Assembly: GCA_005798775.1 (NCBI GenBank)
Contig: SYIM01000115.1
Span: 1 to 42,452, forward strand
DNA length: 42,452 nucleotides
Direction of reading: 5' to 3'
DNA from: Burkholderiales bacterium
Lineage (GTDB): Bacteria; Pseudomonadota; Gammaproteobacteria; Burkholderiales; Burkholderiaceae_E
Position 1 is the stretch's first letter, and every line of letters begins with the position of its first letter. Under the pieces are notes generated by a model, which saw only the letters and a list, made by a program, of their open reading frames with translations, had not been told where the DNA came from and did no database searches. The position numbers and the translations under genes are program-made. This document shows, piece after piece, positions 1 to 42,452 of the stretch.

Positions 1-263
1 CCGACGCCGTTCGACTGTGCGATCGATTCCATATAGATCATGCCGGGCGAGCCGTTGATCTCCTGCTCGATCACGCTGATGACCGCTTGCTCCAGCGTCT
101 GCGCTGACGCTCCCGGATAGGTGGCGGTCACCACAATGGTCGGCGGCGCAACCGGCGGGTATTGCGCGATGGGCAACAGGCGGATGGCAACCAGCCCGGC
201 CACAATGATGAAGAGGGACACCACCCAGGCGAAAATCGGCCGGTCAATAAAGAAGCGTGGCAT
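1..263 (-). CDS. RND efflux transporter permease subunit, N-terminus only (runs off the window start)
   Basis: Reverse-strand translation MPRFFIDRPIFAWVVSLFIIVAGLVAIRLLPIAQYPPVAPPTIVVTATYPGASAQTLEQAVISVIEQEINGSPGMIYMESIAQSNGVG is a classic AcrB/MexB-type N-terminus. Not in the ORF track because it is truncated. Confidence 0.95.
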   Translation of the reverse strand, partial: MPRFFIDRPIFAWVVSLFIIVAGLVAIRLLPIAQYPPVAPPTIVVTATYPGASAQTLEQAVISVIEQEINGSPGMIYMESIAQSNGV

Positions 264-272
264 GAAGCGTCC

Positions 273-1574
273 TCAGCTTCGCGGCGTGGCCGGCTGCGCG
301 GACGGCGGAGTCGCTGTCGGCGAGCCCGGGACGCTTGCTGCAGGTGTGGCCGGCGAGGCGGTCGGTGTCTCGCCGGTCGCGACCGGCGTAGCTGATTTGG
401 GCGGCATCCAGGGTACCGGCCGTACCGGCTGGTTCGGGCGAATCTTCTGGAACCCATCCACGATCACCTGCTCACCGTCATTTAGTCCGTCAAGAATCAG
501 CCAATTGCCGCTGCGGGCCCCGCCTACCCGGACGGGCCGCACCACAATCTTGCCAGCGGCGTCAACCACCATCACCGTGTCACCTTGGCTGGCCCGGGAG
601 ACGGCCTGTTGAGGCAACAGCATCGCGCGCGCCGCCTTCGCCTGCTCGATACGCACTCGGACATAAAGACCGGGTAGCAGGGCGCCGCCCGGGTTCGGCA
701 CTTCAGCGCGCAGGGTGACCTGCCCGCTGGTCGCGTCCACCGTCAAATCCGAAAATAGCAGTCGTCCCGCCGGGGGGTGAACTGTGCCCCCATCGAGCAC
801 CACGCGAATCAATGCTGCCTCATTCACGGTGCTGCGCAGGAGCCGCCCTTGCTCAAAGTCACGTCGCAGGCGCAGAGCCTCGTTGGCAGATTGGGTGAAA
901 TTCACATAAACCGGTTCGATCTGCTGAATGATGGCGAGAGGGGTAGCCTCTCCCTGGCCCACCAACGCGCCCTCGGTCACCAAGGCCCGCCCGATCCGCC
1001 CGGAGATGGGTGCGGTGACGGTGGTGTAGCCCAGGTTGATGGTTGCAGTCTGCACTGCGGCCTGGCCGGCCAGAACCTCCGCTTCGGCCTGTTTCTGCGC
1101 GGCGACCGCGTTGGCGTAGTCCTGCTTCGATACCGCGTTGGCCGCAACCAGGGGTCGATAGCGCTCGGCGAGAGCGCCAGCTTGGGAGAGATTCGCCTGA
1201 GCCCGCGCAAGCGTAGCCTGCGCGCTCGCCAGGGCTGCCTCATAGGGCGCGGGGTCGATCCGGAACAGTACCTGCCCGGCCTGCACGTCGGCGCCCTCGC
1301 GAAACTGTCGTTGCTGAACAATTCCCGCCGCGCGGGCCCTGACCTGCGCCACACGGGAAGCCTCGATCCGTCCAGGCAATTCCTCGAGCAGACCGACTTC
1401 ACCTAATGCAACCCTGACAACCCCCACGGCAGGTGGCGGAGGCGCTGCGGTTGTCGGCGTGCCGGAAGCGGGCGGGCCCGCGGGGGCAGACGGGCCGCAG
1501 GCGCTCAGGAAGGTACAAAGGACAAACGCCAGGGCGAGGCCAACGCGGGGAAAAGGTACAGCGGGACGCGGCAT
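273..1574 (-). CDS. RND efflux periplasmic adaptor (membrane fusion protein), lipoprotein
   Basis: ORF 273..1796; likely start at MPRPAVPFPRVGLALAFVLCTFLSACGPS (lipobox LSAC). HlyD/AcrA-type core (GRIEASRVAQVRARAAGIVQQRQFREGADVQAGQVLFRIDPAPYEA). Lies directly upstream of the RND permease. Confidence 0.93.
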   Translation of the reverse strand: MPRPAVPFPRVGLALAFVLCTFLSACGPSAPAGPPASGTPTTAAPPPPAVGVVRVALGEVGLLEELPGRIEASRVAQVRARAAGIVQQRQFREGADVQAGQVLFRIDPAPYEAALASAQATLARAQANLSQAGALAERYRPLVAANAVSKQDYANAVAAQKQAEAEVLAGQAAVQTATINLGYTTVTAPISGRIGRALVTEGALVGQGEATPLAIIQQIEPVYVNFTQSANEALRLRRDFEQGRLLRSTVNEAALIRVVLDGGTVHPPAGRLLFSDLTVDATSGQVTLRAEVPNPGGALLPGLYVRVRIEQAKAARAMLLPQQAVSRASQGDTVMVVDAAGKIVVRPVRVGGARSGNWLILDGLNDGEQVIVDGFQKIRPNQPVRPVPWMPPKSATPVATGETPTASPATPAASVPGSPTATPPSAQPATPRS

Positions 1575-1732
1575 CGGCGCCGTATGACCGCGGGTCGCGG
1601 CGACATGCAGGGAAGGGTTCATGCTGGACTTTCGGAAGACGATCGGACGGTAGCCGCCTGCCCGGATCCCTCCCCGCCCGGCGGGCAGGGCTCCGGGGCA
1701 TTGAGAGAAAGCCTGGAATATACTCTTCCGCA

Positions 1733-2407
1733 ATGACCCGTGACCTGTCAGCTCTTTTTGAGCGCAACCGCGAATGGGCGGCCCGCGTGGAGGCAAGCCG
1801 CCCAGGTTTTTTTACCGGGCTCCTCGCGCAGCAACGCCCCCGGTACATGTGGCTGGGCTGTGCCGACAGCCGGGTCCCTGCCAATGAACTTGTCGACCTT
1901 TTGCCTGGCGAAATGTTCGTACACCGCAATGTGGCGAACCTGCTTGTCCATTCCGACCTCAACGCGCTAAGCGTTGTGCAGTACGCGGTCGACGTGCTGG
2001 GCGTTGAGCACATCATCGTGGTTGGCCATAGCAATTGCGGGGGCGTGCGCGCAGCCCTTGTCGATCAGCGCGCCGGGCTGGTCGATAACTGGTTGCGCCA
2101 TGTCCAGGATGTGCGTGATGTGCACCGCGATTTTCTCGAGTCGCTGGAGGAGCGTTTCCGCATCAACGCACTGGTCGAACTGAATGTGCTTGAGCAGGCG
2201 AGAAATGTCTGTCGCACCACCATCGTGCGCGATGCCTGGCAGCGCGGACAGACATTGGTGGTGCACGGCTGGGTGTATGGCCTCCAGGACGGGTTGCTGA
2301 AGGACATGAGCCTGACCGCCACGGCGGCATCCGAGGTGGAGGCCGCTTACGACCACGCCCTCGAGCGCCTGACCAATCGCTGGCTGGAGCTCCAGGCAAC
2401 CGGGTGA
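1733..2407 (+). CDS. can: Beta-class carbonic anhydrase
   Basis: In-frame ATG at 1733 within ORF 1433..2407. Zn-ligand motifs CADSRVPA and GHSNCGG; MFVHRNVANL. Confidence 0.95.
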   Translation: MTRDLSALFERNREWAARVEASRPGFFTGLLAQQRPRYMWLGCADSRVPANELVDLLPGEMFVHRNVANLLVHSDLNALSVVQYAVDVLGVEHIIVVGHSNCGGVRAALVDQRAGLVDNWLRHVQDVRDVHRDFLESLEERFRINALVELNVLEQARNVCRTTIVRDAWQRGQTLVVHGWVYGLQDGLLKDMSLTATAASEVEAAYDHALERLTNRWLELQATG

Positions 2408-2564
2408 CCGCAATCGGTCCGGCTGGCGAAATGCCTGCGAGCGAGACGCGCCACCGCGCGGGGTGGCAGTCATCGTTTAGCATCGCGTCTCGGTTACTAC
2501 CGAACCAGTGGGTAGTCGGGCCAGCGCTGACTCCCGAATTCAATGGCCACCACGGGAGTCCACC

Positions 2565-3557
2565 ATGACCAGTCACGTACGACGCCTGCAACTGAAAGCC
2601 ATCGCGGCAATCGCCGGCCTGACGAATGCTGCGGGTGCAGCGGCACAGAGTGCCGGTAGCGGGTATCCCAGCCGCGAGATCCGGTTCATCGTGCCGTTTC
2701 CGCCAGGCGGTGGCAACGATATTCTCGCCAGGATGCTGGGGCCTAAAATGGCTGAAGCGTTTGGCAAGCCGGTAGTGATCGATAACCGCCCGGGCGCTGG
2801 GGGTAACCTGGGCACTGATCAGGCGGCTCGCTCGCCGGCCGACGGCTACACGATCGTCAGTGCATCGAACCAGGTCACGATCAACCCGGGCCTTGGACAG
2901 AAGTTGCCGTTTGATATCGAGCGGAATTTTTCGCCCGTCGCGCTCGTTGCATCTGTCCCCATGCTGCTGGTGGTTCATCCCTCGGTGCCAGTTAATAATG
3001 TGGCCGAACTGATCGCCCTTGTGCGCAGTCAGCCTGGCCGACTTAATCACGCCACCCCCGGTAACGGTACGCCTCAGCATTTGGCCTACGAACTCCTCAA
3101 CAAGCTTGCGAAGATCGAGGTCACACATATTCCCTACAAGGGGACGGGGCCTGCGGTTGCCGATCTGCTGGGTGGACAGGTACAGACCGCGTTTGCCACC
3201 CTGGCTTCGGTGGCTCAGCATGTCCGTGCGGGCAAGCTGCGCGCGATTGCGGTGGCCCCAGCGCAGCGTTCGCCGTTGATGCCCGAAGTGCCTACGGTGG
3301 CGGAGTCGGGTGTTCCCGGCTACGACGTGCCGCTCTGGTACTCAATTCTGGCGCCAGCGGGAACGCCTGCCGAAGCGATCGACCGGCTGGCGGGCGAGCT
3401 ACGCCGGATTGTCGAGTCACCCGACACGCGCGACCGGATGGTGAACCAGGGCTTTCAGCCTGGCTTCGTAGGCCCAGCCGCTTTGCAAGCGATGATTCGT
3501 GACGACGTAAGGCGCTGGCAGGGAATCGGGCGCGACACCGGCATCCGGATCGAATAG
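2565..3557 (+). CDS. Bug/TctC-family tripartite tricarboxylate transporter substrate-binding protein
   Basis: MTSHVRRLQLKAIAAIAGL...YPSREIRFIVPFPPGGGNDILARMLGPKMAEAFGKPVVIDNRPGAGGNLGT; Sec signal peptide and Bug family motifs. Confidence 0.95.
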   Translation: MTSHVRRLQLKAIAAIAGLTNAAGAAAQSAGSGYPSREIRFIVPFPPGGGNDILARMLGPKMAEAFGKPVVIDNRPGAGGNLGTDQAARSPADGYTIVSASNQVTINPGLGQKLPFDIERNFSPVALVASVPMLLVVHPSVPVNNVAELIALVRSQPGRLNHATPGNGTPQHLAYELLNKLAKIEVTHIPYKGTGPAVADLLGGQVQTAFATLASVAQHVRAGKLRAIAVAPAQRSPLMPEVPTVAESGVPGYDVPLWYSILAPAGTPAEAIDRLAGELRRIVESPDTRDRMVNQGFQPGFVGPAALQAMIRDDVRRWQGIGRDTGIRIE

Positions 3558-3564
3558 GCGGATC

Positions 3565-4803
3565 ATGTCGTTGGGTCAGGCGCTCGCTGGCATCCGGGTT
3601 CTCGATTTTTCGCAGATCGGAGCCGGGCCCACCGTTGGCATGCTGATGGGTGACATGGGGGCAGACGTCACCAAGATCGAGGCCCCCAGCGGCGACCTGG
3701 GTCGGTTGATCGGTCCCCCTTGGCTGAACGGCGACTCGGTCGTCGCGCTCAGTTTCAACCGTAACAAAAAGGGGCTCTGCCTCGATCTCAAGAAGCCGGA
3801 GGCGGTCGCAACGGTTCATCGGCTGGTCGCCTCGGCCGATGTGCTGATCGAGAGCTTTCGGCCTGGCGTGATGAGCCGTCTCGGCGTGGGCTGGCCGGTG
3901 TTGTCTGCAATCAATTCGAAGCTCATATGGTGCGCAGTGACCGCCTATGGACAGGACGGCCCCTGGGCCGACCGTCCTGGTGTGGATGGAGTGGTTCAGG
4001 CGCTATCTGGCCTCATGAGCCAGATCGGTGTGGACGGAGGCGAGCCGTGCAAGGTGCAGGTACCAGCCGTGGACATGACCACTGGGTTTCTTGGTACCGT
4101 TGCCGTGCTGGGCGCACTTCAGGCAAGAGAACGCTCGGGATGCGGTCAGTACCTGGACATCAGCATGTATGCCGCAGGCCTGATGCTGCAACAGACGGGT
4201 ATTGCGTCGTATCTCGCGAGCGGTAAGTTGCCCCGTCGAATCGGCAGCGCTGCGCCTTATGCAGCGCCGAATGAAGCTTACCGGACAGCGGATGGCTGGA
4301 TTATGCTAGCGGCGTACCAGCCGCCGCGCTGGCGGTCGTTATGCGGGATACTCGGGCTCGGCGAGAGAATCGAATGTGACCTGCGGTTTGCCGATAACGA
4401 CGCGCGGGTCCGCCATCGCGCAGCGCTTCGCACGCTCATCGAGGAAAAGCTCATTTCGCGAACGACAGCGCAATGGATTCCCCTTCTCGAGGCAGGCGAC
4501 ATCATGTGTGCGCCTGTTGCAGATTACGCCTGGGTAACCGAGTCCGAACAGTTCCAGCACATGGGGGCTGCGGTATCAATGCAACTTTCATCGGGTGCAA
4601 CGTTTCAATCGCCTGGTTTCCTGCTCGGAGATCGGAATACGCAGTCTCGCGTACGTCATGCCCCGCCCTCTGTCGGCGAACATTCGCGCGAGGTGCTGCA
4701 TGGCTTTGGTCTGAGGCCCGAGGAAATTGAGCAACTGATCGCGCAAGGCGCGGTCATCGACAATCCGGCGCGGGAGCGCGCCTCTGCAGGAGAAGGCTCA
4801 TGA
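3565..4803 (+). CDS. CaiB/BaiF family III CoA-transferase
   Basis: LAGIRVLDFSQIGAGPTVGMLMGDMGADVTKIEAP...GVDGVVQALSGLMSQIG; family III CoA-transferase hallmarks. Confidence 0.95.
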   Translation: MSLGQALAGIRVLDFSQIGAGPTVGMLMGDMGADVTKIEAPSGDLGRLIGPPWLNGDSVVALSFNRNKKGLCLDLKKPEAVATVHRLVASADVLIESFRPGVMSRLGVGWPVLSAINSKLIWCAVTAYGQDGPWADRPGVDGVVQALSGLMSQIGVDGGEPCKVQVPAVDMTTGFLGTVAVLGALQARERSGCGQYLDISMYAAGLMLQQTGIASYLASGKLPRRIGSAAPYAAPNEAYRTADGWIMLAAYQPPRWRSLCGILGLGERIECDLRFADNDARVRHRAALRTLIEEKLISRTTAQWIPLLEAGDIMCAPVADYAWVTESEQFQHMGAAVSMQLSSGATFQSPGFLLGDRNTQSRVRHAPPSVGEHSREVLHGFGLRPEEIEQLIAQGAVIDNPARERASAGEGS

Positions 4804-5786
4804 AGTTCAGTGCAATCCGCACGTTCAGGGATGACATGGGTCATCGCTTCAGCCGTGTTGTGGAGTTGGGGATCGATGACCTGTCTCCGGGCGAGGTGGT
4901 GATCCGTAGCCAGTTTGCAGCGGTCAATTACAAGGACGCCCGGGCGGTCACGGGCGCAGGCAACGTGCTCAAGCGTTTCCCCTGTACGCCTGGGATCGAG
5001 GTCTCCGGCGTGGTGGAATCCTCACGCGACGCCCGCTTCCGCGCCGGCGATCTGGTAACAGTTCAAGGCGGGCGCGAGTTCGGTATCAGTCGCGACGGCG
5101 CCTACAGCGAAGTGGTGCGCGCGCCGGCCGCCGAGGTGTTCCCGGTGATTGATGGCTTTGACCCGTTTTCGGTCGTGGCGCTTGGCATTGCAGCGTACAC
5201 GTCGGCGGTTGCGGTGGAGGCCATCGAGAAGCACGGCACACGCCCTGAAGACGGCGAGATCATCGTGACAGGCGCCACCGGAGGGTGTTCCAGCTACGCC
5301 ATCAGCATGCTGGCAGGCCTTGGCTACCAGGTGGTGGGCATGACCGGTAAAACCTCAGAGCATGAATACCTGAAAGGCATCGGGTGTGTGCGCGCGGTGG
5401 GGCGCGACATTCAAACGCAGTACACCCGACCACTCGATGAACAGTTATGGGCAGGGTCGATTGACGCTGTGGGCGGCGCACCCCTTGATTTCGTACTCCG
5501 TACGATGAAGCAGCGTGGGATCGTGGCGGCCTTTGGCAACGCCGCCGGCGAACAGTTCACCACATCCATCTATCCGTTCATTCTGCGAAGCGTGACGCTC
5601 GCCGGGGTAAACGCCAACCATCCGGTCGCCTCGCGTGGTAGTGCCTGGCGTCGCATGACCGGCGATTTACGGCCTCAGGCACTGGATAAGATTGTTCACC
5701 GCATTGCGTTTGCTGAACTGCCCGCGCACTGCGATGCCTTGATCAACGGCGGGGTTCGCGGCCGCGCGGTAGTGTGCTTCAACTGA
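4800..5786 (+). CDS. YhdH/AcuI-like acrylyl-CoA reductase / MDR-family quinone oxidoreductase
   Basis: MKFSAIRTFRDDMGHRFSRVVELGIDDLSPGEVVIRSQFAAVNYKDARAVTG...GIEVSGVVESS; ATG overlaps the preceding stop (ATGA). Confidence 0.9.
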   Translation: MKFSAIRTFRDDMGHRFSRVVELGIDDLSPGEVVIRSQFAAVNYKDARAVTGAGNVLKRFPCTPGIEVSGVVESSRDARFRAGDLVTVQGGREFGISRDGAYSEVVRAPAAEVFPVIDGFDPFSVVALGIAAYTSAVAVEAIEKHGTRPEDGEIIVTGATGGCSSYAISMLAGLGYQVVGMTGKTSEHEYLKGIGCVRAVGRDIQTQYTRPLDEQLWAGSIDAVGGAPLDFVLRTMKQRGIVAAFGNAAGEQFTTSIYPFILRSVTLAGVNANHPVASRGSAWRRMTGDLRPQALDKIVHRIAFAELPAHCDALINGGVRGRAVVCFN

Positions 5787-7848
5787 TCCTGGCTGTGGCA
5801 CTCGCGGCACGGCGTTCTGCGCGCAGGCGAAGTCGCTGCGCGCCAAGCGTGAGCAGGAAAAGCGAAAAGCCCAACGCGTGGCTGGCGGGTGCAGGATAGA
5901 CCAGCGCAACGCCCGCCACGAATAGCGTTGTACGCTCCCAATATCGGCACTTCAGCCATAACCAGCCCTGAAATCCGCCCGCCAGTGCCGCAATGCCTGC
6001 CGCTGCGGTGATGGTCACCCTCGCTACCTCAAACCAGTCTGCCTCGGCGAGCGTTCGCATCGATCCGGTAAGAAGCAGCATCGACCCCGATGGATCGAGC
6101 ACGAAAATAAAGGGCACCAGGAACGCGGGGAGCGTGTATTTCCAGCACTGCAGGGTGGTGCGATAGGGGTCGCCTCCAGTGATGGAGGCGGCGGCAAACG
6201 GCGAGAGTGCGGTGGGTGGCGATACTTCGGAGAGCACCGCGTAGTAGAAGATGAACATGTGTGCGGCGAAGTCGGGCACCTTGAGCGCCATCAGTGCCGG
6301 CGCGGCAATCACGGCGCAGATGATGTAAGACGCAGTAACAGGGACCGCCAATCCCACGATCCAGACGATCAGCGCGGTGTAGACGGCTGTCAGCAGCAGA
6401 GAGTTGCCGGCATATTGAAGAACGATCGAGCTGAACTTGAGGCCCAATCCGGTGAGCGTGACCACGCCCACGATGATGCCCGCGCCGGCGCAGGTTGCGG
6501 CCACATTGAGCACCGACCGCGCACCGTCTTCAAGCGCACGAAGCAGGCCCGACTCCCAAAGTCCACGTCCGATCGGCACCTTACCCGTGAAAATTCCGTG
6601 GGGGATCAGCGAGCACTCCGCGCGCAACAGGCTGGTGAATAGAGACGCTACCGTTGCCCAGAACACTGACAGCTCGGGAGAAAACCCGAGCAGCATGAAG
6701 CCAACGATGGACACCAGCGAAAGGAAATGAAACCAGTAGCGCCGAGAAAGTGACCAGGCGGACTCCGCCTTCTCGAACACCGTGTCCTTCATGCCGAATT
6801 TCCTGACGTCGATCTCGACCATCAGGAAAAGCGTGAGGTAGTACAGGCAGGTCGGGATGGCTGCCATCAGCAGCACGTCGAGATAGGAGATTTTGAGAAA
6901 TTCTGCGATCAGGAAAGCTGCAGCACCGAGCACTGGCGGTGAGATGATCGCCCCCAGCCCGCCCGCAGACAGCAGTCCCCCTGCAGCATCTTTCGAGTAG
7001 CCCACGCGCGTGAGCATAGGGGCAGCGACCGCCCCCAGAGTGACGGTGGTGGCGACGCCTGAGCCCGACGGGCCGCCCAGCAGAAACGAGGCGAGCGTGA
7101 CGGTACGGCCCGCGCCGATAGGCTTGCCCCCCATGGCAGCGAAAGAGAAATCGAGATAAAAGCGCCCGGCTCCAGAATGCTGCAGAAAGGCGCCATAGAT
7201 GGTAAACAAGATGATTAGCGAAGATGACACGCTGAGTGCCGTGCCAAATACGCCCTCCAGCGTCATGTACATGTGTCCCACAAGTCGGGGCAGTTCATAG
7301 CCCTTGTGGGTCCAGGGGGAGGGCAGCCACGGCCCGAGGAAGGCATAAGCAACAAAGCACAGTGTGATGAACGGCATGATCCAGCCCGTGCTTCGGCGCA
7401 TGGCTTCAAGGATCAGGGCCATCATCAGCACCCCAAACACGATGTCCCAATCATCGGGGACGATCGAGCGATCGAAAAAGTCGTCGCCGCCAGCGATCAG
7501 CCAGGCCGCTACCGCAATGCCGCCGGCGGCGAGCAACCAGTCCCACCACATCACCCGATTCCGAAATCGCCGGGCAACCGGGAACACCAGGAAAGTGAGA
7601 AACAGAATGAACGCCAGATGGGTGGCCCGAAGATGCTCGGGCCTGACAATCGCGTAGGCGGTATAGAGGTGAAACAGGGACATGATCACCGCGACCAGCG
7701 TGACAAAGCGCGCCAGCATGCCGGTGAGGCGGTTGGTCGCGCCCTCCTCGAGCTCGATCATCTCTCTGGCCCGAGCCATGGCCTCGGCGCTGACGCGCTC
7801 CAGCGGCGCAGCGTCTCCTTGAGCCGGGTCTACGGACGGGGAGGACAT
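5779..7848 (-). CDS. TRAP transporter fused permease (4TM/12TM, TAXI-type)
   Basis: 689 aa multi-TM; SLIILFTIYGAFLQHSGAGRFYLDFSFAAMGGKPIGAGRTVTLASFLLGGPSGSGVATTVTLGAVAAPML is typical of fused TRAP permeases; adjacent to a TAXI SBP. Confidence 0.93.
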   Translation of the reverse strand: MSSPSVDPAQGDAAPLERVSAEAMARAREMIELEEGATNRLTGMLARFVTLVAVIMSLFHLYTAYAIVRPEHLRATHLAFILFLTFLVFPVARRFRNRVMWWDWLLAAGGIAVAAWLIAGGDDFFDRSIVPDDWDIVFGVLMMALILEAMRRSTGWIMPFITLCFVAYAFLGPWLPSPWTHKGYELPRLVGHMYMTLEGVFGTALSVSSSLIILFTIYGAFLQHSGAGRFYLDFSFAAMGGKPIGAGRTVTLASFLLGGPSGSGVATTVTLGAVAAPMLTRVGYSKDAAGGLLSAGGLGAIISPPVLGAAAFLIAEFLKISYLDVLLMAAIPTCLYYLTLFLMVEIDVRKFGMKDTVFEKAESAWSLSRRYWFHFLSLVSIVGFMLLGFSPELSVFWATVASLFTSLLRAECSLIPHGIFTGKVPIGRGLWESGLLRALEDGARSVLNVAATCAGAGIIVGVVTLTGLGLKFSSIVLQYAGNSLLLTAVYTALIVWIVGLAVPVTASYIICAVIAAPALMALKVPDFAAHMFIFYYAVLSEVSPPTALSPFAAASITGGDPYRTTLQCWKYTLPAFLVPFIFVLDPSGSMLLLTGSMRTLAEADWFEVARVTITAAAGIAALAGGFQGWLWLKCRYWERTTLFVAGVALVYPAPASHALGFSLFLLTLGAQRLRLRAERRAASATARIS

Positions 7849-7909
7849 GATGTCTGCGGGTCGGTGTCAATGACCCGGCGCTACCCGGACGGATAACGCC
7901 GGTGCGAGC

Positions 7910-8872
7910 CTACTGCGAAATTTTGATGCCCTTGGTGGCGAGGAACTTTACCGCGCCCGGGTGCCAGGGTACGGGGGACGCCTCGCCTCGCTGATTTTCA
8001 AGAACGATATTCTCGGCTTCCTTGTGGGCGCGGATCAGGTCTTCGCGCTTTTCGAAAACGGTTTGAACAATTCGAAATGCAGTCTGCTCATCAAGGTCTC
8101 GGTGAGCGACAAGCAGGTTCATGACGCTTGCCTGCCTGTTATCGGCTTCCATGCCTTTGTAGATCGTTTTTGCGATGTGGTCCCTTAAGTAGAGATTGCC
8201 GTATTTCTGATTCATTTTATCGACGAGGTCGGCGTGGTCGATCATCTTTATCTTGGTGCCAGGCGTGTTGGCGAGATCGGAGACGGCGCCGGTGGGCAGT
8301 CCACCTACCCAGAAAAACGCTTCGATCTTGCGGTCCTTCAGGGCTGCTACGGATTCCGCTACGCCAAGGCGTTCCCTCTTGAGATCGCGGTCCTTGTCCA
8401 GGCCTGCCGCCTCGATCAGGCGAAACGCCATGACCTCGGTCGCGCTGCCGCCTGAACCGGTCGAGACGCGCCGACCCTTGAGGTCGGACATTTTAGTGAT
8501 GCCCGTGCCCTCTACCGTGACCACGTGCATGCGATTCGGGTAAAGGACAAGAAGCGTCCGGACCGGCACCGGCTTGCCCTTGAACTTGTCGTCACCTTTC
8601 AGCGCATCGAGGGTGGCGTCGGCCATGGTGAACCCGATGTAGGGCTTGCCGGTACCGATCAACTGCAGATTGGCCACTGATCCACCAGTGACTTCCGCCG
8701 TGGCCTGCATGCCAGATACATACTTGGATAGCGCCGCGGCAAGGCCTCCGCCGAGCGGGTAATACACCCCACCGGTGCCACCGGTACCAATTGACAGATT
8801 CTGGGCGCTGGTGAGTGAGGCGAGTCCAAGGGCGAGCGCGGCAATACCGAGCTTGGCAATTCTTGCGATCAT
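7910..8872 (-). CDS. TAXI-family TRAP transporter solute-binding protein
   Basis: MIARIAKLGIAALALGLASLTSAQNLSIGTGGTGGVYYPLGGGLAAALSKYVSGMQATAEVTGGSVANLQLI; canonical TAXI N-terminus. Start placed at the second Met. Confidence 0.94.
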   Translation of the reverse strand: MIARIAKLGIAALALGLASLTSAQNLSIGTGGTGGVYYPLGGGLAAALSKYVSGMQATAEVTGGSVANLQLIGTGKPYIGFTMADATLDALKGDDKFKGKPVPVRTLLVLYPNRMHVVTVEGTGITKMSDLKGRRVSTGSGGSATEVMAFRLIEAAGLDKDRDLKRERLGVAESVAALKDRKIEAFFWVGGLPTGAVSDLANTPGTKIKMIDHADLVDKMNQKYGNLYLRDHIAKTIYKGMEADNRQASVMNLLVAHRDLDEQTAFRIVQTVFEKREDLIRAHKEAENIVLENQRGEASPVPWHPGAVKFLATKGIKISQ

Positions 8873-8946
8873 GTATGTCTCCTTGTTTGTCTTGCTGCTC
8901 AAATTCAGTATGCCAGAGGCTGTTCGATGACAGCCGCCGCAGGGGC

Positions 8947-9933
8947 TTATTGCTTTTCGATTCCGGCGCGTTGCACTAACTCGGCGTATTTTCGGGTTTC
9001 ACTCGCAAAATACTGCCGAGCAAACTCGGGGGTGCGAACGTTGATGACGTTGCCCCCTTTGGCCATTGCAGCCTGCACCTCGGGTTCGGAGAATGCGGTG
9101 ACAAAGGCCTTGTGCACCCGGCTGACGTCAGCCTCGCTCATTGCCTTCGGGCCCAGCACACCAAACCATGCCTCGACGATGTAGGAGGGCAGACCCTGCT
9201 CGGCGAAGGTGGGGATATCGGGGGCGGCCTCTACCCGCTTTTCGGTGCCGATACCGACCGCCTTGATGAGCCCGTTCCTGAGGTGGCCCTGAACACTCGG
9301 CAGCGCTGCAGTGCAGAAATCGATATGTCCACCCAGCAGATCGGTGAGCATTGGGCCCACGCCCTTGTAGTGCACGGCGCGGGCGCGGGTGCCAGATTCG
9401 TTCAGGAACATTTCGTTGGCGAGGTGAATGATGGTGCCAGCCCCGGCGGAGGCGACGGTAGCTTCACCATTGCGCGACTTGAGCCATTCGATGAACTGCC
9501 GGGAACCATTGGCCGGCACCTTGTTGCTGGCCACCACCACGATCGGGGTATACCCGATGACGGTAATGGGAACGAAGTCGGCGAGTACATCAAACGGCAG
9601 CCGGGCGTAAACGCTTGGGAAAATCACGACATTATTCGAGACCACGCTGAGCGCGTAGCCGTCGGGGGCGGTACGCGAGAGCGCTTGCAATCCGACGATA
9701 CCGCCTGCACCAGGCTGATTTTCAACCACCACCGATGAGCCCAGCGCGCGGCCCAGGGCGGCCGAGGCAGAGCGCGTGATGGTGTCAACACCCGACCCGG
9801 TGGCATTGGGGAGGATGAACCGGGTGATCTTCTCGGACTGGGCGCCAACGGACTGCGTAAGCGACAGCGAACCGAGACCGGCGAGAGCCAGAACCGTGCT
9901 TCTGCGCGTGGCGGCTGGGCGGGAACGGGGCAT
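8947..9933 (-). CDS. Bug/TctC-family substrate-binding protein
   Basis: ITRFILPNATGSGVDTITRSASAALGRALGSSVVVENQPGAGGIVGLQALSRTAPDGY; VHYKGVGPMLTDLLGGHIDF. Confidence 0.95.
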   Translation of the reverse strand: MPRSRPAATRRSTVLALAGLGSLSLTQSVGAQSEKITRFILPNATGSGVDTITRSASAALGRALGSSVVVENQPGAGGIVGLQALSRTAPDGYALSVVSNNVVIFPSVYARLPFDVLADFVPITVIGYTPIVVVASNKVPANGSRQFIEWLKSRNGEATVASAGAGTIIHLANEMFLNESGTRARAVHYKGVGPMLTDLLGGHIDFCTAALPSVQGHLRNGLIKAVGIGTEKRVEAAPDIPTFAEQGLPSYIVEAWFGVLGPKAMSEADVSRVHKAFVTAFSEPEVQAAMAKGGNVINVRTPEFARQYFASETRKYAELVQRAGIEKQ

Positions 9934-10030
9934 GAGATGTCTCCTGTTGGATGTGGTTCGATCTTACCGGAGAGCGCGCGCCGTACCGACGTTGGCGTGC
10001 GTATACTCCGGTCGTCAACGAGGGGGCAGA

Positions 10031-10804
10031 ATGTCCGAAGACTTGCTGATTCGTCGCGACGGCGATGTCATGACCATCACGATCAACCGGCCCGAGCGGC
10101 GAAACGCCATCAGCCCGGCAATTGTGGAAGGGATCAGAGAGTCGTTTGTTGGTTCCCGCAATGACCCGTCTCTTCGTGTCATCGTTCTTACTGCAGTGGG
10201 GGATCAAGCTTTCTGCGCGGGCGCTGACCTGGCCACCAGCCAGTCATTCAAGTTTGATTACGCCGAGCCGCGATTCCCCATGCCCGAAATGTATCGGCTT
10301 GCGCGTGACTGCAACGTGCCCATCGTCGGGCGAATCAATGGCACCTGTATGGCGGGTGGCATGGGACTACTTGCCATGTGCGACCTTGCGATTTCAGCCG
10401 AGCACGCCTTGTTTGGCCTGCCCGAAGTGAAGGTCGGTGTTTATCCCATGCAGGTTATGTCGGTGCTCCAGCACCTCGTCGCGCGGCGGCATCTGCTCGA
10501 ACTCTGCCTCACCGGCGACCCGGTGGATGCCCGGACCGCCCGCGATCTGGGGCTGGTGAACCGCGTCGTTCCCCGAGAGGAACTGGACTCAGCCGTGAAC
10601 GACCTAGTCACTCGGCTCGCCGCCCGGTCGCCGACTGCGATCCGGCGCGGAAAGTATGCGAGTTACGCCATCGAATCGATGTCGTTCGAGGAGGCCCTCC
10701 GGTTCATGGAGGGCCAGATCGGCCTGCTCGCGGCCACCGAAGACGCAGCCGAGGGCCAGCTCGCATTTCGCGAAAAGCGGCCCCCCCGCTGGACCGGTCG
10801 CTGA
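10031..10804 (+). CDS. Enoyl-CoA hydratase/isomerase (crotonase) family protein
   Basis: MSEDLLIRRDGDVMTITINRPERRNAISPAIVEGI...DQAFCAGADLA...INGTCMAGGMGLLAMCDLAIS. Confidence 0.94.
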   Translation: MSEDLLIRRDGDVMTITINRPERRNAISPAIVEGIRESFVGSRNDPSLRVIVLTAVGDQAFCAGADLATSQSFKFDYAEPRFPMPEMYRLARDCNVPIVGRINGTCMAGGMGLLAMCDLAISAEHALFGLPEVKVGVYPMQVMSVLQHLVARRHLLELCLTGDPVDARTARDLGLVNRVVPREELDSAVNDLVTRLAARSPTAIRRGKYASYAIESMSFEEALRFMEGQIGLLAATEDAAEGQLAFREKRPPRWTGR

Positions 10805-10837
10805 CAGCCGCGTTCTGTGGTGGCCGTGGCCTAGCAC

Positions 10838-11953
10838 TCAGCGGCCCGGGCCGAGCAGTGCGTCCTTGTGCTGGGAAAGCGCAGGGACCTCGAAGTCAAT
10901 GCGCGCAGGCTCGTTCCTGAAGTGGATCGGCGAGCCGATCTGCGGGCGGCCTGCTGGATCGTGAAGCAGCATGCCGCGCTCCACGAGGTTGGGGTCGGCA
11001 AACGCCTCAGGCAGGGTACGAACGGGCCCCCAGCAGAGGTCCAGCGAATCCAGGATGGGCTCCCACTCGGCAAGCGTACGCTCGCGAAACGCCGCTGATA
11101 AATACGCCATGACCGGTTGCTGATGGGGGCCGGGACCCTTCAGCACCAGGGGGATCAGATCGTCGCGCTTCAAATAGCCCAGCAGCGCGCGAACAAATTT
11201 GGGTTCCTGGCCCGCCAGGGTGAGCCGGCGCCCATCGCCGCACTCATAAAAGCGGTAAAACGCCGACCCGCCGGTAGTGCGCTCATGCTGGTTTACGGGT
11301 TGACGCCCCTCGGCGAAGGTGGGTCCCACGACATTGACGCAGGCCGAAACCACCGAGTCGAGCATTGAGATGTCGACGTAGTCGCCCTGGCCGCTGACCG
11401 AACGCCGGTAAAGAGCCATGAGCACACCAGCCAGTCCGTGCAGGCCGCCAACGATGTCGGCAATCGCGACACCCGGAATAGCCGGCTTGCCGTCTTCGCC
11501 GGTGGTAATGCTGGAGGCACCGGCCATGGCTTCCGTTGCAAGATCATGGGCGGGGCGGTCGCGCCACCTGCCAGTTTGCCCAAACGCGGAGATAGAGCAG
11601 TAGACGATGCGGGGGTTGCGCGCGGCAATGGTGGCGTAATCAAGTCCCAGCCGATCAACCACGCCGGGCCGGAAGGTTTCGATGAAGACATCGGCGGTGT
11701 CGCAGAGCGTGAGCAGCGCATCGCGGTCAGCCGGATTCTTGAGATCCAGGGCGATGCTTTTCTTTCCGCGGTTGATGTTTCTGAACATGACGGTGTGTTC
11801 GCCGTCGCGCAAACCGATGTGCCTGGCAGGGTCCCCTTCGCCTGGCATCTCGATCTTGATCACATCGGCGCCATGATCGGCGAGGGCCAGCGTGAGGTAA
11901 GGTCCAGGAAGAAAATTCGACAGGTCAATCACACGCAGTCCGGTGAGTTTCAT
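10838..11953 (-). CDS. CaiB/BaiF family III CoA-transferase
   Basis: MKLTGLRVIDLSNFLPGPYLTLALADHGADVIKIEMPGEGDPARHIG...DVFIETFRPGVVDRLGLDY. Confidence 0.95.
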   Translation of the reverse strand: MKLTGLRVIDLSNFLPGPYLTLALADHGADVIKIEMPGEGDPARHIGLRDGEHTVMFRNINRGKKSIALDLKNPADRDALLTLCDTADVFIETFRPGVVDRLGLDYATIAARNPRIVYCSISAFGQTGRWRDRPAHDLATEAMAGASSITTGEDGKPAIPGVAIADIVGGLHGLAGVLMALYRRSVSGQGDYVDISMLDSVVSACVNVVGPTFAEGRQPVNQHERTTGGSAFYRFYECGDGRRLTLAGQEPKFVRALLGYLKRDDLIPLVLKGPGPHQQPVMAYLSAAFRERTLAEWEPILDSLDLCWGPVRTLPEAFADPNLVERGMLLHDPAGRPQIGSPIHFRNEPARIDFEVPALSQHKDALLGPGR

Positions 11954-12051
11954 GAGGCAGCCTCAAAGAATCGGAGCCCCGATTGTAGGGCCGCAGCGCC
12001 ACCGTCCGCGCTGGTACAGTCGCAGCTTGTCTGGATTTTGAAAGGCATCTC

Positions 12052-12741
12052 ATGTCTCGCGCGCTCACCATCATCTCCTCCATGGCCGCCCGGCTCGTGC
12101 TTGCCGAGCAGGCGGGCCTCTATCGATTGCGTCGCGGCGTCGCTGTCGATCTGGAGGCAGTGGGTGGCGTGGATGCAGCCAAGCGCGTCGAGGCAGGTGA
12201 GATATTTGATGTGGTGGTTCTTTCCGACACGGTGATCTCGCGCCTGGCCGAAGCGGGTCATCTGGTTCGGGCGACGGTTGTGCCCCTCGCGCGCTCTGAA
12301 GTCGCGGCTGCGGTTAGCAAGGGGGCGGAGCGTCCCGACATCCGGTCGGAGTCCGGGCTGCGCAATGCCGTGCTCGCAGCGAAGTCGGTGGGCTACTCGA
12401 CCGGACCGAGTGGGCAGCATCTTCTCAAGGTGTTCGAAGGCTGGGGCATCATGGCGCAGATCGCTGGCCGTATCGTGCAGGCACCGCCTGGTGTGCCGGT
12501 TGGGAAGCTGATTGTCGAGGGACAGGTCGATCTCGGGTTTCAGCAACTGAGCGAGCTCATATCGCTCGAGGGCATTGATGTGTTGGGCCTTGTGCCGCCG
12601 CCTGCGCAGATCATGACGGTTTTCTGCGGTGTGGTGGGTGCCCGGTCAGCACGTGCTGACGAGGCCGCCGAGCTGCTTGGATTCCTCGCTCATCCCGAGC
12701 ATGCTGGGCTGTACCGCCGCCATGGGATGGACCTTCCCTGA
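12052..12741 (+). CDS. ModA-like (type II periplasmic-binding-fold) substrate-binding protein lacking an evident signal peptide
   Basis: MSRALTIISSMAARLVLAEQAG...VGGVDAAKRVEAGEIFDVVVLSDTVISRLAEAG...VPVGKLIVEGQVDLGFQQLSELI; resembles molybdate-binding-like orphan SBPs. Confidence 0.75.
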   Translation: MSRALTIISSMAARLVLAEQAGLYRLRRGVAVDLEAVGGVDAAKRVEAGEIFDVVVLSDTVISRLAEAGHLVRATVVPLARSEVAAAVSKGAERPDIRSESGLRNAVLAAKSVGYSTGPSGQHLLKVFEGWGIMAQIAGRIVQAPPGVPVGKLIVEGQVDLGFQQLSELISLEGIDVLGLVPPPAQIMTVFCGVVGARSARADEAAELLGFLAHPEHAGLYRRHGMDLP

Positions 12742-12766
12742 GCGGGGCGGTCAGATCGGCCTGCGA

Positions 12767-13252
12767 CTAGCTGAGAAGGTCATCGATAACAGCGCCCAGA
12801 TCGAAGTCCGGGTCGTCATCAGGCGAATCGGCGGACGAAGGGGGTGTTGCGCCAGCAATCGGCGAATCGACCAGGCTGATGAGCCCGGTGTCAGGTAGCT
12901 GCCCGGCCGAGGTTACGTTGGCTAGCGCGGATGGACTCAACGGTTCGGCGAGCGCGTGATCAATCTCGGCAAGCAGCCGATCGAGCGCGCCACCCCTCAG
13001 TACGGCAAGCGCGGCCTCAGCGGCGATCACGCCCATGAAAACGCCCAGCGCAACCTTCAGGGTGGTATCGCTGGTGGCAAGCGCCTTCAAGCGGTCAAAC
13101 CAGCCCTCGGGGTTACGCCGCAGTCCGCCGAGCGCACGCACCGCGGTGCCGCTGCCGCTCTGCTCGATGAAGCGTTCGGCAACAGCCTGGCGCTGAGCGA
13201 TTTCAACGGTTGAGAGGGTCTGGCCGCCAATCGTCAGCGTGCCCGAGCTCAT
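12767..13252 (-). CDS. Hypothetical protein with one hydrophobic segment and an acidic C-terminus
   Basis: MSSGTLTIGGQTLSTVEIAQRQAVAERFIEQSGSGTAVRALGG...VALGVFMGVIAAEAALAVLRGG...DDDPDFDLGAVIDDLLS; start ATG overlaps the stop of the upstream Bug gene (ATGA). Confidence 0.7.
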   Translation of the reverse strand: MSSGTLTIGGQTLSTVEIAQRQAVAERFIEQSGSGTAVRALGGLRRNPEGWFDRLKALATSDTTLKVALGVFMGVIAAEAALAVLRGGALDRLLAEIDHALAEPLSPSALANVTSAGQLPDTGLISLVDSPIAGATPPSSADSPDDDPDFDLGAVIDDLLS

Positions 13253-14253
13253 TCCGGAACGATGCCGGCTCGGCGCACGGCATCTCCCCATTTGATAGTC
13301 TCAGCGCGTATAAACGCACCGAATTGCTCGGGACTGCTGCCCACTGGTTCAGCGCCTGCTCGGGCAAGCGTGTCGCGCACCTCGGTTATTTTCAGGATTC
13401 GCGTCACCTCGGCGTGTAGGCGGGTCATTGCAGCCGCTGAGGTGGTCACCGGCGCAACGATACCGGTCCATCCGGTAACCTCGACATTACGCAGACCCTG
13501 CTCAAGTGCAGTGGGAACGTCGGGCGCGGCCGATGCGCGAGCGGGCTGCGCCACCGCAAGTGCGCGGAGTTTGCCAGCGCGAACCTGCGCAAGCAGGGCA
13601 GGCATGGTTCCGAACATAAAATCGACCTGGCCACCCACGAGATCGGTTATGGCCGGGGCTTCTCCCTTGTAGGGCACATGAAGCAGCTTCACGCCGGCTG
13701 CGCCAGCCAGGAGTTCGGCCGCCAGATGGCTTTGGTTGCCGATGCCCGCCGATGCATACCGTACCGCGTCTGGACGCGCGCGCGCGGCGGCAATCAGGTC
13801 TTCGGTGTTGCGGAACGGGCTTGCCACACTGACTGCGAGCACGAAGGCGATCGAGGTGGTCTGGGTGATTGGCGTGAAGTCACGCTGTACGTCATAAGGA
13901 AGCTTTCGGTAGACGTGCTGGTTGATCGTGAGCGTGCTGGGCGAGGTCATCAGAAAGGTATGGCCGTCGCTTGCCCGTGCACCGGCCTCTCCTGCGATCA
14001 GTCCGTTCGCGCCGGGGCGGTTATCGACCAGTACATTGACGCCGAGGGGCTCTGCCAGGCGCTGGGCGAGCAGTCGGGCAGCGATATCGATGCTGCCGCC
14101 AGCGGACTGCGAGACGATCAGCCGGATCGGTTGCGAGGGCCAGTTTGCAGGCTGGGCATGTCCTGCTTGGCTGGTGGCGATCGTCGTAACAAACACTGCA
14201 GCGAGTAGCTGCCGGCGCGTTGGGCGATGGGTTGAGGACTGCGGTGAGCGCAT
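13249..14253 (-). CDS. Bug/TctC-family substrate-binding protein
   Basis: NWPSQPIRLIVSQSAGGSIDIAARLLAQRLAEPLGVNVLVDNRPGANGLIAGE; LLHVPYKGEAPAITDLVGGQVDFMFG. Confidence 0.95.
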   Translation of the reverse strand: MRSPQSSTHRPTRRQLLAAVFVTTIATSQAGHAQPANWPSQPIRLIVSQSAGGSIDIAARLLAQRLAEPLGVNVLVDNRPGANGLIAGEAGARASDGHTFLMTSPSTLTINQHVYRKLPYDVQRDFTPITQTTSIAFVLAVSVASPFRNTEDLIAAARARPDAVRYASAGIGNQSHLAAELLAGAAGVKLLHVPYKGEAPAITDLVGGQVDFMFGTMPALLAQVRAGKLRALAVAQPARASAAPDVPTALEQGLRNVEVTGWTGIVAPVTTSAAAMTRLHAEVTRILKITEVRDTLARAGAEPVGSSPEQFGAFIRAETIKWGDAVRRAGIVPE

Positions 14254-14280
14254 GTGAGACTCCTGGAAACGGTCAGACGA

Positions 14281-15651
14281 TCAGGGATCGAAGGGAACCA
14301 GCTGGGCGACATTCGGGCAGCGCTCAATCGCGTGCAGTGCATCGCGCAACTGTCGTGCACGGTCTTCACCCCAGATGGGGCCGGTCAGCTGCTCGAACTT
14401 GCGATCAAGGTCAACCGGGTTGACCGGGCGACTGGGTTCACCCGAGGTGATGTGGCATTCGCCCTGTACCTCTCGGCCGCCGCGAAGCCGCATTTGAAGG
14501 CTCACACGTTGCAGGCCAGGATACGCAGCGGTATACGCGGGCGCTTCAGTGACGTGAATTCGAGCGCAGAGACGGTAAATGGCGGAATCGGCAACGGCCT
14601 CGTTATCAAATGCCGCCAGCCCGGTTCGGCCACCTACGGCAAGCGTCGCGATGGCGAACGGCACGGAAAAGCGTGTACCGAACCAGTCGGAAGGGTGCTG
14701 CTTGGCGAGAAACGCTGCGAGCCGGTATGCCTGGATGTCGATCCGTTCGATGTCGTCGGGTGAGGCAGGGCGAGGCAGCTTGCTCGATGCATCGTGCCAG
14801 GCGTCGATCGCCGAATGCACATAGCGTGCGGTGGGATAAAGCTTCAGATAGCCATCGGGCAGTAGCCATTGTTCCCCCAAGCCCGCTACGGCGGCATCGC
14901 GGTCGAAACCATCGCCCAGCACGAGGCTAAAGGTGGTGTTCACGCCATCAGAAGGTCCGGTTACCCCAGCCGACGCAAGGCGCACTGCCATCTGGCCCAT
15001 CAGGCTGCTGTGGCCGGCATACCAGTTTCGTACGGTGGCGCCGTCAAGCATGGTGTGGCGGTTGGTCGCCATGCATGTTGAGCCTGCGAGGCTCGCGAGG
15101 GCACGCATGCGTGCCACCGGATAGCCGGAGAGCCGAGCCGCGACCAGGGCTGCTCCCACGACACCGAATGTGCCGTGGGGGTTCACGATAAGCTTGACCT
15201 TAGTCGCCATACCGATTCTGGCCACGACTTCATAGGCAAGCGCGAAGGCTGCGAGCACCTCCCGGCCGGACAGTCCTCGCTCCTGGCCGATTGCCAACGC
15301 GGTGGGCAGCACCTGAATGCCGGGGTGACCGTTGGCGAGCGTGTTGCCTTCATCGAAGTCGTGCCAGGCACCGGCCACTGCGTTGAGGAGCGCTGCGTCC
15401 TGCGGATTGGTGCGACGGCCGCGCCCGATCACCCACGCCTGGCCCGGCGTGCCGGGTGTGAGCTGCGCATCCGAGAAGGCGATAAGCTCCGGCGTACGCA
15501 TGCCGGCGGCGATTACGCCAAGGGTGTCGACCAGGATCAGCCGCGCGCGCTCAAGCACTCTTGCTGGGATATCCTCTGAGCGGGTGCTGCCGACAAAGCG
15601 CGCGAGCCGCTCCAGGTAATCAGGCGATGTCTGCGCGACAGCGTCAGTCAT
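14281..15651 (-). CDS. MmgE/PrpD family protein (2-methylcitrate dehydratase-like)
   Basis: MTDAVAQTSPDYLERLARFVGSTRSEDIPARVLERARLILVDTLGVIAAGM...LLNAVAGAWHDFDEGNTLANGHPG; typical PrpD features. Confidence 0.93.
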   Translation of the reverse strand: MTDAVAQTSPDYLERLARFVGSTRSEDIPARVLERARLILVDTLGVIAAGMRTPELIAFSDAQLTPGTPGQAWVIGRGRRTNPQDAALLNAVAGAWHDFDEGNTLANGHPGIQVLPTALAIGQERGLSGREVLAAFALAYEVVARIGMATKVKLIVNPHGTFGVVGAALVAARLSGYPVARMRALASLAGSTCMATNRHTMLDGATVRNWYAGHSSLMGQMAVRLASAGVTGPSDGVNTTFSLVLGDGFDRDAAVAGLGEQWLLPDGYLKLYPTARYVHSAIDAWHDASSKLPRPASPDDIERIDIQAYRLAAFLAKQHPSDWFGTRFSVPFAIATLAVGGRTGLAAFDNEAVADSAIYRLCARIHVTEAPAYTAAYPGLQRVSLQMRLRGGREVQGECHITSGEPSRPVNPVDLDRKFEQLTGPIWGEDRARQLRDALHAIERCPNVAQLVPFDP

Positions 15652-15658
15652 GTCGGAA

Positions 15659-16663
15659 TCAATTCGGTTGAATTCCCGCGGCGCGAACCAGCCGACCCAG
15701 CCGTGCAACTTCATCGCGAATTCGCTGCCCGAAAAGCTCGGGGCCGTCCCCAACCAGTTCGAAGCCCAGGGTGCTCAACTTTTCGCGTACTGCCGGGTCG
15801 TTCATGGCGCGTGAGATTTCCTCGTGCAGCCGGCGAACGATGGCGGGCGGTGTGGCGGCTGGCACCACAATCCCGTTCCAGGCCACATAACTGTAGCCCG
15901 GGAGGCCGCTTTCGGCGACCGTGGCCCACTGCGGTGCGGCTGGCGATCGTTTGGATGAACTGACGCCCAGCATCTTCAGCTTGCCCTCGCGAACGAAGCC
16001 GATCACATTGGACATACCAGAGAACATGACGGGTATCGTGCCACCCACCACATCGGCCAGCGCCGGACCCATTGCCTTGTGCGGTACATGATTCATTCGT
16101 ACGCCGCCCAGGTCAATCAGGAATTCCATGGCCAGATGCTGCGCTGAACCGACGCCGGTGGAGGTAAAGTCGATCGCGCCGGGTCGGGCGCGCGCCAGGG
16201 CCAGCAGTTCAGCAACACTGGTCGCGGGAAACGCAGGATGCGCAACCAAGGCGAGCGGGACGGTTGAGGTGAGCGTCACCGCGGTAAAGTCGCGCAGGGT
16301 GTCGTATGGAATCTTGGCGTAAAGAACTGGGTTGGCAGCCAGGATGCCGTCGTTGGGCATGAAGAGCGTGTAGCCGTCACCCGGCGATTTCGCCACCATT
16401 TCGGCGGCGATGATGCCGTTGGCACCAGTACGGTTATCGATCACGACAGACTGTCCGACCTGAGTGGCGATCTGGGCGGCAATGGTGCGGCCGATGGTGT
16501 CCACGGCGCTTCCCGCGCCAAAGGGAATGACCAGACGAAGAGGGCGGTCGGGAAATGTCTGCGCTGACGCTGAAAGCGAGGCGGCAGCGATCAGACAGCC
16601 GGCTGCCGCGTGACTGAGAAAGCCACGGAACAGTGAAAACCCGAAGCGGTTCGGTGAGTGCAT
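15659..16663 (-). CDS. Bug/TctC-family substrate-binding protein
   Basis: MHSPNRFGFSLFRGFLSHAAAGCLIAAASLSASAQTFPDRPLRLVIPFGAGSAVDTIGRTIAAQIATQVGQSVVIDNRTGANGIIAAEMVAKSPGDGY; the longer ORF start is spurious. Confidence 0.94.
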   Translation of the reverse strand: MHSPNRFGFSLFRGFLSHAAAGCLIAAASLSASAQTFPDRPLRLVIPFGAGSAVDTIGRTIAAQIATQVGQSVVIDNRTGANGIIAAEMVAKSPGDGYTLFMPNDGILAANPVLYAKIPYDTLRDFTAVTLTSTVPLALVAHPAFPATSVAELLALARARPGAIDFTSTGVGSAQHLAMEFLIDLGGVRMNHVPHKAMGPALADVVGGTIPVMFSGMSNVIGFVREGKLKMLGVSSSKRSPAAPQWATVAESGLPGYSYVAWNGIVVPAATPPAIVRRLHEEISRAMNDPAVREKLSTLGFELVGDGPELFGQRIRDEVARLGRLVRAAGIQPN

Positions 16664-16882
16664 GACGGACCCTGGAATTGCGCGCTGGTTGACAGTGTGG
16701 CGGGTGGTCTCGAGGGGGAACCTCTGCGGAGATGCGCCGGGCGAGGTATTCCGCTCGCTGATCGAAACCTGGAGTTTATTCGACCGCCGTAATCGAGATC
16801 GCATCGTGCTTCTACTATACCTCGCGATGACAGTGGCAGCCTGGACATGGGCCAGAGCCAGCCGATACCTTGGGAGTCGAGC

Positions 16883-17128
16883 ATGCGGAGAGGTCGTGTC
16901 GGGTGGGTAGTGCTGTCTGGATTGATTGCAGCTTGACCGCTCGCCGCTCAGACGGAAGCTCCGGCCTTCCCGTCGAAACCGGTCCGGATGATCGTCCCGT
17001 CTACCGCCGGTGGTGGCACCGACATGGTTGCTCGGGGTCTTGCCCAGCATCTTTCCAAACATTGGGCACAGCTCGCGAGGGGTTCCGGTGCGCGAACCGA
17101 CTCGCGGCAAAGGCGGGCTCGCCCCTAG
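16883..17128 (+). pseudogene. Truncated Bug/TctC-family SBP remnant with an in-frame stop in the signal peptide
   Basis: Frame from ATG 16883: MRRGRVGWVVLSGLIAA*PLAAQTEAPAFPSKPVRMIVPSTAGGGTDMVARGLAQHLSKHWAQLARGSG...; TGA at 16934-16936; Bug similarity fades after about 60 aa. Confidence 0.85.
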
Positions 17129-17138
17129 GTCCGCGTCG

Positions 17139-18191
17139 CTAGTGGCCAGGCTGCAGCAGCCCTGCCGCGTTCGCGATACGCCAGGCGCCGCGCGCCGCAA
17201 GTGCGCCGTCGAGGGTGACCGACCGCTGGCCGGCCAGGCCCAATACCGCAGCGTATCGCCCACAAAGCGCCGGCTCGCCCACCAGGTAAACACACGGCGA
17301 TATCTCAGCTGCCGTCACGCTTGCGCTCGAGTCATGGCGCTGATCGATCGGGGTTACGCGTTCCGGACCGCTTCGTTGCGCCGCGGCCACCTCAGCGCCG
17401 ATCAGGAGACCCGATAAATAGTCGGGCAAGGCATGGGGTTCAATACGGTTCATCAGGCCTGCGGTTCGTACGGAAAACAGAAGCGTGGTAAGCAACTCTG
17501 GCGCATGCAGGCCACGCGTTGCACCAAGCTCGAATGCATGCGCCGACCCCGCGCCGGAGGCCATCAATCTGCCCAGAATGCTGTGCTGCGAAAGCACAGC
17601 AAAGAGCTCCCCGGTCATCCAGGTTCGACAGCTCAGGATCGACCCAGACGGACCGCATCGAACCCATTTTGAATGGGTGCCGGGAAGTATGACGGTAGCG
17701 TTGTCAGGCAGATCAGCGCCCCACACCTGCGTTTCCTCGCCGCGCATGACGTCATCGACCGCCTCCGCATGAATCCCGTTGATGCATGCGATTCCGGGGA
17801 TCAGATGTAATTTGGCTCCGCGACTCAGTTGTACCCTGGTCAACGCTGCGGCTGCGGCGTCAGGCGTTGTGGGTGCCTGCAGGTAGGGGGCTTCGACCCA
17901 ACCCTGGCGGCTACCGATCATGCCACTCGCCATCACCACCACCGCCGGATCGCCCAACCAGTCAGCGCAGAGTGAACGGAGTGCGTCCTCGAACCGGCCT
18001 AGCTGAACGTTGAGAATCCCAGCCGGGGTGTGGCGCTCGGCAAGAGTCTCCCCCGCCTCGTCGAGCAGCAGTGCCCGCAAATTAGTGGTTCCCCAGTCAA
18101 GCGCGATCAGTCGCGCAGTGGAGGCCGATACGTCATTGGGTTGTTGCGGGGTCATGGTGGGCTCATTGAACATCGCGGCGGGCAGGAGCAC
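17139..18191 (-). CDS. dgoK: 2-dehydro-3-deoxygalactonokinase
   Basis: ARLIALDWGTTNLRALLLDEAGETLAERHTPAGI...VVMASGMIGSRQGWVEAPYLQAP...VILPGTHSKWVRC...MTGELFAVLSQHSILGRLM; DgoK hallmark motifs. True start may be the internal ATG near 18155. Confidence 0.93.
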   Translation of the reverse strand: MLLPAAMFNEPTMTPQQPNDVSASTARLIALDWGTTNLRALLLDEAGETLAERHTPAGILNVQLGRFEDALRSLCADWLGDPAVVVMASGMIGSRQGWVEAPYLQAPTTPDAAAAALTRVQLSRGAKLHLIPGIACINGIHAEAVDDVMRGEETQVWGADLPDNATVILPGTHSKWVRCGPSGSILSCRTWMTGELFAVLSQHSILGRLMASGAGSAHAFELGATRGLHAPELLTTLLFSVRTAGLMNRIEPHALPDYLSGLLIGAEVAAAQRSGPERVTPIDQRHDSSASVTAAEISPCVYLVGEPALCGRYAAVLGLAGQRSVTLDGALAARGAWRIANAAGLLQPGH

Positions 18192-18202
18192 GGCAATGGC
18201 GG

Positions 18203-18700
18203 TCAGAACTCCAGATTGTCGCGGAGGCGCGTCAAGCCCAGCTGCGGCGCTTCTGCGCGATCAGGGGCGGACAGGTAAGTGTTTCGAGACGACAGTGCAA
18301 GCCCGTCGGGTGCACGAGTGGTTTCGACACCGGTGAAAAAACCTGGCCGGAAGGCGCCCTCGAGGATATCAGCGACCCCTGGCGACGGCGTCACATGAAA
18401 CCGTCGGGGCTCGGGGTAGAGCTCGTGCTCATCGGGCACAAACGCCAGATCGCACCCAGCTGCGGCGAGTGAAGCGACATCGTGTGCGAGCGTTCTGGGG
18501 TATCGGTCAAAGTCCTCATCGGGCGCGAACTGGAGCCGATTGACGAAGATGCTGGCGACCACCGTATCGGCGTGCGCTCGTGCGTTCGCCACCAGATCGA
18601 GATGGCCCTGATGGAGGTTACCCATGGTGGGCACAAGGAGCACACGGGTCCAGGTCGAAAGAGCCTGGCGAAGGTCGGCGACGGTGTGAAGGGTCTGCAT
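18203..18700 (-). pseudogene. panC: PanC-like (pantothenate synthetase) ORF with two apparent internal in-frame deletions
   Basis: 165 aa: [14 protein letters not shown]...[52 protein letters not shown]...[55 protein letters not shown]. The FGxKDxQQ region and most of the C-terminal domain are missing; the terminal TRLxDN-like end is retained. Confidence 0.85.
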
Positions 18701-18866
18701 GGTCAGGATTGGATACAGGACGCGGGTGCGGCCCCGGCCGCAAGCGAGCCAAGGCTCAAACCGCAGACTAACGCATCCGGATGAGCCATCGCCCCCAACT
18801 GGTGTATGTTCGGAGAGGGTAATTGGCGCGAGTTGGCGCTATTCACAGTCGCTTCCGGAGGCTCTG

Positions 18867-20258
18867 GTGAAACGCAAGCAGCAACCGAATCTGTTGGTGA
18901 TCCTCATTGATGATCTGCGGTACGACGAATTTGGCGCAGGGGGGCACCCGTACATGAAGACGCCGCACATCGATCGGATTGCGCATGAGGGTGCCTTGTT
19001 TACGCGAGCCTTTCACACCACGCCAATCTGTTCGCCCAACCGCGCTTCGATTCTGAGCGGCCAGTACGCGAGCCGTCACGGAATCATCGATAACGTGGCG
19101 CGCGACGCCATGAGCCATCGACTTCCCAACTATCACCTGGCGCTACAGCGTCAGGGCTATGAAACAGCCCATATCGGCAAATGGCATATGGGTAACGATG
19201 GGCGCCCGCGCGCCGGCTACGACCGTTGGGTGAGCTATGACGGACACGGGCGGCTCACTGATCCGGTGCTTAATCATAACGGCCGATATCGTCGTCACCG
19301 CGGCTATATCACCGACATCATGAATGAGCTCGCACTCGATTTTGTTGATCGGCGCCATGACAAGCCGTTTTCGCTGTTCGTCGCGCACAAGGCGGTTCAC
19401 CCTGATGCCGAGCAGGCCGCCGACGGTACGCTGAAAATCTCCGCGCAAGGCGGCTATGTGGTGGCTGAGCGGCACCGTAACCTTTATGCTCGCGACGTTT
19501 TCCCCCCCACACCCAACATGCTCACGCCTGCCGAGGTCGTGAAGTCAAAGCCCGCCTGGGCTGAGTGTTTCGAACTGCGCGAGCAGAAGATCTCTAGGCA
19601 GATTCTCAAGGCCGTGCATTCTGGGACTCAGCGTGAGATCCGGCTACGCGCCCAGATGATGGCCGCAGTCGATGAAGGCGTTGGAGCCCTCCTCAATGCG
19701 CTTGAAGCACGAGGCGAACTCGACAATACCTGCATCGTGTTTCTGGGTGATAACGGTTATTTTTTTGGCGAGCATGGGCTAGGTCCGGAACGTCGTTTCG
19801 CCTACGAGGCGGGTATCCGTTCGCCGTTTGCGGTTCGCTATCCGCCTGCGATCCGGGCGGGGTCTCGCCGGGACGGTCTGGTGATCTGTCAGGACATTGC
19901 GCCCACGCTGATCGAACTGGCGGGTGGCAAGCCCGGGCCCCAGATTCAGGGTCGCTCGCTGCTTCCCATGTTCGCCTCGTCGCGGGTCCGGCTGCGCCGC
20001 TCGCTGCTGGTGGAGTACTGGGCCGAAAACGCAATGCCTTGGCTGGTGGGAATGAGCTACAAGGCAGTACGGACCGAGAGATACAAATACATTCACTGGG
20101 TCAATCGTGGTCAGGGCAGCGAACTCGACGAGCTCTACGACCTCGAGACCGATCCCTGGGAACTCGTGAATCTCAACCGGTCGCGGACGCACACCGCGAC
20201 CCGCGAACGACTGCGCCGTGATCTGGGTAAATTGGTCAGACAGTCGGTCGGACTCTGA
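18867..20258 (+). CDS. Sulfatase (alkaline phosphatase superfamily, Cys-type)
   Basis: GTG start preceded by GGAGG; VKRKQQPNLLVILIDDLRYDEFGAGGHPYMKTPHIDRIAHEGALFTRAFHTTPICSPNRASILSGQYASRHGI; CxPxR sulfatase signature and IVFLGDNGYFFGEHG. Confidence 0.93.
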   Translation: MKRKQQPNLLVILIDDLRYDEFGAGGHPYMKTPHIDRIAHEGALFTRAFHTTPICSPNRASILSGQYASRHGIIDNVARDAMSHRLPNYHLALQRQGYETAHIGKWHMGNDGRPRAGYDRWVSYDGHGRLTDPVLNHNGRYRRHRGYITDIMNELALDFVDRRHDKPFSLFVAHKAVHPDAEQAADGTLKISAQGGYVVAERHRNLYARDVFPPTPNMLTPAEVVKSKPAWAECFELREQKISRQILKAVHSGTQREIRLRAQMMAAVDEGVGALLNALEARGELDNTCIVFLGDNGYFFGEHGLGPERRFAYEAGIRSPFAVRYPPAIRAGSRRDGLVICQDIAPTLIELAGGKPGPQIQGRSLLPMFASSRVRLRRSLLVEYWAENAMPWLVGMSYKAVRTERYKYIHWVNRGQGSELDELYDLETDPWELVNLNRSRTHTATRERLRRDLGKLVRQSVGL

Positions 20259-20270
20259 ACCGCTCAGAGC

Positions 20271-20309
20271 GCCGACCGCTTAGGCCGACCGCTTAGGCCG
20301 ACCGCTCAA
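20271..20309. repeat. Three tandem copies of a 13-bp unit (GCCGACCGCTTAG; third copy diverges at its end)
   Basis: GCCGACCGCTTAG / GCCGACCGCTTAG / GCCGACCGCTCAA, between convergent genes. Confidence 0.85.
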
Positions 20310-20354
20310 GCGGCCGGTCACGATACGTTCAGCAGCGTCGTGCCCTCAATAAGC

Positions 20355-21332
20355 TCAGTCAACCTTTGCGCCCGAAGCCCGGACCAGCGGCACCCACCTC
20401 GCGAGATCATCGCTTACGATTGTCGCGAACTGCGCTGGACTCATGGCGGGCGCGAGCTCGAAGCCTTGCTGAGCGAGCCTGCCACGAAGCGCGGGCTCAT
20501 CGAGCACCTTGCCGATTTCGCCGTGCAGGCGCTCTACGATATCGGTCGGTGTGCCGGCGCGTGACACAAACCCGAACCAGGTGTTGACTTCATAGCCTTT
20601 CACGCCCAATTCGTCGAGCGTGGGAACATCAGGAAGAAGCGGTGACCGATTGAGGCTGGTGACGGCCAATGGTTTGAGCTTGTTCTCGCGGATCTGGCTG
20701 ATGACCGTGGGCGTATTGAAGAAGCCCATGTTTACCTCTGCCGACATCACCGCCAGAATGCCTTGAGGCGCGCCCTTGTACGGCACGTGAATAAGCTCGG
20801 TTCCCGTCATGCGACCGAACAACACGCCAGACAGGTGATGGCTGGTGCCGCTTCCGCCAGAAGAAAAGGTGAGGGCGCCGGGCTTGGCTTTGGCCAGGGT
20901 GATGACATCGGCCGGGCGGGACGCTGTGGCTCCCGGCGGAACGATCATCACGTTGGAAACCCCGCCCACAAAGCGGATGGTTGCGAAGTCTTTGATGGAG
21001 TCATAGCCAGGCTTTTCATAAAGCGCCTGGTTGAAGACCAGCGTGCCTTGCGACGCAAAGCTGATGGTGTACCCATCAGGGGCTGATCGTGCAACCTCGG
21101 CCATGGCGATGGTGCCGCCGGCACCCGGTTTGTTCTCTACCACCACCGGTTGACTCAGGGTGCGGGACAGCTCGGTACCGACGGCCCGCGAAATGATGTC
21201 GGCGGTGCTTCCCGCAGCGAGCGGCACCAGCAACCGGATTGGGCGGCTGGGCCAGTTCTGCGCCATGGCTGAACCAGTGCACAAGGCTGCGAAAACGAAT
21301 GCAACCCGTGCACTCAGGCGAGCGGTGGTCAT
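20355..21332 (-). CDS. Bug/TctC-family substrate-binding protein
   Basis: MTTARLSARVAFVFAALCTGSAMAQNWPSRPIRLLVPLAAGSTADIISRAVGTELSRTLSQPVVVENKPGAGGTIAMAEVARSAPDGY. Confidence 0.95.
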   Translation of the reverse strand: MTTARLSARVAFVFAALCTGSAMAQNWPSRPIRLLVPLAAGSTADIISRAVGTELSRTLSQPVVVENKPGAGGTIAMAEVARSAPDGYTISFASQGTLVFNQALYEKPGYDSIKDFATIRFVGGVSNVMIVPPGATASRPADVITLAKAKPGALTFSSGGSGTSHHLSGVLFGRMTGTELIHVPYKGAPQGILAVMSAEVNMGFFNTPTVISQIRENKLKPLAVTSLNRSPLLPDVPTLDELGVKGYEVNTWFGFVSRAGTPTDIVERLHGEIGKVLDEPALRGRLAQQGFELAPAMSPAQFATIVSDDLARWVPLVRASGAKVD

Positions 21333-21351
21333 GGACGAACTCCTGTCGGGG

Positions 21352-22659
21352 TTAGCGGGGTAATTCGCGCAGTTTGCGCGGCAGCGACCACGCGGGGGCT
21401 GGCCCCTGGTCGGTGATCAGAAACTGGTCCTCAATGATGAAACCCCCTTCGCCATCGGCGTAAAACGGGGTTTCGAAGGCGAGGACCATACCCGTCTCGA
21501 TGGGCAGATGAGCCTGCGCGGCAATAAAGGGCGGCACCTCGCAGAAAGTGTCGTGTCCGAGGCTGTGCCCCCAGTGGCCACGGCTGAAGGTGTTGAACCC
21601 TGCGCGTCGCATGGCCTGCGTTGCGGCTGCGTGCACATCGCTGAACAGCCGCCCCGGTCGCAACTGCTCGAGGCCCGCCTCAAAAGCATCACTGAGGGCG
21701 TCCATGATCTGTGCGGCGCGTGGTCGCGCCTGCCCCAGCGTGAACGTACGGCCGCTGTCGGAGCTGTAGCCATCCACGAGGCAGCCTACATCGAACTTGA
21801 GCACGTCGCCCGGGGTGATCTGCCCGCCTCCCTGCCATGGAAGGGGGCCGACCGTGATGTATTCCCACTGACCTGAGAGTTTCCAGCCTGTGCTGGCAGC
21901 ATGCTGGTGGACGCCCACCTGCCAGGCGGCGGCGATCTCGCTGCGGTGAACGCCTTGCATGACTGCGGCGAGCGCTTCATGCATGCCCGATTCGGCTAGC
22001 TGCGCGGCGCGTTGAAGACAATCAATTTCGCGGGCTGATTTAACCGCCTTGATCAACGCGATGGTTTCTCCGGCATCGGCCCAGCGCGGGCCTGGCAGTG
22101 AGTGCTGAAGCCAGGCGAAGTCGGCGGCGGGCCAGAAATCAAGGTCAAGTCCGATACGGGCGCGTTGCAAGCCTCGGGCGCTGAGAAGTCGCGCAAGCGC
22201 GGCGAAGGCAGCCGACGCGTCATACGCAGCAGGTCGGCTAAAGCCAGGCGCGCGGCCGGCAGCGCGGTGCGCGTGTGCGGTGACCTGTGCTGCACCGAGC
22301 GACACGTCATTCCAGGGGCGGAAGTCAGCGGTTTCAACCCAGTCGGGGTGAGTGAAGACGTTGCATTCACCCAAGGCAGCACGTGTTGCCGGGCCAAAAA
22401 GTTCGGTGCATACCGCCCCAACGGGTGCACCGGTATCTGCTGGAATCAGCGCGAGCGCTGCGCCAGCCCGCCGGAAAAATGCCGCCACCCCGGGGGGGGC
22501 GGCTGTCGCCCAACGAAATGACTCGGGTTTGGCTAGCAGCAGAGCATCGACTCCGCGCTCAGCCATCAGGCGTGAGGCACGGCTGCGGTCGATGTCGGCT
22601 GCCACAGGAGGTGATTCCAGCGGCCGAAGAGGCTCAGGGCTCGAGGTACAGGTCGGCAA
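21352..22659 (-). CDS. M24-family metallopeptidase (Xaa-Pro aminopeptidase/creatinase-like)
   Basis: VKSAREIDCLQRAAQLAESGMHEALAAVMQGVHRSEIAAAW...GDVLKFDVGCLVDGYSSDSGRTFTLGQ...FSRGHWGHSLGHDTFCEVPPFI...GMVLAFETPFY; pita-bread metal-binding motifs. Exact start uncertain. Confidence 0.92.
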   Translation of the reverse strand: MPTCTSSPEPLRPLESPPVAADIDRSRASRLMAERGVDALLLAKPESFRWATAAPPGVAAFFRRAGAALALIPADTGAPVGAVCTELFGPATRAALGECNVFTHPDWVETADFRPWNDVSLGAAQVTAHAHRAAGRAPGFSRPAAYDASAAFAALARLLSARGLQRARIGLDLDFWPAADFAWLQHSLPGPRWADAGETIALIKAVKSAREIDCLQRAAQLAESGMHEALAAVMQGVHRSEIAAAWQVGVHQHAASTGWKLSGQWEYITVGPLPWQGGGQITPGDVLKFDVGCLVDGYSSDSGRTFTLGQARPRAAQIMDALSDAFEAGLEQLRPGRLFSDVHAAATQAMRRAGFNTFSRGHWGHSLGHDTFCEVPPFIAAQAHLPIETGMVLAFETPFYADGEGGFIIEDQFLITDQGPAPAWSLPRKLRELPR

Positions 22660-24217
22660 AGCTCCCCCGCGCGCCTTCAGCCGTGGTGGAGTAGTTCTTC
22701 ACCTTGCGGGCGGCAATCGTGATGTTGGGGTTGGCGCCGAATTCGATTGATGGAATATCTGCAGCCACGACACGCTGGAGGTTGACGAACAGGTCGCGCC
22801 TGCGCTTTTCATCGGTTTCAATCGCGGCAGCCTCAAGCAGACGGTCAGCTTCCGGGTTCTGATAGTGAGCCGCGTTCGAGAAGGGCAGGCCGATCTTGAA
22901 ATTCTTCGACCAGAATACCCGCTGCACACCCACTGTGGGATCGAACAGGTTCAGAAGGCTTTCAGCGGTCATATCGAAGGCGCGCTCGGTGTAGACCTTG
23001 CGCGTGTAGGTGGCGAAGTCATAGGCCTCGATCTCAGCATCAACGCCGACTCGGGCGAGCGACTGCCGGATAAAGTCGGCCGTACGACGCTCGAGAAACG
23101 GGTTGTACAGCAGACGAAGCTTGAAGCGGACGCCGTTTGCCCCACGCTTGAGTCCGGCTGCATCGAGCGCGGCTTCCGCCGCCTTGGGGTCGAAAGGCTG
23201 ATGACGGATCGACGAATCGTGGTAACGCGTCATGGCCTGCCCGATGATCGAGCCTGTCACCTTTCCGTAGCCAAACCACACCACGTTGTTGTATGCATTG
23301 ACGTCGATTGCCTGCGCGATGGCACGACGAACGTTGATGTCTTTAACAACTGGGCTGTCAAGGTTGAAATAAACCTGCTGATGGTTGCCCCAGTAGGGCC
23401 ATTGCGCGGAGTCGACCACCAGACGCGGCAACTTCCCAAAGCGAGCCACTTCAGAGAGCGGAATCACGGCGTTGCCCAGATCGACTTCGCCCGACTCGAG
23501 CGCGGCGGCTCGTGCCACCGGATCGGGAAGGAAGCGGACCACGATGCGGTCAAGGTAGGGCTTGGGTTTGTCCCAGTAGTCGGGGTTGCGTTCTAGCACT
23601 ACGTGGCTTCCCTGTACCCACTCCTTGAAACGGAACGGCCCCGTGCCCACCGGTTCGCGATTGTGCTTGTTGGTGGCGATGTCGGTGCCCTCGTACAAAT
23701 GGCGCGGCACGATCGGGGATTCTGCGGAGGCAAACGCGGTCAGCATGGCCGGCGCGGGCTTGTCGATTACGATGATCGCGGTATGCGGGTCGGGAGTACG
23801 AACTTCGGTAACGCTTGCAAAGGTGCCGCGCCCGCGCGGGTGAAACTGCTTCAGTGCATTAATGGAAAAGCTCACGTCGGCGGACGTGAAATCTTTGCCA
23901 TCGTGCCACTTGACGCCCCGACGTAGTTCGAATCGATACTGAAGGCCATCGGCACTCACGCTCCAGGCGGTGGCGAGCAACGGTTTTGGCCGAAGATCCA
24001 TGTCGTAGCTGAGCAGCCCCTCGACGACCTTCGGGCCAATGTCGGTGTTGCCGCCCGCTGACGTGTTGATGGGCACCAGCGAGGTGGGAATTGGATTGAC
24101 GATCCAGTTGAGCGTTCCTCCGTGACGAGGCTGCGCCGATGCCATGCCGAGGAAGCTGGCAGTGACTGCAACCAGTCCGGCTTGGCCGATGAGGCGGGTG
24201 AGCCGGGTAATGCGCAT
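22634..24217 (-). CDS. ABC transporter peptide/solute-binding protein (SBP family 5)
   Basis: MRITRLTRLIGQAGLVAVTASFLGMASAQPRHGGTLNWIVNPIPTSLVPINTSAGGNTDIGPKVVEGLLSYD...LATAWSVSADGLQYRFELRRGVKWHDGKDFTSADV. Confidence 0.95.
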   Translation of the reverse strand: MRITRLTRLIGQAGLVAVTASFLGMASAQPRHGGTLNWIVNPIPTSLVPINTSAGGNTDIGPKVVEGLLSYDMDLRPKPLLATAWSVSADGLQYRFELRRGVKWHDGKDFTSADVSFSINALKQFHPRGRGTFASVTEVRTPDPHTAIIVIDKPAPAMLTAFASAESPIVPRHLYEGTDIATNKHNREPVGTGPFRFKEWVQGSHVVLERNPDYWDKPKPYLDRIVVRFLPDPVARAAALESGEVDLGNAVIPLSEVARFGKLPRLVVDSAQWPYWGNHQQVYFNLDSPVVKDINVRRAIAQAIDVNAYNNVVWFGYGKVTGSIIGQAMTRYHDSSIRHQPFDPKAAEAALDAAGLKRGANGVRFKLRLLYNPFLERRTADFIRQSLARVGVDAEIEAYDFATYTRKVYTERAFDMTAESLLNLFDPTVGVQRVFWSKNFKIGLPFSNAAHYQNPEADRLLEAAAIETDEKRRRDLFVNLQRVVAADIPSIEFGANPNITIAARKVKNYSTTAEGARGSFADLYLEP

Positions 24218-24241
24218 AGTGTTCTCCCTGTAATCCCAACC

Positions 24242-24249
24242 AGTATAAT
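24242..24249. promoter_or_regulatory. Candidate overlapping divergent -10 elements (TATAAT on +, TATACT on -)
   Basis: AGTATAAT in the 85-bp divergent gap between the SBP (start 24217, -) and the DppB-like gene (start 24303, +). The -35 elements are weak. Confidence 0.45.
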
Positions 24250-24302
24250 TTTTTCTCGGCAGCTACGCAGGATCGCGTTGCTTTCCGGTACTTCAGAGCG
24301 AC

Positions 24303-25286
24303 ATGAACCTTCCTCCCGCCCTGCGCATCATCTGTCGAACGCTGCTTCAGGCGCTGCCTGCGGTTCTGGGTATCGTTCTGCTCAACTTTCTCCTGCTTCA
24401 GGCCGTCCCCGGCGATGCGGCACAGGTGCTGGCTGCAGAATCCGGCTCGGCTACCGCAGAAATGATGGCGCAGCTTCGTGAGCGCTTCGGGCTCGATGTG
24501 CCCGTTCTCCAGCAGCTGCTCGCCTATCTGGGTAACCTCGCCCAATCGAGCCTGGGGTATTCGCCCCGTTTCAATCTGCCGGTCTCCGAACTCATCGCCT
24601 CGCGCCTGGGCAATACGCTTCTTCTGATGGGGGCAGCGCTCACGTTCGCGTTCATCACGGGCTTGCTGATGGGAACCGCCATGGGCGTGTGGGCAGGCCG
24701 CTGGCCCGACCGGTTGTTGAGCCTGCTCGCGTTGGTGCTCTACAGCACCCCCGGATTTTGGCTCGCGCTGATGGCCATCGTGGTGTTTTCGGTCTTACTG
24801 GGCTGGCTTCCGTCAGGTGGTACAGCCACCATTGGCGCTGACCTGCGCGGACTCGACTGGGTGCTTGACCGGGCACGCTATCTGGTGCTGCCAGCGCTCA
24901 CGATGGCAGCGTTCTATGTGGCGATCTTCGCCCGGCTCACCCGCGCCGCGTTTCTCGAAGTGAGTCGGCTGGACTTTGTCCGGACCGCTCACGCCAAGGG
25001 TCTCCATCCGTGGCGGGTAACGATGTGCCATGTTCTGAGAAATGCGCTGATTCCGGTCGTCACGGTTGCCGGACTTCACCTCGGCGCGATGCTGGGAGGC
25101 GCGGTGGTAATCGAGTCGGTGTTCGGCTGGCCAGGCCTGGGGCGACTTGCCTTTGAATCGGTGATGGCGCGTGACCACATTGTGCTGCTGGGCATTCTTC
25201 TCATCAGTTCAATGCTCGTCATCGCTGCCAATCTTGCGGCGGACCTGCTGCAACTGCTGCTCGACCCAAGGGTGGAAGCACGATGA
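24303..25286 (+). CDS. ABC transporter permease, DppB family
   Basis: Multi-TM DppB/OppB-type: LPAVLGIVLLNFLLLQAVPGDAAQVLA...GLHPWRVTMCHVLRNALIPVVTVAGLHLGAMLGGAVVIESVFGWPGLG. Confidence 0.95.
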   Translation: MNLPPALRIICRTLLQALPAVLGIVLLNFLLLQAVPGDAAQVLAAESGSATAEMMAQLRERFGLDVPVLQQLLAYLGNLAQSSLGYSPRFNLPVSELIASRLGNTLLLMGAALTFAFITGLLMGTAMGVWAGRWPDRLLSLLALVLYSTPGFWLALMAIVVFSVLLGWLPSGGTATIGADLRGLDWVLDRARYLVLPALTMAAFYVAIFARLTRAAFLEVSRLDFVRTAHAKGLHPWRVTMCHVLRNALIPVVTVAGLHLGAMLGGAVVIESVFGWPGLGRLAFESVMARDHIVLLGILLISSMLVIAANLAADLLQLLLDPRVEAR

Positions 25287-26161
25287 GCTCGGCCGCCGGA
25301 TTGCCGGGCGATCGCGCGCCGCTCGCGTTGCGCCGCCCCACGCTGGCCGCGTTTGTCCGTGATCCGGTCGCCATGACGGGACTGCTTCTTTTGGCGATGG
25401 TCGTCGCGCTCGGGTTGCTCGCTCCCTGGATCTACCCCGGGGATCCCCTGGCGATGGTGGCGCAGCCGCTCCTCTGGCCGGGCGAGACTTGGGCCCACCC
25501 GCTAGGAAGCGACTCGATGGGCCGGGATGTGCTTGCCGGTATCGCCCATGGCGCCCGTATTTCGCTGCTCGTCGGGCTCATCGCGGCCGTGCTGAGTGTG
25601 GCAATCGGCGTCGTGGTGGGGGCGGTAGGCGGATATTTTGGTGGTTGGCTGGATGATGTACTGGTCAGGATCACCGAGCTATTTCAGACGGTTCCGTCAT
25701 TTCTGCTCGTGATCGTACTGGTCACCATCGGACGCCCGTCGGCAACTGTGGTGGTATTTGCGATCGGCCTAGCCTCCTGGCCGGTGATCGCTCGCCTCGT
25801 GCGAGCTGAGTTCAGGAGCCTTCGCGAACGCGAGTTTGTTCTCGCCGCGCGCGCGCAGGGTTACGGGCACTCGCGAATCATCTTTAGTGAAATCCTACCG
25901 AATGCGTCGCCCCCGGTGATTGTCACGGGCTCAGTGCTGGTCGCAACTGCGATTCTGATGGAGTCCGCGTTGTCGTTTCTCGGACTCAGTGACCCGAACA
26001 TCGTGTCCTGGGGGCGGATGGTGGGCGAGGGCCGTGAATTTCTGAGAACGGCCTGGTACCTTAGCGCCGCGCCGGGTATTGCAATTCTGCTGAGCGTGCT
26101 CGCGCTCAATTTGGTGGGTGACGGCCTTAATGACGCATTCAACCCAAGGCTTCGACGTTGA
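25283..26161 (+). CDS. ABC transporter permease, DppC family
   Basis: HPLGSDSMGRDVLAGIAHGARISLLVGLIAAVLSVAIGVVVGAVGGYFGGWLDDVLVRITELFQTVPSFLL; EILPNASPPVIV. Confidence 0.95.
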   Translation: MSSAAGLPGDRAPLALRRPTLAAFVRDPVAMTGLLLLAMVVALGLLAPWIYPGDPLAMVAQPLLWPGETWAHPLGSDSMGRDVLAGIAHGARISLLVGLIAAVLSVAIGVVVGAVGGYFGGWLDDVLVRITELFQTVPSFLLVIVLVTIGRPSATVVVFAIGLASWPVIARLVRAEFRSLREREFVLAARAQGYGHSRIIFSEILPNASPPVIVTGSVLVATAILMESALSFLGLSDPNIVSWGRMVGEGREFLRTAWYLSAAPGIAILLSVLALNLVGDGLNDAFNPRLRR

Positions 26162-27822
26162 GCGCACTAGAACCCCTTCTGGCGGTTCGAGATCTACGCG
26201 TGAGCTTCCGATCAGCCACGGGGCGTGAGCAGGCCGTTCGCGGGCTTGATTTTTCGATTGCAGAGGGTGAGTCGGTTGCGCTGGTGGGGGAGTCTGGCTG
26301 TGGCAAGTCGACGGCTGCGCTTGCGCTGATGCGACTCCTTCCCGATTCGGCAGCTTGCACGGGGCAGATCCGGTTTGCTGGTCGACACCTTCCTGAGCTG
26401 TCAGCGGCCGACATGCGGGGGCTTCGTGGTCGGTCAATTTCGATGATTTTTCAGGAACCGATGAGTTCGCTCAATCCCGTGCATCGGGTGGGTGATCAGA
26501 TTGTCGAAGTGCTGCGTGCGCATGGACGCCTTTCGCGTGAGGCGGCTCGCCGCCGTGCGGTGGAACTGCTCGAACGGGTTCAGATCGCTGAACCCGTTCG
26601 CCGTTTTGATAACTATCCGCACCAGCTGTCCGGGGGCCAGCGGCAACGGGTGATGATCGCCATCGCGATCGCCTGTGGGCCCCAGTTACTGATTGCAGAC
26701 GAACCCACTACCGCACTCGATGTCACGGTTCAGGCGCAGGTTCTCGCCCTGCTCGATCGCCTGCGGCGCGAGCTTGGTATGGCACTCCTTCTGATCACGC
26801 ATGACCTCGGGGTCGTTGCCGAATACGCGGATCGCGTGCTGGTGATGCTGGATGGTTCGCTGGTCGAGGAGGCGTCCACACAGCGCCTGTTTGAAGCGCC
26901 AGCCCATCACTACAGCCGCCAGCTGCTTGCGGCATCTTTGCATTGTCAGCCGGCGCCGGTTGCGCCTCAAGGACGCGTGATGCCGGCTCTGCCGCGCGAA
27001 GAGACTCCGCTGTTACGGACCGACCGGCTGGTGGTGGCGTATCCGCGAACGCGGTCAGCGCGCACAAACGCGGTCGACGGCGTATCTTTTTCGATCGCGG
27101 CAGGCGAGACCCTGGGCCTCATCGGTGAGAGTGGCTGCGGCAAATCAACCCTTGCACGTGCATTGGTGCGCCTCATTGCCCACCATGCCGGAACCATTTA
27201 CTTGGAAGGCACTGAGGTGGGTTCGCTGCCTGAACGTGAGTTGGGCACCTTGAGGCAACGCGTTCAAATGGTGTTCCAGGATCCCTATGGCTCACTGAAC
27301 CCGCGCCAGTCGGTTGGTCGGATCCTGGACACGGTGCTGGTGGTTAACCAGTTTGGGGATGCAAGCGCCCGGGCGCTTCGTATCGACCGACTCATTGAAC
27401 GGGTTGGGTTGCCAGCCGATTCGCGAAGCCGATATCCCATTGATTTATCGGGTGGGCAGCGCCAGGGCATCGGTATGGCGGGGGCATTGCTGCTGAAGCC
27501 CGCGCTTCTTGTGCTTGATGAGCCGGTTTCCGCACTCGACGTATCGATTCAAGCCCAGATCCTCGATTTGTTGCTTGAACTCAAGCGGGATCTGGGGCTC
27601 GCCTACCGGTTTATCTCGCACGACTTGGCAGTGGTACGGCGGATGTCGGACAGGGTGGTGGTGATGCGCGACGGCCGGTTCGTAGAGAAGGGCGATAATC
27701 CCTCCGTCTGGGAGGCCCCGCGCCACACTTATACCCAGAGCCTGATGGCCGCGATGCCGCGCGTGCGCTGGCGCGTGGCGGTTGGAGATCAGAGCGCGGC
27801 GGTAACCCCACCGTCCACATAA
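26158..27822 (+). CDS. ABC transporter, two fused ATPase domains (DppD-DppF type)
   Basis: Two Walker A motifs (GESGCGKST twice), two signature regions ([12 protein letters not shown] and [12 protein letters not shown]); TTG start overlaps the upstream stop. Confidence 0.95.
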
Positions 27823-28556
27823 AGCACGTGCCCGTTCACGAAACGAGATGCATCGCTTGCCAGGAACACCGCTGCGGGCCCCAGGTCTTCAAGATCACCC
27901 CAACGACGGCTGGGTGTGCGGCCGACAAGCCAATTGCTGAACTGCGGGTCATTCACCAGGCGCTCATTGAGCTCGGTCTTGAAAAAACCCGGACCGATCC
28001 CGTTGACTCGAATGCCGTGTGGACCCCAGTCACTGGCCATTGCCTTGGTGAGCATCTTCACCCCGCCCTTGCTTGCCGTGTAGGGGGCGACCGTCGGGCG
28101 CGAGACCTCGCTCATAACCGAACAGATGTTAATGATTGAGCCACGTTTTCGGGTAATCATGCCCTGAGCAACGGCCTTGCTCACGTAGTAGACGCTATCG
28201 AGATTAGTTGCCATCAGGCGGCGCCAGTCGTCATCATCAAATTGATCCAGCGGGGCACGAATCTGTATGCCGGCGTTGTTCACCAGAATATCGATCGGAC
28301 CCTGCGAGTCAATTCGTGTAACCGCCTCGCGAACCGAGCCTGAATCGGTTACGTCGAAACATTCCGCCGACACCGACATGCCCTTGGCATCTAATTGCGC
28401 TCGGGCGGTATCGAGGCGCTGGGCGTTTCGTGCATTGAGGACCACATGCGCACCAGCGGATGCCAGAGCCTCTGCGATGGCAAGTCCGATACCCATTGAT
28501 GAGCCTGTGACCAGTGCTCGGCAACCGTTCAGGCGAAAGCTGTCAATCACGTTCAT
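27789..28556 (-). CDS. SDR-family oxidoreductase (gluconate 5-dehydrogenase-like)
   Basis: MNVIDSFRLNGCRALVTGSSMGIGLAIAEALA...ILVNNAGIQIRAPL...YTASKGGVKMLTKAMASDWGPHGIRVNGIGPGFFKTELN. Confidence 0.93.
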   Translation of the reverse strand: MNVIDSFRLNGCRALVTGSSMGIGLAIAEALASAGAHVVLNARNAQRLDTARAQLDAKGMSVSAECFDVTDSGSVREAVTRIDSQGPIDILVNNAGIQIRAPLDQFDDDDWRRLMATNLDSVYYVSKAVAQGMITRKRGSIINICSVMSEVSRPTVAPYTASKGGVKMLTKAMASDWGPHGIRVNGIGPGFFKTELNERLVNDPQFSNWLVGRTPSRRWGDLEDLGPAAVFLASDASRFVNGHVLYVDGGVTAAL

Positions 28557-28567
28557 GAGGAACTCCT

Positions 28568-29896
28568 TCAGAAAAGCTGCCGCACCAGCCAGAGCGAAAG
28601 GCTGGGGAAAAACAGCAACAGGACGCATCGTGTGGCGTCCCAGACCAGGAAGGGCATGACCCCCCGGTAAGTTTCAGACATGGGAACGTCACGTGCGAGG
28701 TTGTTGACCACGTAAACATTGAGTCCTATGGGGGGCGCGATCAGCCCGATACCCACCGTCATCAGCACCAGGATGCCGAACCAAAGAGCCTTGGCTTCAT
28801 ATTTCAGACCCCAAAGCTCAAGCCCCATGACTGCCGGAAAGATCACCGGAATGGTGAGGAGCAGCATGGAGAGTTCGTCCATCACACACCCAAGCAGCAC
28901 GTAGAGCAGCATGATCGCCATCACGATCGTCAAGTCGGGCACTGGCAACTGAGTGACCCACTGCGCGATAAATTTCGGCATTTCAGTGAGCGCGAGTGTC
29001 GCGTTCATCATGTCGGCGCCGAGAAAAATCATGAACACCATACCAGTGGTTTCTGCTGTCGACACCAGGGATTCCTGAATTCCAGCGAGCGTCAATTCAC
29101 GCCTGGCGAGACCGACCACCAGCGTCATGGTGGCGCCTACTGCAGCGCCCTCGGTAGGCGAAAAGAGCCCGGAGTAGATGCCGCCAAACACGACCATGAA
29201 TAGCAATGCAATCGGCCAGACCGCCAGGAGGGCCGGTATCTTGTTGCGCCAGCTGAGCCGCTCGCTTGACGGCGCCATGTCGGGCCGCGCACGCGCGTAA
29301 AGCGCGACCACCACGATATATCCCAGCATGGCGAGGATGCCAGGCACCATGGCAGCGGCGAATAGCTTGGCAATATTTTGCTCGGTGAGAATCGCGTAAA
29401 CCACTAGCGGAACCGAGGGTGGAATCAGGATGCCCAGGGTGCCGCCCGTGGCGAGGGTGGCCGTGGCCAGACGTCCGCTGTAGCCATGGGCTCGCATCTG
29501 AGGATAGGCCACCTGGGTAATGGTGGCCGACGTGGCGACTGAAGACCCGCACACCGCACCGAACGCACCTGCCGACAGAATCGACGCCATGGCGAGGCCA
29601 CCCCGCACATGTCCCACCAGTACGGAGGTGGCGAGGAAAAGATCGCGACTCAATCCACCCTTTGAGGCAAATTGACCCATCAGCAAAAAGAGCGGAATCA
29701 CGCTGAGGTCATAGACCGTGAGCCGTGCAACCGCGCTCCCCTTGAGCAGGTTGAGCGTATTGCCAGCGTCGGTCATGACGAGATAACCGATCGCGCCCGG
29801 CAGGAACATGGCGACTGCGATCGGAATCCGGATTGCCATCATGAGCAGCATGGCGCCAAACATGACGAGACCGACCTGAGCGGCCATCGCGCTCAA
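28568..29896 (-). CDS. dctM: TRAP transporter large permease (DctM)
   Basis: 442 aa multi-TM; MRAHGYSGRLATATLATGGTLGILIPPSVPLVVYAILTEQNIAKLFAAAMVPGIL. Confidence 0.95.
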   Translation of the reverse strand: MSAMAAQVGLVMFGAMLLMMAIRIPIAVAMFLPGAIGYLVMTDAGNTLNLLKGSAVARLTVYDLSVIPLFLLMGQFASKGGLSRDLFLATSVLVGHVRGGLAMASILSAGAFGAVCGSSVATSATITQVAYPQMRAHGYSGRLATATLATGGTLGILIPPSVPLVVYAILTEQNIAKLFAAAMVPGILAMLGYIVVVALYARARPDMAPSSERLSWRNKIPALLAVWPIALLFMVVFGGIYSGLFSPTEGAAVGATMTLVVGLARRELTLAGIQESLVSTAETTGMVFMIFLGADMMNATLALTEMPKFIAQWVTQLPVPDLTIVMAIMLLYVLLGCVMDELSMLLLTIPVIFPAVMGLELWGLKYEAKALWFGILVLMTVGIGLIAPPIGLNVYVVNNLARDVPMSETYRGVMPFLVWDATRCVLLLFFPSLSLWLVRQLF

Positions 29897-30393
29897 CGGA
29901 AGGCACCCGGCTCGTTGTTGTCATCAGGCGGCAGCATGCCTGACAGCATTTTCCAACCCTGAATCAGGGCGATCAGCGCCGCCAGCGCAAGCCCCGGAGC
30001 GAGCGACGCGTAGGCCCACCACATGGGAACTGACAGGATCATGGTGGTCTCGCCAGCCTGTTTGACCGACGCCGCACCCACCGCTGTTCGCCAGGCGAGG
30101 AGCCCGTACATCACGACCAGCAGCCAGCAGCCAGCGCCATCCAGCATTTGTCGTGTTCGACCTTTGCAGCGCTGTGTAAAGAAGTCCACCAGAATATTTG
30201 CTCGACGCAACTGGCACACCGGCAGACAGAGCGAAATGGCTAGTGCGATACCAACCTGGGTGATCTCGACATCACCCGGAATCGGCATATCCCAAACCGC
30301 CCGCAGGATCACACTGGTCGTGGTCATGAAGCCCACCGCCAGCGCAACGCCTGATCCGGCAAGGCCAAAAGCATTGGAGAGCGATGTGAGCAT
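29893..30393 (-). CDS. dctQ: TRAP transporter small permease (DctQ)
   Basis: 166 aa, 4 TM; ADILVDFF-like segment RRANILVDFFTQR; 4-bp overlap with dctM. Confidence 0.9.
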   Translation of the reverse strand: MLTSLSNAFGLAGSGVALAVGFMTTTSVILRAVWDMPIPGDVEITQVGIALAISLCLPVCQLRRANILVDFFTQRCKGRTRQMLDGAGCWLLVVMYGLLAWRTAVGAASVKQAGETTMILSVPMWWAYASLAPGLALAALIALIQGWKMLSGMLPPDDNNEPGAFR

Positions 30394-30410
30394 GATGAAA
30401 AGGAGTCTGG

Positions 30411-30444
30411 CTTAAAAAGGGAACGGGCGCCGCCAGGGCGCCCG
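30411..30444 (-). terminator. Hairpin plus T-tract between dctP and dctQ (attenuator/partial terminator candidate)
   Basis: CGGGCGCC-GCCAG/CTGGC-GGCGCCCG (8-bp perfect arms, 5-nt loop, 30424-30444); on the minus strand followed by TTCCCTTTTTAAG. Confidence 0.7.
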
Positions 30445-30469
30445 CACCGCTTAGCCCGGGAATCGGGCG

Positions 30470-31516
30470 TCAGCGAGCCTTGGAATACTTGACGATCAGG
30501 TCGCGTGCATCCTGGAGCATCTGCTTGCCGGGTAATCCCTTCTTGTCCATGTCGGCGATCCACTCTTCATAAAGTGGCTCCGCAGCCTTGATCCAACGGT
30601 CGGTTTCGGCGGCGCTGATGGCAATGAAGGTATTTCCGCGCTCCTTGGCGGCGGCACGGCCGGCTGCGGTCGCCTCGTCCCAGTAACGGCCGATGGTGCG
30701 GGACAATTCTGCGCCGCTGTTACGACTGATGATCGCTTTCAGGTCAGGGGCCAGTGCCTCGAACTTGGCTTCGTTCATCATGAACACAAAGCCGGCGGTG
30801 AAGAGCGCTGGCCGGTTGTTGTCGATCTCTGTGTGAAACTTGCTTACCTCTTGGAGCTTGAACGGCGGAATGATCTCCCAGGCCGTGAGGAAACCGTCGA
30901 TCGTGCCCTTATTCATGGCGTCGGCTACTGCAGTGATTGGCATGCCGACGGGCGTGGCGCCAAGGCGTGCGAGCAGCTTCGAAGACTGGCGGCTGGCCGC
31001 TCGGATCTTCTGGCCCCTGAAGTCTTCCAGGCGGTTGATCGCCTTGCCCGAGGTGCTGATGAAGCCTGGATCGTGAACCCACGTGGCGAGCACTTTCGAT
31101 CCTGGGAACTCCTTGGCGCCGTGTTTGAGAAGATATTCCCAGGCGGCCGCCGACGCGACCTCAGCCGAATTGGTCATGAAGGGAAGCTCGAAGGCCTCCA
31201 TGATCGGAAACCGTCCTGGTGTGTAGCCAGGCAGGGTCACCGTCAGCTCATCAACTCCGTCTTTCAAGCGGTCAACGAGTTGAGCGGGCGTGCCGCCACC
31301 GGTCATGGCCGGCAGGATCTGGCAACGAAGGCGGTTGTTGGATTCTTGAGCGATCTTCTCGCACCAGGGCGCGACCACCCGCTTGTGCCCCATGCCAACG
31401 GTGGGCCACATATGATGAAACTTGAGGAGGGTCTCCTGTGCGACGGCAGTGCCCGCAGCAAGCGAAAGTCCGGCGGCGAGCGCAATGCGCGCAAAGGGGA
31501 TGTTGATAGGCGTCAT
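30470..31516 (-). CDS. dctP: TRAP transporter solute-binding protein (DctP family)
   Basis: MTPINIPFARIALAAGLSLAAGTAVAQETLLKFHHMWPTVGMGHKRVVAPWCEKIAQES...LEDFRGQKIRAASRQSSKLLARLGATPVGMPITAV. Confidence 0.95.
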   Translation of the reverse strand: MTPINIPFARIALAAGLSLAAGTAVAQETLLKFHHMWPTVGMGHKRVVAPWCEKIAQESNNRLRCQILPAMTGGGTPAQLVDRLKDGVDELTVTLPGYTPGRFPIMEAFELPFMTNSAEVASAAAWEYLLKHGAKEFPGSKVLATWVHDPGFISTSGKAINRLEDFRGQKIRAASRQSSKLLARLGATPVGMPITAVADAMNKGTIDGFLTAWEIIPPFKLQEVSKFHTEIDNNRPALFTAGFVFMMNEAKFEALAPDLKAIISRNSGAELSRTIGRYWDEATAAGRAAAKERGNTFIAISAAETDRWIKAAEPLYEEWIADMDKKGLPGKQMLQDARDLIVKYSKAR

Positions 31517-31564
31517 CGTCGTCTCCTGTGGGCGGGGCCTGGGCCCCGGTTCAATTGAAGCTTG

Positions 31565-32680
31565 TCAGTGCCAGACTTCGTTGGCGGTCTCAATGACCAG
31601 TCGCAGTTTGCTACGCTGATCCTCCACCGCGATATCGTTGCCGTGCACCGTACTCGAAAAGCCGCACTGCGGCGAGAGTGCCAGCTGATCGAGCGGCACA
31701 TAGCGCGCAGCCTCGTCAATTCGGCGCTTGAGTGCGTCCTTGGTTTCCATGGCCCCAAACTTGGTGGTAACCAGCCCCAGCACCACGATCTTGCCTTTGG
31801 GAAGGAAGCGCAGAGGCCGGAAATCGCCGCTACGGTCGTCGTCGTACTCGAGAAAATAGGCGTCGACATTCATGCGGGATAACAGCGCCTCGGCCACTGG
31901 CTCATAGTTTCCAGCCGCGAAATGCGTGCTTTTGAAATTACCGCGGCACAAGTGAATGCCCATCGTCATGCCCGCAGGCTTTCGTGCCAAGACCTTGTTG
32001 ATGAAGTCGGCATAGCGGTTGGGAAGTTCGTTGGGATCGTCGCCCCGGCTGCGAGCGGCCTCGCGCATCTTCTCATCACAGAGGTAGGCGAGATTGGTGT
32101 CGTCCATCTGCACGTAGTCGCAGCCGGCCGCTGCGAGGGCTTGAAGCTCGTCGCCGTAGGCACTTGCCACGTCATCATAAAAAAATGGATCGAGTTCCGG
32201 GTAGGCGGCCTTGCTGATTCCGCCCCGGCCGCCACGAAAGTGGAGCATGGTGGGCGACGGAATAGTGACCTTGGCACGCGTGCCTGTGGGCAGGTGAGCC
32301 TTCAAGTAATTGAAGTCATCAACCTGAATATTTTGGGTGTGACGAATTCGATCTACCACCCTGATTCCTGGCGGTGCGAATTGCTTGGAGCCATCCGGGT
32401 TGAGAAGCGCCACCGGGATGTCGGTGGCAACACCGCTCAGCTGTTCAAGAAAATCGATGTGAAACCAGGTGCGGCGAAATTCGCCGTCGGTGATGGCTTT
32501 CAACCCCACGTCGTTCTGAAACGCGATGATCTCGCAGATGGCTCGGTCTTCAACCTTCCGCAGTTCATCGGCACCGATCTCCCCTTTGGCTTTGCGATCG
32601 CGCGCCTCAAGCAGATATTTGGGGCGAAGAAAACTCCCGACATGATCGTATCGGGCGGGCAGGGAGTAACTCACGATCAC
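31565..32680 (-). CDS. MetE C-terminal-like (cobalamin-independent methionine synthase II family) protein
   Basis: LPARYDHVGSFLRPKYLLEARDRKAKGEIGADELRKVEDRAICEIIAFQNDVGLKAITDGEFRRTWFHIDFLEQL...YVQMDDTNLAYLCD...MTMGIHLCRGNFKS; YxjG/YxjH-like. Confidence 0.9.
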   Translation of the reverse strand: MIVSYSLPARYDHVGSFLRPKYLLEARDRKAKGEIGADELRKVEDRAICEIIAFQNDVGLKAITDGEFRRTWFHIDFLEQLSGVATDIPVALLNPDGSKQFAPPGIRVVDRIRHTQNIQVDDFNYLKAHLPTGTRAKVTIPSPTMLHFRGGRGGISKAAYPELDPFFYDDVASAYGDELQALAAAGCDYVQMDDTNLAYLCDEKMREAARSRGDDPNELPNRYADFINKVLARKPAGMTMGIHLCRGNFKSTHFAAGNYEPVAEALLSRMNVDAYFLEYDDDRSGDFRPLRFLPKGKIVVLGLVTTKFGAMETKDALKRRIDEAARYVPLDQLALSPQCGFSSTVHGNDIAVEDQRSKLRLVIETANEVWH

Positions 32681-32769
32681 CTCGGCAAGGGCTTTAAACG
32701 GCAGAAAAAACGGACAGGCGGAAGCAACTGGATGCGGATTTTAACCCCAGTGGCAGCGGGGAATGCCTA

Positions 32770-33513
32770 CTAGGCGTGAACCGCCTCGCCCAAATAGGCT
32801 GCCCGGATAGCGGGCTGAGCTATGAGGGTTTGCGGGTCGCCCTCGGTAACGATTCGACCGCCCTCGAGCACATAGGCACGGCTAGCCGCCTCAAGCGCAC
32901 GGACCGCGTTCTGCTCGATCAGCAAAATCGATACGCCCGACCGATGAATTTCGTGGATCGCCTGGAAAACCTGCTCCACTACCGAGGGCGCAAGCCCGAG
33001 CGAGGGCTCGTCGATCAGAAGTAGCCTGGGGTGTGCCATCAGGGCACGACCGAACGCCACCATCTGCTGCTGGCCGCCCGACCGGGTGCCGGCCAGCTGC
33101 CAGCGGCGTTCCTTGAGAATGGGGAATAGCCCAAACACACGCTCCATCGTTTCGGCGCGTCGCGAGCGGGCGAGCGACCGATAAGCGCCGATATCCAGAT
33201 TCTCCTCGACAGTCATTTGCCCGAACAGCAAGCGCCCCTCAGGAACAATTGACACATCGCGGTTGCACATCTGGGTCGCCGTCATCCGTGTGACGTCTTC
33301 GCCGCGCAGCACGATGCGCCCGGAGCGAACGGGAAGCAAACGCATGATCGTATTGATAAGCGTGGTCTTGCCAGCGCCATTGGGGCCCACCACCGACACA
33401 AGCTCGCCTTCGTCGACGTGCAGCGTCATATCCCACAGGGCAGGTGCGTCGCCGTAAGAAACATTGACGCTTTCAACGCTCAGAAGTCTGGGGGAGTTAG
33501 CGGCCGGCTTCAT
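32770..33513 (-). CDS. livF: Branched-chain amino acid-type ABC transporter ATPase LivF
   Basis: LLSVESVNVSYGDAPALWDMTLHVDEGELVSVVGPNGAGKTTLINTIMRLLPVRSGRI...ILLIEQNAVRALEAASRAYVLEGGRIVTEG. Confidence 0.94.
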   Translation of the reverse strand: MKPAANSPRLLSVESVNVSYGDAPALWDMTLHVDEGELVSVVGPNGAGKTTLINTIMRLLPVRSGRIVLRGEDVTRMTATQMCNRDVSIVPEGRLLFGQMTVEENLDIGAYRSLARSRRAETMERVFGLFPILKERRWQLAGTRSGGQQQMVAFGRALMAHPRLLLIDEPSLGLAPSVVEQVFQAIHEIHRSGVSILLIEQNAVRALEAASRAYVLEGGRIVTEGDPQTLIAQPAIRAAYLGEAVHA

Positions 33514-35239
33514 GGGGGGTTCCAAGATAAGCACTGATGACCTCGGGATCAGCGATGACTTTCCGGGGGTCACCGCTCGCGATGATCTGGCCATAATTGA
33601 GCACGATCAGGCGCTCGCAAAGCTCGAGTACCGCGCGCATGTTGTGTTCAATAAACACCACGGTCGAGCCGCGGTTTCGAATCTCCCGCACCAGGGTGAT
33701 CGCGCTGTTGATTTCCGACGGCGTAAGACCGGCGAGAACCTCGTCGAGCAGAACAAGCTGCGGCGCCGATGCAAGCGCTCGCGCGAGCTCAAGGAATTTC
33801 CGCTGATGAAGATTGAGCTCGGTAGGGAGCGCCCGGGCGCGCTCGGCCAGGCCGACGAACTCAAGCCAGTGCATGGCCTGGCGCTCAGCCTGGGTCCGCG
33901 AAAGTTGCCGACCACCAAACATGCCGGCAAGAGTGGCGTTCTCGAGCACTGTCAGCGTAACAAACGGACGCGGGATCTGATAGGTGCGGGCAATGCCTGA
34001 GTGCGCTGCCTGATAGGCGGGCTGCAGTACGAGATCGGTACCGCTAAAGACCACGCTGCCATGCTCGGGTTTATAGAGGCCGCTTATCACGTTGACCATC
34101 GTTGACTTGCCGGAACCATTGGGCCCGACCAGGCCGAGGATTTCACCCCGTCTGACATCGAGGCTCACATCGTTCAGCGCCCGTACGCCGGTGAACTGTT
34201 TGGTGACATGGTTGACAGAAAGAATCAGGTCGCCGTCCTGACCCTGACGGGTGATGGGCGGCGGCGACAGCGGTTCCGGGAGGGGCTTGGGCGCTGACTG
34301 GCGCATGCGCCACCAACGAAGTAGCTGTCCCATAATACCCTGTGGCATGAACAGGATGACGATGATCAGGATGAGCCCGATGGTGGCACGCCCTGCCACG
34401 GCGAAGTCACCAGCGGTAAAGGAATAAAGGAGCGCTGTGATCACTGTGGCGCCCACCGCAGGTCCAAACCAGTGGCGCGAACCACCCAGCACGCTCATCA
34501 GCACGACGTTGAGCGGAACGACGATATTGAATACCTCTCCCACCGTCACATAGGACACGAACACGGAGTGAATCCCACCGGCCACGCCAGCGAAGGCACA
34601 TGAAATGCCAAAGGCGATCAGCTTGTAGCGATAGGTGGGGACCCCCTGAACCTCGGCCACGTCCTCATCATCGTGTATCGCAAAAAGCGCTGAGCCTAGC
34701 CGATCACAATAAATCCAGTAGGCAACCCAGAGCATGACCGCGGCCAGCGCGAGAATGATCAGGTAGAAGCTGCCGGAGGGTGTGGGACCGATTGCTGGAA
34801 TCGGGACTGCCGACAGATAAACGCCCGGACCACCATCGATCGGGGTATTGAGAATGATCGTGCCGATCACAAAAGTGATAGCAAGCGTTAGCAGTCCGAA
34901 AAGCTCGCCGCGCAAACTTCGGAGCCGAAACACAATGGCGCCCAGGGCCACGCCGAAAACAGCCGCCACCAGACCCGCGACTGGCAGCGTGGCGAGGAAG
35001 GGCCAGTCGAGCTTACCGGCCAGAACTGCAGTGGTGTAGATGCCAACGCCAAAGAACGCGCCGTGACCGAACGAGAAATAGCCGGAGTAGCCAGACAGAA
35101 TGTTCCAGGACGTAGCGAGCACGATCCAGTGCAGCACCAGATACAGGAAGGTTTCGTAAAACGCGGGCAGTTTCAAAAGCGGGACTGCCGCAAGCAGCGG
35201 CAGAATCACCCAAAAACCCGCAATAACGCGTCGGTCCAT
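33497..35239 (-). CDS. Fused Liv-type ABC permease-ATPase (LivM-LivG)
   Basis: N-terminal LivM permease (LATSWNILSGYSGYFSFGHGAFFGVGIYTTAVL) followed by a LivG ATPase (VGPNGSGKSTMVNVISGLYKPEHGSVVF...VVFIEHNMRAVLELCERLIVLNYGQIIASG) in one ORF. Confidence 0.94.
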   Translation of the reverse strand: MDRRVIAGFWVILPLLAAVPLLKLPAFYETFLYLVLHWIVLATSWNILSGYSGYFSFGHGAFFGVGIYTTAVLAGKLDWPFLATLPVAGLVAAVFGVALGAIVFRLRSLRGELFGLLTLAITFVIGTIILNTPIDGGPGVYLSAVPIPAIGPTPSGSFYLIILALAAVMLWVAYWIYCDRLGSALFAIHDDEDVAEVQGVPTYRYKLIAFGISCAFAGVAGGIHSVFVSYVTVGEVFNIVVPLNVVLMSVLGGSRHWFGPAVGATVITALLYSFTAGDFAVAGRATIGLILIIVILFMPQGIMGQLLRWWRMRQSAPKPLPEPLSPPPITRQGQDGDLILSVNHVTKQFTGVRALNDVSLDVRRGEILGLVGPNGSGKSTMVNVISGLYKPEHGSVVFSGTDLVLQPAYQAAHSGIARTYQIPRPFVTLTVLENATLAGMFGGRQLSRTQAERQAMHWLEFVGLAERARALPTELNLHQRKFLELARALASAPQLVLLDEVLAGLTPSEINSAITLVREIRNRGSTVVFIEHNMRAVLELCERLIVLNYGQIIASGDPRKVIADPEVISAYLGTPHEAGR

Positions 35240-35240
35240 G

Positions 35241-36098
35241 TCAGGCCTTGCCCGGGCGAAGCAGTAATACCGCAATCAGTAGCGAGAACGAGACCAATGG
35301 CGCCCACGCTGGGGCGGTGACAGCCATGGTGGCTGCTTCTGACAGACCGATTACGATTCCGGCCACCAGTGGACCCAGCGGGTTACCCAGGCCGCCTATC
35401 ATCACTGCGGAAAACACTACGCCTACCCAGGCGTAGATCTGCGAGGGGGCTAGCGTGAAACTCAGTGCGAGGCAAGCCCCTGCCACGCCAGCAAAGGCAG
35501 AAGCCGCGCCCGATAACACCAGCGCCAGCATCGGCTCATTGATGCCGAAGGCAGCAGCCATGCGCGGGTTTTCGGACATGGCCCGCATGGCTTTCCCAAG
35601 TGCGGTGTAACGCAGGAGCCCCCAGGTTGCGAGAGACAGCGCAACCGCGATCAGCAGCGTCATGAGTTCAGGTAGCGGGAAAAACAGCTGGCCGACCTGA
35701 AACTTGATATCGCTGTATGCAGACTCGAGCTTGCGATAGTCGGCCGACCAGATCCACTGGATCACACTTTCGATGATGACGGTGAGACCGAAGGTCACCA
35801 GGAGCGAATTGAACGGCGTGACCTTGAACCGTGCAAACACCCAGTGCATCGCCATCCCGATCAAGAAGAAGCCGGGCACGATGATGATCATGGTGAGAAA
35901 CGGATCCAGCTTGAAATCCTCGGACAGCTGATAGGTGAGGTAAGCGCCCAGAAAGGCGAGGGCAAAGTGCGCCAGATTGATCTGGCGCAGCATTCCCCAG
36001 GACAGGCTCAAACCAAGTCCGAGCAGGCCGTAGAGGCCCCCTATGAACAGCCCGGACAGCAGGGACTGTCCGAGCAGTTCGAGGCTGGGCATGTGCAT
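35241..36098 (-). CDS. livH: Branched-chain amino acid-type ABC permease LivH
   Basis: LLSGLFIGGLYGLLGLGLSLSWGMLRQINLAHFALAFLGAYLTYQL...NSLLVTFGLTVIIESVIQWIWSADYRK. Confidence 0.95.
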   Translation of the reverse strand: MHMPSLELLGQSLLSGLFIGGLYGLLGLGLSLSWGMLRQINLAHFALAFLGAYLTYQLSEDFKLDPFLTMIIIVPGFFLIGMAMHWVFARFKVTPFNSLLVTFGLTVIIESVIQWIWSADYRKLESAYSDIKFQVGQLFFPLPELMTLLIAVALSLATWGLLRYTALGKAMRAMSENPRMAAAFGINEPMLALVLSGAASAFAGVAGACLALSFTLAPSQIYAWVGVVFSAVMIGGLGNPLGPLVAGIVIGLSEAATMAVTAPAWAPLVSFSLLIAVLLLRPGKA

Positions 36099-36101
36099 CG
36101 C

Positions 36102-37319
36102 TCAGGGTGTCCTGAGCGTGGTGCCTGGCTTGGCAAAGGGTCTGGGCCAGACAACCACCCACTCTCCGTTCTGAACCTGCTTGAGCTTGGTGAGATCGTC
36201 TCCGTAATTGTTGACCCCATCAAAACGCATGGCGCCCTGAATGGTATTGACCGTGTTCTTCTTGAGCCATGCGGAAAGGGTCTTGTCATCCAGTGACTTG
36301 GTGGCGTTGACAGCGGTCTCAAACACCTGCCATGCGGAGTAGGACGCCGCTGCCTGCGTGTCGACCGATGTGTCCGGGAGCGATGCCTTGGCGGCCCGCT
36401 CGTTGAAGACCTTCGAAAATTCGACTGCCCCGGTGTTCTTCATCATGGGCTCGTGTTGCTCGAAGATGGTCATTGCAAGCCCAAGGTTGCCGTCGGGCGA
36501 CTTGATCATCGGACCCGGGGACGGCAGAAAATGGAACATGGTGGGCGGCGAGTAATCGATCTTCTTCATGGCGTCGAGCAAAAGCATGCCTTCCAGTGCG
36601 ATGACACCGCCCCAGATAAAGTCTGGGCGTGCGGCTTTCAGCCGGCTGGCAATTGCGCCGAAGTCGCGGTTACCGAACTCCCACTCCAGCCACAACACCT
36701 CCTGAAGCCCCCGTTTCTTCGCGACGTCGCGCGCGCCGACCGACATGAAATGCACTGACGGAAACTTGGAGGTGACGATCGCAATCGTCTTCGGAGCCTT
36801 GGGGCCAGCGGCTAGCGCATCAAGCACCATGGTCGGGCCCGAACTTTCCGGCGTTGGGCCGGTTGCCCAGGTTGGGAAGTGCATGTCGTACTTGGCAAGG
36901 CTGGGGATGCCAAAGGTGTGATGAACCAGAATTTTTCCGTATCGCTGGGCAACCCCCATGGCCGACAAAATGTTGGCTGTCGCATAGGGGCCAATCAGCA
37001 AATCAACCTTGTCGACCGTCACGAGTTGCTCGTAAAGCGTGCGGGCGAGATCGGGCTTCGACTGATCATCTTTCAGCACCCATTCGACCGGGCGCCCCAG
37101 AAGTCCGCCGCGCTTGTTGAGCTGCTCGACATAAATTTCGCCGGTGAGTTTGTGAATCATGGCGGTTGCCGATAATGGGCCGGTGAGGGCGAGCGTGCCC
37201 CCCACGCGCACTGGCGCGCCAGACTGGGCCAGCGCGCTGTCCGCGAACGGCATGGATAACAACGGTGCGCCAGCGGCGGCGAGAAGTGGTTTTAGCGCTT
37301 CTCTACGGTTCGTTTTCAT
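36102..37319 (-). CDS. Liv-type ABC transporter substrate-binding protein
   Basis: MKTNRREALKPLLAAAGAPLLSMPFADSALAQSGAPVRVGGTLALTGPLSATAMIHKLTGEIYVEQLNKRGGLLGRPVEWVLKDDQSKPDLART; Tat-like N-terminus and Peripla_BP_6-type fold. Confidence 0.94.
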   Translation of the reverse strand: MKTNRREALKPLLAAAGAPLLSMPFADSALAQSGAPVRVGGTLALTGPLSATAMIHKLTGEIYVEQLNKRGGLLGRPVEWVLKDDQSKPDLARTLYEQLVTVDKVDLLIGPYATANILSAMGVAQRYGKILVHHTFGIPSLAKYDMHFPTWATGPTPESSGPTMVLDALAAGPKAPKTIAIVTSKFPSVHFMSVGARDVAKKRGLQEVLWLEWEFGNRDFGAIASRLKAARPDFIWGGVIALEGMLLLDAMKKIDYSPPTMFHFLPSPGPMIKSPDGNLGLAMTIFEQHEPMMKNTGAVEFSKVFNERAAKASLPDTSVDTQAAASYSAWQVFETAVNATKSLDDKTLSAWLKKNTVNTIQGAMRFDGVNNYGDDLTKLKQVQNGEWVVVWPRPFAKPGTTLRTP

Positions 37320-37380
37320 GGCTCCTCCTGTGGTGATTAAACGGGTCTGGCAGTACGCCGCTTGCGCAGCGAACGGTTGT

Positions 37381-38748
37381 TCAGTGTGCAGCAGTCTGCA
37401 GCCTGGCCTCAAGCTCACGCATGATGCGCTGCCCCGAGACCGCCAGCTGGTGCTGGCGATCGGCTAGCGCACTGAATGCCATCCGCCCATCTCGCTTGAG
37501 GAAATCGCCTGCGATCATGACCGAATCGATGTTGGCGAGGCTCGCCTGGGTGACCAGCGTGGCGACCGGGTCGTGCATGGGCTGCATATTGAGATCAGTC
37601 GCCCGGACCATGATGAGATCGGCCTGCTTTCCGGGGGTGAGCGATCCGATCTGGTTTTGCATCTTGAGCATGCGGGCGCCTTCGACCGTGATCCAGCTCA
37701 GCGCTTCGCGCGCCGTAATCGTACCGGTGTCGGGCAGCTTTCCATCGCGAGACTTCGCACGCGCATTATCAAAAGCCTTCTGTGATGCGAGAGCCATGCG
37801 TGCAACGGTGAACATATCGCCGCTGATGCAGGACTCAAGATCGACCCCGAGCGAGGGCTGGACGCCCAGATCGCGCAGCCGCCCCGTGATCGCAAACCCA
37901 TGGCCCTGAAACATTTCAGTTTCCGGCGTAAGCGAGAAGCTAACCCCACAGTCCAGCATGAACTTGAGTTGCGCGTCGCTCAGGTCATTACCGTGAACGA
38001 TATTGTTGTTGTCCCCCAGAAGGCCCGCCTGCCCCAGGCGGTCCCAGCCGTCGGGCACGCGCGCGGCAGCGCCCGCGCAATGCATGCTGGCGATGAGACC
38101 CAGCTCGCGCGCGAGCTGAAAATCGTCTACCGCGACGTCGTAGGTGGAGTAGTGTGGTCCGAGAATTGCAAGACCGAGTGTCATCAGCTGATCGCGCGAG
38201 CTGAAGCGCGTTTTTAGCAGCCGCTCCACTTCGCTTCGGGGGTGTGGCACTTCCCAGAATGGTTTCTGGCCAGGCTTGGGGTCAGGTTTGGGCGAGCCGT
38301 GGAAAAACACAGCGCGGATCTGCGACTCGGCCAAGCCGTCAATCGCTGCATCGGTATGGGCAGGCGTGGGATTGTTGTGGCACCAGTCCGCGAGGGTGGT
38401 GGTGCCGCAGTTGATCTGGTTTAAGGCGCCAACCAGGTTGGCGATGCGGATGTCCTCGGGAGAAAACAACGTGGCAAGACCCGCGTGCATCTTCTTGAAA
38501 TATTCGAGGATGGTCCAGTTGGCTGCCACGCCTCGGAGCCCGGTCTGCCAAGTGTGCATGTGCGCGTTGACGAGTCCTGGCGCCACGATCATGCCGGTTG
38601 CGTTGACCAGCTGGGCCCCGGGCGCCGACAAGCTGCGCCCGACTGCCACGATCCGGTTGCCTTCAACCAGAACGTCTCCGTGTGAGAGATCTCCAAGCGT
38701 GGCATCCATCGTGACCACCACGCCACCTTGAATCAGGGTCTTCTTCAT
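37381..38748 (-). CDS. Amidohydrolase family protein (ATZ/TRZ / cytosine deaminase-like)
   Basis: MKKTLIQGGVVVTMDATLGDLSHGDVLVEGNRIVAVGR...GMIVAPGLVNAHMHTWQTGLRG...GSLTPGKQADLIMVRATDLNMQPMHDPVATLV. Confidence 0.92.
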   Translation of the reverse strand: MKKTLIQGGVVVTMDATLGDLSHGDVLVEGNRIVAVGRSLSAPGAQLVNATGMIVAPGLVNAHMHTWQTGLRGVAANWTILEYFKKMHAGLATLFSPEDIRIANLVGALNQINCGTTTLADWCHNNPTPAHTDAAIDGLAESQIRAVFFHGSPKPDPKPGQKPFWEVPHPRSEVERLLKTRFSSRDQLMTLGLAILGPHYSTYDVAVDDFQLARELGLIASMHCAGAAARVPDGWDRLGQAGLLGDNNNIVHGNDLSDAQLKFMLDCGVSFSLTPETEMFQGHGFAITGRLRDLGVQPSLGVDLESCISGDMFTVARMALASQKAFDNARAKSRDGKLPDTGTITAREALSWITVEGARMLKMQNQIGSLTPGKQADLIMVRATDLNMQPMHDPVATLVTQASLANIDSVMIAGDFLKRDGRMAFSALADRQHQLAVSGQRIMRELEARLQTAAH

Positions 38749-38883
38749 ATTCGGCTCACAGGGAACGATCCGAGAAGGATATTGGCGCAATTTGCGACAA
38801 GCAACAAGAACGACTGGAAAAATCCACGGGATTGACAGGTCGCCCCCCGATTGCCTGGCGCATGGCATTGCACAAAAGCGCGC

Positions 38884-40062
38884 TCAGCCATCGATGAGGC
38901 CGCGCTCGCACAGCCAGTCGGTCGTGAGCGATACCGCTTCTCGCATCAGATCGGGCTGTCCTACGAAATAGTGCGTGGCCCCATGAATAGCCTGCATAGT
39001 TTTGTCCGCGCTCGCGACCGCGCGGTAGATCTGCCCGGTATGCGTTTGCGGCACGGCATCATCAGCCGAGTGCTCGATGGCTAAAAAGGGCACGTGGATA
39101 CCCTGAGCACTTCGCACTCCGTCCGCGTTGCTGTCATCGATCGACCACTGCGATAGCCACGAGCGCAGCGTCGAGAATCGCGCAAGTCCCACCGGCCCGT
39201 TGTTGGCCACCTCTGGCACCCCCATGAAACAGGTTCCTATCGGCCGGTCATTCGGTTCGAGGCTACCGTCGAGAAAGCGCGGATCGGCCATGGTTCGATG
39301 CGTGACGAACCCCCGCTCCAGCTCCCGGCCGCCGCTGCGCTTGAGATGATGCAGTGTGTCCCGCACCCAGGCGGTGCGGCGACGAGCGCGCGCGCGTTGC
39401 GCTGTGCGGAACTTTACGAGCCATTCACCAGGGTAGGGAGGATTTCTGTCCGGGTGATAAAGGTCAAGCTCGGGGTCTCGATGATCAGGATCGTTTTCGT
39501 CGAGCACGCTGGGGTCGATCCACTCGGAGAAGGTATGGGCGCGAGACATGTGTGCAGCCTGAAACATGACCGCATCAGCAGGAATCAGTCCGGCAGTCAT
39601 GATCGAGCAGGGATCACCCGCGGGCGTGTGCGAAATGGTGGGGCGCTCTGCCTGCGACTGATAGAAAAGCGCGAGGGATCCGCCGCCCGACCAGCCAGCC
39701 AGCACCACTTTTTCGTACCGCCAGACCTCGCGTGCATGGCGGATGTAGGCACCCAGATCGACAATCACGTTTTCCATGATCAGTGCGCTGTCGTTGCGGG
39801 CGTAGCGGCTGCCCGCGCACAGCACATGCTGGCCGCTTTCAGCCATGGCGCGCGGCATTGGGAGTAACTGCAGCGTGCTGGCCGGGTGCATGTAGATGAT
39901 CAGGGTTCGCGAAGGGACACCCTCAGGAACGTAGCGAATTCCCTCAAGGTGTACGGTTCCCACCGAGCCCGAAAATCCGTAAACCGATTTGAAGCTAGAT
40001 TGCTCGGCAAACTGGACGTGGACCCATTCCGAGTGGACGCGATGCGCGGCTGCTGCATTCAA
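38884..40062 (-). CDS. Alpha/beta hydrolase
   Basis: TLIIYMHPASTLQLLPMP...YEKVVLAGWSGGGSLALFYQ (nucleophile elbow GWSGGG)...PFLAIEHSADDAVPQTH...GATHYFVGQP. Confidence 0.88.
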   Translation of the reverse strand: MNAAAAHRVHSEWVHVQFAEQSSFKSVYGFSGSVGTVHLEGIRYVPEGVPSRTLIIYMHPASTLQLLPMPRAMAESGQHVLCAGSRYARNDSALIMENVIVDLGAYIRHAREVWRYEKVVLAGWSGGGSLALFYQSQAERPTISHTPAGDPCSIMTAGLIPADAVMFQAAHMSRAHTFSEWIDPSVLDENDPDHRDPELDLYHPDRNPPYPGEWLVKFRTAQRARARRRTAWVRDTLHHLKRSGGRELERGFVTHRTMADPRFLDGSLEPNDRPIGTCFMGVPEVANNGPVGLARFSTLRSWLSQWSIDDSNADGVRSAQGIHVPFLAIEHSADDAVPQTHTGQIYRAVASADKTMQAIHGATHYFVGQPDLMREAVSLTTDWLCERGLIDG

Positions 40063-40102
40063 GGCGGGCGCTCCGTTGAAGAAAGGCTGAAAGCGGATGA
40101 GG

Positions 40103-40627
40103 CTAATGCGACGCCAATCGTTGCTGCTTTTCCTGGGTCCAGCTGTCGCACAGATTACGTGCCCCGGCGCGATAGCCGTTCAACATGCTTTCAGACGCAA
40201 TTTCAGCAGTAAGCTCGAGCCGGATACCGTTTGGATCAAAAAAGTAGATGGAATGCACATAGCCGTCGTGGTCTACCGGGCCCAGCACAGAAATCCCCGC
40301 ACTGATCAGGCGCTTGCGGGCGGCCTCGAGGGCCACAAGCGAATCGACCCGAAGCGCAAGGTGATTGACCCAGGAAGGCGTATTGGGTGATGGCGCTGCT
40401 GTTTGACCATCCCCCAGGTCGAAGAATGCGATGCAGCTGCCGTCGTGCAACTGAAAAAACAGGTGCAGATGTGGGTTTTCGTCGCCGGTACTGGGAACCC
40501 GCTCATTTCGAATCGCGTGGACCAGAGGCAAACCGAGCAGATCTTCGTAGAAGCGTCGGGTTTCTTCGGCATCCCGGCAACGCCACGCAAAATGATGCAG
40601 CTGACGGATCGGTACGAATTCAGACAT
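40103..40627 (-). CDS. VOC-family (glyoxalase/dioxygenase-fold) protein
   Basis: VPIRQLHHFAWRCRDAEETRRFYEDLLGLPLVHAIR...VNHLALRVDSLVALEAARKRLISAGISVLGPVDHDGYVHSIYFFDPNGIRLELTAE. Confidence 0.92.
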   Translation of the reverse strand: MSEFVPIRQLHHFAWRCRDAEETRRFYEDLLGLPLVHAIRNERVPSTGDENPHLHLFFQLHDGSCIAFFDLGDGQTAAPSPNTPSWVNHLALRVDSLVALEAARKRLISAGISVLGPVDHDGYVHSIYFFDPNGIRLELTAEIASESMLNGYRAGARNLCDSWTQEKQQRLASH

Positions 40628-40651
40628 GGCGGCCTCCTGAGATTAGTCCTG

Positions 40652-40975
40652 TCACCGCGACAGATCGAGTTGAAGGGTGGACAGGCCGGTCCTCGCGGCA
40701 GGTGCGGCATACGACCCTTCCAGCACACGTCGTCCCTCTGTGAGCGCGTAGGCGCGTGCAGTAAAAGACAGTGCGATCTTGAGCTTCTGCTCCGCGAGCA
40801 GTGTCGTCAAGCGCTTTTGCTTCAGCGCATCAAGCGCAGAGCCGATTATCCGGATCACTCCTGCGATTCGGCGGCCGAAACCGAGTATGACGACCCGATC
40901 GGCGAGCGACATGAGAAATGGCACGTCAAATTCAATCAGATAACGGCGACGATCCGTGAGGTGATCGCGCGAATG
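40652..40975 (-). pseudogene. Chimeric remnant of Liv-type ABC ATPase genes (3' livG fragment joined to 3' livF fragment)
   Basis: Reverse-strand frame reads YLIEFDVPFLMSLADRVVILGFGRRIAGV (LivG C-terminal region) followed in frame by SALDALKQKRLTTLLAEQKLKIALSFTARAYALTEGRRVLEGS (LivF C-terminal region). No Walker A or signature motif. Confidence 0.8.
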
Positions 40976-41030
40976 ACCTCGCCTGGCCGCGCGCGCTGTT
41001 CTTGACGACCACGCGCACGCTGCCGAAAAC

Positions 41031-41591
41031 TCAGCTCTTGGGGCTAAGCTGGCGGATCCAGTTGCGCAACGCAAGCATCTGTTCAGCGATGATCTTGCGA
41101 GTGGCCTCATCCGTCAACTCTCCCTGCTCGTTGAACCGGGTGTGACATGCGCCAATGAACACCTCAGGCTTTGTTAGAACATTTGCCTCCAGGCCGCCAA
41201 TGATCTTGCGAAGGTCATACTGGCTGCGGGCTCCGCCGAGTGGGCCCATGGTGGCTGACAGGATGGCCGTTGGCTTGCCCTTAAAAGGCTGTGGGCTCAG
41301 ACGCGAAAGCCAGTCGATTGCGTTTTTCAGCACACCGCTCACGGAAAAATTGTATTCGGGGCTCGCAATGAGCAGGCCGTCGGCCTGAGCGATTTCGGTG
41401 CCCAGCGCCTGCACGCTCGCCGGAAATCCCTTGGCCTGCAGGTCGCCGTTGTAGAGCGGCACGGCTGAATAATCAACGACGTGGATGGAGAGGCCGTCGG
41501 GGGCGAGCGCCGCCGCCGCCTGAAGCGCAGCGTTGTTATAGCTTTTCGCTCTGAAGCTTCCGGACAGCGCGACTACTTTCAGTGAGCTCAT
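41031..41591 (-). CDS. NADPH-dependent FMN reductase family protein
   Basis: SLKVVALSGSFRAKSYNNAALQAAAALAPDGLSIHVVDYSAVPLYNGDL...GLLIASPEYNFSVSGVLKNAIDWLSR; flavodoxin-like fold motifs. Confidence 0.93.
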   Translation of the reverse strand: MSSLKVVALSGSFRAKSYNNAALQAAAALAPDGLSIHVVDYSAVPLYNGDLQAKGFPASVQALGTEIAQADGLLIASPEYNFSVSGVLKNAIDWLSRLSPQPFKGKPTAILSATMGPLGGARSQYDLRKIIGGLEANVLTKPEVFIGACHTRFNEQGELTDEATRKIIAEQMLALRNWIRQLSPKS

Positions 41592-41731
41592 GATGAATCC
41601 GTGTTTGAGAGATGAGGTGAGAACGATGAAACCGGCGTGTCGCCTGAACCAGCGCCGATCGCATCCGGAGTGGAGCGTGTCGCGATGATAGCCTTAAGCA
41701 CGACCAGTACCGGAACGGGCTGGAGCAGCGC

Positions 41732-41766
41732 CGAGATTGACACGAATCTCGCCGCGCCTCTAGGCT
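41732..41766 (+). promoter_or_regulatory. Candidate promoter with embedded inverted repeat upstream of the last Bug gene
   Basis: CGAGATT-GACACG-AATCTCG (41732-41751); TTGACA at 41737-41742; TAGGCT at 41761-41766 (18-bp spacer); ATG at 41795. Confidence 0.5.
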
Positions 41767-41794
41767 GGACCCGTTCAATTACTGAAAGCATTCC

Positions 41795-42452
41795 ATGAAC
41801 CGCAGACACCTGATCCAGACGCTACCGCTGCTCGCGCTGCCCGGCATACTCTCCGCCCAGCCTGCGTGGCCAGACCGGCCGATTCGGCTCGTAGTGCCTT
41901 ACCCGCCGGGTGCATCAACCGATGCATTGGGGCGTATGGTCGCGAAAAAGGTCTCGGCCGCGATCGGTCAGCCGGTTGTGGTGGAGAATCGCGCCGAGGC
42001 AAGCGGCATTATTGGCACTGAGCATGTGGCGCGCGCTGCCCCCGATGGCTACACCTTCTTGCTCGGCACCGACTCCATGCATGCCTCAAGCATGCACATG
42101 ACCGTAACGCCAAGTTATCACCCGATTCGCGACTTCACTCCGCTCACCCTTGCGGCGGCCAACCCGATCGTGCTGGTCACCCATCCTGGGGTTCCGGCGC
42201 GTACGCTGCCTGAGCTGGTTGAATGGCTGCGCCGAAATCCGGACAAGGGTGGCTTCGGAAGCTCGGGCGCAGGTTCGCCGCATCATTTGTCGGGTGAATT
42301 GCTTCGTGAACGCTCGGGCGCCTCCTTTGTTCACGTTCCCTACAAGGGTGGCGCGCCAGCCATTACAGACCTCATCGGGGGACAGATCTCCATGGTGTTT
42401 GCCAGCGCAATCACCATTTTTCCGCATGTTCAGTCTGGCCGCCTGCGCGCAA
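41795..42452 (+). CDS. Bug/TctC-family substrate-binding protein (truncated by the window end)
   Basis: MNRRHLIQTLPLLALPGILSAQPAWPDRPIRLVVPYPPGASTDALGRMVAKKVSAAIGQPVVVENRAEASGIIGTEHVARAAPDGYTFLLG...FVHVPYKGGAPAITDLIGGQISMVFA, frame still open at 42452. Not in the ORF track. Confidence 0.94.
   Translation, partial: MNRRHLIQTLPLLALPGILSAQPAWPDRPIRLVVPYPPGASTDALGRMVAKKVSAAIGQPVVVENRAEASGIIGTEHVARAAPDGYTFLLGTDSMHASSMHMTVTPSYHPIRDFTPLTLAAANPIVLVTHPGVPARTLPELVEWLRRNPDKGGFGSSGAGSPHHLSGELLRERSGASFVHVPYKGGAPAITDLIGGQISMVFASAITIFPHVQSGRLRA

Follow-up and report, generated by a model that had tools for sequence, protein, structure and literature searches.

LivG and LivF are the ATPases of branched-chain amino acid transporters (PRK11300 and PRK11614). 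Stepwise erosion of bacterial operons leaves pseudogene scars, recognized by deletion, frameshift, loss of the reading frame, and remnants that differ between sister lineages. Here, we describe an interval in a 42,452-nt contig of a Burkholderiales bacterium (SYIM01000115.1; the whole stretch is referred to as the window) in which pieces matching the C-terminal parts of both ATPases lie in operon order between an NADPH-dependent FMN reductase gene and a VOC (glyoxalase/dioxygenase superfamily) gene. Unlike LivG and LivF, the interval lacks the catalytic motifs, its livG piece is frameshifted, and its livF piece is truncated; it would not encode a functional member of the family. Its best sequence matches are intact cassettes of the same gene order at the same site, carried by another genome of the genus (G001, contig C63, locus L123) and two Rhodoferax MAGs (L044 and L046). 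The intact cassette is ∼4.25 kb longer, whereas the window retains the 3' parts of livG and livF only. We consider it highly probable (roughly 95%) that the interval is the pseudogene scar of a substrate-binding protein (SBP)-livH-livM-livG-livF operon that the FMN reductase and VOC genes once flanked. The scar has the same traits as known cases of operon erosion and does not differ from them categorically: this is ordinary gene loss, clearly documented, with the outgroup still intact and erosion caught in parallel at three stages, and it gives no pointer to a new kind of system. In the literature on livF pseudogene operon cases, we found nothing specific to this locus.

Fragments of livG and livF in the interval

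The minus-strand frame from 40652 to 40975 is open, with the translation quoted in an earlier note on this DNA, which had read it as a livG' piece followed by a livF' piece. Both the order (a fragment of the 3' part of livG, then the 3' end of livF) and the homology held up. When the proposed similarity check was run by BLAST against the intact proteins of G001, the ghost matched residues 165 to 238 of LivF (53% identity, E = 8e-20) and, through LIEFDVPFLMSLADRVVILGFGRRIA, residues 209 to 234 of LivG (69%, E = 2e-9). NCBIfam models placed residues 40 to 91 of the ghost open reading frame (ORF) among LivF/UrtE-like proteins (E = 2e-4 to 7e-4; LivF PRK11614, E = 6.7e-4) and residues 12 to 38 with LivG PRK11300 (E = 0.01). 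At the DNA level, alignment to the G001 cassette scored 130 for livF and 100 for livG, whereas none of 20 shuffles exceeded 40. Within the window's own genome, the best matches to the ORF after itself were LivG/LivF-type, ATPase-sized open frames. A single non-ABC family spanning the ORF was rejected as a candidate: the Pfam scan of the ORF matched no other family, and a PDB search yielded matches at chance level only.

Beyond the quoted frame, DNA homology extends on both sides (Table 1). The livG homology reaches about 40988, one frameshift further, with the 1-nt lesion near 40942; the livF homology reaches about 40643, past the stop of the frame, with small indels near 40720 to 40685. The remnants, 130 bp of livG abutting 216 bp of livF, meet at an internal junction from which about 0.58 kb is absent, covering the rest of livG and livF through codon 170. 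All retained regions are C-terminal to the ATPase motifs, and no Walker A, signature (LSGGQ-like), or Walker B motif was found in any translated frame of the interval. The absence of the livG end, livF start, Walker A, and signature was thus correctly noted before, and Walker B can be added to the list. Debris of livH or livM, suspected near 41000, did not appear, since DNA alignment detected no livH, livM, or SBP sequence above shuffles there in the window or in two sister genomes (G003 and G004). Searches of the interval for Rfam structured RNAs and for terminators found none, and the sole promoter-like match (41117 to 41089) is a weak consensus match within the FMN reductase gene. The ribosome-binding site of the VOC gene, CAGGAGG, is retained directly after the ghost.

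Table 1. Features of the window and of the intact cassette on G001:C63
Feature	Coordinates	Strand	Remarks
Window
livF 3'-part remnant	40643..40858 (about)	-	codon about 171 to stop; 5' side truncated; DNA alignment to G001 livF
livG 3'-part remnant	40859..40988 (about)	-	codons about 192-235 of 261; DNA alignment to G001 livG 7047-7177
Fortuitous 152-aa ORF through ghost	40652..41110	-	start inside FMN reductase gene, other frame; frame not kept in G003 or G004
Unassigned 42 bp, FMN reductase stop to livG piece	40989..41030	-	no significant match to G001 cassette beyond livG
NADPH-dependent FMN reductase, upstream flank	41031..41591	-	PF03358, E 2.7e-40; ortholog flanks intact cassette in L123
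VOC gene, downstream flank	40103..40627	-	PF00903, E 6e-17
Alpha/beta hydrolase	38884..40062	-	PF12146; liv-VOC-hydrolase order conserved in L044, L046, L056
Intact Liv2 system (SBP, livH, fused livM-livG, livF)	32770..37418	-	
Liv2 SBP	36102-37418	-	
Liv2 livH	35241-36098	-	
Liv2 fused livM-livG	33497-35275	-	single 592-aa ORF
Liv2 livF	32770-33594	-	
G001:C63
FMN reductase	2768-3328		
SBP	3422-4588		
livH	4645-5529		
livM	5526-6476		
livG	6473-7258		
livF	7251-7976		
VOC gene	7984-8508		

Descent from livG and livF is therefore evident from the matches (E = 2e-9 and 8e-20), and the motifs of a functional ATPase are missing. Because the interval is truncated and frameshifted, has lost all ATPase motifs, and lies in a frame that is not conserved, we classify the remnant, judging by its sequence, as a pseudogene. 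The inactivating lesions are the frameshift, the truncation, and the lost start, and orthologous cassettes are intact at the same site (L123, L044, and L046). The 152-aa ORF is no native gene, as it begins inside the FMN reductase gene, out of frame with it, and the frameshift means that its upstream part is not native LivG protein, contrary to a reading of the whole N-terminal portion as LivG. Since this frameshift precedes the livG piece, the in-frame join of livG' to livF' carries no information on a functional fusion. One could take the 152 open codons of the window as a small LivG'-LivF' fusion that is retained and translated in a regulatory role, but this is very improbable: the frame lacks a native start and ATPase motifs, and it is broken or absent in both G003 and G004.

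Codon-position analysis, a gauge of relaxed selection, was not the basis of the pseudogene classification. Changes between the window and G001 at positions 1, 2, and 3 were 0.22, 0.18, and 0.48 in the ghost versus 0.12, 0.07, and 0.56 in the neighboring genes (Fisher p = 7e-4); relative to a functional, fast-evolving livG pair, however, the ghost pattern was not significantly different (p = 0.27). The frame of the livF piece in the window remains open, and its changes still favor the third position; hence either the decay is recent or some of the difference is attributable to the G001 branch.

The intact cassette in relatives

The synteny comparison suggested in the earlier note uncovered the predicted cassette. 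In G001, the FMN reductase and VOC orthologs immediately flank a complete SBP-livH-livM-livG-livF set, and the gap between them is 4,655 bp compared with 403 bp in the window; the VOC ortholog, 87% identical, directly follows livF. The full order from FMN reductase through SBP, livHMGF, and VOC to the hydrolase recurs in the two Rhodoferax MAGs, and the order from SBP to hydrolase recurs in Diaphorobacter aerolatus (L045) and in a Roseiarcaceae alphaproteobacterium (L056). Given this distribution across Rhodoferax, Diaphorobacter, and an alphaproteobacterium, the cassette is the older state at the FMN reductase-VOC site. These findings bear out the earlier proposal that a second Liv cassette collapsed by deletion. 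They also bear out ancestry from separate livG and livF genes, which is the arrangement of the intact cassette in relatives, unlike the fused LivM-LivG encoded elsewhere in the window.

In the sequence of events that we infer, the FMN reductase and VOC genes of the genus ancestor would have enclosed a complete Liv-type ABC transporter operon. SBP, livH, livM, and most of livG would then have been deleted in the window lineage, and the further deletion of ∼0.58 kb would have removed the livG end and the first 170 livF codons, for a net loss of about 4.25 kb. Function would have been lost before or during these deletions. What remains is probably inactive as protein and would serve at most as a spacer keeping the VOC gene and its ribosome-binding site in the transcription unit.

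Several other features of these loci were observed. The D. aerolatus locus (L045:4464-7747) has frame changes in livG, livF, and the hydrolase gene, reflecting early decay or sequencing errors. Both Rhodoferax loci (L044:5297-5989 and L046:5335-5973) contain an extra VOC gene that separates livF from the conserved one. The presence of a LigXa-like Rieske oxygenase downstream in L046 suggests that this locus is an aromatic catabolic cluster. In the window, a divergent gene beyond the FMN reductase (41795-42451, plus strand) encodes, by sequence, a TctC/Bug-type periplasmic receptor; it occupies the same place in G004, and its ortholog adjoins the FMN reductase gene in G001.

Remnants in sister species

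The same-genus genomes compared are fragmented assemblies, and two of them hold other short remnants at this site. In G003, the interval is 479 bp and comprises damaged livG codons from about 38 to 178 and the last livF codons. In G004, 582 bp retain livG codons 222 to 261 with the stop, a 5' part of livF whose Walker A is damaged, and a 3' part of livF with an in-frame TAA. The neighboring enzymes have stayed 85 to 97% identical. Because the parts retained in the window, G003, and G004 differ and are not nested, at least the later deletions must have occurred separately, and the aligned remnants point to erosion in at least three lineages. A tree of the FMN reductase, VOC, and hydrolase sequences gave ((window, G003)95, G004)98 with G001 outside, so that the three eroded lineages group to the exclusion of the intact one. 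Three sister species are at different stages of losing one transporter cassette, with an intact outgroup, providing a clean example of operon erosion that could aid studies of how catabolic clusters shed redundant uptake systems. The livF 3' piece starts at an identical point (GTGATCC; window position 40858) in the window and in G004:C234 (L124), and the sequence preceding it differs. This shared left edge may represent one older deletion or coincidence.

The window derives from an assembly of 350 contigs that is 78.5% complete. In the same genome bin, contig C196 (G000:C196:3061-8045; L137) carries a related cassette of FMN reductase, SBP, livH, livM, livG, and livF, the contig ending inside livF. 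Both circumstances would accommodate an assembly artifact, in which the short interval was created in the MAG and the full cassette persists in the organism itself. However, an artifact would not account for the livG frameshift, nor for sister genomes carrying short remnants of differing content at this position. The C196 proteins are also only 77, 87, 86, 83, 73, and 67% identical (in the order given) to those of the G001 cassette. With identities of 67 to 87% and its own FMN reductase, the C196 cassette is not the missing piece of the site, and an artifact is hardly likely. We interpret the C196 cassette as a paralog, or else a relative gained by horizontal transfer. A DHDPS-family gene upstream of it has a 96% match in G001, which fits the genus; the contig may be misbinned. 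Because this second cassette is nearly complete and belongs to the same bin, uptake by a transporter of this kind may have been retained in the cell despite the scar.

The neighboring Liv2 system and possible redundancy

An intact Liv system, here called Liv2, does lie downstream on the same strand, as had been pointed out, at a distance of about 3 kb instead of the ∼4 kb given previously. This proximity of a same-superfamily system would be compatible with the ghost being a decayed partial duplicate of Liv2 inserted at the site, an origin that we rejected. The ghost is far closer to the G001 genes of its own site (50% to livF1, E = 9e-18; 68% to livG1, E = 9e-8) than to G001 LivF2 (31%, E = 1.5e-4), the Liv2 LivF ortholog that is 88% identical to the protein in the window. 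Against the window's own LivF, identity was likewise 31% (E = 0.048). Relatives, moreover, carry the cassette intact at this very position, and this synteny refutes a Liv2 source. Both lines of evidence leave the duplicate with almost no chance of being correct.

For the scar of a resident operon, the preferred reading, Liv2 or the C196 cassette may have made the lost system redundant, which would plausibly explain why the loss was tolerated. We tentatively entertain a replacement of transporters, at somewhat less than even odds: Liv1, the cluster's original uptake system, might have become dispensable once an amidohydrolase and Liv2 joined the catabolic cluster, and at least three lineages might then each have lost it on their own, with one lineage keeping both. 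No Liv2 system was found in the 2 to 5 kb of sequence downstream in distant Liv1-bearing relatives. Within the genus, the LivM-LivG fusion of Liv2 is conserved in G001, G003, and G004.
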